This document shows, piece after piece, positions 1 to 64,000 of a DNA stretch of 64,000 bases (positions within the stretch are counted from its first letter, which is position 1; each line of letters begins with the position of its first letter). The notes beneath the pieces were generated by a model that was not told where the DNA came from, did no database searches, and saw only the letters and a program-made list of their open reading frames with translations. Origin of the DNA: Ilumatobacteraceae bacterium (GTDB taxonomy: Bacteria > Actinomycetota > Acidimicrobiia > Acidimicrobiales > Ilumatobacteraceae); assembly GCA_023263695.1 (NCBI GenBank), contig JALQUZ010000001.1:51040-115039 (forward strand). The letters run 5' to 3'. Both the position numbers and the translations under genes were made by a program.

Positions 1-1
1 T

Positions 2-796
2 CTCAAGCACGAGTCAATTGGTTTTGTGCCGACGATGGGTGCCCTTCATCAAGGCCATGTCAGCCTCATGCAACGAGCACGTCGCGAATGTGATCGTGTC
101 GTTGTCAGTATCTATGTGAATTCATTGCAGTTCAATTCACTTGACGACTTTTCCAAGTATCCCCGAACCGTGGATGAAGATTTTGAACTATGCAAATCAG
201 CCGGAGTTGATGTGGTCCTCTCTCCACTGAAAGACGATATGTTCCCTCTCCATCCGGTTGGACTGATTACGCCTTCGCACGACGCTGAAGGTTTTGAAGG
301 TGCAGATCGCCCCGGACATTTTTCGGGTGTGGTGACTGTGGTTGACAGGCTCTTTTCAATAGTTCAACCAACGGATGCATATTTTGGCTTGAAGGACTAC
401 CAACAGTTAGCAGTAATTAACAATATGTCTAACGAATTACACCGTCACGTCACCATTCATGCTTGTGAGACCATTCGAGAAGATGACGGTCTTGCCATGT
501 CGAGTAGAAATCGGTTGCTGTCACCATCTGCTCGTACGAGCGCAGCACGTATTCCGCTTGCATTACTCCATGCAATTTCATGCTGGCAAGACGGAAATAG
601 CAGTTCCATCGCTGCAATTGATGCCGCTCGCTCAGTACTTGAATGCGACTCAACAATCGAAATTCAGTACGTCTCCGTAGTCGCGGCAGGAACGATGAAC
701 ATTGTTGACACCATCAATCAGCACGATGTCATCATTGTTGCGGTAGTCATTGACGGTATCCGCCTCATTGACAACATGAAATTTATTACCGCTTGA
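2..796 (+). CDS. panC: Pantoate--beta-alanine ligase (5' truncated by window edge)
   Basis: Reading frame open to window start; PTMGALHQGH, YVNSLQF, PGHFSGVVTVV, FGLKDYQQ and SSRNRLLS motifs of PanC. Confidence 0.95.
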   Translation, partial: LKHESIGFVPTMGALHQGHVSLMQRARRECDRVVVSIYVNSLQFNSLDDFSKYPRTVDEDFELCKSAGVDVVLSPLKDDMFPLHPVGLITPSHDAEGFEGADRPGHFSGVVTVVDRLFSIVQPTDAYFGLKDYQQLAVINNMSNELHRHVTIHACETIREDDGLAMSSRNRLLSPSARTSAARIPLALLHAISCWQDGNSSSIAAIDAARSVLECDSTIEIQYVSVVAAGTMNIVDTINQHDVIIVAVVIDGIRLIDNMKFITA

Positions 797-2273
797 CGTT
801 TGGATCCGATTGTCGCATGCGGTAACGAACGGTAAAGATCGAATCTCCGCTTAAAATTCCACCTCTTGCAAACGTGCGTCCATTTTGCCAATTGGACAGG
901 CCGAGTTCGGGTTTGCGCAATGCGTATTGGCCATCTACCCAGCGGGTCATTCCATCTCCGAAAAATGGAGCATTCGATGCACGCCACGCCCTTTCAATCT
1001 CTTGGTCATCGTCGGAAATAACGGAAAGAACAAATGAAGGCGAATAGCGATTGAACAGTAAAACGGCGGAAGCCACGTCATCAACAACGACGATCGAAAC
1101 CTCCGGATCGTTTTCCCACTCCCATTCACTGCCGAGAGAATCGTGATCAATCAATACAGTTGAAAAAGACGGTGGAAGAACTATTGAACTAAGAACCTCG
1201 CTGATCTGGGAATCAACATGAATCACTGCGTTGGCTTTACGCTGATTTGCTGCCAGCGAAATTCCGTCAATAACAGCCTGCAACGACTGTTTCAACGTTG
1301 ACCGAATGATGACAACGGTGTTTAAGGTGTTGCACACTTTTCGATCAAGTGAACATTGAATAACATTTTTCAATCGATTTACGTCTGCGATGTTCGATAC
1401 CACCATCCATGCACCGCCCGTTCCATGGAGGCTTGCAGGTATGCCATGTTGTTGCGCAATCTCTCCAAGCAATGCAACCGAAGGTCCACTGCCTCTGGCA
1501 ACCGCTAATGACAGTCGGCGATCTGAAAACAATGCCCAAGCACTTGCATGAGTCTTTGATGGCAACAGAATCACACTGCCAATAGGAATCCCAGCATCAG
1601 CAAGACTCGGAACAACACACAGTCTCATAATTGCTTCGGCGGTCTCAAAAGCATCACTACCTATTCGAAAGACGCAAACGTTACGGCTCCGCAAAACACC
1701 AGTTGCATCTGCGAATACGTTTGGCCGTCCTTCAAACACGAAACCTACAACGCCAAGTGGTGCAATGTGAGACTCAATCTGCCAGCCATCATGCGAGATC
1801 GTTTCGGTCGCAACATTTGCAGTGCCAAGCTTCTCCCAGATGTGCAAAGCCTCAATCATGTCGTGGCGCATCGACTCACTAAGAATCAGTCGTGTAGTTG
1901 ACCTTCCACTGGTTTTTGCACGCGTAACATCACGGTCATTAACCGCAGAAATTTCGTCAAAAATATCTACATCATTCAGCCGCCGCGCGAATCCTGCGTA
2001 GAAATGCGAAATTTGCGCATCATCAACGCTACTCATTTCCTCGAAGGCTGAAATAGCGACATCGATACAAGACCTCACCGCATCCGATTCAGATTTTGGT
2101 ATGCGAAGCAAGCCTGAGGAAGGGACTGCTATCAATCGATCCCCTTCTGAAAACGCGGATGCGATTTCCTCGCCAATATCAACGAGGAGACCGTCGATCA
2201 GCACTTTGTCGTGTGGGCTGATTTTCACAAGTGCTCCATGACGCACCATCGTAGATCGGTAGTCTGATTTCAT
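786..2273 (-). CDS. proA: Glutamate-5-semialdehyde dehydrogenase-like protein (ProA family) with N-terminal extension
   Basis: APLGVVGFVFEGRPNVFADATGVLRSRN and RKVCNTLNTVV resemble ProA NAD(P)-binding and catalytic Cys regions; about 65 extra N-terminal residues. Confidence 0.75.
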   Translation of the reverse strand: MKSDYRSTMVRHGALVKISPHDKVLIDGLLVDIGEEIASAFSEGDRLIAVPSSGLLRIPKSESDAVRSCIDVAISAFEEMSSVDDAQISHFYAGFARRLNDVDIFDEISAVNDRDVTRAKTSGRSTTRLILSESMRHDMIEALHIWEKLGTANVATETISHDGWQIESHIAPLGVVGFVFEGRPNVFADATGVLRSRNVCVFRIGSDAFETAEAIMRLCVVPSLADAGIPIGSVILLPSKTHASAWALFSDRRLSLAVARGSGPSVALLGEIAQQHGIPASLHGTGGAWMVVSNIADVNRLKNVIQCSLDRKVCNTLNTVVIIRSTLKQSLQAVIDGISLAANQRKANAVIHVDSQISEVLSSIVLPPSFSTVLIDHDSLGSEWEWENDPEVSIVVVDDVASAVLLFNRYSPSFVLSVISDDDQEIERAWRASNAPFFGDGMTRWVDGQYALRKPELGLSNWQNGRTFARGGILSGDSIFTVRYRMRQSDPNVKR

Positions 2274-2982
2274 GAATGATCGCTTGTATTTTCGCCAACT
2301 GCTTTCGGGAACGGACTTCGCGAAACAAGACCAAATGGCTCATCAAATGGTCAATTTTGTCTACCTCATTGGCGATAAGGAGACGCGGGAGTGCGTAATT
2401 GTGGACCCGGCTTATGCAGTTGCTGAAATAGCAGACATCGTGCAGGAAGATGACATGAATCTGGTCGGCGCTCTTGGCACTCATTATCACCCCGACCACG
2501 TTGGTGGAAAGATGATGGGCTGGAACATTGAAGGCATTGCTTCGTTACTCGAAGTGAACGAGATCCCAATTCATATTCAAAAGAATGAAATCGAATGGGT
2601 AACGAAAACAACTGGTGTTTCGTCATCTCATCTCACAGCTCACGAAGGTGGCGATGTGGTGAAAGTTGGAGAAATTGAAATCACCATGCTCCACACGCCT
2701 GGTCATACTCCGGGAAGTCAATGTTTCCTTGTAGAAGGTAATTTGGTTTCCGGTGACACATTGTTTCTCGAGGGCTGTGGACGCACTGATCTGCCAGGCT
2801 CGAATCCTGACGATATGTACGACAGCCTCCACATGCTCGCTTCCTTACCGGGTTACACCATTGTGTACCCAGGTCACCGATATTCAGACCCAGCGTTTCT
2901 GGCCCTCGGGCAGGTACGTGAAAGTAATTATGTCTTTAAACCAACTTCTAAAGAGGGTTGGTTGCAATGGTTTGGTCAATGA
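2272..2982 (+). CDS. MBL-fold metallo-hydrolase (glyoxalase II-like)
   Basis: THYHPDHVGG metal motif, HTPGHTPGSQCF, SGDTLF, YPGHRYS. Confidence 0.9.
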   Translation: MNDRLYFRQLLSGTDFAKQDQMAHQMVNFVYLIGDKETRECVIVDPAYAVAEIADIVQEDDMNLVGALGTHYHPDHVGGKMMGWNIEGIASLLEVNEIPIHIQKNEIEWVTKTTGVSSSHLTAHEGGDVVKVGEIEITMLHTPGHTPGSQCFLVEGNLVSGDTLFLEGCGRTDLPGSNPDDMYDSLHMLASLPGYTIVYPGHRYSDPAFLALGQVRESNYVFKPTSKEGWLQWFGQ

Positions 2983-2989
2983 ACACAAC

Positions 2990-3727
2990 TCATTGAAACA
3001 ATCCTGAGTACACGCTGCTGCATCCTGCTATTGCCAGTAACACCAACACTGCAATTCTAAATTTGTCTGGTTGAACGCGATTACGAATGACTTTGCCAAC
3101 AGTTACGCCAGCAATCATTGATGGTAAAACCGAAACAGCTAGCCAGATATCAGCCGTCCCAATTTCACCAAAGATTGTGAAAAGCAGCAGGCCGTAAAAG
3201 CCGCTGATTAAAAAAATCATATTCAGCGTTGAACGAAACACATATGGCTCGCTCCTTCGCGCCTGAAGCGCAAACACTAAAGGAGGTCCATTAGTTGACG
3301 TTGACGTTAAGAGAAATCCGCTGACTACGCCCATGATCCAGTCAAGGCTGATGTGTGCTTCGCTGAGATCTCTTCCGCGAATCAACAACATCACACCGAG
3401 TAGTACCCCCACTCCAAGGAAAACCTTCAGCACATGTTGATCGGCATAAATAAACGCGACTAACCCCAATGGAGCTCCGATAAATGAAGCCCATAGAAAT
3501 CGTTTTACTTGAACCTTGTCTTGATCGTGCCGAAGATCTCGATATTGGTACAGATTATTTGCCGTTCCAATAAGCGAGGCCAAGATGACCGCTCGATGCA
3601 AGCCGATCACCTGCATCATGATTGGAACCGACAGCAAAGCAAATCCGAAACCCACAACCGACTGTGTGAAGGCTGTGGCTAAAACAATGAGGGCTACGCC
3701 GAAGAAAGCAAGGACAGAAACCTCCAT
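2990..3727 (-). CDS. TauE/SafE-family membrane transporter (sulfite exporter family)
   Basis: Multi-TM protein; FTQSVVGFGFALLSVPIM and TSTNGPPLVFALQ motifs typical of TauE/SafE. Confidence 0.85.
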   Translation of the reverse strand: MEVSVLAFFGVALIVLATAFTQSVVGFGFALLSVPIMMQVIGLHRAVILASLIGTANNLYQYRDLRHDQDKVQVKRFLWASFIGAPLGLVAFIYADQHVLKVFLGVGVLLGVMLLIRGRDLSEAHISLDWIMGVVSGFLLTSTSTNGPPLVFALQARRSEPYVFRSTLNMIFLISGFYGLLLFTIFGEIGTADIWLAVSVLPSMIAGVTVGKVIRNRVQPDKFRIAVLVLLAIAGCSSVYSGLFQ

Positions 3728-5073
3728 CACGACATCAGTTCTTCCACACATTGTGCAAATACGGCTGTATGCAAATCAACATCGCTATCACTGTGAAATG
3801 GCGTCATGAGCGCCATGTTGTGAAATGGTGTTAACAAGATGCCTCGGTTCAATGCGTAGAGATGCATGAACGACTCGAGAGAATCGTTTACCGATGCTGC
3901 CGCCTGCGCTCCATTTTGTGGATGATCGGCAAACCAGTATTCGGCTCGACAGCCAAGTTGCTGAACTGTCCACGGAAGCTTGTGGCGATCAATGGTGGCT
4001 TGCACGCCTGCACTCCAACGCATAGCCAAGGGAATCGCTATATCGAAATCCTCCTGACGTAGCGCATGCGTGAGTGTTGCGCGAATTGCTGCACCCGCCA
4101 GCGCGCTTCCACTCAATGTGCCACCGATACCAGAAACATCGAGATCGTGGCCATGCATCAGGTCTTCTACCCTCCGTGAAATCTCGGCAGACATTCCATA
4201 AGCGGCAACGGGTATTCCACCTCCGATGGTCTTACCGATCACCAACATGTCTGGTTCCACGCCCCACAATCGTGATGCTCCTTGTGGACCTGCGCAGATG
4301 GTGTGAGTTTCATCGAGGATAAATATGACTCCATATTTTTTGGTGAGTTGTCTTACGCCTTCTAAATATCCTTCTTGTGGCAACACAATTCCGATGTTGG
4401 TTAGTGCTGGTTCCATAAGTACGCATGCAATTTCTCCACCGGCGAGCGCTCGTTCCATTGCTGCTAGATCGTTGAATGGCACCGCAATTGTGGTAAGGCC
4501 TGGATGTATCTGCGGACCAATTGCCCCAGGGCGGCTGACCGTTTCCCCATTTCGATCCAAAATGACAAGGGTTTCATCAACAGTTCCGTGATAGCACCAG
4601 TCATTCACCACAATTTTTGGCTTACCATTGAGTTGACGAGCAAGGCGCAAACTAAACCGATTCGCATCAGTTGCACTCAGGCAGAACTGCCATTTACTCA
4701 TTCCAAATCGATCCGTTAAATGATTAGCCACCCACGACAGATCCGCTGAAGGCAACATCGTGGTGAATCCTCGTTGGGACTGATGGGCTATCGCTTGAGA
4801 AATTGGTGCGTTGGCATGACCAGTCATAGAGCCGGTGTCACCTAAGCAAAAATCAACATAGGTATTGCCGTCAATGTCTACGATGCTGCCGCCCGCCGCA
4901 CTATCGGCAATTATGGGAAATGGTCCCGCCCATCGTTTCATCCAGGGCATCGGCACTCCGCCCAATAACGCAGTTTGCGAGTTGAACGACTCTTCCCGTG
5001 ATTGAGGATGTTTCTGAATGAACATTTCCACTTCAGCACCCATGAGTTCGGCAATTCGCAATTCGTCGATCAT
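3727..5073 (-). CDS. Class III PLP-dependent aminotransferase (glutamate-1-semialdehyde aminomutase-like)
   Basis: VDFCLGDTGSMTGHA, VNDWCYHGTVDETL, FILDETHTIC, IGKTIGGGIPVAAYG (PLP Lys). Confidence 0.88.
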   Translation of the reverse strand: MIDELRIAELMGAEVEMFIQKHPQSREESFNSQTALLGGVPMPWMKRWAGPFPIIADSAAGGSIVDIDGNTYVDFCLGDTGSMTGHANAPISQAIAHQSQRGFTTMLPSADLSWVANHLTDRFGMSKWQFCLSATDANRFSLRLARQLNGKPKIVVNDWCYHGTVDETLVILDRNGETVSRPGAIGPQIHPGLTTIAVPFNDLAAMERALAGGEIACVLMEPALTNIGIVLPQEGYLEGVRQLTKKYGVIFILDETHTICAGPQGASRLWGVEPDMLVIGKTIGGGIPVAAYGMSAEISRRVEDLMHGHDLDVSGIGGTLSGSALAGAAIRATLTHALRQEDFDIAIPLAMRWSAGVQATIDRHKLPWTVQQLGCRAEYWFADHPQNGAQAAASVNDSLESFMHLYALNRGILLTPFHNMALMTPFHSDSDVDLHTAVFAQCVEELMS

Positions 5074-5125
5074 CTCTTCATTCTTATTGATCCTCTGTTG
5101 AAGATGTTGCTTCTACACTGAATGC

Positions 5126-6361
5126 ATGTCAACGCTTCGGATAAATGGTCAACGCCTCATGGACCGTCTTATGGCTTTGGCGGCAATTTCACCTATTGAA
5201 GGGGGTGGAAATTGTCGTCTTGCATTGACTGATGACGACAAAGACGGGCGCGATCTCGTTGTTACTTGGATGAAGGATCTTGGTCTACACATATCGATTG
5301 ACGTGGTCGGAAATATTATTGGCACGTGGAATGTTGGGCACGGTGCCCCAGTCATGACTGGATCGCACATTGACACGGTGCGCACGGGTGGAAAATATGA
5401 CGGCAACCTCGGAGTTCTCGCTGGGCTACAGGTGATCGAAACTCTCCAGCAAGCAGGTGTCGAACCGCAACGGCCATTCGCTGTTGGAGTGTTTACCGAC
5501 GAAGAAGGAGCTCGATTTGCTCCTGACATGCTTGGTTCTCTGGTGTTCGTTGGTGGTCTTTCAGTCGAAGAAGCTCTAGACATTCGTGCAATAGATGGAC
5601 CTCGGTTTGGTGACGAACTGGAACGCATTGGATATGCGGGCAACACTCCTTGCCCTCAAAGGCCTCCACACGCATTTGTCGAGCTTCACATTGAACAAGG
5701 TCCTTTGTTGGAGGCAAACAATGTACGTATTGGCGCGGTAACCGGAGTTCAGGGAATTTCCTGGCAAGAGCTAACCATCACCGGACAGAGCAACCATGCA
5801 GGAACAACCCCAATGCGATTGCGTAAGGATCCTGTCGTGGTGGTTGCCGAAGTTGCGAAGTTCCTCCACGATCTCGCTCTGCGTTTTGGTGGTGATCAAG
5901 TCTGCACGGTCGGCAAAATAGATATTCACCCGAGTTTGATCAATGTTGTTGCGGCAAAAGCAACCATGACACTCGATGTTCGTAATACTGACGAAACACT
6001 GCTCAAGCAAGCCGAACACGAAATAGGTCAATTCATTTCTGAAATAGCGCAGCGCGAAGGCGTCACCACTTCCGTTCGCACTCTCGCTCGTTTCGAACCC
6101 GTGCAATTCGATCAACGTGTAATTGACATTATTTTCCAACATGCGTCTGACCAAGGCAACTCGGTGCAGTACATGCCGTCAGGAGCCGGACATGATGCTC
6201 AAATGCTTGCTCGCGTTTGTCCTACTGCGATGATCTTCACACAGAGCAAAGATGGACTCAGTCATAATCCGGCCGAATACACCTCACCAGAAGACCTCGA
6301 GGCCGGTGCCAACATACTGTTGCAAACCATGTTGACTCTTGCTGATACCGATTTCTCGTAG
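5126..6361 (+). CDS. M20-family Zn-dependent N-carbamoyl amino acid/ureide amidohydrolase (AllC/HyuC/beta-ureidopropionase type)
   Basis: TGSHIDTVRTGGKYDGNLGVLAGL, FTDEEGARF, ELHIEQGP, SGAGHDAQ. Confidence 0.9.
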   Translation: MSTLRINGQRLMDRLMALAAISPIEGGGNCRLALTDDDKDGRDLVVTWMKDLGLHISIDVVGNIIGTWNVGHGAPVMTGSHIDTVRTGGKYDGNLGVLAGLQVIETLQQAGVEPQRPFAVGVFTDEEGARFAPDMLGSLVFVGGLSVEEALDIRAIDGPRFGDELERIGYAGNTPCPQRPPHAFVELHIEQGPLLEANNVRIGAVTGVQGISWQELTITGQSNHAGTTPMRLRKDPVVVVAEVAKFLHDLALRFGGDQVCTVGKIDIHPSLINVVAAKATMTLDVRNTDETLLKQAEHEIGQFISEIAQREGVTTSVRTLARFEPVQFDQRVIDIIFQHASDQGNSVQYMPSGAGHDAQMLARVCPTAMIFTQSKDGLSHNPAEYTSPEDLEAGANILLQTMLTLADTDFS

Positions 6362-6403
6362 CTCGTTCTATCCAACAACTCATGAACAATTAGGCTCATC
6401 ATC

Positions 6404-7330
6404 ATGGCACGAATCGTTACTGTCGCAGCAGCTCAACTTGGTCCTATTCAGCGTGAAGACTCGCGCGCTTCATGTGTAGATCGAATGATCGATTTGCTGC
6501 ACCAGTCTGCTGCGGCTGGATGCGACGTAGTGGTGTACCCCGAACTTGCTCTCACCACGTTTTTTCCACGTTGGTTTGTGCCAGATATTCGCGAAGCCGA
6601 CCACTGGTATGAGACTTCGATGCCTAACAATGACACTCAACCTTTGTTTGACGAAGCTAAGCGGTTGAACATTGGTTTTTCTCTGGGTTACGCCGAACTC
6701 ACGCCAGATGGTCAGCGATTCAATACCCAAATTCTCGTAGAGAAAGATGGATCAATCGTTGCCAAGTATCGCAAGGTGCACATTCCTGGGCACGAAAAAC
6801 ATGAACCAGACCGACCATTTCAACATGCAGAACGCTATTACTTCACTCCGAGCAATGAAGGTTTCGGCGTGTGGAAAGCTTTTGGCGGTCGAGTCGGAAT
6901 GATGATTTGTAATGACCGCCGCTGGCCAGAAACGTATCGCGAGATGGGGTTGCAGGGAGTTGAAATGATCCTGTGCGGATACAACACACCGTTGCATTAC
7001 GTTCCGGATCCATCACAAGACGCGCTTGCTGGTTTCCACAATGCCCTCGTCATGCAAAGTGGTGCGTACCAAAACGGAACCTTCGTGGTCGGAGTTGCCA
7101 AAGGTGGAGTTGAAGAGGGCGTTGACAGCCTTGCTGACTCAAGCATTATTGGCCCATCGGGAGAAATTTTGGCTAAAACGAGATCTAACGGCGACGAGAT
7201 TGCCGTAGCCGCCTGCGATTTAGATTGGTGCTACCAGTACAAGAACACCTTGTTTGATTTCGACCGGTATCGACGGCCCGAGGTCTATCAACGAATCACG
7301 GGTCAACGGGGTGCAATCGTCGCCGACTAG
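6404..7330 (+). CDS. Nitrilase-superfamily N-carbamoyl-D-amino-acid hydrolase-like amidohydrolase
   Basis: VVYPELALTTFFPRW (Glu), YRKVHIPG (Lys), MMICNDRRWPETYR (Cys). Confidence 0.88.
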   Translation: MARIVTVAAAQLGPIQREDSRASCVDRMIDLLHQSAAAGCDVVVYPELALTTFFPRWFVPDIREADHWYETSMPNNDTQPLFDEAKRLNIGFSLGYAELTPDGQRFNTQILVEKDGSIVAKYRKVHIPGHEKHEPDRPFQHAERYYFTPSNEGFGVWKAFGGRVGMMICNDRRWPETYREMGLQGVEMILCGYNTPLHYVPDPSQDALAGFHNALVMQSGAYQNGTFVVGVAKGGVEEGVDSLADSSIIGPSGEILAKTRSNGDEIAVAACDLDWCYQYKNTLFDFDRYRRPEVYQRITGQRGAIVAD

Positions 7331-7339
7331 AGCGAGCTT

Positions 7340-7356
7340 TTTTACATTCTGTAAAA
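7340..7356. promoter_or_regulatory. Inverted repeat TTTTACA-TTC-TGTAAAA upstream of molybdenum hydroxylase gene; candidate operator
   Basis: Perfect 7-bp arms with 3-nt spacer in the short intergenic region. Confidence 0.4.
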
Positions 7357-7409
7357 CCCAAACCCAATAGGTGTATGGTAAACCTAGCAATCGGGCAAAG
7401 GGAGCGGTC

Positions 7410-9995
7410 ATGGAAGACACAATGGTGCAGTTTGTAGCCAATGGCGTCCCCGTCAGCGTGCGAGGGAATCATCCCCACCTGCTTTCGGCCCTCCGTGAAG
7501 AACTCAATATCACATCACCTAAAGATGGCTGCTCGCCGAGCGGCCAGTGTGGATGTTGCACGGTTTTCGTCAATGGTAAAGCAGTGGTTAGTTGTCAGAC
7601 CAGTTTGGAAAAGGTTGCTGGCGGTGAAGTGACCACGCTCGAAGGAATTGAAGAAACGGAACGTAAAAAATACTCCGATGCATTCGCTGCGTGCGGAGGC
7701 TTGCAGTGTGGTTTCTGTATTCCCGGAATCGTTGTGCGTGCAAAAGCGCAAGTGGACAAAAAGGGCGCGAACCTTAAGCGCGATGATATGGCGCGCCACC
7801 TTGGTGCGCATCTCTGTCGATGCACCGGCTATGTAAAAGTTTTGGATGCCATCGAGATGGTTGCACAGGGGTTAACACCAGTATTGCCTCAAGTTGGTGG
7901 AATTGGATCACGAAGCGTCAAGTACGAAGCACATCAACTTGCACTCGGCGATCGTGGATACGTTGACGACATTCGTGTTGATGGCATGTTGCATGCTTCA
8001 CTGCATTTCACAAAGCATGCTCGTGCAAAGGTCATTGGTATTGACAGCACGAAAGCGCTCGCCATGGAAGGAGTCACTGCGGTCTTCACGGCAGAGGACA
8101 TTCCTGGCGATCTGATGGTCGGCATCATCTACAAAGATTGGCCCGTCATGATCCCCGTCGGAGGGTACACGTCGTATGCAGGCGATGTACTTGCCATCGT
8201 TGTCGCCAACGATCGCATTACCGCTCGCGCAGCAGCTGAGTTGATTGAAGTGCAATACGAAGTTCTGCAGCCAATCACCAATCCACGCATCGCTATGGCA
8301 AATAGTGAAATCGCTGTATGGAAAACCACGTCCAATGTGTTGAGCACAAGTTCGTATAAACGCGGAGACGTTGATTCTGCTTTTGCATCGTGTGCGCATA
8401 TCGTCGAACAAGACTTCAGTACTCAACGCATTGAGCACGCGTTTCTTGAACCCGAAAGCACATTGGCGGTCCCTTCGGAAGATGGAACAAGACTTCACGT
8501 TTATTCAGGCGGACAAGGTATTTGGGATGACCGCAACGACATAGCCAATGTGCTCGCGATTTCGAATGATCAGGTGACGGTCGAGCTCATAACGAATGGT
8601 GGCGCCTTCGGAGGCAAGGAAGACATGAGTAATCAAGCTCATGCTTCATTAGCCGCGTGGCTACTTCAGGTTCCCGTGAAGTGCACGTTGTCGCGTGAAG
8701 AAAGCTTCCTCATGCACGCCAAACGCCACCCAATTGATATGTCCTACAAAATTGGCTGCGATGAGCAGGGCAAAATCCTCGCACTGCATGTGCGTGCAAT
8801 TGGCGACAGCGGTGCATACGCAAGCGTTGGAATGAAAGTGCTCGAGCGCATGGCTGGACACGCCAGTGGTCCGTATCACGTTCCAAACATTGACGTTGAG
8901 GCAATCGCCGTTCGTACCAATAACCCCGTGTGTGGTGCATTCCGCGGCTTCGGTGCCAACCAAGCGCAATTCGCAATGGAAGGCGTACTCGATCGGCTGG
9001 CTGAAAAGGTTGGCATTGATGGTTGGGCTATTCGTCGCGCGAATGTGATCATGCCTGGCATGGTGTGGGGTCCTGGACAAATCATGGACGATGGTTGCCT
9101 TGGCGCATCGAAATGCCTCGATGCCATCAAACCCGCATACGACGCTGCTCGTGCATCCGGTAAAGCAATAGGCCTTGGACTTGGTTTGAAAAACAGTGGA
9201 CTAGGCAATGGTTTCAAAGAGATCACTCGAGCCGTAGTGCACTTCAAACATGATGGACGAATTGAAGTGCGTCATGGTTGGACCGAAATGGGCCAAGGCA
9301 TCAATACTGTTGCTCAGCAAGTTGCGGTAGAGGAACTCGGTGTGGATGGCTCGTTGATCGATGTCATCGTTGACACGACTCGCGAACTCGGACTTGGTCA
9401 AACCACTGGGTCACGCGGAACCCTCATGGGTGCTGGAGCGGTAAAGGCTGCGTGTGAAGCCGCTCGAGAAGCGAGTTGCGCTATCGGAGTTGACCATGTC
9501 GGCGAATACCGAGTGGACTGGACAACCAAACTTGGCGAGCCGGGTGTAGAGAATCCGATCATTCACTCAACATTTGGATATGCAGCTCAACTGGTTATCG
9601 TCGATCGCGAAGACGGAAAGATTGAACACGTTGTAGCCGCTCACGACGTCGGACGCGCAGTTAATCCACAACTCTGTGAAGGTCAGATTGAGGGATCAGT
9701 TCACATGGGACTTGGCTACGCACTGAGCGAAGACTTCCCTAGTGACCCTGAAACTGGTTTCCCGACGAATAGAACGTTACGCAGCCTGGGCATTCTTCGA
9801 GCAAAAGATGTTCCAAAGATTTCCGTACAACTCGTTGAATCGGCTCAACCGAATTCTCCGTATGGCATCAAGGGTGTTGGCGAAATTGGACTTGTGCCAA
9901 CAGCTGGCGCTGTTGCTGCTGCGTTACACGATTTTGACGGAGTGTGGCGATCGAAGCTCCCTATGAAACGTGAAGACTTGAGTTCTGAGGATTAA
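7410..9995 (+). CDS. Fused [2Fe-2S]/molybdopterin-binding xanthine dehydrogenase-type hydroxylase (XdhD-like)
   Basis: N-terminal GCSPSGQCGCCTVFVNG and CGFCIPG..CRCTGY [2Fe-2S] domains; C-terminal GGAFGGKED, CGAFRGFGANQ, KGVGEIGL Mo-hydroxylase motifs; start likely the internal ATG at 7410. Confidence 0.88.
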   Translation: MEDTMVQFVANGVPVSVRGNHPHLLSALREELNITSPKDGCSPSGQCGCCTVFVNGKAVVSCQTSLEKVAGGEVTTLEGIEETERKKYSDAFAACGGLQCGFCIPGIVVRAKAQVDKKGANLKRDDMARHLGAHLCRCTGYVKVLDAIEMVAQGLTPVLPQVGGIGSRSVKYEAHQLALGDRGYVDDIRVDGMLHASLHFTKHARAKVIGIDSTKALAMEGVTAVFTAEDIPGDLMVGIIYKDWPVMIPVGGYTSYAGDVLAIVVANDRITARAAAELIEVQYEVLQPITNPRIAMANSEIAVWKTTSNVLSTSSYKRGDVDSAFASCAHIVEQDFSTQRIEHAFLEPESTLAVPSEDGTRLHVYSGGQGIWDDRNDIANVLAISNDQVTVELITNGGAFGGKEDMSNQAHASLAAWLLQVPVKCTLSREESFLMHAKRHPIDMSYKIGCDEQGKILALHVRAIGDSGAYASVGMKVLERMAGHASGPYHVPNIDVEAIAVRTNNPVCGAFRGFGANQAQFAMEGVLDRLAEKVGIDGWAIRRANVIMPGMVWGPGQIMDDGCLGASKCLDAIKPAYDAARASGKAIGLGLGLKNSGLGNGFKEITRAVVHFKHDGRIEVRHGWTEMGQGINTVAQQVAVEELGVDGSLIDVIVDTTRELGLGQTTGSRGTLMGAGAVKAACEAAREASCAIGVDHVGEYRVDWTTKLGEPGVENPIIHSTFGYAAQLVIVDREDGKIEHVVAAHDVGRAVNPQLCEGQIEGSVHMGLGYALSEDFPSDPETGFPTNRTLRSLGILRAKDVPKISVQLVESAQPNSPYGIKGVGEIGLVPTAGAVAAALHDFDGVWRSKLPMKREDLSSED

Positions 9996-9997
9996 CG

Positions 9998-11068
9998 ATG
10001 ACGAACATCACGCCGGGGATGGTCTGCGCCCATCACCATCTCTACAGCTCACTTGCTCGCGGGATGCCAGCGCCACATGGCAAGACTGATTCGTTTATTT
10101 CAATTCTCGAAAATATTTGGTGGCGCATAGACGCCGCACTCGATCTCGACATGATCTATTGGTCAGCAGCGCTCGGAGCCGCTGAGGCGCTCGCAAGCGG
10201 AACCACGTGCATCATCGATCATCATGAATCGCCACATGCAATTGAAGGTTCACTAGCAACAATCGCCAAAGCATGCCGAGATGTCGGCGTGCGTGTGAAT
10301 GCCTGTTATGGCGTAACTGATCGATGGGATAACGCTGGAGTCATGCACAACAGTGTCGATGCCTCAACGCGGATGACCACCGGTGCACGACGCGGACTCG
10401 ATGAAGGACTTGCATTCATCAAAAGCGGTGGTCGCGGCATGATCGGAGTTCACGCAGCGTTCACCTGTGGAGACGAGACATTGCACGAAGCTGCATCGCT
10501 TGCAGAATCACTCGGTGTGGGAGTACATGTTCACGTCGCTGAAGGTGTAGACGATATAGATGCGGGTAAGCGGCTTGAACATATTGCCAAAGAAAATTGG
10601 TTACTCATTCATGCGGTGCATTTGGATCGACAGTTGCTTGGGTCCATAGTCCACAACCCTCGTTCGAATATGAATAATTCTGTTGGTTACGCCAAACCTT
10701 CAACGCGAACCAACAACATTCTTCTTGGCACTGATGGCATTGGGGCCAACATGATGGAAGAAGCTCGACTCGCCTATGTTCGGTTACGCGAATTTGACAT
10801 CAATGCCGACCCAACGGTTGTTGATGGTTGGCTTCAGAACAACTACTCGCTGTTTCCAGAAGCTAAACACGACAAAGTGGTGTGGTCGTACGACAACATG
10901 TCGAGCCCGTGGCATACCGCATTCACAACCGAGACACATGTTATTTCCGTTGAAGTTGATGGCGAGAAATTGTACGAAGAAGGCAAATTGATGCGAATGG
11001 ACATCCAGGAAATTCGCGCAAAAGCAAACGAACAAGCACAGCGTTTATTTGAAAGGTTGGAAGCATGA
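9998..11068 (+). CDS. SsnA-like amidohydrolase-superfamily protein lacking the usual N-terminal segment
   Basis: [53 protein letters not shown] resemble SsnA; in-frame TGA just upstream rules out an upstream start. Confidence 0.8.
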
Positions 11069-12105
11069 GTATTCCCGCGGCAGCAATGAACCCACAGACC
11101 GGTAAAGCCCGTATGGCGATCTATTTGCAGGATGCGCACCCAATTCGTGAAGGCATGGCCTTCGCGCAGTACGCGGAATCAAAAGGATTCGAAGCGGTGT
11201 GGCAAGCAGAAAGCAGGCTGGTTCGTGAGGCGACGGTGCCAATGGCGGCTTTTGCTTCGGTGACCAACAAGATCAAAGTTGGATCTGGAGTTGTGGACTG
11301 TTGGAGTCGCAACCCTGCCCGACTTGCAGCAACTTTTTCGACTCTTGATGACCTCGCTCCCGGACGCGTGATATTGGGAATCGGAGCATGGTGGGACCCG
11401 CTGGCACAGAAAGTAGGAATCTCACGCGCTAAGCCGCTGCGCGCCATGCGCGAGATCGTTACCGTCGTTCGTGCATTGCTGCACAATGAAAATGTCACCT
11501 TCAATGGTGAATTTGTGCATTTTGATGGAATTGAACTCGATTACGTCTACCAAGACCGTCGACCAAAGGATGTTCCGATTTATATCGGCGCAACTGGAAT
11601 GCAAATGATGGAGCTCACGGGCGAAATTGCTGATGGTGTCGTACTGAACTATCTGGTGTCCCCTGACTACAACAAGCAAGCAATTGAGGCATTGCAAAAT
11701 GGTGCGGACAAAGCTGGTCGAAATCTTGCAGATATCGATCGACCTCAATTGGTGGTGTGCAGCGTTCATGAAGACCGTCAAACAGCCTTAGATATGGCTC
11801 GCGAAATGGTGACGCAATATCTTGGTCAGCAGCCTCACATTATGAAGGCTTCGGGAGTTCCCCAATCATTGCTCGACAAAGTTGGTGAACTACTTACTTG
11901 GCCAGCGACACATGAACAGGTAACCGCCGCTTCAAAGCTGGTGCCGGATGAAATCGTACAAATGCTTACTGCTAGTGGAACTCCAGCCGAGGCCCGTGAA
12001 CAAGTTCGTCATTATTTGAACAACGGTGCGACGTGTCCAATTCTGTATCCACTCGGTGACGTGCACGCCATGATTGATGCATTCGCTGATTGGGATGGCA
12101 ATTAA
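11065..12105 (+). CDS. LLM-class (F420/flavin-dependent) oxidoreductase
   Basis: Luciferase-like TIM-barrel motifs: [45 protein letters not shown]. Confidence 0.88.
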
Positions 12106-12107
12106 CT

Positions 12108-12953
12108 ATGACCGTCATTGTGGCTAAAGAATTGGCTACGGCTCTTGCCGCATTGCGCGAACACGAAGATGCTCGTGTTATTCAGGGTGGCACCGACCTC
12201 ATGGTGGAGATCAATTTCAATCATGTGAAGCCAACTACCATCATCAGCCTTCGCGACATTGCGTCACTGCGCACAATTCGCCAAGAAGTGCGAGGTTTGC
12301 TTTCCATCGGTTCGGGAGTTCCCTATTCAATTATCGAGGGGGAACCCGTATTGTCAGCCATTCCCGCTCTCGCTCAAGCAGCACGAACGGTTGGATCGCC
12401 ACAAATTCGAGCTGCCGGATCACTTGGCGGAAACCTTGGTACCTGTTCGCCAGCAGGTGACACGCTTCCGGTCATGTTCGCTCTTGATGCCATGATCCAC
12501 CTCAGCACAGTCGATTCAACCCGTGTTGTTTCAATTCATGACTTCATGACTGGCGTAAAACGAAGCATTCGTCAGCACGATGAAATCATCACCTCTGTTG
12601 ATTTCCCCATCGTCAAAGGCTGGCAGGGATATTCCAAGGTTGGCGTCCGTAATGCAATGGTCATTTCTGTTGCCTCAGCATGTTTAGTTGCCGACCACGA
12701 ACATGCAGATGTGCGCATCGCACTTGGTTCAGTCGGCCCAACCATCATTCGATGCCGAGAATCAGAAGCATGGCTTAAAGCGAACCAGGATCTCTCTGCA
12801 GGAGCATTCATCTCTCCTCAACTCGCCGAAGAATTTGGCAAACGCGCCGCAGCAGAGTCTTCACCAATAGATGATCATCGCAGCACCGCACAGTACCGTC
12901 GCCATGCAATCTCCGTTTTGGCATCCCGGTTGTTAAGGAAGGCTTACCCATGA
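12108..12953 (+). CDS. Xanthine dehydrogenase-type FAD-binding subunit
   Basis: VIQGGTDLMVEIN, IRAAGSLGGNLGTCSPAGDTLPVM motifs of CoxM/XdhB. Confidence 0.9.
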   Translation: MTVIVAKELATALAALREHEDARVIQGGTDLMVEINFNHVKPTTIISLRDIASLRTIRQEVRGLLSIGSGVPYSIIEGEPVLSAIPALAQAARTVGSPQIRAAGSLGGNLGTCSPAGDTLPVMFALDAMIHLSTVDSTRVVSIHDFMTGVKRSIRQHDEIITSVDFPIVKGWQGYSKVGVRNAMVISVASACLVADHEHADVRIALGSVGPTIIRCRESEAWLKANQDLSAGAFISPQLAEEFGKRAAAESSPIDDHRSTAQYRRHAISVLASRLLRKAYP

Positions 12954-13435
12954 GTGCAAATGAGTTCTATTCATTACAGGTAAATGGTAAGAACATGCCC
13001 GTTCAAGATTCCTGGATAGGTGAAAGTCTGCTCTATGTGCTTCGCGAACGACTTGGTTTGCCTGGAACGAAGGGTGCATGCGAACAAGGTGAATGCGGAA
13101 GTTGCACCGTTCTTATGGACGGTGATGCGGTATGCGCATGCTTAGTAATGGCAGCAACAGCCGTCAACAGCGAGATCACCACGGTTGAAGGAATTACATC
13201 CGAATCGGCATTGACCGATGTGCAGCAGAGTTTCGTTGAGGAAGGTGCGGTGCAGTGCGGATTTTGCACTCCTGGCCTCATCGTTGCCGTTCATCATCTG
13301 CTCGAAAAGAATCCTTCTCCTTCGGAACTTGAAGTCAAAGAAGCGATTTCTGGCAACATTTGCAGGTGTACTGGCTATGGCCGTGTTTTCGCTGCGGTCG
13401 AAGCAACCATTCGATCACGAAATGAAGTGAAATAA
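12950..13435 (+). CDS. Xanthine dehydrogenase-type [2Fe-2S] subunit
   Basis: KGACEQGECGSCTVLMDG and CGFCTPGLIVA..NICRCTGYGR. Confidence 0.93.
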   Translation: MSANEFYSLQVNGKNMPVQDSWIGESLLYVLRERLGLPGTKGACEQGECGSCTVLMDGDAVCACLVMAATAVNSEITTVEGITSESALTDVQQSFVEEGAVQCGFCTPGLIVAVHHLLEKNPSPSELEVKEAISGNICRCTGYGRVFAAVEATIRSRNEVK

Positions 13436-13437
13436 CC

Positions 13438-15708
13438 ATGGCCAAGTCTTCTACTGTCACAAAGCCGCGAGACATTCTTGGCAATAGTGCATTGCGACCA
13501 GATGGCGCTCACAAAGTTCAAGGTAGCTTCGAGTTTACGTCAGACATGCATGCTGAAAACATGTTGTGGGGCGCGACATTACGTTCGCCTCACCCATACG
13601 CAAACATTATTTCTATCGATACATCTGCAGCACTTGCATTATCTGGCGTTCACTGCGTGATCACTGCAGATGATGTACCCGGTAAACCGACATATGGACT
13701 CATCAGCAGCGATCAACCGGTGTTCGCGAAGAATGTCGTCCGCTACATGGGCGAACCAGTTGCTGCAGTAGCCGCCGATCACCCAGAAACATGTAGACGC
13801 GCTCTCGCACTGATCAAGGTGGTGTACGAGGTGCTCACGCCACTCACCAACCCAGAGGACGCGATTGCTGGTTCATTCGATCCAATTCACCCAGATGGCA
13901 ACATCATCCGACACCAGCGAATACTCCGTGGTGATCAATCGATCTCGGCGGAAGTTGTTGTCGAAGGCGAATACATCATTGGAATGCAAGATCAGGCTTT
14001 TCTTGGTCTTGAAGCTGCACTGGCTATCCCCGACTCAGATGGTCAGGGCCTGCACTTACACGTAGCAACTCAATGGTTACACGAAGACCTCACACAAATT
14101 TCCGCTTGCCTGAACTTGCCGGCCGAAAAGATTCGACTCACACTCGGAGGCGTTGGAGGAGCTTTCGGGGCACGTGAAGATATCAGTCTTCAAGTTCACT
14201 GTTGTCTGCTTGCGCTTAAAGCCGGTCGCCCCATCAAAATGCAATACAGCCGCGAAGAAAGTTTCTTTGGCCATGTGCATCGTCATCCAGCGACCATTTT
14301 CATGCGTCACCACGCGGATACAAATGGCAAGATCGTGAAGATCGACGCTCGATTCGTATTCGACGGTGGCGCATACACCAGCACATCGCCAGCAGTTCTG
14401 ATTAACGGAATCACCCATACGCAAGGGCCTTATAAGTGTGTCAACGCGACCGTGGATGGATACGCGGTTCGTACCAATAATCCGCCATGTGGCGCGATGC
14501 GCGGCTTCGGCGTAGTGCAGGCGTGTTTTGCACATGAGTCACAGATGGACAAAATCGCTGCAGCCGTTGGTAAGTCTCCAGTTGACATTCGTCTTATCAA
14601 TGCAATGGTTACTGGTGACCCACTCATCACCGGACAGATCATGGAGAGTGTTGCACCGGTGTCGCGTTGCATTACTGAAACCAACGCCATTCCCCTGCCA
14701 GCGCCTTTGGGCGAAACGGTGAACGAGCTTTCACTTCCAGGTGGCAGCGGTTTGACCGCATCTCGTTCAAATATCGTTCGAGGAATTGGCTGGGGCGTCT
14801 CGATGAAGAACCTGATGTACAGCGAAGGGTTTGACGATTACGCGACTGCCCGATGCACGCTTAAGGACGGTATTGCATCACTCAAATTCGCAACATCTGA
14901 AGTAGGTCAAGGTTTCGTCACGCTTGCTCCACAAATCGCTCGTTCTGTCCTTGGTGTTGATGAGGTCATTCTTGAACCAATTGATACGCATATTGGTTCG
15001 GCGGGGTCTACATCGGCATCTCGTCAAACGTGGATGAGCGGCGGAGCCGTTGACGGTGCATGTCGTCTCGTTCGCGAGCGACTCTTCCACCATGTGGGAA
15101 AGCAGCACAGTATTGATCCACTTCGTCTCATTATCGATGGCACTGACGTGGTGGACCAGGTTGGGTCATTCAGAATCTCCGTTGCCGAAGCATCAGACGG
15201 GATTGAAATCAGTGAAACCTTTGAACACCACCATCGTGCAACCGAAGAGTTGGATGAAAATGGCCAGGGCAATTGCCACACCGCGTTCGCTTTTGTTGCA
15301 CACCGCGCTGTCGTAGACGTCGACCCAGAACTTGGGCTAGTGAAGGTAGTCCAGATTGCTACCGCACAAGATGTCGGTCGAGTGCTGAACCCATTGTCTG
15401 CCATTGGCCAATTGGAGGGTGGAATTGCCCAAGGCCTTGGTTTAGCCGTAATGGAAGAAATCGTCATGAAAGATGGCAAAGTCCGCAATCCAAGCTTCAC
15501 CGACTACTTACTTCCAACAGCGCTGGATGCACCAGATGTAGTTGCAGTGATGATCGAAGAATATGAACCTCAGGCACCTCTTGGCGCTAAAGGCATTGGT
15601 GAACCACCATGCATTTCGGTAACACCGGCAATCGTTGCTGCTATCCGAAACGCAATTGGCAAAGACATAGAGCGCATTCCGGTGCGCCCACAAGATATTT
15701 GTCTTTAG
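13438..15708 (+). CDS. Xanthine dehydrogenase-type molybdopterin-binding subunit
   Basis: GGVGGAFGAREDIS, CGAMRGFGVVQACFA, LGAKGIGEPP. Confidence 0.92.
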   Translation: MAKSSTVTKPRDILGNSALRPDGAHKVQGSFEFTSDMHAENMLWGATLRSPHPYANIISIDTSAALALSGVHCVITADDVPGKPTYGLISSDQPVFAKNVVRYMGEPVAAVAADHPETCRRALALIKVVYEVLTPLTNPEDAIAGSFDPIHPDGNIIRHQRILRGDQSISAEVVVEGEYIIGMQDQAFLGLEAALAIPDSDGQGLHLHVATQWLHEDLTQISACLNLPAEKIRLTLGGVGGAFGAREDISLQVHCCLLALKAGRPIKMQYSREESFFGHVHRHPATIFMRHHADTNGKIVKIDARFVFDGGAYTSTSPAVLINGITHTQGPYKCVNATVDGYAVRTNNPPCGAMRGFGVVQACFAHESQMDKIAAAVGKSPVDIRLINAMVTGDPLITGQIMESVAPVSRCITETNAIPLPAPLGETVNELSLPGGSGLTASRSNIVRGIGWGVSMKNLMYSEGFDDYATARCTLKDGIASLKFATSEVGQGFVTLAPQIARSVLGVDEVILEPIDTHIGSAGSTSASRQTWMSGGAVDGACRLVRERLFHHVGKQHSIDPLRLIIDGTDVVDQVGSFRISVAEASDGIEISETFEHHHRATEELDENGQGNCHTAFAFVAHRAVVDVDPELGLVKVVQIATAQDVGRVLNPLSAIGQLEGGIAQGLGLAVMEEIVMKDGKVRNPSFTDYLLPTALDAPDVVAVMIEEYEPQAPLGAKGIGEPPCISVTPAIVAAIRNAIGKDIERIPVRPQDICL

Positions 15709-16892
15709 TCTGATTCAACCTTAAGCAAGGTAGCCACTACTGCCCCAATTTCGCCTGGGCGAACTGGTTTGGCTGGTTCGCTGAGGTTGAAGTTCGGTTC
15801 GTCGTAGATGACGTCGAATTTCATTCCGCGACACAAAGAGGTCGTGGTGCGGCGCATCGACTTGTCGATGAGCGAAATAACCGTGCCCTTCATTCCAGCG
15901 CGACCCGTGCGTCCAGAACGGTGGATGTAATCCTTCGGATCTTCTGGCATGTCGAAGTGAACGACAACTGGAACAGCATCAATGTGAATACCGCGCGCAG
16001 CAACATCGGTAGCAACCATGACAGTTGCTTTGCCTCGACGGAATTGCTCTAGTGCCTTTTCGCGCTGTGCTTGACTGCGATTTCCATGAATCACACAGGT
16101 GTTGATTCCCATTGACTCAAGATTTCCCGCGAGGCGGTCCGAACCATGCTTCGTACGGCAAAACACAATTGCGCGCTCGTACTGCGTTGCAATCTCGGCA
16201 AGCACCTTCGTGCGATTGTCACGCGAAACGTTCCAAAACAAGTGGTCAATTTCACCAGCATTTTCCGCTGTAGCAACTGCATGTCGCTTCGGTGAGTTTT
16301 GAAATTCACGAATTAATGTGTCAATGTCACCATCAAGAGTTGCCGAGAACAGCAATGTTTGGCGGTTAGTCGTTACAGCGCGCATGATTCGCTTTACTGC
16401 CGGCATAAAACCCATATCGGCCATGCGGTCTGCTTCGTCGATTACCGCTACGGCAACAGCACCTAGATCAAGGTCACGACGCTTGATGAGGTCTTCTAGA
16501 CGTCCTGGAGTGGCAACAACAATGCTTGAAGCTCGGGCTGCCTTGACTTGTGGACCGTAACCGGCGCCACCGTACACAGCCGAAACACGGATGTCGCTGC
16601 CACCACACAACAACGAAATTTCTTTTGCCACTTGAGCGGCAAGTTCACGTGTAGGCACGAGCACCAATCCGGTTGGGCGACCAGGGCGGCTCTTTGTCAC
16701 CTTCGCAGCAATGGCGATACCAAATGCAAGGGTCTTGCCCGATCCGGTAGGCGCTTTACCGCAGATGTCGTTTCCTGCAAGAGCGTCGGGAAGAGTTGCT
16801 TCCTGCACCGGAAACGGAGCTTCAATTCCGCGTGAAACTAATCCGGCAATAATGTTCTTGGGCACGCCAAGTTCTAACCATGTTTTCGTCAT
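15705..16892 (-). CDS. DEAD-box RNA helicase
   Basis: APTGSGKTLAF, VIDEADRM, FSATLDG, HRSGRTGRAG. Confidence 0.95.
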   Translation of the reverse strand: MTKTWLELGVPKNIIAGLVSRGIEAPFPVQEATLPDALAGNDICGKAPTGSGKTLAFGIAIAAKVTKSRPGRPTGLVLVPTRELAAQVAKEISLLCGGSDIRVSAVYGGAGYGPQVKAARASSIVVATPGRLEDLIKRRDLDLGAVAVAVIDEADRMADMGFMPAVKRIMRAVTTNRQTLLFSATLDGDIDTLIREFQNSPKRHAVATAENAGEIDHLFWNVSRDNRTKVLAEIATQYERAIVFCRTKHGSDRLAGNLESMGINTCVIHGNRSQAQREKALEQFRRGKATVMVATDVAARGIHIDAVPVVVHFDMPEDPKDYIHRSGRTGRAGMKGTVISLIDKSMRRTTTSLCRGMKFDVIYDEPNFNLSEPAKPVRPGEIGAVVATLLKVESD

Positions 16893-16955
16893 GAAAATAT
16901 CCTCGATCTGTATGTGTTGGGGGGTCCTCAGGTATGTTCCTGTGGTTGTGAAGGG

Positions 16956-18254
16956 CTAGCGACCCAACACACGACGCAAATAGTCGTTTGTGAACACACC
17001 CTCGGGATCGAGTTGGTTCCGAACTTCAATAAAACGCTGATATTCAGGATACAGGCTGGAAATCTCATTCGAGTGGAGATTGTGGATCTTTCCCCAGTGC
17101 GGTCTGCCCTCATACTTGCGCAGAATTGTCTCTACTGCCGAGAAGTATTCAGCGTATTTCGAACCCTTGAACATGTGCACTGCAATGTACGCACTCCGTC
17201 TGCCAGTCGAAGTAGACAGTGGAATGTCATCACTTCCCGTGCAACGAACCTCTACGGGAAAACTGATCCGAAATCCACGATCTTCTACCATCTGCATGAC
17301 CTCTCGAAGTGCTGGCACGAGAGCGTCTAACGCGATTGAATATTCCATTTCATAAAACTTGACCAGACGTTTACTACTGAATATCCGGTGGCTGACATTG
17401 ACGTATTCCACTCGGCCAGACGACGGGATGATTGTTGCCAATTTTGGAATGAACTTGGGAAATCTTCGTCCAACCCGGCACAGCACTCCGAATGCGTAGT
17501 TTTCTAAAAACATCTTGTTGTACCACGTGGCGAATCTGCTCGGCGAATCAGCCGCGTCCAAGCTGACATTGTTTGCTTTAGTGAGCGCCCAATTGGTGTG
17601 CGGCACCCAATAGAACTCAAAAAAATCATTGTCGTTTATGAGTTGCGAATAGTTATCCAGTACGTGATCTATCCGCATCGGCTGCTCAACTGCACGAAGA
17701 TTGAATGCTGGAACTACTCGCAGAGTCACTTCGGTAATCACACCCAGTGATCCAAGCGACACTCGCCCACAATGAAAGACTTCTGAATTGTTCCGCGCGT
17801 CACAAACCAAAATCTCGCCCTCAGCTGTTACCAGACGAAATGCTGCGATTTGTGCGGCAAGTCCGGTTCTGTACAGACCAGTTCCATGTGTGGAAGTGGA
17901 AAGAGCGCCAGCAAGTGTCTGATAGGTAACATCACCGAGATTCGGCATCGATAATTGGTGTAACTCCAGCTGTGCGTTCAAATCACTGAGAACAATTCCC
18001 GCCTCAACGGTAATTAAGCCATTTGACACGTCAACATACGACACGTGATTCATACGCGAGAGATCGATCATCACTTCGTCGGGCACCGCAATTCCTGTGA
18101 AGCTATGTCCTGAACCGACGACTTTTACGCGCTGCTTGCTGCGAACCGCTCGCTTGATAACAGCGCAGACTTCGCTCTCTGATGCAGGTCTTTCAATAGT
18201 CGTTGGACGAGACTGTTGATTACCGGCCCAATTACTCCAAGTAGGCATAATCAC
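16956..18254 (-). CDS. D-arabinono-1,4-lactone/L-gulonolactone oxidase-family FAD oxidoreductase
   Basis: VVGSGHSFTGIAVPDEVMIDLSRM FAD-binding and C-terminal HWGKIHNL. Confidence 0.9.
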   Translation of the reverse strand: MIMPTWSNWAGNQQSRPTTIERPASESEVCAVIKRAVRSKQRVKVVGSGHSFTGIAVPDEVMIDLSRMNHVSYVDVSNGLITVEAGIVLSDLNAQLELHQLSMPNLGDVTYQTLAGALSTSTHGTGLYRTGLAAQIAAFRLVTAEGEILVCDARNNSEVFHCGRVSLGSLGVITEVTLRVVPAFNLRAVEQPMRIDHVLDNYSQLINDNDFFEFYWVPHTNWALTKANNVSLDAADSPSRFATWYNKMFLENYAFGVLCRVGRRFPKFIPKLATIIPSSGRVEYVNVSHRIFSSKRLVKFYEMEYSIALDALVPALREVMQMVEDRGFRISFPVEVRCTGSDDIPLSTSTGRRSAYIAVHMFKGSKYAEYFSAVETILRKYEGRPHWGKIHNLHSNEISSLYPEYQRFIEVRNQLDPEGVFTNDYLRRVLGR

Positions 18255-18261
18255 TACTGTA

Positions 18262-18348
18262 TGGTGTCGAAGAGGGGACTTGAACCCCTACGCCCTTTCG
18301 AGCGCCAGCCCCTCAAGCTGGTGCGTCTGCCAATTTCGCCACTCCGAC
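18262..18348 (-). tRNA. tRNA-Leu(GAG), CCA encoded
   Basis: Acceptor stem GTCGGAG/CTTCGAC, anticodon stem-loop CCAGC-TTGAGGG-GCTGG, long variable arm, GGTTCAAGTCC T-arm, 3' ACCA. Confidence 0.95.
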
Positions 18349-18381
18349 GTGGTACTAAATTTTACCTGTGAACTCGCCTGC

Positions 18382-18618
18382 TTATGCGAGAAACATTCCC
18401 AAAGCAACAACGGTCAACACCCATACGAGCGCAAACACCGTTGTGATGCGATTGAGATTACGCTCTGCAGCTGCCGAACCCAATGCTGCTCCGCCACCAC
18501 CACCGAACATGTCGCTCAAACCGCCTCCGCGACCGCTATGGAGCAACACTCCCGAAACGAGCGCAATCAGCGACAAAACGTTGATGACAATGGTGACGAT
18601 GGTGATGAAATGACGCAC
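18382..18618 (-). CDS. secG: Preprotein translocase subunit SecG
   Basis: Small two-TM protein with Gly-rich GRGGGLSDMFGGGGG central loop. Confidence 0.88.
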   Translation of the reverse strand: MRHFITIVTIVINVLSLIALVSGVLLHSGRGGGLSDMFGGGGGAALGSAAAERNLNRITTVFALVWVLTVVALGMFLA

Positions 18619-18650
18619 GACTAAATCCTACCGATTACTGGCTTCAACGA

Positions 18651-19634
18651 CTATTCCGGGAAATGGCAAGCGGATTTCTGTCCAGAAGCACGAACTTCCA
18701 ATTGAGGCTCTTCTACCGAGCACAACTCGGTCGCTTTCCAGCAGCGCGTGCGGAATCGACAGCCTGTTGGAGGGTTAACCGGCGAAGGAACATCGCCTTC
18801 GAGCATGATCCGGTGACGCGATCGCTCAACCTTCGGGTCTGGTAGTGGAACAGCAGATAAAAGAGCTTTGGTATACGGATGCGTTGGGTGCGTGTACACC
18901 GCCGTTTTATCTCCGATCTCCACAATCTTGCCTAGATACATCACTGCGACTTGATCTGCAATGTGGCGAACAACGGAAAGATCGTGGGCAATGAAGATAT
19001 ACGACATACCGAGACGCTTCTGTAAGTCCGCAAACAGGTTGACAACACCAGCTTGAATACTGACGTCAAGTGCCGATACCGGTTCGTCAAGCACGATCAG
19101 TTTCGGATCAAGTGCCAACGCGCGTGCAATACCAACTCGCTGACGTTGTCCGCCAGAAAACTCGTGCGGGAAACGTTGGGCATGGTCTGGGGCAAGACCA
19201 ACGAGATCAAGCAGTTCTTTTACCTTTGCATCGTGATCGCCGGCTATTCCCTGCACCGTCAAAGGCTCCGCGATTGAACTACCGACTGTCATTTTTGGGT
19301 CTAATGATGCAAAAGGATCTTGAAAAACAATTTGCATCTGACGGCGCACATTACGCAATTCTTCGAAACTGAGCTTCGTCAAATCTTGACCTTGGAAAAA
19401 TACCTCTCCAGAGGTTGGTTCGATCAATTGCAGAACTGAACGACCTACAGTTGTTTTTCCCGAACCCGATTCCCCTACGAGACCGATAGTTTGCCCAACC
19501 TTGACGTCAAACGAAACATCCGCAACTGCCTGAACAATGCGCTTGGTCTTACGAATGCCGCTACTCGCACGCAATTCAAAGTTCTTAACCAGATTGCGAA
19601 CACTCAGCAGTATTTCTGCAGATTCATTGCTCAT
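18651..19634 (-). CDS. Oligopeptide/dipeptide ABC transporter ATP-binding protein (DppF/OppF type)
   Basis: [33 protein letters not shown]-terminal GCRFRTRC peptide-transporter motif. Confidence 0.93.
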
Positions 19635-20611
19635 GATTGCCCTCCAATTCGCAAATCATCAGCACGTAAGCACGACGTAAGTAGATCGCCAAACGGTCGA
19701 AGCGAAGGAATTTCGGCGGTGCACACTTCAGTTGCATGTTGACAACGTGGAGCGAAACCGCAGCCCGGTGGCGGAGCAAGCATGTTCGGTGGAAATCCGG
19801 CAATCGGCTGCAATCGGTCCATACCTTCATGAGGAAGAGACGACAGCAGCCCACGCGTATACGGATGACTTGGATGATCGAACAACGCCTGGACGGTGCC
19901 ACTTTCAACATTTCGGCCTGCGTACATCACGTTCACACTGTCGGCCACACGCGCAATGACCCCTAGATCGTGAGTGATCAGCACTACCGCCGTGCCAAAC
20001 TTCTGTTGAATCCTTTGTATAACTTCAAGAATCTGAGCCTGCACCGTTACGTCCAATGCGGTTGTCGGCTCGTCAGCAATTAGTACCTTTGGGTTATTCG
20101 CAATGGCCATCGCAATGACAACACGCTGTCTCATACCCCCAGAAAACTCGTGTGGATATTGGCGAGCACGCTCGTCGGGCTGAGGAATACCTACGATCTC
20201 TAGCAATTCAACGGCACGCTTTTCAGCGTCATGCGTGTTCATGTCCTGGTGGGACTGAATCATTTCGACAATTTGATCCCCAACGCGATGCACAGGGTTC
20301 AATGCTGAAAGTGGATCTTGAAATACCATTGCAAGCGAACGTCCACGAATTGATCGGATGGCCTTAGATTTCGCTCCGATGAGCTCTTCGCCATCAAGCT
20401 TTACACTGCCTGTGATTGTCGCGCTCTTTGGCAAAAGCCCCATTGCAGCGAGGAATGACACAGATTTTCCGGAACCAGACTCTCCCACCACACCAAGAAT
20501 TTCGCCAGGCGCTACATCTACGTCAACTCCGCGTACAGCACGCAACTCCCCCATTTGTGTGCTGAACGTGACACGCAAGTCTCGAATTTGCAGAATTGAT
20601 TCAGTCATCAC
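19631..20611 (-). CDS. Oligopeptide/dipeptide ABC transporter ATP-binding protein (DppD/OppD type)
   Basis: [37 protein letters not shown]. Confidence 0.93.
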
Positions 20612-21555
20612 TTACTCGCATCCATTCGAGGATCAGTAGCATCGCGCAATGCGTCTCCAATGAAGTTGATGCACAAAGAAATAATCACGAGTACGAGACA
20701 CGGGAATAGTGCTATCCACCAAAAACCGGTTTGCACTGCCCCTTTTGCTTGACCGACAAGCAGTCCTAGCGATGTTGCACCAGCCCCGGGCTGAGGTCCG
20801 TATCCGAAGAATGACAACGTGGCCTCACCAGAAATTGCACCTACGACCGAAAATGTCAAAGCGACCATGATCGGTCCAATGGAGTTTGGTAGCAGGTGGT
20901 GCTTGATGATGTAATTCCGAGATGCGCCTGATGCACGGGCTGCCTCAATAAATTCTCGTTCTTTAAGTGCGAGCACCTGACCACGGACAATTCGAGCAAC
21001 ACCCATCCAACCAAAGAACGACAGCAGGAAAATGATGAATCGCAACGAGCTCACATCACCGATGATGTATGTAAGCCATTTGATCGACCCAAACATGTTT
21101 CGAACCACCAATAGAGCAACCAGAAATGGGAAGGCTAGAAAAAGATCGGTAACTCGCATGATGACATCGTCAAATCGACCGCCGCGGAACCCCGCAACGG
21201 CACCAACAACGCAACCGACGAACACCGATATGAATGCACTAAATAATCCAATAAGCAACGACACCCGAGTTCCGTAAATCAATCGGCTGTATAAATCACG
21301 ACCAATATCATCGGTTCCTAACCAGGCCAATTTGGATGGCGCAAGATACGAATTCGGTGGTGCTTTAACGGCTTCGTTTACTCCGTATCGCGAAGTGAAT
21401 GGTGAAAGCACGACTGCAAGCACCAGAAGAAACAGCACTCCCGAGCAAACAAGTGCTGCCTTATGACCAGCAAATCGCTTCCACGCCATTTTGCGAGGGC
21501 TCATTGAAACTAACGCTGAATCAGTCAAGACGAATCCTTGGATCCAGGATTGCAT
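20608..21555 (-). CDS. Peptide-type ABC transporter permease (DppC type)
   Basis: GTDDIGRDLYSRLIYGTRVSL, EFIEAARASGASRNYIIKHHLLPN; the true start may be 21504. Confidence 0.92.
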   Translation of the reverse strand: MQSWIQGFVLTDSALVSMSPRKMAWKRFAGHKAALVCSGVLFLLVLAVVLSPFTSRYGVNEAVKAPPNSYLAPSKLAWLGTDDIGRDLYSRLIYGTRVSLLIGLFSAFISVFVGCVVGAVAGFRGGRFDDVIMRVTDLFLAFPFLVALLVVRNMFGSIKWLTYIIGDVSSLRFIIFLLSFFGWMGVARIVRGQVLALKEREFIEAARASGASRNYIIKHHLLPNSIGPIMVALTFSVVGAISGEATLSFFGYGPQPGAGATSLGLLVGQAKGAVQTGFWWIALFPCLVLVIISLCINFIGDALRDATDPRMDASK

Positions 21556-22495
21556 ACGAGATATCTGCGATCAGGTTAAACAACAGAACCGATGCAACAA
21601 TGATGACCATCAATGGCATCAGTAACGGAAAATCACCATTGCCAAATGCACTGAGAAAGTACTTTCCGGTGCCTGGGTAATCGAAGATGTTTTCCGTAAT
21701 GATGAGGCCTCCAACAATTGCACCAATGTCTAATGCTGCAATGGTGATTACAGGAATTAACGCATTGCGTACTCCGTGCCTCATCAAAATGCGGAATTCA
21801 CTTAAACCTTTCGATCGTGCAGTTCGCATGTAATCAGAATTGAGCACGTCGAGCAATGACGACCGCATGTAGCGGCTGTAAACGGCAATGACTTGAATAG
21901 CCACTACCACCGTTGGCAACGCCATGTGTTTAATCATCAATAAAAGGTCAAAGCCTTCTTGTCCAGGTGGATATACGCCAGATGTAGGAAACAAAGTGTT
22001 TCCAAACCACTTACTCCAATAAACAGCAAAAACAAGCTGAAGGAGGATTGACGAAATGTACGGTGGAATCGAAATTCCCACGAATGCAACGGTGTTAACC
22101 GCAACATCTCGCTTGCCACCAGGACGCAATGCAGCGAAAATTCCAATCGTCAAACCAATAGCCACTCCAACAGTGGTCGCAGCTATACCCAATCGGGCGC
22201 TGTTCGCCATTGCATCTTTCAGTTCGGGCCAAACCTCGCGGCTTCCCTTAATACTTCGCGGCCAATGAAAGGTCACGAAATTTTTCAACCAACTGAAATA
22301 TCCAACGACGAAATTTGAACCTAAGCCGTTTACCGACTTGTATTGTGCAATTTTTGAGCGTGTAGCTCGCGGATTGGAACGCATGTAACTCGCCAGAGGG
22401 TCGGTTCCCATTCTCAAAGCGATGTACACCAAAAAGGTCACCAACAAGAGAGTTGGTATTGCCCATGCAGAACGACGGAGTGCAAAGCGAAACAT
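21521..22495 (-). CDS. Peptide-type ABC transporter permease (DppB type)
   Basis: MFRFALRRSAWAIPTLLLVTFLVY; DYMRTARSKGLSEFRILMRHGVRNALIPVITI. Confidence 0.92.
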   Translation of the reverse strand: MFRFALRRSAWAIPTLLLVTFLVYIALRMGTDPLASYMRSNPRATRSKIAQYKSVNGLGSNFVVGYFSWLKNFVTFHWPRSIKGSREVWPELKDAMANSARLGIAATTVGVAIGLTIGIFAALRPGGKRDVAVNTVAFVGISIPPYISSILLQLVFAVYWSKWFGNTLFPTSGVYPPGQEGFDLLLMIKHMALPTVVVAIQVIAVYSRYMRSSLLDVLNSDYMRTARSKGLSEFRILMRHGVRNALIPVITIAALDIGAIVGGLIITENIFDYPGTGKYFLSAFGNGDFPLLMPLMVIIVASVLLFNLIADISYAILDPRIRLD

Positions 22496-22552
22496 GGTTG
22501 CCCTCCCTCTCGTCCTGTGACTGTTGAGATCTACTTCTACTTCATTATGCAG

Positions 22553-22594
22553 ACGGTGCGCGACCCGAACCAAATGGAACGAGTCGCGCACCGT
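22553..22594 (-). repeat. 12-bp perfect inverted repeat (ACGGTGCGCGAC / GTCGCGCACCGT), intercistronic hairpin between SBP and permease genes
   Basis: Arms 22553-22564 and 22583-22594, 18-nt loop, just after the SBP stop codon. Confidence 0.8.
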
Positions 22595-22618
22595 ACATGC
22601 GTACTAGTGACTAATTGA

Positions 22619-24325
22619 CTAGAGAACCGTTACTACTGGTTCGCCGGTCAACAAGTTGGAAACGACGTACTTACCATCGTTGGTCGTGGTGAATGCACCT
22701 GGGCTGACAGGGAATGCTGTCGTCCATACCATCCACGAAGAGTTTGCACACTCCGTGATTGGGTTGAGGCACTCTGGCCACTGCTCGGCTCCGATAACGA
22801 TCTTGCCGTCACCGTCGACGTCGGTCCACTGGTGGAAGTTATTGAACGCCTGGTAGTTGTTCAACTCTCCATCAACGGGTCCACCAACTTTGTCTGTGCG
22901 CCAGAAACCCGACTTAGGGAACTGGAACAATGGCAAGAGGACGTGGTCCGCAGCCATCAAACGAAGTGCAGCTTTGATGTCGTCGGCACGCTTTACGGTG
23001 TCAACTTCAACGTCTGCGTTGTGAAGCAAGTCCGAAGCCTCTTTGTTGCACCAACCCTGTGTGTTCTGTCCTACGTTGTTATTAGCATCGGTTGGGATCT
23101 GGTCACACACAAATGACGAGGTGAGGTACGCAGGATCCGGTGGAGCCGTGCTGATGTACATCGCCATGTCGTAGTCGAGTGCTGGCAAACGCTTCTGGAA
23201 GTAACAAGCTGCGTCGCAGTTGTCAGCCTTTACGTTGAATCCTGCTGCTTGCAGCAATGGAATCAGGTAAGCCTGGGTGCTTTCGCGGCGGGTATTACCC
23301 GTGTTTACTACCCAACGAATTTCTGGCGCAACGCCGTCTTTTGCCCAGAAACCAGCGTCATTCTTTTTCCAGCCTGCATCTTCCATGATCTTTGCAGCGC
23401 CTTCAGCGTCATAGCTACCTGCAAATTCATCTCCTACACAGTAATCACCAGGGGTGATTGGACCACACTGCAACAACTTTCCAGTTGGAGCGATTGGAGT
23501 GTAAATCTGTGCAAACAATGCATCGCGGTCAATTGACTTTGAGAATGCTTCACGGAAATTATCGTCTGCAAAAGGTCCGCACTTCTGGTTGAAGTAGAAC
23601 GCTTCAAAGTCACCACCAAATTGAACCGATGAAGCAATGTTGTCTTGCTTAACTGCTTCTTCGATTCCCTGGTAGTACTGCGGATAAATGAAGTCAACAT
23701 CGCCAGCCTTGATTGACGCAATTTCTGTGTCACTGTCGGCCTTTGGAACCATGACAACCTTCGGTGCCACAGCCTTGTCGGTGCCCCAGTACTTGTCGTT
23801 TGGAACATAGACGATCTGGTCCTTGCTCCAAGATTGCATTTTGTATGGACGTGCCGAGTATGGAATGAAATCTGCGAAGTCACCTGAAACGTCAGCAGTA
23901 TTTTTCACTGATGCAGCTTTGATGAGCCCAGAGAACAAGCCCTTGTACGGTGCGTAGACAGACTTCAACGTGACAACAACCTGCTTGTCACTTGTTCCTG
24001 CTTCTACAGATGTCACTTGGTCATAACCAGTTGTTGACAATGAACCAGGTGTGTTCAACGAAGCATCCCAAGTTGCCTTGAAGTCTGCAACGGTGATTGG
24101 TGATCCATCTTCCCACACTGCTTCTGGAGCAATGTCGTAAGTAATGGTCATGCCTTTACTGGCTGATGCTGGTGGTGTGTAGTCGTAGGCGCGTGTTGCA
24201 CAAGCATCAAGGCTTGTGAACGCTGCACCTTCGTTGCTGGATGAACTGCCACCGCAAGCTGCCACTACCAGTGACAACGCTGCGAAGCCAGCAACAACTC
24301 CAGCGAGTTTGTTGGTTTTCTTCAC
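22619..24325 (-). CDS. Peptide-type ABC transporter substrate-binding lipoprotein (SBP family 5)
   Basis: Lipobox VVAACGG; VWEDGSPITVADFKATWD; NFREAFSKSIDRDALF. Confidence 0.93.
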   Translation of the reverse strand: MKKTNKLAGVVAGFAALSLVVAACGGSSSSNEGAAFTSLDACATRAYDYTPPASASKGMTITYDIAPEAVWEDGSPITVADFKATWDASLNTPGSLSTTGYDQVTSVEAGTSDKQVVVTLKSVYAPYKGLFSGLIKAASVKNTADVSGDFADFIPYSARPYKMQSWSKDQIVYVPNDKYWGTDKAVAPKVVMVPKADSDTEIASIKAGDVDFIYPQYYQGIEEAVKQDNIASSVQFGGDFEAFYFNQKCGPFADDNFREAFSKSIDRDALFAQIYTPIAPTGKLLQCGPITPGDYCVGDEFAGSYDAEGAAKIMEDAGWKKNDAGFWAKDGVAPEIRWVVNTGNTRRESTQAYLIPLLQAAGFNVKADNCDAACYFQKRLPALDYDMAMYISTAPPDPAYLTSSFVCDQIPTDANNNVGQNTQGWCNKEASDLLHNADVEVDTVKRADDIKAALRLMAADHVLLPLFQFPKSGFWRTDKVGGPVDGELNNYQAFNNFHQWTDVDGDGKIVIGAEQWPECLNPITECANSSWMVWTTAFPVSPGAFTTTNDGKYVVSNLLTGEPVVTVL

Positions 24326-24425
24326 TCTCGACCTCCCCGTCGATTAGGTGGGTGTTACCCCAATTGGGTCGGGACAAGGTGCCCCGACATGTGCGTCAAA
24401 GGCTACTAGCGCTACAGGTATGGCG

Positions 24426-25214
24426 CTATCGAGATCGGTATTGTACGATCCGAGCAAACTCAGACGGGTCAAGGGATGCCCCGCCCACCAAGGCCCCATC
24501 AATATCTGGCTGTGCCATGATTTCGGCAATATTGGCCGCCTTTACGCTTCCTCCGTATTGCAGCCGAACGGCACTGGCAGCCTTTTCACCCACAACCTCT
24601 TGCACCTGGGCACGAATTGCCCCAATGACTGCTTGGGCATCGCCCGCGGAGGCAGTTCTGCCGGTGCCAATTGCCCAAATCGGTTCATAAGCAATCACCA
24701 TATTGCACACCTGATCGACCGTGCGACCCACAAGAGCAGCGCGTACTTGACCCATCACCTTTTCGGTGGTCTTACCTGCTTCACGCTCATCAAGAGTTTC
24801 TCCAACGCACACGATTGGATACATGTTCAATTTCTGCACGGTGGTGATTTTCTTTGAAACGTCTGCGTCAGTCTCTCCGAATATCTCGCGACGTTCGCTG
24901 TGTCCGACAATGACGTACTGCACTCCGAGCTTGGCTAAAAATGCTGCAGCAACTTCACCCGTGAATGCACCCTTCTCTTCCCAATGGCAATTTTGAGCTC
25001 CAAGGTGAATGCGCAATTCATCGGCATCAATCAGTGTCTGAACGCTTCGTATGTCGGTAAAAGGCGGATGTACCGAAACATCAACCGCACTGAAATCATC
25101 TTTGGTGAGCAGGTACGCAAGTTTTTGCAGACTCTGAATTGCTTCAAAGTGATTATTGTGCATTTTCCAGTTTCCGCTGATCAGCGGTTTGCGATAAACG
25201 GTGCTATCTGGCAT
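24426..25214 (-). CDS. tpiA: Triose-phosphate isomerase
   Basis: SGNWKMHNN, IVGHSERREIFGE, YEPIWAIGTG, GALVGGASL. Confidence 0.97.
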   Translation of the reverse strand: MPDSTVYRKPLISGNWKMHNNHFEAIQSLQKLAYLLTKDDFSAVDVSVHPPFTDIRSVQTLIDADELRIHLGAQNCHWEEKGAFTGEVAAAFLAKLGVQYVIVGHSERREIFGETDADVSKKITTVQKLNMYPIVCVGETLDEREAGKTTEKVMGQVRAALVGRTVDQVCNMVIAYEPIWAIGTGRTASAGDAQAVIGAIRAQVQEVVGEKAASAVRLQYGGSVKAANIAEIMAQPDIDGALVGGASLDPSEFARIVQYRSR

Positions 25215-26319
25215 TCGGTGCTCCTCGCAATGCGGCAAGACCAGGAAGGTCGCCGAGTTCTAAAAATTCAAGTGAAGCACCGCCACCAGTCGAAACGTGG
25301 TCTACTTCATCTTCCAGTTTGAACTGCGCGAGCGCAGCCGCGGAGTCTCCTCCACCTACAACAGTGAATGCTTTGGTGTCTGCAACGGCTTGAGCAACTG
25401 TCTTTGTTCCCGATGCAAAACGCGGATCTTCGAACATCCCCATTGGACCATTCCAAAAAACCGATCGAGCATCCATGATGATGTCGGTAAATGCAGCGGC
25501 AGTTCCCGGACCGATGTCTAAACCTTTTGCTCCATCGGGCAATCGAATACCAAACGTTTGATATACGCCTTGCGCATCGAGACCAATGATGTCTTCTGGA
25601 AGATGAATGGGAACTGGCCCAGCGAGAAGTTTCTTACAAGTTTCAATCTGGTCGCGCTCACAAATGGAATCTCCAACCGGATAACCCTGAGCAGCGAGGA
25701 AAGTAAAGCACATTCCTCCGCCAATGATGAAGGCATCAACGCGCTCTTGCAATGCTTCAATCACTCCGATTTTGTCACTGACCTTTGCGCCACCGAGCAC
25801 CGCAACAAACGGACGCTTTGGTTTCTCGCGTAAATCACCCAACACGTCTACTTCGCGTTGTAGTAATCGCCCAGCAGCCGAAGGCAATGTCTGAGATGGA
25901 CCGACAATCGACGCATGTGATCGATGTGCTGCTCCGAAAGCGTCATCGACGTACATATCAATGCCCTCGATGAGATGTTTAACAAATGCTGGGTCATTGC
26001 CCTCTTCGCCTGGATTAAACCTCAGATTCTCAAGCAGTTCTACACCAGGCGCCAGTTCGGCAAGTCGTGCGCGTACGGGAGCCATCGAATACTTCACATT
26101 CGGTGACCCCTTTGGCCGACCTAAGTGACTTGCACATACAACGTGTGCACCGCGACCCGTCAGGTATTCAATCGTTGGCAACGCCGCGCGAATACGAAAA
26201 TCGTCGGCAATGGTTCGATTGTCATCGGGTCCCTCCATCGGAACATTGAAGTCTGTACGAACCAGCACGCGCTTGCCCGAGACGTCGCCAAGGTCTTCTA
26301 ACGATGGAACGCGAGACAT
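25204..26319 (-). CDS. pgk: Phosphoglycerate kinase
   Basis: VLVRTDFNVPM, SHLGRPKG, AVLGGAKVSDK, VGGGDSAAA. Confidence 0.97.
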   Translation of the reverse strand: MSRVPSLEDLGDVSGKRVLVRTDFNVPMEGPDDNRTIADDFRIRAALPTIEYLTGRGAHVVCASHLGRPKGSPNVKYSMAPVRARLAELAPGVELLENLRFNPGEEGNDPAFVKHLIEGIDMYVDDAFGAAHRSHASIVGPSQTLPSAAGRLLQREVDVLGDLREKPKRPFVAVLGGAKVSDKIGVIEALQERVDAFIIGGGMCFTFLAAQGYPVGDSICERDQIETCKKLLAGPVPIHLPEDIIGLDAQGVYQTFGIRLPDGAKGLDIGPGTAAAFTDIIMDARSVFWNGPMGMFEDPRFASGTKTVAQAVADTKAFTVVGGGDSAAALAQFKLEDEVDHVSTGGGASLEFLELGDLPGLAALRGAPNAR

Positions 26320-26328
26320 GAAATGCGG

Positions 26329-27342
26329 TTACTTCGAGGAACCGATGTGCTTGGTCAAATCAACAAGCCGGTTTGAATAGCCCCACTCGTTGTCGTACCA
26401 ACCAAGGACTTTTACAAGATTGCCCATAGTCATGGTGAGATCGCTATCGAATACACATGAATGCGGGTTCGTCACAATGTCGCTGGAAACAATGGGTGCA
26501 TCGGTGTATTCGAGCACACCCTTCAAAGGACCATCAGCGGCTTTCTTGAAGGCCGCATTGATCTCATCTTTTGATGGACTCGAATTCAGAACTGCAACGA
26601 AATCGGTGATTGAACCCGTTGGAACTGGGACACGCAATGAAGTTCCGTCTAATTTGCCCTTCATCGCTTCAAGCACGAGGCTTGTTGCACGAGCAGCACC
26701 AGTTCCTGTCGGAGTGATGTTGATGGCTGCACCACGCGCGCGGCGCAAGTCGCTATGTGGGCCGTCCACCAATTGCTGATCACCCGTGTAGGCGTGAATG
26801 GTGGTCATCAATCCTTTATCCACACCGAATGCATCATCAAGCACCTTCACCATTGGCACGAAGCAGTTGGTGGTGCAGCTCGCGTTCGACACCACCTTGT
26901 GCTTACTGCGATCAAAGTCTTGGTGATTAACGCCAAATACGAATGTCGCATCAGCTCCTGCCGAAGGCGCCGAAACGATCACGATTGGAGCACCAGCGTC
27001 CACATGCGCCGCTGCCTTGTCGCGATCAGTGAAGAAACCAGTTGATTCGATAACGACGTCCACTCCGAGGGCTGCCCAAGGGAGATCCTTTGGGTCACGA
27101 TGCTGGAGTACTTTCAGAACTTTGCCATCAATGCTGATGCCGTCGTCGACTGGCTTAATGACATTTGGCAAAATACCCAGTACCGAGTCGTACTTCAACA
27201 AGTGCGCCATCGTCTTGATGTTGCCCAGATCGTTAACCGCAACGATTTCAATCGGCGCATGTGCTGCTTGCACTGCACGAAAGAAGTTGCGTCCGATGCG
27301 TCCGAAACCATTGATACCTACGCGAATTGGAGTGTTTGCCAT
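26329..27342 (-). CDS. gap: Glyceraldehyde-3-phosphate dehydrogenase
   Basis: RVGINGFGRIGRNFFR, VSNASCTTNCFVPM; start assigned to MANTPIRVG. Confidence 0.97.
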   Translation of the reverse strand: MANTPIRVGINGFGRIGRNFFRAVQAAHAPIEIVAVNDLGNIKTMAHLLKYDSVLGILPNVIKPVDDGISIDGKVLKVLQHRDPKDLPWAALGVDVVIESTGFFTDRDKAAAHVDAGAPIVIVSAPSAGADATFVFGVNHQDFDRSKHKVVSNASCTTNCFVPMVKVLDDAFGVDKGLMTTIHAYTGDQQLVDGPHSDLRRARGAAINITPTGTGAARATSLVLEAMKGKLDGTSLRVPVPTGSITDFVAVLNSSPSKDEINAAFKKAADGPLKGVLEYTDAPIVSSDIVTNPHSCVFDSDLTMTMGNLVKVLGWYDNEWGYSNRLVDLTKHIGSSK

Positions 27343-27368
27343 AGAGGCAGACATTAGCAACCGTGTGA

Positions 27369-28220
27369 CTATCGGGCGATATCTCGGTGAATTACCCGCG
27401 GGTGATGCCCAAATTGAACGAACTTTCGTCCAATCTCTTCAGCAATCGCAACCGACCGGTGTCGACCACCCGTGCAACCGATAGCCACGGTCAAGTAACT
27501 CTTGCCCTCAGCTCGATATGCAGGAAGCAGCATTCCAAACAGCGCGTCGATCTTCTCAACGAACTCGAGTGCCAGCGGTTGTTGGAGAACGAAATCTGCA
27601 ACCGGTTGATCCAACCCACTCAATGGCCGAAGCGATTCCTCCCAATGTGGATTCGGTAAAAAACGAACATCAAATACGAGGTCAACATCCAATGGTATTC
27701 CATGTTTGTAACCAAACGATTCAACCGTCAACTGCATGACATCTTTGCCGTCAACAGGAGCAAACAAATCATGAATCTGAGATTTCAATTGATGCACATT
27801 GAGCGATGAGGTATCGATCACTAAGTCTGCGGAACCCTTCACCAATTCGAGCATTGAACGTTCTTTTAGAATCGCTTCTTCAACGCTGGTAGTTGCACTA
27901 CTCAGTGGGTGTTTGCGACGTGTGGATCCGTAACGCTTCACCAATTCTGGGGTGGACGCATCTAGATACAAAATGCGAACTCGATGTCCGGCTTCTCGCA
28001 AATTCACGACAACGTCAATTGCATTAGTTTGATTTGAAGGTGTACCGAGCACGAGCGCGAGTTGCAAATCTTCTGCTCCGTTTTCTGCGAGTTCAACAAC
28101 CTTGTCAACAAGTGTGATTGGCATATTGTCAACGACAAACCAACCGAGGTCTTCAAGATCATCTGCAGCTTGGGACCGGCCAGCACCGGATAGACCAACG
28201 ATGAGCAGAATATCGGCCAC
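27369..28220 (-). CDS. rapZ: RNase adapter protein RapZ
   Basis: IVGLSGAGRSQAADDLEDLGWFVVDN; FGYKHGIPLDVDLVFDVRFLPNP; IGCTGGRHRSVAIAE. Confidence 0.95.
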   Translation of the reverse strand: MADILLIVGLSGAGRSQAADDLEDLGWFVVDNMPITLVDKVVELAENGAEDLQLALVLGTPSNQTNAIDVVVNLREAGHRVRILYLDASTPELVKRYGSTRRKHPLSSATTSVEEAILKERSMLELVKGSADLVIDTSSLNVHQLKSQIHDLFAPVDGKDVMQLTVESFGYKHGIPLDVDLVFDVRFLPNPHWEESLRPLSGLDQPVADFVLQQPLALEFVEKIDALFGMLLPAYRAEGKSYLTVAIGCTGGRHRSVAIAEEIGRKFVQFGHHPRVIHRDIAR

Positions 28221-28229
28221 GTGAAAATG

Positions 28230-30089
28230 CTACCCGTGTAGGTGTTTGAAGACTTCGCGAGCAACGGGTTCAGGCAGCCAACCAAGAGTTAACAAGTTGT
28301 CAAGTGATGCCTTTTTTACGGCAGCAACACTTCCGAAGTGGGAAATAAGTCTCTTCTTGCGCGCCTCACCCAGTCCAGCAACACCATCTAATACGCCCTT
28401 GGTCATCCGCTTCCCGCGTAATTCGCGATGAAATGAGTTAGCAAAACGGTGAGCTTCGTCGCGAATCACCTGCAACATGAACAATGCATCACTGCCGCGA
28501 GGCACATCTACCGCTTCTGCTCTATTCGGGATGAACACCTCTTCAAGACGTTTAGCCAATGACGCGACAGGGATCTCATGTTCTAATCCAAGTTCACTTA
28601 TCACTTCCATTGCCACTCCGAGTTGACCTTTTCCTCCGTCAACAAGAATCAATTGCGGCGGATAGGCAAACTTTCCAGGACGATCGCCTCGTTGATCTAC
28701 TGGCATATCACGTTCTGCGATATACGCGGACAGCCTTCGAGTGAGCACTTCCTTCATCGCAGCGTAATCATCGTTTCCAGGCACGTCCTTTATCTTGAAT
28801 TTGCGGTACTCACGTTTAACCGGAAGTCCGTCTTCAAGCACCACCATGCTCCCCACATAGTCAGTTCCCTGCAGATGCGCCATGTCGTAACACTCAATGC
28901 GCAATGGTGCCTCTGGCAAATTCAGTAAGTCCTGCAATTCGGTAAGGGCTCGACTACGACTGTTGTGATCAGATGCGCGTTTCATTCGATGTCGAGCAAA
29001 TTCATCTGTTGCGTTTTTAACGACAGTCGCCAACAATTCCCGTTTGTCCCCACGAGATGGAACACGAATTTCTACTTTGGTTCCACGTTCTTTCTCTAAC
29101 CATTCCTCCATCGCCAATTGGCTCTCTGGAGCTTGAGACACCAGAATTTCCTTTGGAACGCCAAGTGGTGGCGCATCCCCGTAAATGCTTTCGAGAATAC
29201 GATCCATCAATTGACCAGCGCTCACATCTTCAACTTTGTCAAGAATGAATCCGTTACGGCCCATTACTCGTCCACGACGTACATAAAACACTTGCACGGA
29301 TGCTTCAAACTCATCATCAGCGACACCGATGACATCAATGTTTTCAGATTGATCCCCAACCATTTGCTGTCGTTCAAGTGCCTTGTTGATATGCGTGAGC
29401 CGATCTCTCAACACTGCTGCTCGTTCAAAATCTTGAATCTTTGAAGCGTCCTTCATTTCTAATTCGATTCTGTTCACGATTTCGTCTGAATCGCCGTTCA
29501 AAAACCGCTGAAGGTCGTGAACATATTTTGAATATTGCTGCGCTTCAACATTGCCCACACATGGGCCGCTGCACTTTTCAATGTGGAACAGCAGACACGG
29601 TCGACCAAGACGATTGTGTTGCTTGAAGACACCGTTAGAACATGTGCGTACGGGGAACGTTCGCAGCACGAGTTCCAACGTGTCTCGAATGACCCAAGCA
29701 TTGACATACGGTCCGAAGTACTTCGTACCCTTTCGTCGTCTGCCACGCATCACGAGTGCTCGAGGCCATTCCTCATCAAGGGTGATTGCAAGGAATGGGT
29801 AACTCTTATCATCGCGTAGGCGAATGTTGAATCGGGGTCGGTGCTCTTTGATCAGGTTGTATTCAAGAATCAGGGCTTCAACTTCATTGCGAACCTCAAT
29901 CCATTCCACACTGGCAGCAATCGACATCATCTTGGCTGTGCGTGGATGGAGCGTGTGCGGATCTGCGAAATAGCTGCCAACGCGAGAACGAAGGTTTACT
30001 GCTTTACCGACATAGATAACGCCGCCTTGTTCGTCCTTGAATTGATACGAACCCGGAGTATCGGGGATGGGTATCGACGGCCGTTGCAC
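28230..30089 (-). CDS. uvrC: Excinuclease ABC subunit C
   Basis: TPGSYQFKDEQGGVIYVGKAVNLRSRV GIY-YIG domain; LILVDGGKGQL; HhH C-terminus. Confidence 0.97.
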   Translation of the reverse strand: MQRPSIPIPDTPGSYQFKDEQGGVIYVGKAVNLRSRVGSYFADPHTLHPRTAKMMSIAASVEWIEVRNEVEALILEYNLIKEHRPRFNIRLRDDKSYPFLAITLDEEWPRALVMRGRRRKGTKYFGPYVNAWVIRDTLELVLRTFPVRTCSNGVFKQHNRLGRPCLLFHIEKCSGPCVGNVEAQQYSKYVHDLQRFLNGDSDEIVNRIELEMKDASKIQDFERAAVLRDRLTHINKALERQQMVGDQSENIDVIGVADDEFEASVQVFYVRRGRVMGRNGFILDKVEDVSAGQLMDRILESIYGDAPPLGVPKEILVSQAPESQLAMEEWLEKERGTKVEIRVPSRGDKRELLATVVKNATDEFARHRMKRASDHNSRSRALTELQDLLNLPEAPLRIECYDMAHLQGTDYVGSMVVLEDGLPVKREYRKFKIKDVPGNDDYAAMKEVLTRRLSAYIAERDMPVDQRGDRPGKFAYPPQLILVDGGKGQLGVAMEVISELGLEHEIPVASLAKRLEEVFIPNRAEAVDVPRGSDALFMLQVIRDEAHRFANSFHRELRGKRMTKGVLDGVAGLGEARKKRLISHFGSVAAVKKASLDNLLTLGWLPEPVAREVFKHLHG

Positions 30090-30092
30090 TGC

Positions 30093-32975
30093 CTACGACT
30101 TCTTTTTCAACAACGGTCCGAGGAATTTGCCGGTGTAACTACCCTTCACTCTTGCAACTTCTTCAGGGGTTCCCTCAGCAATAATTCGTCCTCCGCCGTC
30201 GCCGCCTTCTGGACCCATGTCGATAATCCAGTCCGCAGTCTTGATGACATCCAAGTTGTGCTCAATCACCAAAACCGTATTTCCAGTCTCTACGAGGCGA
30301 GCAAGAACGGTAAGCAAACGTCGAACATCTTCAAAGTGCAAACCAGTTGTCGGTTCATCTAAAAGGTAAATCGTTTTACCGGTACTTCGCTTTGCTAATT
30401 CAGCAGCGAGTTTCACTCGCTGTGCTTCGCCACCCGAAAGCGTTGGCGCTGATTGACCCAGGCGCACATATCCCAATCCAACGTCCAACAGAGTCTGCAT
30501 GTGTCTACAAATACGAGGTTGGTTAGAAAAGAAATCAACTGCTTCGGAAATTGGCATGTCGAGAATTTGGGAAATGTTTTTTCCCTTGAACAAGATGTCG
30601 AGGGTGTCGCGGTTATACCGCTCTCCTTTGCACACATCACATGGCACATACACGTCTGGCAAAAACACCATTTCGATCTTGATCGTGCCGTCGCCAGAAC
30701 ATGCTTCACACCTTCCACCTGGAACGTTGAAGCTGAACCGTCCAGGTTGATAACCGCGAACCTTTGCTTCTGGAGTTCCTGCAAAAAGTTTACGAATGTC
30801 GTCAAACACTCCGGTATATGTTGCGGGGTTTGAACGCGGAGTTCGACCAATTGGTGATTGATCCATATCGATAACTTTGTCTAGGTGTTGCACACCGTCA
30901 ACGGCCGTGTGCTTGCCTGGCGCATCTTTGGACTTATAGATCTTCTGCATTAGCGAAGGCAACAAAATGTCGCGTATTAAGGTGCTCTTTCCACTTCCTG
31001 AAACTCCGGTTACTGCGACAAATAATCCCAATGGAATCTTGGCGGTGAGGTTTTGCAAGTTGTGTTCCCGAGCACCACGAATGGTGAGCCAACCTTTTTG
31101 CGGCACTCGTCGTTCGGCAGGCACTGGAACAAACTTTTTTCCACTGAGGTATTGACCCGTGATCGACTTAGCCACCTTTTCGATACCGGCTACTTCCCCG
31201 CTGTACACCACTTCGCCACCATGCTCACCCGCACCAGGACCAATATCGACAATCCAGTCGGCAGCGCGAATGGTGTCTTCATCGTGCTCCACAACCATCA
31301 CCGTGTTTCCCAGATCGCGAAGACGAATGAGCGTTTCGATTAATCGATGATTATCGCGCTGGTGCAAACCAATGCTCGGTTCATCTAGAACGTACAGAGT
31401 TCCAACAAGTCCTGAACCAATTTGACTTGCCAGACGAATTCGCTGAGATTCGCCGCCAGCCAAAGTTGCAGCGGCGCGAGACAACGTGAGGTAATCAAGT
31501 CCGACAGAGAGTAGGAACCCAAGTCGCGCATTGATTTCCTTTGTTACGCGTTCGGCAATCATCTTGTCGCGATCGCCGAGTTTCAGAGTTTTAAGAAATT
31601 CAGCCGATTTACCAATAGACAAATCACATATTTCACTCAAGCTCTTACCATTGACCTTCACGGCGAGTGAAGCTGGCTTCAGACGCTGACCTTTACACGC
31701 CTTGCATGGCACCTCGCGCATATAACTCTCAAATTGCTCACGCGAATATTCACCTTCAGCACTTTCATGTCGCCGCTTGATCCACGGCACTACACCTTCA
31801 TAGGACGTGCTGTATTCGCGCGATCGACCGTATCGATTCTTGTACTTCACCATCAGTGCTTCGCCAGCTCCGTGCATGATGATGTTCTTGTTCTTGTCGG
31901 AAAGCTTTTCCCATTTCACATTCAATGGAATCGAGTGTTCTTCAGCAACAGCTTCGAGCATTCGCTGGAAGTACTGCGTATGGGCTGAACGCCATGGAGC
32001 TATAGCTCCTTGCAAAATGGACAGCTCCGGGTCGGGAACGACCAATTCCTCTTCAACTTCGTAACGCGTTCCCAATCCCAAGCAGGTTTCACAAGCACCA
32101 AAGGGGGAATTAAAGGAAAAGTTTCGGGGTGCAAGCTCGTCAAAACTTGCACTGCACTTGGGGCACGCCATGTGCTGACTAAACGTGATGACTTCGCCTT
32201 GTTCATCAGACTTTCCACTCATAATTTCGATTCCTGCCACACCATCAGCAAGTTTTAGAGCAGTTTCGAGGCTGTCTGTCAATCGTCGATTGATGCCAGC
32301 TTTCTGAACAAGGCGGTCGACGACTATGTCAATGCTGTGGTTTTCGTAGCGCGCAAGTTTGTCGCCCTTCTTTAAAAACTCAGAGATATCGACAACTTGC
32401 TCATCGATTCGAGCGCGGGTGTAGCCCTGCGCAAGGAGTTCACCCAGCAAGTTCTCGTATTCGCCCTTTCGTCCACGAACAACTGGAGCCAACACCTGGA
32501 ACCGGGTTCCAGTCGGCAACTCCAAAATTCTGTCGACAATTTGCTGAGGCGTCTGGCGCTGCAGCGCAATGCCATCCTTCGGGCAATGTTGAATACCGAT
32601 TCGAGCCCACAACAGTCGCAAGTAGTCATAGATCTCGGTGATTGTTCCAACGGTTGATCGTGGATTCTTCGACGCAGTCTTTTGGTCGATGGAAATAGCC
32701 GGCGACAAACCTTCGATCACATCAACGTCGGGTTTATCCATTTGGCCAAGAAATTGACGCGCATATGCACTGAGCGACTCGACATATCTGCGTTGCCCCT
32801 CTGCGTAGATGGTGTCGAATGCCAGGCTGCTTTTTCCGCTTCCCGAAAGTCCTGTAAGCGCAATGAGTTTGTCGCGCGGAACTTCAACGTTGATGTTCTT
32901 GAGGTTGTGTTCGCGAGCGCCACGTACTGAGATAACACCAGCTGAATACGCAGGCTTCTTTTTCGCTGGAGGCAT
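30093..32975 (-). CDS. uvrA: Excinuclease ABC subunit A
   Basis: [50 protein letters not shown]; duplicated ABC motifs and Zn fingers. Confidence 0.98.
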
Positions 32976-32996
32976 GGCAAGCAGACTACTTACTGA

Positions 32997-35027
32997 CTAC
33001 TTCGCGTCGCGTAGTTCACGTCGCAAATCCTTGATTTCGTCGCGCAAACGCGCCGCATATTCGAATTTCAATTCTGAAGCTGCCAAATTCATTTCTTCCT
33101 CAAGAGTCTGGATCAGTCGTCCAAGTTCCTGCTGCGGCAGTGAGCGCAATTCGTTCACTACCTTCTCGCGATCGCGGTCACGTCGTCCACTCTTGGCTGT
33201 CGACAACGAACCTTCAGACGGTCGTAGCACCGCCAAAATATCTCCAACAGCTTTACGAATCGTTTGAGGATTGATGCCATGTTCTTTGTTATATGCGATT
33301 TGCCTTTCGCGACGGCGCTGTGTTTCCCCAATGGCTCGATCCATTGATGGCGTGCGCTTATCGGCATACATCACTACCTGACCGTTTACGTTTCTAGCGG
33401 CACGTCCGATCATCTGAATGAGTGAAGTCTCGCTGCGCAAAAACCCTTCTTTATCGGCATCCAAAATTGCCACCAGTGACACTTCAGGAAGGTCAAGCCC
33501 TTCACGAAGCAAGTTGATTCCCACAAGTACGTCGAATTCGCCGAGTCGCAGCGCACGAAGAATTTCTATTCTTTGAATCGTGTCAATGTTTGAATGCAAA
33601 TAGCGAACCTTCAATCCCTGTTCAAGCAAATATTCACTTAAGTCCTCGGCCATCTTCTTGGTCAGTGTGGTAATCAGGACTCGATCTCCAACTTCCACCT
33701 TGCCGTTAACCATCTCAATGATGTCGTCAATTTGACCCTTTGTAGGCCTCACAATTACTTCAGGATCGACCAATCCCGTAGGCCTTACGATTTGCTCTAC
33801 AACCTGTTGACTCGTTGTTATCTCAAACTTCGCAGGCGTTGCCGAAAGAAAGATGCATTGATTGATCCGTTGCATAGCTTCTTCGAATTGCAACGGACGA
33901 TTATCGGCGGCAGAAGGCAAACGGAAACCGTGTTCGATGAGCGTGGCCTTGCGACTTCGATCTCCAGCAAACTGACCGTGCAACTGCGGAATAGTAACGT
34001 GGCTTTCATCGACAACCAGCAAATAATCGTCGGGAAAATAGTCGAGCAAGGTGAATGGCGGTTCGCCAGGAGAACGACCGTCAATGTGCATGGAATAGTT
34101 CTCGATGCCGTTACAGAAACCGACTTCAGCGATCATTTCTAAGTCGTATTGTGTGCGCATTCTTAAACGCTGAGCCTCGAGCAATTTTCCTTCTGTTTCG
34201 AACTGCTTAAGACGAACCTGCAATTCGTGTTCTATCCCAACTACGGCCTTGCGCATGCGCTCATCTCCAGCAACATAGTGAGTGGCCGGAAAGATCAACA
34301 CCTTACTCATATCATTCACTGTTTCACCGGTCAGAGCGTCAACAATGGTGATTCTTTCAACCGTGTCGCCAAACATCTCGATACGAGTGACTGTTTCGTC
34401 ATATGCCGGTTGCACCTCGATGGTGTCTCCACGAACGCGGAAGTTGCCACGTCCGAGCGTCATGTCATTGCGATCGTATTGCAGGTCTACTAGTCGACGC
34501 AGCAAACTTCTTTGGTCGTAATCAACACCCACATGTAGCTCCAACAGATTGCCGCGGTATTCCTCCGGGTTTCCCATTCCATAAATACAACTCACCGATG
34601 CAACAACAATGGTGTCGCGTCGTGTGAGCAACGCTGCAGTAGCCGAATGTCGCAGACGATCAATCTCGTCGTTGACCGATGAATCTTTTTCGATAAATGT
34701 GTCGCTAGAAGCGATGTACGCCTCAGGTTGGTAATAGTCGTAATAGCTGACGAAATATTCGACGCGGTTCTTTGGGAAGAAATCTTTCATTTCTTGTGCG
34801 AGCTGCGCGGCAAGACTCTTGTTCGGAGCAAGGATCAGCGTCGGCCTCTGCACCTGTTCAATAGTCCACGCAACCGTTGCAGACTTACCAGATCCGGTAA
34901 TGCCAAGCAGGGTTTGAAACCTGTCTCCACGCTCGATACCTGCCGACAACTGAGCGATTGCTTTGGGTTGGTCACCTGCCGGTTGATAATCCGAAACAAC
35001 CTGAAAGCGCTGATTGTCAACGGTCAC
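32997..35027 (-). CDS. uvrB: Excinuclease ABC subunit B
   Basis: [32 protein letters not shown] motif; GTG start overlapping the coaE stop (TAGTG). Confidence 0.97.
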
Positions 35028-35659
35028 TATTTGCTCTTTTGAGCAAGCGAGCCAGCGCCTGCTTGCGCATTCGGCAAGGTTGCAAACCAATCCCACACAT
35101 CGTCTACTTGTTGGCTCAGTGCTTCAGGACTTCCGCTGTTGTCAATAACGCGATCAGCAACCTTCAATCGGTCTTCGCGGCTTGCCTGACTTGCCATTCG
35201 CCGTCGAGCATCGTCTTCATTCATGTTCCGAAATTGAACAAGTCGTGAGATTGCCACTTCTGGATCTACATCGACAACAACCAGTCCCGACATTCCATCA
35301 CGAGGGTTTTCAACGAGTAGTGGCATGTCTAACACCACAACATTTTCTGTGGCCATGTTCGCTTCAATTTGACGAAGAATTTCTTCTCCAATCGCGGGAT
35401 GCATGATCGCATTCAGCCGCTTCAGCATGTCAGCATCACCAAACACCAATTTCGCAACCTTGGCTCGATCGAGTTCACCGGATTCCAGCAAGATGTCACC
35501 AAATTCGTCAACCATCTTTTGCAAAGTGGCAGACCCTTTTTGTTGCAGCTGCTTTGCAATTCCATCGCCGTCAATGATCACAGCACCCTTGCGCGCGAAC
35601 AGCGCAGACACTGAAGACTTACCCGATCCAATTGCGCCTGTTAGCCCAATCAATTTCAT
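35027..35659 (-). CDS. coaE: Dephospho-CoA kinase
   Basis: [39 protein letters not shown]. Confidence 0.95.
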
Positions 35660-35717
35660 ATGTCTCCAATAAACCTCTGAGTTGCGCTCGCCCCCTGACG
35701 AGCGCAACTACAGAAAA

Positions 35718-37046
35718 CTATGCGCTTGGAGCTTCTGGAGTCGCGGCAGAAACTTCTGCTGCAGTACTAGCTGGAGCCTCAGTTGTTGCAGCGGTGTCGA
35801 AATACTCTGACCACGCTGCCTCACGAGCGCTGTCATCGCCACCAACCCAGTTGCCCTGATCGTCAACTTGGAACTGACCACGATATTCCTCGGCGAGTTC
35901 TCCACCTTCAGCAGCCTGCTTAATGGACAAGCTGATGCGACGACGTGCGAGATCGAGATCGATGATCTTGACCCACAACTCTTCGCCCGGTGTAACAACT
36001 TGCTCTGGCGCTTCAACATGATGAGCAGACATTTCGGAAATGTGCACGAGACCTTCAATTCCGTCTCCCACCTGTACGAATCCACCAAAAGGAACCAACT
36101 TGGTAACACGGCCGTAGACCAATTGACCAACCTGGTGCCCATTAGCAAATTCTTGCCAAGGATCTTGCTGAGTTGCCTTCAACGAGAGGCTGATGCGCTC
36201 GCGGTCCATGTCAACTTCAAGAACTTTTACCGTCACTTCGTCGCCAATGTTGACCACTGCTGTTGGGTTGTCAACATGCTTCCACGACAACTCGGAAACG
36301 TGGATGAGTCCATCCATGCCGCCCAAGTCGACGAATGCACCGAATGCAACAACACTCGAAATGCGACCTGTACGCACTTCGCCAACCTTGAGATGGGTTA
36401 AGAATTCGTCACGAGCTCCACGCTGATTTTGCTCGAGCAAGGTACGACGTGAAAGCACAACGTTGTTGCGATTGCGGTCGAGTTCAAGAATCTTTGCCGT
36501 GATTCGCTGACCGATGTACGGAGCCAAGTCACGTACGCGACGCAATTCAACAAGTGATGCAGGAAGGAATCCGCGTAGACCGATGTCCACGATGAGTCCA
36601 CCCTTAACAACTTCGATGACCAAACCTTCAACGGTTCCATCGGCTGCCTTAACTTTTTCGATGTCGCCCCAAGCGCGCTCGTATTGCGCACGCTTCTTCG
36701 AAAGCAACAAACGGCCTTCCTTATCTTCAAGTGTAAGGACGAGTGTTTCGATCTTCTCGCCCAACTTCACAATCTCGTTTGGATCAATGTCGTTACGAAT
36801 TGACAATTCGCGGGCAAGGATGACGCCTTCGGTTTTGTAACCGATTTCGACAAGTACTTCGTCACGGGTGATGCGTACAACAGTTCCGGTAACAAGTTGT
36901 CCGTCTTTGAGTTCAACAAGAGTTCCGCTAATCGCGTCAGCAAATGACTGCGAAAGGTCACGCTCAGTAATTTGGCGTGGTGTGTAATTTCCTTCTGAGT
37001 CGAAGGTTCCCATTGGTGGGGATTGCATGGTTTGTAGATCGGACAT
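35718..37046 (-). CDS. rpsA: 30S ribosomal protein S1
   Basis: Four S1 repeats, e.g. GLIHVSELSWKHVDNP, GLVHISEMSAHHVEAPEQVV. Confidence 0.95.
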   Translation of the reverse strand: MSDLQTMQSPPMGTFDSEGNYTPRQITERDLSQSFADAISGTLVELKDGQLVTGTVVRITRDEVLVEIGYKTEGVILARELSIRNDIDPNEIVKLGEKIETLVLTLEDKEGRLLLSKKRAQYERAWGDIEKVKAADGTVEGLVIEVVKGGLIVDIGLRGFLPASLVELRRVRDLAPYIGQRITAKILELDRNRNNVVLSRRTLLEQNQRGARDEFLTHLKVGEVRTGRISSVVAFGAFVDLGGMDGLIHVSELSWKHVDNPTAVVNIGDEVTVKVLEVDMDRERISLSLKATQQDPWQEFANGHQVGQLVYGRVTKLVPFGGFVQVGDGIEGLVHISEMSAHHVEAPEQVVTPGEELWVKIIDLDLARRRISLSIKQAAEGGELAEEYRGQFQVDDQGNWVGGDDSAREAAWSEYFDTAATTEAPASTAAEVSAATPEAPSA

Positions 37047-37080
37047 TGGTACGTACTTTCGGTGGATAGGAGAGATGGTC

Positions 37081-37110
37081 CCTCTTGCGAGAGGCCCTAC
37101 CGGCGGTAGG
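37081..37110 (-). promoter_or_regulatory. Tandem hairpins in the rpsA 5' leader
   Basis: CCTACC-GGC-GGTAGG (37096-37110) and CCTCT-TGCG-AGAGG (37081-37094), separated by 1 nt, about 35 nt upstream of the rpsA start. Confidence 0.55.
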
Positions 37111-37139
37111 ACTGGGGAATCACGCTACCAGCGACTGCC

Positions 37140-37877
37140 CTACCTGGATTTGGCGATAACCAGGAATTCAGGCAATTCGGTGCTGCATTCTGCAGAGGAA
37201 TACTGCCCTGGCTCAACACTGGAGATGCCCACCATGTCGAACCCTGCGAGGTTGAACACCAAACGTAATTCCCTTGGCGTATAGCAACCCGTCCACAAAT
37301 CAACGCTTTTTACTTCTCCTTGGTCATTGCGAATGTCTGTCGTTTCGTGGCTCACGCCACTACGGGCGTCAAAATCTGCGCCGTCATGATGTTTAACCGA
37401 AAAGTACGCATTGAAGGCCGACAGCACTATGACACCGCTGGGTTTCAAGCACTTTCGAATTCCAACCAAAATGTCGACATCTTGTCGATCGTCAACCATC
37501 AATCCAAAGGCGCCCTGACACAAGCAAATTGCGTAATCGAATTGTGAGTGAAGTGATGTCTCATACTGCAGTGAACGCGCATCTAGCCGCTCAAATTTCG
37601 CGCTAGTCAGTAACTCCTCCGAAGCATGACGACTCGCGATGTCGATGAAGTCCTTACTTACGTCGATTCCTCGAACGTGCATACCTCTGCGCGCAAGTTC
37701 TAGGCTGTGACGCCCTGGTCCGCAACCGACATCAATAAATGAACTTCCCATTGCTGCGCCAGTTACTTTAAGAATGAAGTCGACTTCCTGGACCGTTCCC
37801 TTGGTAAAGGAATACCTCAAATATGCGGTCTTCATGTGGCTGGCTAAATCTTCAAACCAGTGTTCGCGACCAGTCAT
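37140..37877 (-). CDS. Class I SAM-dependent methyltransferase
   Basis: FIDVGCGPGRHSLELARRGMHVRGIDVS. Confidence 0.9.
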   Translation of the reverse strand: MTGREHWFEDLASHMKTAYLRYSFTKGTVQEVDFILKVTGAAMGSSFIDVGCGPGRHSLELARRGMHVRGIDVSKDFIDIASRHASEELLTSAKFERLDARSLQYETSLHSQFDYAICLCQGAFGLMVDDRQDVDILVGIRKCLKPSGVIVLSAFNAYFSVKHHDGADFDARSGVSHETTDIRNDQGEVKSVDLWTGCYTPRELRLVFNLAGFDMVGISSVEPGQYSSAECSTELPEFLVIAKSR

Positions 37878-37881
37878 GTCG

Positions 37882-40572
37882 TTACGCCTTAGCCGACGCC
37901 CAGCTATCCCCCCAAGCAGCGTTCACTTCCAGTGGAACTTTTAATGCTGCAGCATTCTTCATCTCGTGAAGCACGATCTCGTTCACTTTGTCACGCTCCG
38001 CTACTGGACATTCCACAATTACTTCGTCGTGCACTTGCAAGATGACCGCGCTCTGTAATTGCGCTTTTGCAATTGCCGCGTCAATACGAACGAGTGCAAT
38101 CTTGAAAATATCTGCAGCAAGTCCCTGAATTCCAGCGTTCATTGCTTGGCGCTCACCTGCTTGACGGATACGAAAGTTTGGATTATTCAGTTCTGGAATT
38201 TGTCGACGGCGACCAAACAGCGTTTCGGTGTATCCCTTCGCGCGGGCTTCCTGAATGGTGTCATCCATGTACTGCTTCACATTTGGGAATGCAGCGAAAT
38301 ATGCATCAAGAATTTCACTCGCTTCACCAACTCCAACGCCAAGCCGCTGACTCAGACCGAAAGCTTCCATTCCGTATGCAAGGCCGTACGAAATCATCTT
38401 CGCTTGTGAGCGCATGTCAGAAGTGACTTCCGAGGCATCAACACCGAATACCCGAGCCGCTGTAGCGCTGTGAATATCGATTCCGCGTGTAAACGCATCG
38501 ATAAGTCCAGGATCGTCAGCTAGGTGAGCAATGCAACGAAGTTCAATTTGGTTGTAGTCCGCAACCATGAGCACGCAACCTTCGCGCGGCACGAATGCAG
38601 TGCGGAATACCTTTCCTTCTTCGGACCGAATAGGAATGTTGTGGAGGTTAGGAGCGTCGCTACTTAACCTTCCTGTGCGAGCAACGGTTTGATTGAACGT
38701 TGCATGAATGCGACCGTCTGCTTGAACGGCATCAAGCAACCCTTGGCCGTAAGTTCCGCGCAGTTTTTCAAACTCTCTGTATTGCAACAGTTGATCAATA
38801 AATTCAGGCCACTGATCTCGAATTTTCTCCAGCGTCGCAGCATCTGTGCTGAAGCCAGTTTTGGTCTTCTTGCCTGGAGAGAGCTTCTTTTCCTCGTACA
38901 AGATCTGGCGAAGCTGCGTCGGTGAATTGAGATTGAAGGATTTTCCAGCCAATTCGTGCAGAACCACCGTCAATCGTTTCGTTTCTTGCACCAGATGCTC
39001 GTTAATTGAGGTCAACTGCTTCTTGTCTACCAGTACTCCTACGTGCTCCATCTTTGCCAGTACTCGAATAAGCGGAAGCTCTACGTCGTTGAACAATTCA
39101 CCAACACCCTGCGCCCCAATTTCTTTAGCAAGTGCAGGTATCACGCGCGCCACCGCTACAGCGATGTTTGATGCATCTGCTGAGCCATTGGAAACCTGGG
39201 CATCAAAACTCAACTGACCGTCGACAGCAGGGTTATCTACCCGCGCACTAATACGTTCATCGGTGTAACGAGCTAGGACTTCGTGCGCTTCCAACTTCGA
39301 TTGCGCCGGTTCAAGCAAGTAGGCGGCAATCGCTGTGTCAAAGCCAATCTTTGGAATGTCGACATTGCGATCCAAAAACCAACGCAACATTGGCTTTACA
39401 TGGTGACCCGAAATACAGGCAGTCTTAGAGAATCGGGTCAGCACGGCTTTATCTTCGGCAATGATCGCTGGAATCCACATAACTTCATTTTGAATTAGGT
39501 CAACCACTACGGCAATGCCATCAAGAGCACGTTGGTCTTCATTCAGCCAACCAGCAGCAAGAACAATGCCGTAATCGCCATCGGCAGTATCCAGCGCAGA
39601 AATCGCTTCGGCCGAATTCTTTGCAAACGTAGTCGCAACTTCGATAGCGGAAGAACTTTGATCAATCAGATGATCAATTGCCTGCTCGGGAACATCCGAA
39701 ATAAAACGCGAAAATGCGTCCTTGGTTCGGGCGAGCATCGATTTGAATTCCAACGTCTCGAACCATTTCTGCAACGCTGCAACGTTTGGTTTTGGCGCAG
39801 AATCCAACACGTTGATTCCGAGTGGTGCATCGCGCCTAAGGATCATGATTTTCGCATTTCGCGTTACTCGCTCACGACTTGCATGTAGCGATTCCTTCAA
39901 CTTCGGCGTTTGCGCATCTGCCGCATCAAATATTGAATCGAGTGATCCATATTGATTGATGAGCTTTGCAGCAGTTTTCTCTCCAACTCCGGGCACACCT
40001 TCCAAGTTGTCACTTGGATCGCCACGTAAAGCTGCATAATCGGGATATTGACTCGGAGTCACACCTGTGCGTTCAAAAATTCCTGCCTCGTCATACAAGG
40101 CGTAATCGCTGACACCTCGCTTGTTATACAGAACACGAATGAGTGGGTCTTTTACTAGTTGATAACTGTCTCGATCTCCCGTAACCACAATCAATTCCGC
40201 GCCTTGCTCTTCTGCCTTGGTCGCAATGGTTGCAATCAAATCGTCGCCTTCAAAGCCAGGCGCGTCGATGACAGGAATTCCGAACGACACCAGCAGTTCT
40301 TTGATGATGTCGAGCTGCTGATACAAAATGTCTGGCTGCTGCTCACGCTGCGCCTTGTATTCAGGCACAGCCTCATGTCTGAACGTCTTCTCTCGCCTAT
40401 CGAATACCACGATGACGCCGTCTGGTTTATGGTCCTTCACCAAAGTGTTCAACATGGTGCAGAAGCCGTACACCGAATTTGTTACTTGACCACTTGCCGT
40501 AGCCATGTCTGTTGGCAAGGCAAAGAAAGCGCGATAAGCCAACGAGTTGCCATCGAGCGCCATCAATTTCAT
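37882..40572 (-). CDS. polA: DNA polymerase I
   Basis: 5' nuclease domain (LMALDGNSLAYRAFFALP), polymerase motifs DYNQIELR, KMISYGLAYGMEAFGLS, QVHDEVIVE. Confidence 0.97.
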   Translation of the reverse strand: MKLMALDGNSLAYRAFFALPTDMATASGQVTNSVYGFCTMLNTLVKDHKPDGVIVVFDRREKTFRHEAVPEYKAQREQQPDILYQQLDIIKELLVSFGIPVIDAPGFEGDDLIATIATKAEEQGAELIVVTGDRDSYQLVKDPLIRVLYNKRGVSDYALYDEAGIFERTGVTPSQYPDYAALRGDPSDNLEGVPGVGEKTAAKLINQYGSLDSIFDAADAQTPKLKESLHASRERVTRNAKIMILRRDAPLGINVLDSAPKPNVAALQKWFETLEFKSMLARTKDAFSRFISDVPEQAIDHLIDQSSSAIEVATTFAKNSAEAISALDTADGDYGIVLAAGWLNEDQRALDGIAVVVDLIQNEVMWIPAIIAEDKAVLTRFSKTACISGHHVKPMLRWFLDRNVDIPKIGFDTAIAAYLLEPAQSKLEAHEVLARYTDERISARVDNPAVDGQLSFDAQVSNGSADASNIAVAVARVIPALAKEIGAQGVGELFNDVELPLIRVLAKMEHVGVLVDKKQLTSINEHLVQETKRLTVVLHELAGKSFNLNSPTQLRQILYEEKKLSPGKKTKTGFSTDAATLEKIRDQWPEFIDQLLQYREFEKLRGTYGQGLLDAVQADGRIHATFNQTVARTGRLSSDAPNLHNIPIRSEEGKVFRTAFVPREGCVLMVADYNQIELRCIAHLADDPGLIDAFTRGIDIHSATAARVFGVDASEVTSDMRSQAKMISYGLAYGMEAFGLSQRLGVGVGEASEILDAYFAAFPNVKQYMDDTIQEARAKGYTETLFGRRRQIPELNNPNFRIRQAGERQAMNAGIQGLAADIFKIALVRIDAAIAKAQLQSAVILQVHDEVIVECPVAERDKVNEIVLHEMKNAAALKVPLEVNAAWGDSWASAKA

Positions 40573-40585
40573 AGCGTTATGAATA

Positions 40586-41173
40586 TCACGAATTGGGTGT
40601 GAGGTCGCCGTCAATCACTCGTTGAGCGACGTCTTTCATTCTGGAGCGTGTTGACATGGCTCCTTTTTGAATGAAATCAAAGGCTGCCTGCTCAGTCATA
40701 GAAAACGAATCGATCAGTATTCCTTTAGCGCGGTCCAGCACTTTGCGAAGTTGCAGTTGCTCATCAAGTGCATCGCGTTCACCACTGAGCAACTTCATTT
40801 CGGTAAATCGTCCGATTGCTAGTTCGATGGCAGGAACCAAATCTGTTTTCTGAAACGGCTTGACCAAGTAGGCCAACGCTCCAGCATCGCGTGCTTGCTC
40901 GATCACTTCCCGCTGGCTAAATGCTGTCAGCATCACTACTGGACAAATTTTTTCATCAGAAACCACACGAGCAGCAGCAAGACCATCTAGGCCAGGCATT
41001 TTGATGTCAAAAATTGCGACATCCGGTTTGTGTTCACGAACTAACTCAATTGCTGTGTCTCCACGTCCCGCGTCTGCAACTACCAGGTAGCCCTCTTCTT
41101 GCAACGTTTCTACAAGATCTAAACGAATGATGGCTTCATCTTCAGCGACGACAATTCGAATTGGCTTAGTCAT
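40586..41173 (-). CDS. ANTAR-domain response regulator (PdtaR type)
   Basis: Receiver VVAEDEAIIRLDLVETL..DVAIFDIKMPGLDG..LVKPF followed by ANTAR helices (DRAKGILIDSFSMTEQAAFDFIQKGAM). Confidence 0.92.
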   Translation of the reverse strand: MTKPIRIVVAEDEAIIRLDLVETLQEEGYLVVADAGRGDTAIELVREHKPDVAIFDIKMPGLDGLAAARVVSDEKICPVVMLTAFSQREVIEQARDAGALAYLVKPFQKTDLVPAIELAIGRFTEMKLLSGERDALDEQLQLRKVLDRAKGILIDSFSMTEQAAFDFIQKGAMSTRSRMKDVAQRVIDGDLTPNS

Positions 41174-41499
41174 TACCTGTCTCCTAATTTGTCTAACAGG
41201 TCATCTTGACTTTGCTTCTGTGCAGCTATTGCTTGTACAAGATGTTGTCGCTGCTCCCGCAAGGCCTCTACATGTTTTTGCGCATCTCGATATTCGTGCA
41301 GAGCAAGGGGCGTTTCCGAAACCAGGCTGCGCATTTCCTTTTCGCTTGCATCATCACTCAACGCATCAAGTTGCTCGTCGAGCAGAGACAATTCAATTTG
41401 AAGTTGCTTCAAGTTCTCAGAATTTCGGCGAAGCCGTTTTTCAATGAGCCTGTGGGCAACTCCGCGAATGTTCACATCAGCGAGTGTAGGAGTGTCCAT
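41173..41499 (-). CDS. Hypothetical coiled-coil protein, translationally coupled to the ANTAR regulator
   Basis: Heptad-like, charged helical sequence; stop overlaps the regulator start (TAATG). Confidence 0.6.
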   Translation of the reverse strand: MDTPTLADVNIRGVAHRLIEKRLRRNSENLKQLQIELSLLDEQLDALSDDASEKEMRSLVSETPLALHEYRDAQKHVEALREQRQHLVQAIAAQKQSQDDLLDKLGDR

Positions 41500-41501
41500 G
41501 T

Positions 41502-41587
41502 TGGTGCCCGAGGTGGGAGTTGAACCCACACACCCTTTCGAATAACGGATTTTGAGTCCGTCGCGTCTGCCATTCCGCCACTCGGGC
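41502..41587 (-). tRNA. tRNA-Leu(CAA), CCA encoded
   Basis: Acceptor GCCCGAG/CTCGGGC, anticodon stem-loop ACGGA-CTCAAAA-TCCGT, long variable arm, GGTTCAACTCC, 3' ACCA. Confidence 0.95.
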
Positions 41588-41645
41588 TTGAGTGAAGTGG
41601 GAAACAGCGTACCGACCCTTCGGAAGTTCTACGCTTGTCCCCGAC

Positions 41646-42833
41646 ATGCTTGCGTTCACCTTTCCAGGTCAGGGTTCACAGCGCCCTGGTATGGGCCAAC
41701 CCTGGGTTGGCCATGACAGTTGGGAGCTCGTTACTGAGGCATCCGATATTTCTCGCCGTGACGTGGGTCGCCTGCTGTTGAACGCCGATGCAGAGGAATT
41801 GAAGGACACCCGTAACGCGCAACTCACCACGTTTGTTTCTTCGCTTATGGTGCTCGATGCCGTAGAGCGACTGGGAATCGAACCGAGCCTGTGTGCAGGA
41901 CACAGCCTTGGCGAGTACACGGCACTTGCAGCAACGGGAGCACTTGGTTTTGACGAAGGCATCCGTTTAGTCGTAGCCCGAGCAAACGCGATGCACGATG
42001 CAGGTATTGAATCGCCGGGAACGATGGCTGCGGTTCTTGGACTCGATGATGACGAAGTTGAAACAGCATGTCGTCTTGCAGACAGCGATGTGTGGGTTGC
42101 CAATTTCAATGCCCCTGGTCAGATTGTTATTGCCGGATCGGCTGAAGGTGTCGCTAAAGCCAGCGAGCAGGCGAAAACCCTAGGAGCAAAACGTGTGATG
42201 GCGCTTCCGGTTTCGGGTGCATTTCACACGCCGTACATGACGAGTGCCCGTGAGCGTCTACGAGAAGCAATTGCATTGGCTAAGCCACGCAGCATCGACG
42301 TTCCCGTTGTAAGCAACGTTGATGCCCGTGCCCATGACAATGGCGAGGAGTGGTCAACTCTGTTGTCCGCCCAACTTTCATCTCCAGTGCGCTGGAAGCA
42401 TTGTCTGCTCACCATGGCCGAGGCAGGCGTAGTTGGTTTCATCGAACTTGGACCAGGTGGCGTGCTCACCGGTATGGCAAAGCGAACGATTGATGGATCA
42501 AAATCAATCAGCGTTGCGACTCCAGACGATCTTGACAAATTGATCGAATGGATCGATGCCCTTCAACCAACTGCAACTCTTCCACCCGGATCTGTTCACG
42601 AAGGCGAACATCTCTTTGCCGTCGAACGCATGGTGGTTTCACCAGTTGCTGGACTCTTTCAGAAAGACCAAACCATTGCGAACAAGACGCATATTGAAGT
42701 TGGCCAAACCATTGGTCACGTCGGCGAGTCAGAGGTACGTTCACCATTCGCAGGAATGTTGCAAAACTTCATCGCAGTAGATGGCGAACGGGTCACCGCA
42801 CACCAGCCAATCGCCTGGTTGCGGACTCACTAA
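41646..42833 (+). CDS. fabD: Malonyl-CoA:ACP transacylase with C-terminal biotinyl/lipoyl-like domain
   Basis: FPGQGSQRPGMG, AGHSLGEYTAL, GAFHTPYM; C-terminal VVSPVAGLFQKDQ..EVGQTIGHVGESEVRSPFAGMLQNFIAVDGERVTAHQPIAWL. Confidence 0.92.
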   Translation: MLAFTFPGQGSQRPGMGQPWVGHDSWELVTEASDISRRDVGRLLLNADAEELKDTRNAQLTTFVSSLMVLDAVERLGIEPSLCAGHSLGEYTALAATGALGFDEGIRLVVARANAMHDAGIESPGTMAAVLGLDDDEVETACRLADSDVWVANFNAPGQIVIAGSAEGVAKASEQAKTLGAKRVMALPVSGAFHTPYMTSARERLREAIALAKPRSIDVPVVSNVDARAHDNGEEWSTLLSAQLSSPVRWKHCLLTMAEAGVVGFIELGPGGVLTGMAKRTIDGSKSISVATPDDLDKLIEWIDALQPTATLPPGSVHEGEHLFAVERMVVSPVAGLFQKDQTIANKTHIEVGQTIGHVGESEVRSPFAGMLQNFIAVDGERVTAHQPIAWLRTH

Positions 42834-42844
42834 GGTTCTTTCGC

Positions 42845-43822
42845 ATGCCAACAATTCCTGCTCACGCCATTGGCGGTGTTATCACGGGTTGGGGTACTGC
42901 GCTCCCATCAAAAGTGGTGACCAATGAAGACCTGTCCAAAACCATGGACACTTCAGATGAGTGGATTCGCGAACGTACCGGCATCCATCGTCGACACATT
43001 GGCGGAACTACCGCTGAACTTTCCGTAGAAAGCGGACGAATCGCACTGGAAATGGCGGAAGTTTCTGCTGAACAGATTGATGCCTTGGTGCTGTCCACCA
43101 CAACACCCGACCGTCAGGTTCCAGCAACTTCTGCAACTGTGCAACATTCGCTTGGTTTAACATGTGGCGCCTTCGATATCAACGCAGCTTGTTCGGGTTT
43201 CGTATATGGACTTGTCGTTGCACACGGGCTTATCGCAATGGGATCCAAAAAGGTTTTGCTTATTGGCACCGACACGTTGTCACGAATTACAGACTGGACC
43301 GATCGCAATACCGCAATTTTGTTCGCAGACGGTTCCGGCGCAGCTGTTATTGAAGCAACAAGTGGACCAAGCCAATTGCTCGGTTGGGATTTAGACGCAG
43401 ATGGATCTGCTGAAGATTTGTTGTACGCCGAAATCGGCGGCAACATTCACATGGATGGCAAGGAAGTGTTTCGACGCGCAGTACGCATCATGGTGGATTC
43501 AGCACAAAAGTCCATGCACATTGCGGGAGTGACTGCTGACGACATTGCACTGATTGTTCCCCACCAAGCCAATACGCGCATCATTAGTGCGGCCTGCGAC
43601 AGGCTTGGCATTCCAATGGATCGCACGAGCACGGTTTTGCATGAAACAGGAAACACTTCTTCTGCAAGCATCCCTCTTGCATTATTCGATGCTGCAAACG
43701 GTGGTTCATTGAGCGGGCGAAACTTACGCGAAGGCGATTTGGTGTTGGTTGTGGGCTTCGGTGCAGGAATGACAGCGGCAAGTGCTGTGTTGCGCTGGAA
43801 CGGAAAGGGACTTCGAATATGA
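42845..43822 (+). CDS. fabH: 3-oxoacyl-ACP synthase III
   Basis: DEWIRERTGI, INAACSGFVYGL, VPHQANTRI, GNTSSASIPLAL. Confidence 0.96.
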   Translation: MPTIPAHAIGGVITGWGTALPSKVVTNEDLSKTMDTSDEWIRERTGIHRRHIGGTTAELSVESGRIALEMAEVSAEQIDALVLSTTTPDRQVPATSATVQHSLGLTCGAFDINAACSGFVYGLVVAHGLIAMGSKKVLLIGTDTLSRITDWTDRNTAILFADGSGAAVIEATSGPSQLLGWDLDADGSAEDLLYAEIGGNIHMDGKEVFRRAVRIMVDSAQKSMHIAGVTADDIALIVPHQANTRIISAACDRLGIPMDRTSTVLHETGNTSSASIPLALFDAANGGSLSGRNLREGDLVLVVGFGAGMTAASAVLRWNGKGLRI

Positions 43823-44541
43823 GCAACACCTCTGCGTCACCACGTGTGGTGTTAGTAACCGGCGGATCACGAGGTATCGGACTCGCTTGTGCACGACATT
43901 TCGCCACACTTGGAGATCATGTTGCAGTCACCTACAACTCTTCGCCACCACCAGATGATTTCTTTGCTGTGCAATGCGACGTCACGAAAAACGACGACGT
44001 CGATAACGCATTCAAGGCCATTGAAGAGAAATTCGGACCGGTTCAAGTGCTCGTATCAAACGCTGGCATTACGCGAGACGGACTACTTCTACGCATGGGC
44101 GAAGATGACTTCGCATCCGTGATTGATGCAAACCTCACCGCTGCCTATCGAGTGTGCAAACGCGCAACCCAGGGAATGCTTCGTGCACGTTCGGGTCGCA
44201 TCATCTTGATGTCGAGTGTTGTTGCTTTGCTTGGTTCGGCAGGTCAGGCAAACTACTCAGCAAGCAAGGCAGGATTAGTTGGCCTTGCGCGTTCGCTGGC
44301 ACGTGAATTGGGATCTCGCTCAATCACCGTCAATGTGGTTGCACCTGGGCCGATCGATACCGACATGACAGCGGCACTTGGCGAAAAACGTCTTGAAGAA
44401 CTTGCATCTGCCGTTCCACTTGGACGCACGGGAACCGTGGACGAAATCGCAGGAGTGGTGACATTTCTTGCAAGTCCAGCAGCCGCATACATCACCGGCG
44501 CTGTGATCCCTGTTGATGGCGGTCTCGGCATGGGCCATTAA
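43819..44541 (+). CDS. fabG: 3-oxoacyl-ACP reductase (SDR)
   Basis: VTGGSRGIGLACARHF, SNAGITRDGLL, YSASKAGLVGL, PVDGGLGM. Confidence 0.95.
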   Translation: MSNTSASPRVVLVTGGSRGIGLACARHFATLGDHVAVTYNSSPPPDDFFAVQCDVTKNDDVDNAFKAIEEKFGPVQVLVSNAGITRDGLLLRMGEDDFASVIDANLTAAYRVCKRATQGMLRARSGRIILMSSVVALLGSAGQANYSASKAGLVGLARSLARELGSRSITVNVVAPGPIDTDMTAALGEKRLEELASAVPLGRTGTVDEIAGVVTFLASPAAAYITGAVIPVDGGLGMGH

Positions 44542-44600
44542 GCCCTTTCCCATTGTCCGCGTAGTACTCTGTTTGCGCAACGAAAACCAAGGAGAAAATC

Positions 44601-44840
44601 ATGAGCCAGGAATTGTTTGTACGTTTCACTAAGTGTGCAGTAGACGTGTTGTCAGTTGACGCTTCGAAGATCACTCCAGAAGCAAGTTTCGGCGATGATC
44701 TTGATGCAGACAGCCTCGACCTCGTCGAATTGGTCATGGCACTCGAAGAAGAATTCGGTATTGAAGTACCAGAGTCCGATCTTGAAGGCGTCGACACGGT
44801 CGGCAAAGCCTTCGCGCTCGTCACGTCAAAAGTCAAGTAA
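44601..44840 (+). CDS. acpP: Acyl carrier protein
   Basis: FGDDLDADSLDLVELVMALEEEFGIEVPE phosphopantetheine site. Confidence 0.97.
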   Translation: MSQELFVRFTKCAVDVLSVDASKITPEASFGDDLDADSLDLVELVMALEEEFGIEVPESDLEGVDTVGKAFALVTSKVK

Positions 44841-44861
44841 GCCCCGGCAGCCTCGCAACGC

Positions 44862-46046
44862 ATGCAAGGAGCTGGCCATCGCATAGCTATCACCGGTTTT
44901 GGAGTGGTTGCACCCTGCGGCATTGGCAAAGAAGCCTTTTGGGCAGGATTACTTGGTCCAGGTTTTACTGGCGCTAAATCGATTGAGATTGAAAACTGGG
45001 ATCCGCTTCCCTATTTCGACAATCCAAAGGATGCACGTAGGTCGGACCGTTGCGAACAATTTGCGTTAGCAGCAGCAGGTGAAGCACTCGCCCAATCTGG
45101 TGAATTGCCTTACGACCACGCTCGTATCGGGACAATCTTCGGAACGGGTATTGGCGGTCTGCGCACACTCGAAGAGAACGTGATCACACGAGTGGAAAAG
45201 GGCGAGCGTCGCGTTTCTCCATTCCTTGTTCCCATGATGATGTCTAATGCGTCAGGGGCCGCAATATCCATGCGTTATGGATTCCAAGGGCCAGCAGAAA
45301 CCATTTGCACCGCATGTGCTGCAGCCACTCATGCAATTGGCAACGCCGCTCGCCTCGTTGCTTGGGGCCGTTGTGACGCAGTAGTTACAGGCGGCGCCGA
45401 AAGCGCTGCGACCATTACGGCACTTGCTGGTTTCAGCAATATGACTGCCCTGTCCAGCACACTGGTAAGCAAGCCTTTCGATGCAACGCGCGATGGTTTC
45501 ATCATGGGCGAAGGTTCCGCCGTGTTCGTGCTCGAGCGTATGGACTTGGCTATCGCTCGTGGCGCGACCATCATCGCCGAAATCGTAGGAGCCGCTAGCA
45601 ATGCTGACGCTCACCACATCACTGCTCCTTCGCCTGGCGGCGTAGGAGCTTCTCGTTGCATGCAATTGGCTCTTGAAGACGCTGGCCTACAACCAAGCGA
45701 TATCAAACAGATCAACGCCCATGGCACGAGCACTCCACTAAACGACGCGGCCGAAGCCCAAGCCATTGAATCGGTATTTGGCAAAGGCACTGTTCCGGTC
45801 GTGTCAATCAAAGGTGTAACTGGTCACCCGTTAGGCGCAGCAGGTGCTCTTGAAGCTGCAGCTGTGCTGCTCAGCATGGAAAAGAGGTTGATTCCACCAA
45901 CTGCTGGAACTCAATCAATCAGCGAAGACATGAATATCGATGTCGTCACCGGTTCGGCACGTCCTTGGGAACCAGGCCCAACCATTTCGAACAACTTCGG
46001 TTTCGGTGGCCATAACGGCTCCGTGATTATTTCGCCTTACAAATAA
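44862..46046 (+). CDS. fabF: 3-oxoacyl-ACP synthase II
   Basis: ICTACAAATHAIGNAARL, NAHGTSTPLNDAAE, GHPLGAAGALEA, NNFGFGGHNG. Confidence 0.96.
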   Translation: MQGAGHRIAITGFGVVAPCGIGKEAFWAGLLGPGFTGAKSIEIENWDPLPYFDNPKDARRSDRCEQFALAAAGEALAQSGELPYDHARIGTIFGTGIGGLRTLEENVITRVEKGERRVSPFLVPMMMSNASGAAISMRYGFQGPAETICTACAAATHAIGNAARLVAWGRCDAVVTGGAESAATITALAGFSNMTALSSTLVSKPFDATRDGFIMGEGSAVFVLERMDLAIARGATIIAEIVGAASNADAHHITAPSPGGVGASRCMQLALEDAGLQPSDIKQINAHGTSTPLNDAAEAQAIESVFGKGTVPVVSIKGVTGHPLGAAGALEAAAVLLSMEKRLIPPTAGTQSISEDMNIDVVTGSARPWEPGPTISNNFGFGGHNGSVIISPYK

Positions 46047-46047
46047 A

Positions 46048-46473
46048 TCACGCGTCAACAACGACGAATAACAATTCGCATTCGCATGCGATCTCGCCAT
46101 TTACTTTTGCAACTCCCGTGCCCTTGCCAGCACGTGCCGACATCCGACCGATAGTGGCTGAAATCTCAAGAGTGTCGCCCGGCAATACCTGTCGCCTGAA
46201 CCGTGCTGCATCGAGCCCACCAAACAGCGGAAGTTTGCCTACAAATTTCGGGTCACTCACAATTGCGAGTGCTCCAGTTTGGGCAATGGCCTCACACATG
46301 AGAACTCCAGGAAGCGTTGGTCGACCAGGAAAGTGTCCTACAAAGAACCATTCCTTGCCTGTCAGCTTCCAAATAGTTGACGCCGAAATTCCGGGAGTTA
46401 ATTCCGTGATTTCATCAACAAAAATGAACGGGTCGCGATGAGCAATTAAGTCTGACGGCTTCGGAAACGTCAT
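46048..46473 (-). CDS. fabZ: 3-hydroxyacyl-ACP dehydratase (FabZ family)
   Basis: HRDPFIFVDEI, FVGHFPGRPTLPGVLMCEAIAQTGA. Confidence 0.93.
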   Translation of the reverse strand: MTFPKPSDLIAHRDPFIFVDEITELTPGISASTIWKLTGKEWFFVGHFPGRPTLPGVLMCEAIAQTGALAIVSDPKFVGKLPLFGGLDAARFRRQVLPGDTLEISATIGRMSARAGKGTGVAKVNGEIACECELLFVVVDA

Positions 46474-46925
46474 TACTTACCTAAAGCTTCTAGCAATTTC
46501 GCAGGTGTGTCCTTTGGCGAAATCTTGTACCACGCCTTTTCGATGGTGCCACCTGCGCCAATCAGAAATGCCGATCGCTCGATACCCATGTATTCACGAC
46601 CATACATCGACTTCTTTTTCCACACTTTATAAGCCTTGGCGACCTTGTTATCCGAGTCAGAAAGCAAGGGAAAGCCGAGTTCATATTTTTCATCAAACTT
46701 CAATTGCTTTGCAGGTGAATCGGGACTGATACCAATGATTGCGGTTCGGCCAATTTGATCTGCAATGTCCCGCAATCCACACGATTGCTGCGTGCAACCA
46801 GGAGTGTCGGCCTTTGGATAGAAATACACCAGTACTTTGCGTTTTGCAAACTTCTGTAGTGAAAGTTTCTTGCCATTTTGATCGAGTAACTCAAATGCCG
46901 GAGCGACTGAACCTTCCTTCAACAT
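46473..46925 (-). CDS. bcp: Thioredoxin-dependent peroxiredoxin (BCP type)
   Basis: VYFYPKADTPGCTQQSCGLRD. Confidence 0.95.
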   Translation of the reverse strand: MLKEGSVAPAFELLDQNGKKLSLQKFAKRKVLVYFYPKADTPGCTQQSCGLRDIADQIGRTAIIGISPDSPAKQLKFDEKYELGFPLLSDSDNKVAKAYKVWKKKSMYGREYMGIERSAFLIGAGGTIEKAWYKISPKDTPAKLLEALGK

Positions 46926-46934
46926 AAAACGAAC

Positions 46935-47732
46935 TTACTTCAATCCGGTTGAGGCGTCGAGTGCCTGACGAACTTCGGCAATGTATACACCAACAGCATC
47001 GGCATCGTGTTCAATCAAACGACGCATGACCGAAGCACCCATAACCACTCCGTCCGCCACTACAGAAGCCTCGACGGCCTGCGCCGCGTTTGACACTCCA
47101 ACACCGATCAGCACTGGAACGTCGGTCAGTGCCTTCAATCGAGCAGCAAGCTTTGTGGCGGTGCTTGCCAATTCATCACGTTCACCAGTTACGCCAAGCA
47201 GACCCACCGCATACACGAAACCATTGCAACGCTGCAAAATTCTTGGAAGTCGTTCCTCGGGAGCAGTTGGTGCCGCCAACATAACGGTTTCGATTCCGGC
47301 CTTATCGGCTGCAATGCACCAGTCAGTTGCTTCCTCCAACGGAAGATCCGGAACAATTGCCGCACACACACCAGCCTCCGCCAAAGAACTGGAGAACCGC
47401 TCGTTTCCAGCCGAATGCACCGTGTTGTAGTAACACATCACCGCAAGAGGAATGTCGATATCAATCGTTCGCAATTCGTGCAAAATAGATATTGGCGTAG
47501 CACCACGCTCAAGTGCTTGTTCCGATGCAAGCTGAATCATCGGGCCGTCCATCACTGGATCGGAAAATGGAATACCAATTTCGATTGCATCTGCACCATT
47601 TGCAGCTGCTGCACGAACTGCGTCCGTCCAACCCAGATAGCCACCGGTGATGTAGGGAACCAACAGTTTTTGTCCAGCGTTCCGGCGTGACCGTAAATGG
47701 GTTTCGAGTTTTCCGGTGTGCAGCACTGACAT
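46935..47732 (-). CDS. trpA: Tryptophan synthase alpha subunit
   Basis: PYITGGYLG, DAIEIGIPFSDPVMDGPMIQ, PDLPLEE. Confidence 0.96.
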   Translation of the reverse strand: MSVLHTGKLETHLRSRRNAGQKLLVPYITGGYLGWTDAVRAAAANGADAIEIGIPFSDPVMDGPMIQLASEQALERGATPISILHELRTIDIDIPLAVMCYYNTVHSAGNERFSSSLAEAGVCAAIVPDLPLEEATDWCIAADKAGIETVMLAAPTAPEERLPRILQRCNGFVYAVGLLGVTGERDELASTATKLAARLKALTDVPVLIGVGVSNAAQAVEASVVADGVVMGASVMRRLIEHDADAVGVYIAEVRQALDASTGLK

Positions 47733-47735
47733 GGC

Positions 47736-48887
47736 CTAGCCCAAGATGTCCATCATTTGAGCAACGTCTTTATCTCCCCGGCCAGACAAATTCATCAGCA
47801 CTGTTTTGCCCTGCATCTTTGGTGCTTCACGCGCAATCCAGGCAACGACGTGCGCACATTCGAGGGCTGGAATAATTCCTTCCGTTTTTGCTAACAGTTG
47901 GAAACCTTCAATGACTTCCGCATCGGTGACGCTCGGGTATTCAGCTCGACCAATGGAAGCCAAATACGAATGCTCAGGACCAACACCTGGATAATCGAGT
48001 CCCGCGCTAATTGATTGAGCTTCTTGCACTTGGCCGTATTCATCTTGCATTAAATAGCTGCGCATTCCGTGAACAACTCCAGGAACACCGCGACCAACTG
48101 CCGCTCCACCAGCTGGTTCGACACCGATCAATCGCGCATGGGTATCGACAAAACCCGAGAAAATTCCAATTGCATTTGATCCGCCGCCAACACAAGCAGC
48201 AACAACATCAGGATCGGTGCCAAGCAATTCGCGACACTGCGCATGAGCCTCAGTTCCAATCACACTTTGAAATTGTCGAACCATATATGGATACGGATGT
48301 GGCCCCATGACTGAACCAATTGCGTAATACGTGTGTTCAACTGTTGCAACCCAGTCGCGCATTGCTTCATTCACAGCATCTTTCAAGGTGCGACTTCCCG
48401 ACTTTGCTGGCACAACTTCCGAACCAAGTAAACGCATTCTGAAAACATTCAAAGCTTGACGTTCTACATCGACTTCGCCCATGTACACCTTGCATTCAAG
48501 ACCAAGCAACGCAGCAGCTGTTGCTGAGGCAACACCATGTTGACCAGCGCCCGTCTCGGCAACAATGCGCTTCTTGCCCATGCGCTTTGCGAGAAGCGCT
48601 TGACCGAGAACGCTATTGATTTTGTGTGAACCAGTGTGATTCAAGTCTTCACGCTTCAGGATCAAGCGAATGCCAAGTTTGCGACCCAAGTTGTGACATT
48701 CCGTCAAAATGGAAGGCCGACCTGCATAGTCGCGCAGAAGATCGTTTAGCTCGGTTCTAAAGGCTTGGTCATTCCACGCTTCATTGAACGCTGCTTCAAG
48801 TTCTTGACATGCAGGTACGAGGGTTTCAGGGACATATCGCCCACCGAATTCACCGAAACGTCCATCGGCACCCGGCGTTGTCAGCAT
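47736..48887 (-). CDS. trpB: Tryptophan synthase beta subunit
   Basis: [45 protein letters not shown]. Confidence 0.97.
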
Positions 48888-48921
48888 GCTTCTAATGTAC
48901 TTGCGAAGGCAGTGCGTCGGC

Positions 48922-49530
48922 CTAGCCGAGCACCGCATCTCGAGCATTTGTGATGAAGTGACGCAATTTCACTGCGTCCTTTTGACCAGGGGATTTTTCC
49001 ACGCCACTGCTCACGTCCACCCCCCAAGGTCGAACTTGCAAGATTCCCGCGCCAACATTTTCAGGAGTAAGCCCACCAGAAAGCATCAACCGAATATCTG
49101 TTGGAATATCTTGCAGTAATTCCCAGTCGTACGCAGTTCCAGATCCAGGATGCAAACCATCGACCAGAATTGCATCTGCAGCGAACGTATTGGCATGTGT
49201 TGCATCCTGCGATCCTGCTACTACGGCCTTAATCACAAAACGCACGTTGGTTGCAACCTCTGCAGTCATCGCCGTGGTTTCATGGCCATGTAACTGCGCA
49301 CCTTGTAGTCGGGCTTCGTTTACAATTTCAACAATTCGGGAAGGGGCCTCATTGCGGAATACTCCAACAGTCACCGTTTCCGGGGGTAGACGCTTAACAA
49401 TTTCACGCGCTAGCGCAGGAGAAATCTGACGAGGGCTTGGTGCAAACACAAAACCAAGTGCATCGGCACCGAGCGCAACCGCGAGTAGCGCATCTTGTTC
49501 ATTGGTAATTCCGCAAATCTTCACGAACAT
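48922..49530 (-). CDS. trpF: Phosphoribosylanthranilate isomerase
   Basis: [49 protein letters not shown]. Confidence 0.95.
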
Positions 49531-49532
49531 GG

Positions 49533-50309
49533 CTAGTTCACCATCAATTCACGTACCGCAGTAGCAGGGTTATTTGCAGTGACAATGGACTCGCCCACCA
49601 AAACTGCGTCATACCCTGCGTCGCGCAGGCGACGGGCGTCATGAACATCGCGAACGCCAGATTCCGCTACGCGAACCACGGTTGGAGGAATCTGAGCGGC
49701 CATCCTTTCTGCGCGAGCATGATCAACTTCGAAGGTGATGAGATCACGTTGATTGACACCCACAATACTTGCACCAATATTGAGAGCTCGCTCCAATTCA
49801 TTTTCGTCGTGAGTTTCAACGAGAACATCGAGCCCGATGTGCGATGCTAAGTCGAAAAATCGTGCGAGCTCATCATCGCTTAGTGCTGCAGCGATCAGCA
49901 ATACACAGTCGGCTCCCATCAACCGAGCATCGACAATGTCAAATTCAGAGACCGTGAAATCTTTACGAATAACTGGGAGCGAGGTTTTGGCTCGCGCAAT
50001 TTGCAAATCTTCTACGGAGCCTCCGAAAAACATCTCATCGGTCAGCACCGACAAACAAGACGCGCCACCCTGTTCGTACAACTCAGCTATACCGGCGGCA
50101 TCAAGTCCATCGTGAAGAACACCTTTCGAAGGTGACTTGCGCTTGATCTCGGCAATGACGCAGAGATGATCTCGTGAGCCGCGAATTAACTGCTCACCAA
50201 ACCCACGAGTAGCCGGAAGAACACGCGACTGCTCAACAAGATCATCCAGATTTCTTTGCTCATACGAAGCAGATTCGCGATGGCTTTGGATGATCTTGTC
50301 GAGATACAA
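49533..50309 (-). CDS. trpC: Indole-3-glycerol phosphate synthase
   Basis: VIAEIKRKSPSKG, LPVIRKDF, GVNQRDL, AESGV, VGESIV. Confidence 0.96.
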   Translation of the reverse strand: MYLDKIIQSHRESASYEQRNLDDLVEQSRVLPATRGFGEQLIRGSRDHLCVIAEIKRKSPSKGVLHDGLDAAGIAELYEQGGASCLSVLTDEMFFGGSVEDLQIARAKTSLPVIRKDFTVSEFDIVDARLMGADCVLLIAAALSDDELARFFDLASHIGLDVLVETHDENELERALNIGASIVGVNQRDLITFEVDHARAERMAAQIPPTVVRVAESGVRDVHDARRLRDAGYDAVLVGESIVTANNPATAVRELMVN

Positions 50310-50312
50310 GGC

Positions 50313-50618
50313 TTAGAGTCCCTTGCCGCCAATCGGCGTAAGCAAGTTGAATTCAGGTGCACCATCGACAAATTCGCCAAGCGACTTGGAGAAAGCTTTG
50401 AATGCATCGCTACCCATATGCGCATTCATCGCTTCTTGGTTTGCGTACATCTCGTAGAACCACACCACATCAGCATCCAGCGCATCGTGGTGGAAAATGT
50501 AGGTCTGCGTCCCCGACTCGCCTTGTGCTGTTACTAGTCCTGGTTTTACCGCTTCGGTAAACGCATCTCTCTGACCAGCTTTGATTCTCAACTTCACTGC
50601 AACTGCTACTTTGCTCAT
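50313..50618 (-). CDS. Antibiotic biosynthesis monooxygenase (ABM)-domain protein
   Basis: Small dimeric ferredoxin-like ABM signature: VKLRIKAGQRDAFTEAV, YIFHHDALDADVVWFYEMYANQEAMNAHM. Confidence 0.85.
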   Translation of the reverse strand: MSKVAVAVKLRIKAGQRDAFTEAVKPGLVTAQGESGTQTYIFHHDALDADVVWFYEMYANQEAMNAHMGSDAFKAFSKSLGEFVDGAPEFNLLTPIGGKGL

Positions 50619-50629
50619 GATTCCTCCTG

Positions 50630-51937
50630 TTAGAACCCTAATTTTTCACTAAGAACTTGTTCGAGTTGATCGATTGACACTCGCTCTTGCTGGGTCGTAT
50701 CACGCTCGCGAATGGTGACTTGACCATCTTCAAGCGAGTCGAAATCAACGGTGATGCAATACGGAGTTCCGATTTCATCCTGACGGCGGTAACGACGACC
50801 AATTGCTTGGGTTTCGTCGTAATCGCAGTAATACCGCTTGCTAAGTTTCGAGAAAATGCTGTCGGCCAATGGTGTGAGCGTGTCTTTTTTCGACAACGGC
50901 AAAATGGCAACCTGATACGGAGCCAGGCGCGGATGTAGTCGCAACACCGTTCGTGGCTCATCGTTCACCACGTCTTCGTCGTATGCGGCGAGTAAGAACG
51001 CAGCCATAGTGCGGTTTGCTCCAGCTGCCGGTTCTACTACATAAGGAACATACCGCTCGTTCGTCGCCTGATCGAAATAGTCAAGTTTCTGCTTTGAAAA
51101 TTCAGCGTGGCGATTGAGATCAAAGTTCGTGCGCTGCGCTATTCCTTCAAGCTCACCCCAACCCCAAGGAAACTTGAATTCAATGTCGCTGGTGCCACTT
51201 GAATAATGCGACAATTCGTCGGCATCGTGCGCACGGAGTCGCAACATGTCAGCAGGAATTCCCAAATCGATGTACCACTGCATACGCGTTTCGCACCAGT
51301 ACTCATACCACTTGGCACTCTCGGCAGGTGGAACGAAAAATTCCATTTCCATCTGTTCGAATTCGCGAGTTCGGAAAATGAAGTTCCCAGGAGTGATCTC
51401 GTTGCGAAATGACTTGCCCACTTGCGCAATACCAAAAGGTGGTTTTTTGCGCGACGTTTGCAACACATTTGCAAAGTTCACAAACATTCCCTGCGCAGTT
51501 TCTGGACGCATATACACCGTTGCGCCTTCGCCCTCGACCGGTCCAGCATGTGTTTGGAACATCAGGTTGAATGCGCGAGCCTCGGTGAAGTTGCACCCCT
51601 TCATCTTCTGCGGGCAATCTCGAGCATCAAGTTGATCTTCTCGGAAGCGGCGGTTACAAACTGTGCAATCGACCAGTGGGTCACTGAAGTTAGACAAGTG
51701 ACCACTTGCCTCAAACACTTGAGGCGGTCCAAGAATGGCCGCATCAATGAGCACGACATCGTCTCGTTGCTGAACCATGCTGCGCACCCAGGCATCCTTC
51801 ACATTGCGCAACATCAACGAACCGAGTGGGCCGTAGTCGTATGAGGAGCGGAAACCACCGTAAATTTCGGCACTTGGATACACAAAGCCGCGACGCTTGC
51901 ATAGGTTAACTATTTGCTCTAAATCGCTCGCAGGCAT
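50630..51937 (-). CDS. glyS: Glycyl-tRNA synthetase
   Basis: RGFVYPSAEIYGG, YDYGPLGSLM, FNLMFQTHAGP, MRPETAQGMFVNF, RNEITPGNFIFRTREFEQMEMEFF. Confidence 0.96.
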   Translation of the reverse strand: MPASDLEQIVNLCKRRGFVYPSAEIYGGFRSSYDYGPLGSLMLRNVKDAWVRSMVQQRDDVVLIDAAILGPPQVFEASGHLSNFSDPLVDCTVCNRRFREDQLDARDCPQKMKGCNFTEARAFNLMFQTHAGPVEGEGATVYMRPETAQGMFVNFANVLQTSRKKPPFGIAQVGKSFRNEITPGNFIFRTREFEQMEMEFFVPPAESAKWYEYWCETRMQWYIDLGIPADMLRLRAHDADELSHYSSGTSDIEFKFPWGWGELEGIAQRTNFDLNRHAEFSKQKLDYFDQATNERYVPYVVEPAAGANRTMAAFLLAAYDEDVVNDEPRTVLRLHPRLAPYQVAILPLSKKDTLTPLADSIFSKLSKRYYCDYDETQAIGRRYRRQDEIGTPYCITVDFDSLEDGQVTIRERDTTQQERVSIDQLEQVLSEKLGF

Positions 51938-51957
51938 GAGTACACACTACAACCGGA

Positions 51958-52677
51958 CTAGTGACGAGGACTGAACATTGCGACGGACCGTAGCCGTCTT
52001 TCAATGTGATGCTCCATTGCCTGAGTTGCAAGTTGCTGTAACTCAAAACTTGCTGGTGACTCGGGTTGAGCCAATGCAACATTGAGTTGTCCACCCAGAA
52101 CCTGTTGCAATAAGTCAATGGCTGGTTGAGAAATGCTGATACCTGTTCGACAGGTCCGACACTGCACCCCACCTTGAAAAATGTCGAACGCTACAAGTTC
52201 TTGCGTCGAGCCACATGAAACGCACAATTGCACCTGTGGACTCACCCCCTCTGCCGCTAATAGCTTCCAGTAAAACGATGCGAGCATGACTGGCGATTCC
52301 TGCTCCATCAATGCGTTCAGCGCACCTTGCAACATGCGATACAAATGTGGGGACGGCTCTCGATCTTCTGCTATTTGATCAACGGCTTCGAGCATTGACA
52401 TCCCCTGCGTCAATTTGTCGAGGTTGTTATGCAATCGAGCAGAAGAATCAATCAATTCCACCTGCGACACCGTGTCTAATTCTCTTCCCTTATACAGCTG
52501 CACATCCACGTGACTCATGGGTTCGAGCCTTGCGCCGATTTTGGATTTGGTCTTTCGAATACCTTTGGCAACTGCACGAACTTTGCCATGACGTTCGGTC
52601 ATCAGCACAATGATGCGGTCAGACTCCGCAAGTTTGTAACTTCGCAGCACTATTCCTTTATCGCGATACAGCGTCAT
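51958..52677 (-). CDS. recO: DNA repair protein RecO
   Basis: YRDKGIVLRSYKLAESDRIIVLMTERHGKVRAVAKGIRK; CVSCG...CRTC Zn motif. Confidence 0.94.
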   Translation of the reverse strand: MTLYRDKGIVLRSYKLAESDRIIVLMTERHGKVRAVAKGIRKTKSKIGARLEPMSHVDVQLYKGRELDTVSQVELIDSSARLHNNLDKLTQGMSMLEAVDQIAEDREPSPHLYRMLQGALNALMEQESPVMLASFYWKLLAAEGVSPQVQLCVSCGSTQELVAFDIFQGGVQCRTCRTGISISQPAIDLLQQVLGGQLNVALAQPESPASFELQQLATQAMEHHIERRLRSVAMFSPRH

Positions 52678-53264
52678 GAGTCCACGCCACCAAAGCGACG
52701 ATCTCTGCGCTGGAAATCGTTAATCGCCAACTCGATGTCTTCACTGTTGCAATGAGGCCATGGCGTATTGAGATACACCAACTCGCTATAGGCAAGTTCC
52801 CACACCAAAGATGGCGGCAGTTGCGTTGGGACTCCAAAGATCACCACAAGATCTGGCTCGCTAGATGCTGGATCCAAAATGGCACTTGCCAAACTCTTCT
52901 CGGTGATCTTTTCCGTCGACATGCCATTGACCGCGCGCACAAAACGTTGCTGACCATCTGCACGGACATCGATAACGACCGAAGTTTCTCCGCGAAGAAT
53001 AACCTTTTCGTTAATGAGTGTCCCATTACACGATTCGGAAATTTTGTTCATGAGTTCGCCGTCATCACTGGCAATGGAAATACCAGAATATGGATACACC
53101 GTTAACCACTGCGCTCCAACTTGTTCGATCGATGATCGCAAGGTTGCAACATACATAGACCATTCAAAAACGGACATGGCCTTCCATTGATCAAGAGTTC
53201 CCCCGACAACGAGCACATGTCTCAAAGAAGAACCGTCAGCCACACCACTATTGTCGCACGCCAT
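52674..53264 (-). CDS. Degenerate cis-prenyltransferase (UppS)-like paralog, candidate non-catalytic subunit
   Basis: C-terminal DLVVIFGVPTQLPPSLVWELAYSELVYLNTPWPHCNSEDIELAINDFQRRDRRFGG aligns with UppS; no DGNGRWA; the N-terminal part of the 302-aa ORF is antisense to uppS, so the start is placed at 53264. Confidence 0.82.
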   Translation of the reverse strand: MACDNSGVADGSSLRHVLVVGGTLDQWKAMSVFEWSMYVATLRSSIEQVGAQWLTVYPYSGISIASDDGELMNKISESCNGTLINEKVILRGETSVVIDVRADGQQRFVRAVNGMSTEKITEKSLASAILDPASSEPDLVVIFGVPTQLPPSLVWELAYSELVYLNTPWPHCNSEDIELAINDFQRRDRRFGGVDS

Positions 53265-53292
53265 CAGTGCCCGTTTCAGTAAGGTGTTCGGG

Positions 53293-53985
53293 ATGGAACC
53301 GGCGAATCCCGAATCACCAGTCCATATCGCATGCATCATGGACGGCAATGGGCGTTGGGCAAAACGTCGTGGCCTTCCCCGCACTGAAGGACACACAGCG
53401 GGTGAAAACAACCTGGCAGAGGTCGTACGTGTGTGCGCCACACGAAACGTCGGATGGCTAACAGTTTTCGGCTTCTCAACCGAGAATTGGGTTCGTCCGC
53501 CAGCGGAGGTGAAGCACATTCTTTCACTGCACAAACGCCTCTTCGGCCGTATCGAAGAGCTCAATGCCAATAATATTCGCATTCAGTGGATCGGAAGACC
53601 ATTTGATGAGCCAGGATCAAAAACTCCAGCATTTATTCAACGTGCTATTCAGCAAGCTATAGACGACACCGCACACAACACCGGCATGGTGCTGACTGTT
53701 GCCTTCGATTATGGAAGTCGGGCCGAGTTGCTTCGTGCTGCTCAACATGCACGTGCTCAGCAACACTCAGGGCTCGACATCACATCTCAGGAAATTACAA
53801 ACAACTTGTACTCGCCAGAACTACCACCCGTTGATGTAGTCGTCCGCACGTCTGGAGAATCGCGAATTTCCAATTTTCTCTTGTGGCAAATCATGGGATC
53901 AAAGGTGTACTTCACCGAACGCACTTGGCCTGACTTCGATGCACACGAAATTGATAACGCACTCAAGTTGGTCCATGCCAACTAA
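53293..53985 (+). CDS. uppS: Undecaprenyl diphosphate synthase catalytic-type subunit lacking the C-terminal RRxRRFGG tail
   Basis: ACIMDGNGRWAKRRGLPRTEGHTAG, FGFSTENWVRP, RTSGESRISNFLLWQ, WPDFDAHEIDNALKLVHAN-stop; TTG at 53251 is an alternative start. Confidence 0.93.
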   Translation: MEPANPESPVHIACIMDGNGRWAKRRGLPRTEGHTAGENNLAEVVRVCATRNVGWLTVFGFSTENWVRPPAEVKHILSLHKRLFGRIEELNANNIRIQWIGRPFDEPGSKTPAFIQRAIQQAIDDTAHNTGMVLTVAFDYGSRAELLRAAQHARAQQHSGLDITSQEITNNLYSPELPPVDVVVRTSGESRISNFLLWQIMGSKVYFTERTWPDFDAHEIDNALKLVHAN

Positions 53986-55873
53986 AGCGCAACACGAACA
54001 TGATGTCGTAGATCTCCTTCAGGCAGTAGTAGACACGCTTCCCAATGTTGAGGTGCGTTCTGGTCAAGTGACGATGGCGAGTGCGATTGCGGACGCAATC
54101 GCCAGTGAACGACATCTCATCGTGCAAGCAGGAACCGGAACCGGCAAGACTTTGGGTTATCTCGTCCCCGCAGCTGCTTCAGGCAAACGAGTCGTGGTGT
54201 CAACATATACGAAGGCACTGCAGGACCAACTCGCTAAACACGACCTACCAGTGTTGTCCGCTGCATTGACACCACTGATCGGTCGCGAAATCACGTGGGC
54301 AGTTCTCAAGGGCCGAAACAATTATCTTTGTGCACAACGCATCGCAGAAATTCGTGAGCCAAAGCAACACAAGCTTGATCTTGAAGAGTTCAGCACGCAA
54401 GTGAAGGCTGACATCGACAAACTTGTTGCTTGGTCGGAAACCACGAACACTGGTGATTCGGGAGATTTGTCGTGGAGCCCACGTGATGCAGCATGGCGGC
54501 AAGTCAGTATCGGAAGCGATGAATGCCCTGGCGCAAGTAGGTGTCCGTCAGGAGAAACATGTTTTGCAGAGCGTGCACGAGATTCCGCATCTGTCGCTGA
54601 CGTCATCGTTGTCAATACTCATATTTATGGCTTAGATGTAGCGACCGATGGTGCAATTCTTCCTGAACACGATGTAGTCATTTTTGATGAGGCACATCAA
54701 CTTGAAGATGTGATGAGCGCTTCCGTCAGCATGGCAATCAGTCCAGGAAGCATCCAGCACGTCATTGGTGCTCTGCGCTCAATTGTGCGAGACGATGCCC
54801 TGTCCGGATCGCTGCAACAATTAGCTCTAGAATTTGGTGGTTACATCGCAGGCGATGTTGATAAGCGCGTGCCCATCCCGCTTCCCGACGATATTCAAGA
54901 TGTACTTGCTCGGTTGCGAATCAAAATTGATGAGGCCGTCTCTGGATTGAAATTGATCTCCAGCACAGACGAATCTGCGAAACAACGAATATTGAGAGGT
55001 CAAATGCTCAGCAATCGATTGATCGAAATCATCGATGGCTCGCTCACGGCAGGCACACGAACCGTTGCATTTGTGAGCGGAAGCAAAGACCGGCCCGTTT
55101 TGGAACTTGCTCCTCTCCACGTAGGCCCTTCCCTGAACAGCGGCGTGTGGTCAAAGCGAACAGCAATCCTCACGAGTGCCACAATTCCGCTCGCGATGCC
55201 GGCTCGCATTGGACTCGAGGAAGACGAGGTCGATGCGATTGACGTTGGAAGCCCTTTCGATTACGAAAATTCTGCAATTTTGTATTGTGCAAAGCATTTA
55301 CCATCACCTAATGAACCGCGTCGAGATGACGCAGTACATGATGAATTAGAGAAATTAATCAATGCAGCACAGGGTCGAACACTGGCCCTTTTCACCACAT
55401 ATCGCGCAATGCATGCAGCTGCAGATGAGATGTCAAGGCGTCTTGAATACAAAGTTTGGCGTCAAGATGACTTGCCAAAAATGGCACTTGTTGATGCATT
55501 CGCTACTGAGGAATCGTCTTGTCTGTTTGCAACCGCAGGATTCTTTCAAGGCGTTGATGTTCCTGGACAAACTCTCAGCCTTGTTGTCATTGACAAAATC
55601 CCATTTCCTCGTCCTGATGATCCGTTGCTCAGTGCCCGACGCGACGAAATTGGAAAAACTTCATTCAGCGAGATTGATATTCCGCTCGCGGCTACGCAAC
55701 TTGCTCAGGCCACTGGTCGATTGATTCGATCGCGTAAAGACACAGGTGTAGTTGCAATTCTCGATCCGCGACTCGCCACCAAGGGATACGGGAAAAAACT
55801 TGTCTCTACGCTTCCACCAATGAAACGCACCATCGAATTCTCTGAGGTTGCGCAATTTCTCAAGTCCATCTAG
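53975..55873 (+). CDS. DinG-family ATP-dependent helicase
   Basis: VQAGTGTGKTLGYLVPA, FeS cysteines (CAQRI..ECPGASRCPSGETCF), IFDEAHQLED, GFFQGVDVPG, ATGRLIRS. Confidence 0.93.
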   Translation: MPTKAQHEHDVVDLLQAVVDTLPNVEVRSGQVTMASAIADAIASERHLIVQAGTGTGKTLGYLVPAAASGKRVVVSTYTKALQDQLAKHDLPVLSAALTPLIGREITWAVLKGRNNYLCAQRIAEIREPKQHKLDLEEFSTQVKADIDKLVAWSETTNTGDSGDLSWSPRDAAWRQVSIGSDECPGASRCPSGETCFAERARDSASVADVIVVNTHIYGLDVATDGAILPEHDVVIFDEAHQLEDVMSASVSMAISPGSIQHVIGALRSIVRDDALSGSLQQLALEFGGYIAGDVDKRVPIPLPDDIQDVLARLRIKIDEAVSGLKLISSTDESAKQRILRGQMLSNRLIEIIDGSLTAGTRTVAFVSGSKDRPVLELAPLHVGPSLNSGVWSKRTAILTSATIPLAMPARIGLEEDEVDAIDVGSPFDYENSAILYCAKHLPSPNEPRRDDAVHDELEKLINAAQGRTLALFTTYRAMHAAADEMSRRLEYKVWRQDDLPKMALVDAFATEESSCLFATAGFFQGVDVPGQTLSLVVIDKIPFPRPDDPLLSARRDEIGKTSFSEIDIPLAATQLAQATGRLIRSRKDTGVVAILDPRLATKGYGKKLVSTLPPMKRTIEFSEVAQFLKSI

Positions 55874-55877
55874 CGGA

Positions 55878-56567
55878 TTAGCTGAGAAGTCGGTACCCCA
55901 TGCCGCGCACCGTAACAATCATGGTTGGTTCTTCCGGCAGAGTCTCGACCTTCACTCGAAGTCTGCGTACATGAGCATCGACCAGCCTGGAATCACCCAG
56001 GTATTCATACCCCCACACGCGCTCAAGTAATTGGTCACGAGACAGCACCATTCCTGGATGATCTGCGAATTCCACGAGTAATCGGAATTCTGTTTTAGTG
56101 AGTGCGATCTCAATTCCGTTTTTACGGACGACGCTGAGAGCACGATCTATTTCTACGTCTCCAATCTTATTTAACGACTTCGCATTCGAAGGCGAGGTCT
56201 CAACCGTCTGCGTGCGTCGCAGTGCAGCGCGAATGCGAGCTGACAACTCCTTGGGCACCACAGGCTTGGTGACATAATCATCTGCTCCCGCATCAAACCC
56301 ATTCACCAAGTCGGAAGTGTCAGTTTGTGCAGTCACCATGATGACGGGCGTAATACTCGTTCGCCGTATCGCCCGACACACCTCGAAACCCGAGATGTCT
56401 GGCAACCGCAAGTCCAGCAACACGAGATCTGGATTGATCTGTCCAAACATGCTGATTCCGGTTTCGCCATCTCCAGCAACTGCCACTACATAGCCTTCGT
56501 CTTCAAGGACGAGCCGCAAGGCCGTACGGATGGCTTCATCATCTTCAATGAACAGCAGCGTAAACAT
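55878..56567 (-). CDS. OmpR/PhoB-family response regulator
   Basis: LLFIEDDEAIRTALRLVLEDEGY, LLDLRLPDISG, winged-helix LLERVWGYEYLGDSRLVDAHVRRLRVKVE. Confidence 0.95.
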   Translation of the reverse strand: MFTLLFIEDDEAIRTALRLVLEDEGYVVAVAGDGETGISMFGQINPDLVLLDLRLPDISGFEVCRAIRRTSITPVIMVTAQTDTSDLVNGFDAGADDYVTKPVVPKELSARIRAALRRTQTVETSPSNAKSLNKIGDVEIDRALSVVRKNGIEIALTKTEFRLLVEFADHPGMVLSRDQLLERVWGYEYLGDSRLVDAHVRRLRVKVETLPEEPTMIVTVRGMGYRLLS

Positions 56568-56661
56568 CGATATGAAGTCTGCCCGAAACAGGCAAATTGT
56601 TACAGAAAACGCACACAATTCATCAACATTCGTTACATACAGGGTGCAGAATTTCCCTATC

Positions 56662-56704
56662 GAACCGGCGGGAGTTCATGCTCCCCCTTGGACCCCGCCG
56701 GTTC
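56662..56704 (+). repeat. 11-bp inverted repeat GAACCGGCGGG/CCCGCCGGTTC with nested GGGAG-TTCATG-CTCCC in the histidine kinase leader
   Basis: Arms 56662-56672 and 56694-56704; inner hairpin 56670-56685; about 30 nt upstream of the HK start. Confidence 0.7.
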
Positions 56705-56733
56705 CGGTCTCCCTTTACTGCCATGCTGTAAAC

Positions 56734-58155
56734 ATGAATCGGCTGTCCTTTTCCCCAAAGCTTGGGTTGAAGCAGCGAATGGTGTTCTTCTTCGGACTCG
56801 CTGCATTGGCCGCCGCAGTTGCTCTCAGTGTGGTGACCTACGCAAGCACGCGTTCTTACCTTCTGGGTCAGCGCTCCGAAGTTGCTCAAAGGCAAGCTTT
56901 TAACAATGCCCAGCTCATGCGCAACATTGTTGAAACCGATGGTGCAAATATCGCCGATCTCATCACCCAAATTCGAACCGAACAAAATGGATATGCAGTA
57001 GTACAACTTGATGCTCGCCCTGGACGTTCATCGTTGTTCTATGCACAAGAGCCGCTTCGTTTTACTCAGTCGAATTTGCCAGTAGAACTTGTTGATTTAA
57101 CATTGAATAACAAAACAGGACGACAACGCTTTCAATTTGAAAACCGACCATACGAAGCCATTGGCGTGGCAGTTCCATCTGTCGGACTTCATTACTTCGA
57201 AGCGTTTCCTGTTACTGATGTAGAAAATACCCTACGCACTATTCAGATCACGTTGTTCGTTGGCGTTGTACTCATCACGCTTCTTGCCGGTGTCCTTGGC
57301 TTCTACATGAGCAAAAACGTGCTTCAACCTCTTACTCGCGTTGCTCTTGCTGCTAACAACATCGCCACTGGTGGACTCGACACACGATTGGCCCACGAAG
57401 ATGATTCAGACCTTGAACGATTAGTGATTTCATTTAACGAAATGGCAAATGCGGTTCAACAAAGAATCGAGAGAGAGCAGCGTTTTGCAAGTGATGTGAG
57501 CCATGAATTGCGTTCTCCTGTCACTGCACTTGCAGCAGCAGCGGATGTTCTCGTTGCGCGTAAGTCTGAATTTTCTGAGCGCAATCAACAAGCCATTGAC
57601 ATCATGCAGAAGCAAATTGAGCGTTTTGACCGAACCGTGTTAGACCTCTTAGAGCTTTCACGACTTGATGCTCATGCCACCGACCACGAAACCGAGAATG
57701 TCCAACTCAATGATCTGATCTCCAGGATCATGCATCGTTATGGATTCAGCGAAGTTCCGTTTGTCAGCTCCGTGCAATCTTCCGATGGCAATATCCAAGC
57801 GGAAGATGAAACCAACCTCGATAGACGTCGGATCGAACGAATACTTGTCAATTTGTTAGAGAACGCACGAGATCACGCCAACGGTGCAATTCGGGTCACT
57901 TTGGATAGCGATGGTAAACACTTCACGCTCGCAGTGCATGACGCTGGACCCGGTGTAGCAGCTAGCGAGCGTGAACATATTTTCGATCGATTCGCACGCG
58001 GCACCGCCTCGCGCAATAGCAAAGGAAGTGGTCTTGGGCTTGCAATAGTCAATGAACATGCACGAGCACTTGGAGGCACCGCCTACGTAGAGCAATCAGC
58101 CGAGGGTGGCTCGCGCTTCGTGATTTCATTTCCCATCATGGAGAACCAGGCATGA
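56734..58155 (+). CDS. HAMP-domain sensor histidine kinase
   Basis: Two TM segments, HAMP, FASDVSHELRSPVTALAAA (H-box), NLLENARDHA, HDAGPGVAASEREHIFDRFARG, GSGLGLAIV. Confidence 0.95.
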   Translation: MNRLSFSPKLGLKQRMVFFFGLAALAAAVALSVVTYASTRSYLLGQRSEVAQRQAFNNAQLMRNIVETDGANIADLITQIRTEQNGYAVVQLDARPGRSSLFYAQEPLRFTQSNLPVELVDLTLNNKTGRQRFQFENRPYEAIGVAVPSVGLHYFEAFPVTDVENTLRTIQITLFVGVVLITLLAGVLGFYMSKNVLQPLTRVALAANNIATGGLDTRLAHEDDSDLERLVISFNEMANAVQQRIEREQRFASDVSHELRSPVTALAAAADVLVARKSEFSERNQQAIDIMQKQIERFDRTVLDLLELSRLDAHATDHETENVQLNDLISRIMHRYGFSEVPFVSSVQSSDGNIQAEDETNLDRRRIERILVNLLENARDHANGAIRVTLDSDGKHFTLAVHDAGPGVAASEREHIFDRFARGTASRNSKGSGLGLAIVNEHARALGGTAYVEQSAEGGSRFVISFPIMENQA

Positions 58156-58760
58156 AATTCCAACAGCGGTTTTCTCAGATGCTCGCCTGTTGCGTGTTGC
58201 TCTCTGCATGCGCAGTGCCGAAGTCTGGTTCGTTTAACGAGGTGAATCCAAATGACATTCCGTTCGGGTTGAATTCACCCGAAACATCAGCACCAGCTAC
58301 AACCACTCCTGTTCTGGTGCCGACAACCGTGGCCGGCACGACCTACGAATATGCCGACCTGTTCTTTGTTAAATCATCCTCACTCGTGCGAATTCGGCTT
58401 GAAATACCTTCCCCCACAAATCTGCAAGGCGTGTTCACGGCACTTGTTCTTGGACTCCCTGACCCTGCCCATTCGAAAGTAAAGACACTCCTTCCATCGG
58501 CATTTTCAGCGAATATTGAAGTAGTAGGCGGTGTCGCGAATGTCAATTCAAAACGCGGTTATCTCGATGCGATTAAGCCAAATGAACAGCGGCTAGCAAT
58601 CGCTCAAATTGTGTTGACCCTTACCAGTCAACCTGGCATCGGACAAGTGACGTTTAGCGTTGGCGGAAAACCGATTGGGGTACCTCGTGGCCAAGGAGAC
58701 ATTGCGGGAGCTGGCACACCAGTCACCTTCGATGACTACAAAATGCTGATTACCAAGTAA
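58152..58760 (+). CDS. GerMN-like putative lipoprotein
   Basis: Lipobox-like LLSACAVP; mid/C-terminal pattern LGLPDPAHSKVKTLLPS..ANVNSKRGYLDAIKPNEQRLAIAQIVLTLTSQPGIGQVTFSVGGKPIGVPRG typical of GerMN. Confidence 0.8.
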   Translation: MKFQQRFSQMLACCVLLSACAVPKSGSFNEVNPNDIPFGLNSPETSAPATTTPVLVPTTVAGTTYEYADLFFVKSSSLVRIRLEIPSPTNLQGVFTALVLGLPDPAHSKVKTLLPSAFSANIEVVGGVANVNSKRGYLDAIKPNEQRLAIAQIVLTLTSQPGIGQVTFSVGGKPIGVPRGQGDIAGAGTPVTFDDYKMLITK

Positions 58761-59600
58761 TTAGTAACCCAGACGCTCCACTCGATCGGCACGTTGCTGC
58801 CAGTTTTTATCGACGACTACCGCCAACTCTAGGTACGTACCTTTAGGCAGTTGTTTGCGAACTGCGGTTCCAACTTCCTTCAGGATCAAACCACCCTTAC
58901 CAATTACCATCCCCTTTTGGCTGTCACGTTCAACAACAATCTCACAGCGAACTTTGTCGTCTTCCCATTCAGTAACTCGTGTTGCAATCGAATATGGTAA
59001 TTCATCAAACGTGAGTGCCAACAATTGCTCGCGAACCAACTCTGCAACCCATTCTCCCGCAGACGTTTCTGTCGTCATCTCTGTTGGATACAGCTGATCG
59101 CCTTCGGGAAGAAGCTTTCCAAGATGCTCGGCAAGTTCTGCAATGCCAGCGCCGGTCTGCGCACTGACCGGAAAATATTCGGAAGCTCCAAGCTCGCTGA
59201 GCTTGGTGAGCTGCTTCAGAATTTGCTGCGGAGATGCTCTGTCGATTTTGTTCAGAATGACAATTGCTTTCGCCATATCGATGTGGCTGGCTACCCACTG
59301 ATCGCCGGATCCGAATGGTTGCGTTGCGTCAATTACTAAACACACTACGTCGACATCTTTTGTGGACTCAAGAGCTGTCGCGTTCACACGTTCACCCAAC
59401 GCGCTGACCGCCTTATGCAATCCAGGGGTGTCGACAAAGATGATTTGGTAGTCATCCTTAGTAACGACTCCACGAACTCGTGTGCGAGTCGTTTGCGGTT
59501 TGTCAGAAACGATGCTGACCTTTGAACCACACAGTGCATTGACCAAAGTTGATTTTCCAACGTTTGGGCGTCCAACAAGTGACACAAAGCCTGAACGCAT
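58761..59600 (-). CDS. era: GTPase Era
   Basis: GFVSLVGRPNVGKSTLVNAL, DTPGLHK, NKIDR, C-terminal KH domain VIGKGGLILKEVGTAVRKQL. Confidence 0.96.
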   Translation of the reverse strand: MRSGFVSLVGRPNVGKSTLVNALCGSKVSIVSDKPQTTRTRVRGVVTKDDYQIIFVDTPGLHKAVSALGERVNATALESTKDVDVVCLVIDATQPFGSGDQWVASHIDMAKAIVILNKIDRASPQQILKQLTKLSELGASEYFPVSAQTGAGIAELAEHLGKLLPEGDQLYPTEMTTETSAGEWVAELVREQLLALTFDELPYSIATRVTEWEDDKVRCEIVVERDSQKGMVIGKGGLILKEVGTAVRKQLPKGTYLELAVVVDKNWQQRADRVERLGY

Positions 59601-59631
59601 ATCTACAGGCTAGTTCTGCAAGAATGAAACG

Positions 59632-60030
59632 GTGCAGAACATCAATTGGAAGAAATGGTTTGATCGAATGCAGCCACAAACGCTGCAAATCGCTACGTGG
59701 TTGCTGTACATGAATGGTTTTTTTGCATTGGCAAATTTCATGGATAGCCAAATGGAAATCGGATATATCCGTCGGGTCTACTCATTAGGACCGGTGTATG
59801 GGCTTGTAGTGATAGCCGCACACGTGCTTGGCGGTTTGCTGATGGCCAATGATCTCAAGATTGGTTACAAAATCGCTCTCGTTGCTGCTTTCTCTCCGTT
59901 CGTTTCAAACCTGATTGTCTATCGTTCATTGGTTGCACACTCATTTCTGAACGCCGCATTCGACATTGCCTTAGTTGCCCTTTTGCTGCATACCCAAAGT
60001 CGCGCTCACCAGAAGGTGTGGTTCCACTAG
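59632..60030 (+). CDS. Hypothetical small multi-TM membrane protein
   Basis: Intact 132-aa ORF between era and a MaoC gene; several hydrophobic segments. Confidence 0.6.
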   Translation: MQNINWKKWFDRMQPQTLQIATWLLYMNGFFALANFMDSQMEIGYIRRVYSLGPVYGLVVIAAHVLGGLLMANDLKIGYKIALVAAFSPFVSNLIVYRSLVAHSFLNAAFDIALVALLLHTQSRAHQKVWFH

Positions 60031-60081
60031 CCCGTATCCCCGAGTTCGCAGCAAGGCTCGCGTTTCTGCAACACTGAAGAC

Positions 60082-60537
60082 ATGGCAACCATCATTAAAG
60101 ATCAGGCAGACCTCATGGCTCACGTTGGCCAACATCTTGGATACAGCGAATACATGACTGTCACACAAGAGCAGGTGCAACTATTCGCTGACGCAACCGG
60201 CGACCACCAATGGATTCACTTGGACACCGAACGTGCCAAGACAGGACCATTTGGTCAAACCATTGCACACGGTTACCTCACACTCTCGTTGGCACCAGTC
60301 CTCATTGGTCAGATCTGGAAAGTAGAAGGCGTCAAGATGGGCGTCAACTACGGAACGAACAAAGTTCGGTTCATGGCGCCAGTACCAGTTGGCGCAAAGG
60401 TTCGCGCTGGAGTCAAGCTGCTTGAGGCAACCGAAATCGCCGGCGGCGCACAAGTAGTTCTTGAAACAACCTTTGAATGTGAAGGCGCAACCAAGCCTTC
60501 ATGTGTTGCAGAAATTATCTTCCGTCACTACTACTAG
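60082..60537 (+). CDS. MaoC-family dehydratase (R-specific enoyl-CoA hydratase-like)
   Basis: FADATGDHQWIHLDTERAKTGPFGQTIAHGYLTLSL. Confidence 0.94.
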   Translation: MATIIKDQADLMAHVGQHLGYSEYMTVTQEQVQLFADATGDHQWIHLDTERAKTGPFGQTIAHGYLTLSLAPVLIGQIWKVEGVKMGVNYGTNKVRFMAPVPVGAKVRAGVKLLEATEIAGGAQVVLETTFECEGATKPSCVAEIIFRHYY

Positions 60538-60540
60538 TAA

Positions 60541-61506
60541 TTAGCGGTACGTCTGCATAATTTTGGCGAATTCGGTAAGCGTTTGCTTATCCGGGTAATC
60601 CACACACCACGGGATAAAGCCGCTGCATCCACGCTTCACGAAATCTGCAATTCGCTCCGCAACCTGATCGGGCGTGCCCACAAAGTTTGCGTTACTCCAT
60701 TGTTCAAACTGATCTCCGCGACCACTAGCAATTTGATATTCGCGGAGTTCCTTTTCGGTATCGCGGATGAGAATCTCGCCTGATGTTGTTTTTTTAATCT
60801 CCGACTCATCGCGGCCGACTTTTAGGCAGTGACCTTTCAAGATTTCCACTTTGCGCGAAAAATCCTCGGCTGTGCCACCGAAGTTTGAGTAATCGGCATG
60901 CTGAGCAACAACTCGCAAGGTGAGCTGTTCTCCACCGCCACCAATCCAAATTGGTGGACGAGGTGCCTGCAACGGTTTCGGATCACAGTTTGCACGAACA
61001 AGCTGATAGTACTTTCCGTCGTATGTGGTTTCTTCCTGTGACCACATCATCTTCACAATTTCTACGCATTCGCGAAGCATGGCAATGCGGTCTTTCGGAA
61101 CCGGAAATTCATAGCCGTATCCACGACACTCGTTTTCGTACCAACCTGCACCGATGCCCCAGTCCAATCGCCCACCAGAAATGACGTCAAGGGTGCTCGT
61201 GATCTTCGCCAAGAGTGCAGGAGGTCGGTACAAATTGCAACCCACCATTTGACCTAATCGAATGCGTGATGTGAGCTGACTGATTGCAGCCATAACCGTC
61301 CAACACTCAAAGACCGTCTCGTGCGCTGGGCGCGGAACATTATGAAAATGGTCGTACACCCAAATGGAGTCAAACCCCAGTTGTTCAGCGGTAACGGCGA
61401 TATCTACAGCAGCATTCCACTTGTCGGTTGCATGGGGAATTCCGACCAATTCCATCTTCCAACCTTGCGGCATGAATACGCCAAACGTGATGTCTTGCTT
61501 GCTCAT
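60541..61506 (-). CDS. LLM-class F420-dependent oxidoreductase
   Basis: LGFDSIWVYDHFHNVP, LDVISGGRLDWGIGAGWYENECRGYG, RPPIWIGGGGE. Confidence 0.92.
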   Translation of the reverse strand: MSKQDITFGVFMPQGWKMELVGIPHATDKWNAAVDIAVTAEQLGFDSIWVYDHFHNVPRPAHETVFECWTVMAAISQLTSRIRLGQMVGCNLYRPPALLAKITSTLDVISGGRLDWGIGAGWYENECRGYGYEFPVPKDRIAMLRECVEIVKMMWSQEETTYDGKYYQLVRANCDPKPLQAPRPPIWIGGGGEQLTLRVVAQHADYSNFGGTAEDFSRKVEILKGHCLKVGRDESEIKKTTSGEILIRDTEKELREYQIASGRGDQFEQWSNANFVGTPDQVAERIADFVKRGCSGFIPWCVDYPDKQTLTEFAKIMQTYR

Positions 61507-62723
61507 AATGGGAGGTCTCCTGTTGCTTTCTTGGTTGATCCAAAATCTTTGTATGCGGCGATGGTGCGTTGTGCGATTCGCATCTGGTGAATTTCATCTG
61601 CACCATCTGCAAAACGACTCCAGCGAGCTTGTTGCAACATCCCTGCCAGTGGAGTATCGGTGCTGTATCCAAGCGCACCGTGCACCTGTATGGCTCGATC
61701 AATAATTCGCCACAAACTATTTGCCACAAAATGTTTCGTCATACTTACTTCACTCACGAAATCCATTCCGTGTTCGATCTTGTAGGCGGCGTGCAAAATC
61801 ATCAGCTTGCCCTGGTACATCTCCATTGCCGAATCAGCGATGAGCCATTGAATGCCTTGCTTCTCTGCAAGTAGCGATCCATGCGAATAGCGTTCGAGTG
61901 CTCGAGACACCATCATGTCGAGAGCTGTCTCAGCTTGAGCAATCCATCGCATGCAGTGAGCTAGTCGCGCTGGCCCAAGGCGATACTGGCCCAGCAGATG
62001 ACCTTGCCCACGTCCACCCAGCATGTTGGCGTTCGGAACGCGCAAATCCTTAATTTCAATTTCACAATGGTTATGTCCACCAGACATGGTTTCTACGTCG
62101 CGAACAATGTTCCAACCTTCGCTCGGAATGTCCACGATGAAACATGAGTTCGCCGCTTGCGGTAAGTCTGGGTCTTCTTCTGTGCGTGCCACCAATAATG
62201 CAAATTGAGCACCACGAGCACCGGAGATAAACCACTTATGACCATTGATCACCCATTCATCGCCATCTTTATAAGCAAACGTCTTTATGAGAGTCGGATC
62301 GCTGCCAGCAACCTCTGGCTCGGTCATAGCGAAACATGAACGTTTCGTTCCTTCACACAATGGTCGCAGATATTTTTCTTTCTGCTCGGGAGTTGCCCAA
62401 TGCAACAGCGTGTGCTGGTTACCTTCGTCTGGCGCTTGAGCGTTCAATACGAATGGCCCAATGCTCACCTTGGCTGCTTCTGCAGACACTGCTGCCATTG
62501 CAGTTGGCCCAAGTCCCATGCCGCCCCATTCGACAGGCATATGAGGCAACCAAAGATTCCAGTCTTCACGTGCCAATTTGCGTAAGCCAACAATTGCCTT
62601 GACTACTTGTCCACGATCGTTTTGATCGATCGAGTCCCACTGTGGACGAACCTGTTCATCCATAAATGCGCGAACCTTCAGGCGCACAGCTTCAATCTCT
62701 GGCGTAAATGTGAAATCGATCAT
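61503..62723 (-). CDS. Acyl-CoA dehydrogenase
   Basis: CFAMTEPEVAGSDPTLIKT, INGHKWFISGARGAQFALLVART, QVHGALGYSTDTPLAGML. Confidence 0.95.
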   Translation of the reverse strand: MIDFTFTPEIEAVRLKVRAFMDEQVRPQWDSIDQNDRGQVVKAIVGLRKLAREDWNLWLPHMPVEWGGMGLGPTAMAAVSAEAAKVSIGPFVLNAQAPDEGNQHTLLHWATPEQKEKYLRPLCEGTKRSCFAMTEPEVAGSDPTLIKTFAYKDGDEWVINGHKWFISGARGAQFALLVARTEEDPDLPQAANSCFIVDIPSEGWNIVRDVETMSGGHNHCEIEIKDLRVPNANMLGGRGQGHLLGQYRLGPARLAHCMRWIAQAETALDMMVSRALERYSHGSLLAEKQGIQWLIADSAMEMYQGKLMILHAAYKIEHGMDFVSEVSMTKHFVANSLWRIIDRAIQVHGALGYSTDTPLAGMLQQARWSRFADGADEIHQMRIAQRTIAAYKDFGSTKKATGDLPL

Positions 62724-62802
62724 TGGTCCCCAAACCTTTCCCTCACCACAAAGAAGCGAGGTCAATCATCAAGTATTGCCGAGAGTGTCGTAACCTGACG
62801 AG

Positions 62803-63516
62803 GTGAGCAATTCCGACAAAGTGGCTTGGGACACCCCGGATCTTCCGCAGGGAGAAGCCAAGGCAAAAGTTGTTCAGAACATGTTTGATGCCATTGCCCC
62901 ACGGTACGACTTGGTGAACCGCATCATGACTTTCCGGCTGGACACACGTTGGCGCAAAATCGCTGTCCGCAAACTCGCGCTCTCAAAGGGTGCACGGGTA
63001 CTTGACCTGGCCAGCGGCACAGGAGATCTGTGCATCAATCTTCGCAAAGCAGGCTTGCACCCGCTTTCTTTCGATATGTCATTTGGAATGCTTGCTGCCG
63101 ACCACAGCAAAGCACCGCGAGTGCAGGCAGACATCTTGCGACTTCCCATCGCCACGCAATCAGTTGATGGCGTTACATGCGGGTTTGCGTTACGCAACCT
63201 GGTTGATCTCAACGTGTTTTTTCACGAGATTGCTCGCGTCACCAAACCGGGAGGACGTATTGCGCTTCTCGATGTGAGCACGCCGACCAATCCCATTATT
63301 CGCTGGGGCAACAGCGTGTATTTCGGAAAAGTTGTTCCACGCATTGGAGGCATTCTTTCCAACCGTGCCGCTTACAACTACCTTCCAAAGAGCGTGGCTT
63401 ACCTACCTGCCCCAGAACAACTTGTACGAATGCTGCAAGATGCTGGGTTTGAGCATGTTCGTCATGAACAACTATCGGGTGGCTTGACACAGTTGATGCA
63501 CGCAACGAAGCGATAG
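62803..63516 (+). CDS. menG: Demethylmenaquinone methyltransferase
   Basis: NMFDAIAPRYDLVNRIMTF, VLDLASGTGDLCI, GFALRNLVDL; UbiE/MenG family. Confidence 0.93.
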   Translation: MSNSDKVAWDTPDLPQGEAKAKVVQNMFDAIAPRYDLVNRIMTFRLDTRWRKIAVRKLALSKGARVLDLASGTGDLCINLRKAGLHPLSFDMSFGMLAADHSKAPRVQADILRLPIATQSVDGVTCGFALRNLVDLNVFFHEIARVTKPGGRIALLDVSTPTNPIIRWGNSVYFGKVVPRIGGILSNRAAYNYLPKSVAYLPAPEQLVRMLQDAGFEHVRHEQLSGGLTQLMHATKR

Positions 63517-63524
63517 CAACCGGT

Positions 63525-64000
63525 ATGAAGGCGACGTCTTTCCCGCTTGCACAGCTCACAGATCGCGAAATCGATCTCAATGATGTGGCGGGCGCAAACG
63601 GCTCTCTTTTTGTTCGTGAAGGAATTGGTTTTGCCGGTATGGGTATTTCAGCCCGAGCAAACGCAACCGAAGCTCGTGAGTTGTTAAGCACCATTGAATA
63701 CTCGTCACCCGACTCTCCCATCGGAGTTGGCCCCATCATGTTTGGTTCAATTCCATTCGATACAACCCACGACGCCGACTTCATCTTGCCGACCGTTACA
63801 TTTTGCAAAACACGAGAAGGTGAAACTTGGGTGACGGTTATTGATGATGCGCCAATCCCAGAGATCAATGTAGATACCGCACGTTTTAGTACTGCGCATT
63901 TTGACGTTCGAGATGGTGTTTCTCTGTCTACGTATATCGCTGCTGTAGAAGCTGCCAGAAATGCCGTTCGTAGCGGAGAACTCACCAAGGCCGTAATTGC
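63525..64000 (+). CDS. Isochorismate synthase N-terminus (3' truncated by window edge)
   Basis: Manual translation MKATSFPLAQLTDREIDLNDVAGANGSLFVREGIGFAGMGISARA...YIAAVEAARNAVRSGELTKAVIA resembles MenF/EntC N-termini; next to menG. Confidence 0.8.
   Translation, partial: MKATSFPLAQLTDREIDLNDVAGANGSLFVREGIGFAGMGISARANATEARELLSTIEYSSPDSPIGVGPIMFGSIPFDTTHDADFILPTVTFCKTREGETWVTVIDDAPIPEINVDTARFSTAHFDVRDGVSLSTYIAAVEAARNAVRSGELTKAVI

Follow-up and report, generated by a model that had tools for sequence, protein, structure and literature searches.

A cofactor-less BCCP-like domain, fused to FabD or encoded before fabH, as a candidate docking component of fatty-acid synthesis in Actinomycetota

The FabD encoded in a 64,000-nucleotide stretch of the genome of a freshwater bacterium of the Ilumatobacteraceae (contig JALQUZ010000001.1; hereafter the window) combines, from N to C terminus, a complete malonyl transacylase, a flexible linker, and a small barrel domain (aa ~325-395) that resembles BCCP domains and has no cofactor site. 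Elsewhere in Actinomycetota the same domain occurs as a separate small gene. In either form, it has the look of a so far undescribed component of the fatty-acid machinery of this phylum, with a docking or control role; the open-access papers searched contain no description of the protein or of its context. We give a probability of roughly 55% to the reading that the domain is a cofactor-free descendant of an AccB-type BCCP, which on its flexible tether docks FabD to a partner making or using malonyl units.

Architecture of FabD and its C-terminal domain

The fabD reading frame (window 41646-42833, + strand) starts with ATG and encodes 395 aa; the GTG at 41592, first listed as the start of this frame, is less likely. 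Just 5' of fabD, a tRNA-Leu-like gene was recognized by eye on the - strand (41515-41590; anticodon region ttttgag). Over aa 1-282, the protein exceeds the equivalog cut-off of the TIGR00128 fabD model (281.4 versus 260.9 bits), and its catalytic domain matches PF00698 with E=1.5e-37. FabD structures are the top Foldseek matches, and Ser87 (in GHSLGE), Arg112, His194, and Gln243, which we take to be the equivalents of the catalytic residues of E. coli FabD, are invariant in 45 relatives. The original prediction of a tail following a complete transacylase domain was thus correct, and the tail peptide it quoted is encoded exactly at 42540-42833 on the + strand. The features of the region are compiled in Table 1.

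Table 1. Features of the fabD region and the genes following it (positions of the window)
Feature	Position	Strand	Evidence
FabD catalytic (malonyl-CoA:ACP transacylase) domain, aa 1-303	41646..42554	+	TIGR00128, PF00698, Foldseek, invariant catalytic residues
Flexible linker, aa 304-324	42555..42617	+	Low pLDDT; high dN
Cofactor-less biotinyl/lipoyl-like barrel-sandwich domain, aa 325-395	42618..42830	+	AlphaFold, Foldseek, profile matches
Two-residue turn Gly360-Glu361 replacing the biotinyl-lysine hairpin	42723..42728	+	DSSP of models; alignment gap opposite AMKM
FabH, beta-ketoacyl-ACP synthase III, next operon gene	42845..43822	+	Pfam ACP_syn_III
FabG-like short-chain reductase, same cluster	43819..44541	+	ORF; homologues in equal order at related loci
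Acyl carrier protein AcpP	44601..44840	+	Translation with DSLD motif
FabF, beta-ketoacyl-ACP synthase II	44862..46046	+	Pfam ketoacyl-synt

For the tail itself a barrel-sandwich hybrid of the biotinyl/lipoyl type had been proposed, with structure prediction as a check. AlphaFold returned this fold: the model of FabD, computed with 45 fused FabDs, had a mean pLDDT of 83.9, residues 326-394 being modelled as an all-beta barrel at pLDDT of about 92-96 and linker residues 311-325 falling below 50, consistent with a flexible tether. Modelled alone, the domain reached a pLDDT of 92.4 (barrel residues of the two models together, 92-98), and its best matches in a Foldseek search against the PDB were the BCCPs 5gua, 2evb, and 1bdo (TM about 0.75-0.84). 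Against Pfam Biotin_lipoyl (PF00364), the tail alone scored 14 bits, below the gathering threshold of 22.1 bits, so that standard annotation would miss the domain. Relatives of the tail reached E=9.3e-8 against Biotin_lipoyl. A profile of relatives aligned along the whole BCCP domain 2d5d (E=0.0016), and hhalign matched it with 98.4% probability (E=9e-15) to five BCCPs, four thumbed ones of actinobacteria and one encoded by the window genome. Judged by these models and profile matches, the tail is a barrel-sandwich hybrid nearest to BCCP domains.

According to DSSP of the AlphaFold models, strands 355-359 and 362-365 are connected by a turn comprising only aa 360-361. The originally postulated deletion of the lysine hairpin therefore holds for the window FabD, but it is not a general rule, as the two-residue turn is limited to Acidimicrobiales-type copies while most others keep a hairpin of near-BCCP length that contains no lysine. 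The claim that the domain cannot be modified was borne out more broadly. A conserved lysine, sought in all domain columns of 181 related copies (including one genuine BCCP, L175), was found in none of them; the hairpin columns hold a lysine in 0-2 of the 181, and the most lysine-rich column (25/181) lies in the variable first loop. A modifiable lysine has consequently not merely been relocated, and modification at another lysine was rejected. Lacking the lysine motif, the standalone copies are not normal BCCPs either; the true BCCPs (L172, L173, L175, and L178) were separated from them by EAMK/EIMK. It is likely that the lysine was lost first and the hairpin shortened afterwards.

Distribution, gene neighborhood, and fusion history

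A survey of related FabDs, which the original prediction had suggested, covered 151 genomes of the window's family; the tail is present in 143 of them, including all 77 of good quality. It also occurs in 73 complete FabD copies on named contigs, and a frameshift, a misassembly, or chance read-through was therefore rejected. Fused or separate, the domain occurs in 166 of the 198 genomes sampled for the order and, with a single-sequence query, in 48 of 148 for the class. The search covered Actinomycetota; loose phylum-wide matches (E about 1e-4 to 1e-9), probably mostly ordinary biotin domains, were left out of these counts, and a narrower alignment (A3) picks up only close, mostly fused copies. 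By their titles, the close relatives come from MAGs of Ilumatobacteraceae/Acidimicrobiaceae, freshwater ones among them, and several bear the label acIV. Nine contigs (L083, L084, L102, L110, L114, L116, L118, L119, and L127) are titled Bifidobacterium breve or Ferrithrix thermotolerans; their FabDs resemble or group with those of Ilumatobacteraceae, and they are probably mislabelled metagenome records. One genome (G297) has two fab clusters with fused FabD (L056 and L057); the first loop of the barrel contains a long and variable insertion there.

Comparisons of close relatives give the domain a dN/dS of about 0.02-0.13 where dS is estimable. The domain is under purifying selection, the constraint being somewhat weaker than on the FabD core but clear. 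In more distant pairs, dN of the linker exceeds that of both flanking domains, making it the fastest changing part. Conserved residues are also present beyond the domain core (GE..., ER, WLR).

In other members of the class and the phylum, the domain is a separate gene of ~90 aa (X), typically found in fabD-X-fabH-fabG-acpP-fabF clusters. Since loci were picked by their domain match and not by fabH, this neighborhood is informative. Among 172 copies at fetched loci with readable downstream sequence, many of the Acidimicrobiia copies being close relatives and not independent events, 166 lie directly 5' of fabH, two (L153 and L179) directly 5' of accD with no fabH between, and four elsewhere. 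The separate genes before fabH (n=34) show a median gap of -3 bp to it, i.e., they touch or overlap. Where fabD is not adjacent (L153, L157, L161, L166, L169-L171, and L179), the gene still lies 5' of fabH, in fabH-acpP-fabF-accD clusters, or of accD, and FabD thus need not be the sole partner. The initial framing was that of an oddity of FabD; in many lineages, however, the domain has a gene of its own, and its link to fabH is even tighter than that to fabD. In many clusters holding the domain gene, accD follows 3' of fabF. Operons with adjacent fabD and fabH and no domain exist as well (L227, L228, and a 9.2-Mb genome in L230), so that the FAS-II cycle as such can do without it. The four copies located elsewhere are separate genes outside fab clusters (L042 3874-4119, L046 ~3768-3998, L053 977-1222, and L159 ~4930-5170), the one in L053 just 5' of a gene that by eye resembles PlsC-type acyltransferases.

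A tree built from 87 FabD cores is of the quick kind and has several long end branches; on it, the fused state needs four changes, and the starred branches force at least three. Fused forms belong to the Acidimicrobiales, to one group of actinobacteria with large genomes (f100), and to a further group (f134, f117, and f147). This pattern may reflect either repeated fusion or one old fusion followed by several splits; both histories suggest, by the ‘Rosetta stone’ argument, that FabD and the domain work together. Regarding its origin, the domain profile gives 30-49 bits to AccB-type thumbed BCCPs, which carry a thumb-like GTFYRSP motif, versus 15-21 bits for two other-type biotinyl domains of the window genome; unbiased AccB sequences are only L216, L226, and L229 (30-34 bits), the others having partly been found with that same profile, so that the set is small, but the trend holds. 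With AccB-type BCCPs as its best match, the domain probably derives from AccB and functions as a module free of cofactor. In our reading of these sequences, an accB of the FAS operon may have shed its biotin role and been retained as a protein-binding module, with the separate gene between fabD and fabH as the ancestral or an alternative state.

Proposed function and competing explanations

Having lost the biotin arm, the domain would keep no more of a BCCP than its protein-binding surface. This would let it hold FabD near a source or user of malonyl groups, namely the ACC complex and/or the FabH-ACP initiation step, and such proximity would couple malonyl supply to chain initiation. In lineages having the separate ~90-aa protein, the equal job would be done non-covalently. 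A docking or scaffold role, as originally suggested, would fit several observations: the gene lies in a FAS-II operon, fusion to FabD recurs, the flexible linker evolves fast, and the cofactor site is lost. As to the partner, the adjacency to fabH favors the initiation side, while AccB ancestry and the accD neighbors favor ACC.

A scaffold acting within FAS-II only deserves consideration. By binding FabH or ACP, the domain would keep FabD and FabH together, ACC being uninvolved and the BCCP ancestry incidental. The position directly before fabH, found even in fabD-less clusters (L157, L161, L166, and L169-L171), would be well explained, as would the window's own fab cluster, which has no accD next to it. 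We nevertheless regard this explanation as rather unlikely, because fusions to FabD recur while none to FabH was seen, and because of the two copies placed directly before accD. Less probable still is a control subunit that enters ACC, replacing or joining the biotinylated BCCP, and tunes assembly or activity of the carboxylase, with FabD serving only as a tether. There is a precedent in plant BADCs, non-biotinylated BCCP-like proteins without an AMKL motif that serve to control ACC or to assemble it (PMC11926652), and the AccB-type similarity of the domain and the presence of accD in many clusters point the same way. Against it, one of the biotinyl-domain proteins of the window genome is a BC-BCCP fusion that belongs to another type, a standalone AccB was not identified in this genome, and the recurrent FabD fusion suggests that the malonyl-transfer step matters.

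AccB-like ancestry and the absence of the domain from some same-order operons would also suit a mere remnant of a former accB in the FAS operon, neutral or stabilising in effect and without any partner. This we consider highly improbable in view of its presence in every good family genome, the low dN/dS, its retention across distant lineages, and the conserved residues outside the core.

The docking of FabD by a cofactor-free AccB descendant can be extended to a broader proposal, which we put forward tentatively: in many Actinomycetota, such a module, as a FabD fusion or a small free subunit, might physically couple ACC to both FabD and FabH. It would then be the bacterial equivalent of BADC and a link that channels malonyl units. 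The enzymes of FAS-II are usually viewed as diffusing freely, with diffusion of malonyl-CoA as the assumed link between ACC and FabD. A conserved cofactor-less BCCP-like module at this junction makes physical coupling directly testable and provides an unannotated gene family of a major bacterial phylum with a concrete hypothesis. If true, a FAS-II component has been overlooked in many Actinomycetota.

Comparison with known systems

Ordinary FabDs (E. coli 1mla/2g1h, M. tuberculosis 2qc3, and 1nm2) have the transacylase fold and the catalytic residues in common with the window FabD, whereas their structures stop at about 302-320 residues, without the C-terminal barrel. With AccB-type BCCPs (E. 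coli 1bdo; Pyrococcus 2evb/5gua), the domain shares the barrel-sandwich fold, the half-motifs, and the glycine/proline core, and its extended first loop sits where AccB has its thumb. In contrast to the EAMKM lysine hairpin of AccB, it has the two-residue turn in the window FabD and a lysine-free hairpin in most other lineages; furthermore, it is attached to FabD or encoded before fabH, and not attached to biotin carboxylase. Positions 161-212 of the YqeB model (TIGR03309) resemble the domain as well, with 14 of 16 relatives matching (best E=7.8e-6), but YqeB, associated with the maturation of selenium-dependent Mo hydroxylases, differs in its genomic context, and the domain reaches 23 bits versus a cut-off of 220.

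By analogy, plant BADC appears to be the closest functional parallel. Likened by its description, it too is a BCCP-like domain without a biotinylation motif that is tied to fatty-acid synthesis (PMC11926652). BADC is a separate plastid protein binding BCCP/BC, whereas the bacterial domain either forms part of FabD or has its gene next to those of FabD and FabH; the plant case indicates that evolution has used such a domain in ACC at least once.

Follow-up and report, generated by a model that had tools for sequence, protein, structure and literature searches.

Undecaprenyl diphosphate synthase (UppS) is an essential antibacterial target. Reviews of cis-prenyltransferases (cis-PTs) describe heteromers in eukaryotes and homodimers in bacteria (PMC7839719). 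In the eukaryotic enzymes (DHDDS-NgBR, yeast Rer2/Srt1-Nus1, plant CPT-CPTL), a subunit that contains the substrate-binding residues but lacks the C-terminal RxG motif is combined with a catalytically dead homologous subunit that carries RxG, yeast Nus1 being the exception among these dead subunits. According to crystal structures, RxG is supplied by the counter-subunit (PMC6450523, PMC7573591). For the M. tuberculosis enzyme, this takes the form of an RxG arginine, Arg292*, that acts across the dimer (PMC6450523); in DHDDS-NgBR the tail of NgBR completes the DHDDS site, and the complex is about 400-fold faster than DHDDS alone (PMC7573591). A prokaryotic two-protein cis-PT has also been described, although it is archaeal: Methanosarcina mazei MM_0618/MM_1083 is reported to be used for a glycosyl carrier lipid (PMC8131916, citing Emi 2019). 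Bacteria do have two-subunit trans-prenyltransferases with one catalytic and one helper subunit, HepS/HepT and HexA/HexB (PMC7839719). However, these have an unrelated all-alpha trans-type fold and the helper is not a UppS.

The window, by which we mean the entire 64,000-nucleotide stretch of Ilumatobacteraceae DNA that was analyzed, contains two divergent genes, with their ATGs 28 bp apart, both of which encode members of the UppS superfamily (PF01255). One is a UppS without its C-terminal tail and the other is a degenerate UppS paralog (Table 1). Very probably, these genes encode an obligate heteromeric cis-PT of independent origin. This reading is supported by gene content, residue complementarity, co-occurrence, selection, synteny and fold; the pairing of the two proteins, the completion of the active site in trans, the essentiality of the pair and its product are inferred.

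Table 1. Features of the uppS/paralog locus. Positions are those of the window.
Feature	Position	Strand	Basis or remark
Tail-less UppS, putative catalytic subunit (P0001), 230 aa	53293..53985	+	PF01255 1-209/219, E=1.9e-66
Start codons of tail-less UppS	ATG 53293; alternative TTG 53251	+	
MDGNGRWA motif of tail-less UppS, intact	53338..53361	+	Mg/FPP-binding Asp = E. coli D26, plus R30
E. coli E213 position in tail-less UppS	53902..53904	+	Lys (K204)
Stop codon of tail-less UppS	53983..53985	+	Replaces R-x-R-R-F-G-G tail
Degenerate UppS paralog, putative non-catalytic subunit (P0002), 196 aa	52674..53264	-	PF01255 124-219/219, E=2.9e-12
C-terminal RRDRRFGG region of paralog (residues 187-193)	52686..52706	-	RxG motif, proposed to act in trans
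Paralog E161 (E. coli E213 position)	52782..52784	-	Retained
recO, directly downstream of paralog	51958..52677	-	Synteny; marks ancestral uppS-recO-glyS slot
DinG-type helicase gene, same orientation as tail-less uppS	53975..55873	+	Synteny

The tail-less UppS retains every tested substrate-binding residue of UppS and ends before the C-terminal RxG motif. Its PF01255 score is 224 bits versus a cut-off of 27. Its AlphaFold2 model (pLDDT 87.8) finds UppS or other cis-PTs as the best PDB matches in Foldseek, with a TM-score of about 0.85 to UppS crystal structures. A sequencing slip is an unlikely cause of the missing tail, since the uppS stop is contained in the start of the DinG-type helicase gene, with an overlap of 11 nt. 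The stop of the paralog overlaps the recO start by 4 nt, and the two overlaps place both genes within compact gene strings. The first-pass annotation had reported that no RRFGG follows the UppS stop, and the same is true beyond the window: nine relatives were also free of any in-frame RRFGG remnant downstream of the stop. Three genomes (G031, G521 and G522) seemed to read on past a TGA, but these extensions, considered as a hidden RRFGG or readthrough, turned out to be random Arg-rich frames.

The paralog scores 47 bits against the same PF01255 cut-off. The N-terminal half of the protein is very divergent, and its C-terminus reads RRDRRFGGVDS, in which R187, R189, R190, F191, G192 and G193 are invariant in 31 paralogs. 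The best Foldseek matches of its AlphaFold2 model (pLDDT 87.2) are all UppS or cis-PTs, with a TM-score of about 0.6. About 40 fewer residues separate strands B and D than in UppS, and hence a stretch with helix 3, which in UppS is a part of the hydrophobic product tunnel, is missing. Judging by the model, the paralog should be unable to hold a growing chain. The first-pass annotation located both reading frames correctly and was right that the paralog keeps RRFGG and has lost the catalytic motifs. The extent of the paralog had to be revised, as the conserved start lies at about 53264 and gives a protein of 196 aa, whereas the 302-aa frame merely continues antisense through uppS.

Our comparison set consisted of proteins from relatives, 33 catalytic and 30 paralogs, plus 23 single UppS proteins of other lineages within the order. 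None of the 33 catalytic proteins has RRxG, whereas all 30 paralogs do. In E. coli numbering, the catalytic set shows no variation at D26, N28, R30, R39, H43, F70, E73, N74, W75, R77, E81, R194, E198, R200, S202 and N203. The D, N and R of DGNGR in particular are present in 32/32 catalytic relatives and absent from 30/30 paralogs. The paralogs have lost the catalytic residues, except that position 200 is R in nine of the 30. Position 26 is always G in them, position 194 is V, I or A, and position 202 is P in 29/30. The reciprocal loss of motifs claimed by the first-pass annotation is thus a property of the whole set. That annotation missed a second reciprocal split, which concerns the glutamate equivalent to E. 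coli E213, a residue for which mutagenesis and crystallography indicate a part in Mg/IPP handling. Glu occupies this position in just 2/32 of the catalytic proteins, 18 of which have K, but in 30/30 paralogs and 23/23 outgroup single UppS. The annotation also missed the absent tunnel stretch of the paralog and the fact that the paralog sits in the ancestral uppS slot (see below).

The outgroup single UppS proteins retain the catalytic residues, RRxG and E213 altogether. Out of 93 positions that are invariant in the outgroup, the catalytic protein alone retains 46 and the paralog alone 10, including Y211, E213 and the Arg/Gly residues of the tail; a further five persist in both, 18 are lost from both and 14 are intermediate. 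The reciprocal pattern extends over the compared proteins (33 catalytic, 30 paralog) as well as 70 further named loci, and it is therefore not due to chance. The split of RRxG is uniform over about 100 related loci.

The likeness to DHDDS-NgBR extends to the E213 position, where the residue is lost in human DHDDS (C in QTSHSCLVF) and kept in NgBR (E in HIRLTEIVSL). The window pair differs from the eukaryotic enzyme in several respects. It is of independent origin, with a paralog found in one family only and located in the uppS slot of bacteria. The paralog shows no sign of an N-terminal membrane anchor, the catalytic protein has no C-terminal tetramerization extension, and the native role of the pair is presumably to make the wall carrier and not dolichol. 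Orthology of the paralog with NgBR/Nus1 was considered and rejected because its profile hits bacterial UppS at 2e-21 versus NUS1 at 1.1e-7; the restriction to one bacterial family and the ancestral uppS slot contradict it as well.

The pair shares its fold, catalytic residues, uppS-recO-glyS slot and inferred product class with homodimeric UppS (E. coli, M. tuberculosis Rv2361c and sister Acidimicrobiia). However, each identical subunit of a homodimer contains an active site and RxG, which is not the case for either protein of the window pair, where the halves are split over two genes. Of the traits of a heteromeric cis-PT, the pair has a catalytic subunit that keeps the D, R, N and S substrate residues but not RxG, a homologous dead partner with RxG and the obligate co-occurrence of the two; the remaining trait, subunits that associate physically and are both needed for full activity, is inferred. 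The first-pass reading of the locus as a bacterial DHDDS/NgBR analogue is hence well supported in anatomy, co-occurrence and evolution, while formation of the heterodimer, dependence of activity on the pair and the product remain inferred.

In a survey of 61 relatives, the pair occurs throughout the family and is absent from the 24 remaining families of this order, in which any match was a single UppS spanning PF01255 1-219. In a survey of the class, every match outside the family, among the matches listed, spans the same 1-219. Family genomes with a completeness of 80% or more number 148; of these, 135 have at least two PF01255 matches, the second ones having been inspected only among the matches listed, and nine have one. 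A profile of the paralog run against 297 genomes of the phylum gave 149-276 bits for family members and no more than 107 bits outside, where the matches are the C-terminal half of ordinary UppS. A wider spread of the paralog is thus ruled out in this sample, as the score falls to the UppS background. Furthermore, among 80 named loci from Ilumatobacteraceae, 'Acidimicrobiaceae' and acIV MAGs, 70 have both genes intact; in all 70 the genes are divergent and the UppS is tail-less, and E213 is kept in three.

The first-pass annotation proposed to look for co-occurrence in related genomes, and we found that the tail-less UppS accompanies the paralog, whereas family members with a full tail lack it. 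The latter are G032 (genus g11) and G564 and G565 (g290), and all complete single UppS genes of Ilumatobacteraceae/acIV (three genomes of two genera) are full-length and without a paralog. No tail-less UppS with intact flanks but without a paralog was found among the relatives, the apparent cases being contig ends or G481; the refuting conditions of the first-pass annotation that are open to computation thus all came out in its favor. Three single-match genomes (G021, G503 and G524) are truncated by contig ends; in G088 the sole match is a paralog at the beginning of a contig, and in G476 it is a fragment of a paralog. No PF01255 match was found in G501, G533, G543 and G566 (80-84% complete) or in G026 (77% complete).

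In G481 the reading frame of the paralog (C8:1953-2423, L175) is broken beside an intact tail-less uppS, which could be a sequencing error or real decay. The pair occurs twice in G473 (L178 and L179), on separate contigs and with one locus intact and the other cut off by the contig end, resulting from either duplication or a mixed bin. In L110 and L113, the tail-less UppS runs into the boundary of the retrieved DNA some 2.4 kb away from the paralog, apparently with extra DNA between the genes. Elsewhere in Acidimicrobiia, families f32, f35, f37, f40 and others have two PF01255 genes, of which the listed ones are full-length and perhaps make two products. Several public MAG titles (such as Bifidobacterium breve, Acidimicrobium ferrooxidans, Ferrithrix thermotolerans, Acidobacteria) look misassigned, as the contigs (L091, L092, L095, L110, L113, L115 and L116) encode the Ilumatobacteraceae pair.

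The gene order points to the history of the split. Sister families and G032 have dinG(<-) uppS(->) recO(->) glyS(->), with dinG visible only in some of them, and the pair-bearing genomes have dinG(<-) tail-less uppS(<-) paralog(->) recO(->) glyS(->). By synteny, the ancestral uppS position belongs to the paralog, whereas the tail-less uppS was added next to dinG. In a three-gene tree (glyS, dinG and recO), G032 falls inside the family clade (support of 100), at its unresolved base, which is consistent with G032 retaining the state before the split. The catalytic gene and the paralog each form a single clade. The catalytic clade is on a long stem, and as a result an inverted duplicate cannot be told from an acquired copy. 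The split probably arose once, in the ancestor of most Ilumatobacteraceae: a second uppS copy would have appeared between dinG and uppS-recO-glyS, after which the copy in the original slot would have decayed to an accessory role and the new copy would have lost its tail.

It is likely, in our view, that the pair is a heteromeric undecaprenyl diphosphate synthase of bacteria, which reached the division of labor seen in DHDDS/NgBR by an independent evolutionary route, with RxG and the E213 segment in one protein and the catalytic pocket in the other, and that most of the family needs it for the wall. The tail-less UppS would bind FPP, IPP and Mg2+ and elongate the chain. The catalytically dead paralog would pair with it via the usual cis-PT dimer face and place its C-terminal RRFGG and AYSE glutamate segment over the S1/S2 site of its partner, a role that the second identical subunit performs in homodimeric UppS. 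Each heterodimer would then have one working active site, and the pair would be the sole source of the polyprenyl carrier for peptidoglycan in the cell.

Gene content bears on the last point. The genome of the window (G000; 1.67 Mb, 91% complete) contains exactly two PF01255 matches, the tail-less UppS and the paralog. A second full-length UppS, which according to the first-pass annotation would refute its reading, was not found there by the PF01255 search. G000 also encodes MraY, which requires a polyprenyl phosphate carrier. Hence, the pair is the only cis-PT of the cell, as far as is visible, and providing the carrier for the wall must be the minimum of what it does. This limits, but does not remove, the possibility that a heteromer does form and that its main job is a different product length (e.g. 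>C55) or regulation and not a simple replacement of the homodimer. Longer chains are the usual product of heteromeric cis-PTs elsewhere (PMC7839719, PMC7573591), although the archaeal heteromer yields only C45-50 (PMC8131916). Overall, we find such a specialization possible but unlikely.

Loss of RxG does not in itself prove dependence on a partner because some activity without one is known, both for DHDDS alone, albeit weak (PMC7573591), and for the RxG-less archaeal MM_0014 (PMC8131916). The tail-less UppS could accordingly act alone as a homodimer, with the paralog retained separately as a regulator or chaperone with another role, and the 18 otherwise invariant positions that are lost in both proteins leave room for a new way of closing the site. 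We find this improbable. The paralog retains exactly the residues that are missing from UppS, the co-occurrence has no clean exception while full-tail family members have no paralog, and DHDDS without NgBR is slower by the factor given above (PMC7573591).

Both genes are under strong purifying selection, with pairwise dN/dS values within the genus of the window of about 0.06-0.14 for the paralog and 0.03-0.09 for uppS (these are rough, as dS is near saturation for several pairs). A decaying paralog pseudogene or, given that the genomes are mostly MAGs, an assembly artefact can therefore be rejected despite the broken frame in G481, as the frames are intact in 30 relatives, 80 further named loci give matches, and the single-contig genomes G033 (L055; 4,830,181 bp, carrying the pair), G062 and G186 have two PF01255 matches each.

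We found no published bacterial heteromeric UppS in the open-access literature, subscription papers being outside that search. As far as found, a convergent bacterial counterpart of DHDDS/NgBR is thus unreported. If the heteromeric reading is true, the pair would be a small and probably soluble model in which to study the use of a dead partner by eukaryotes and archaea and the reason for it. As the same two features were handed to the helper, the role of RxG and the E213 segment in trans would be directly testable, and the unsplit relatives G032, with its ancestral gene order, G564 and G565 would allow a comparison of the states before and after the split. For the organisms themselves, it would mean that a naturally split bacterial UppS exists throughout a common aquatic family, including its single-contig genomes.
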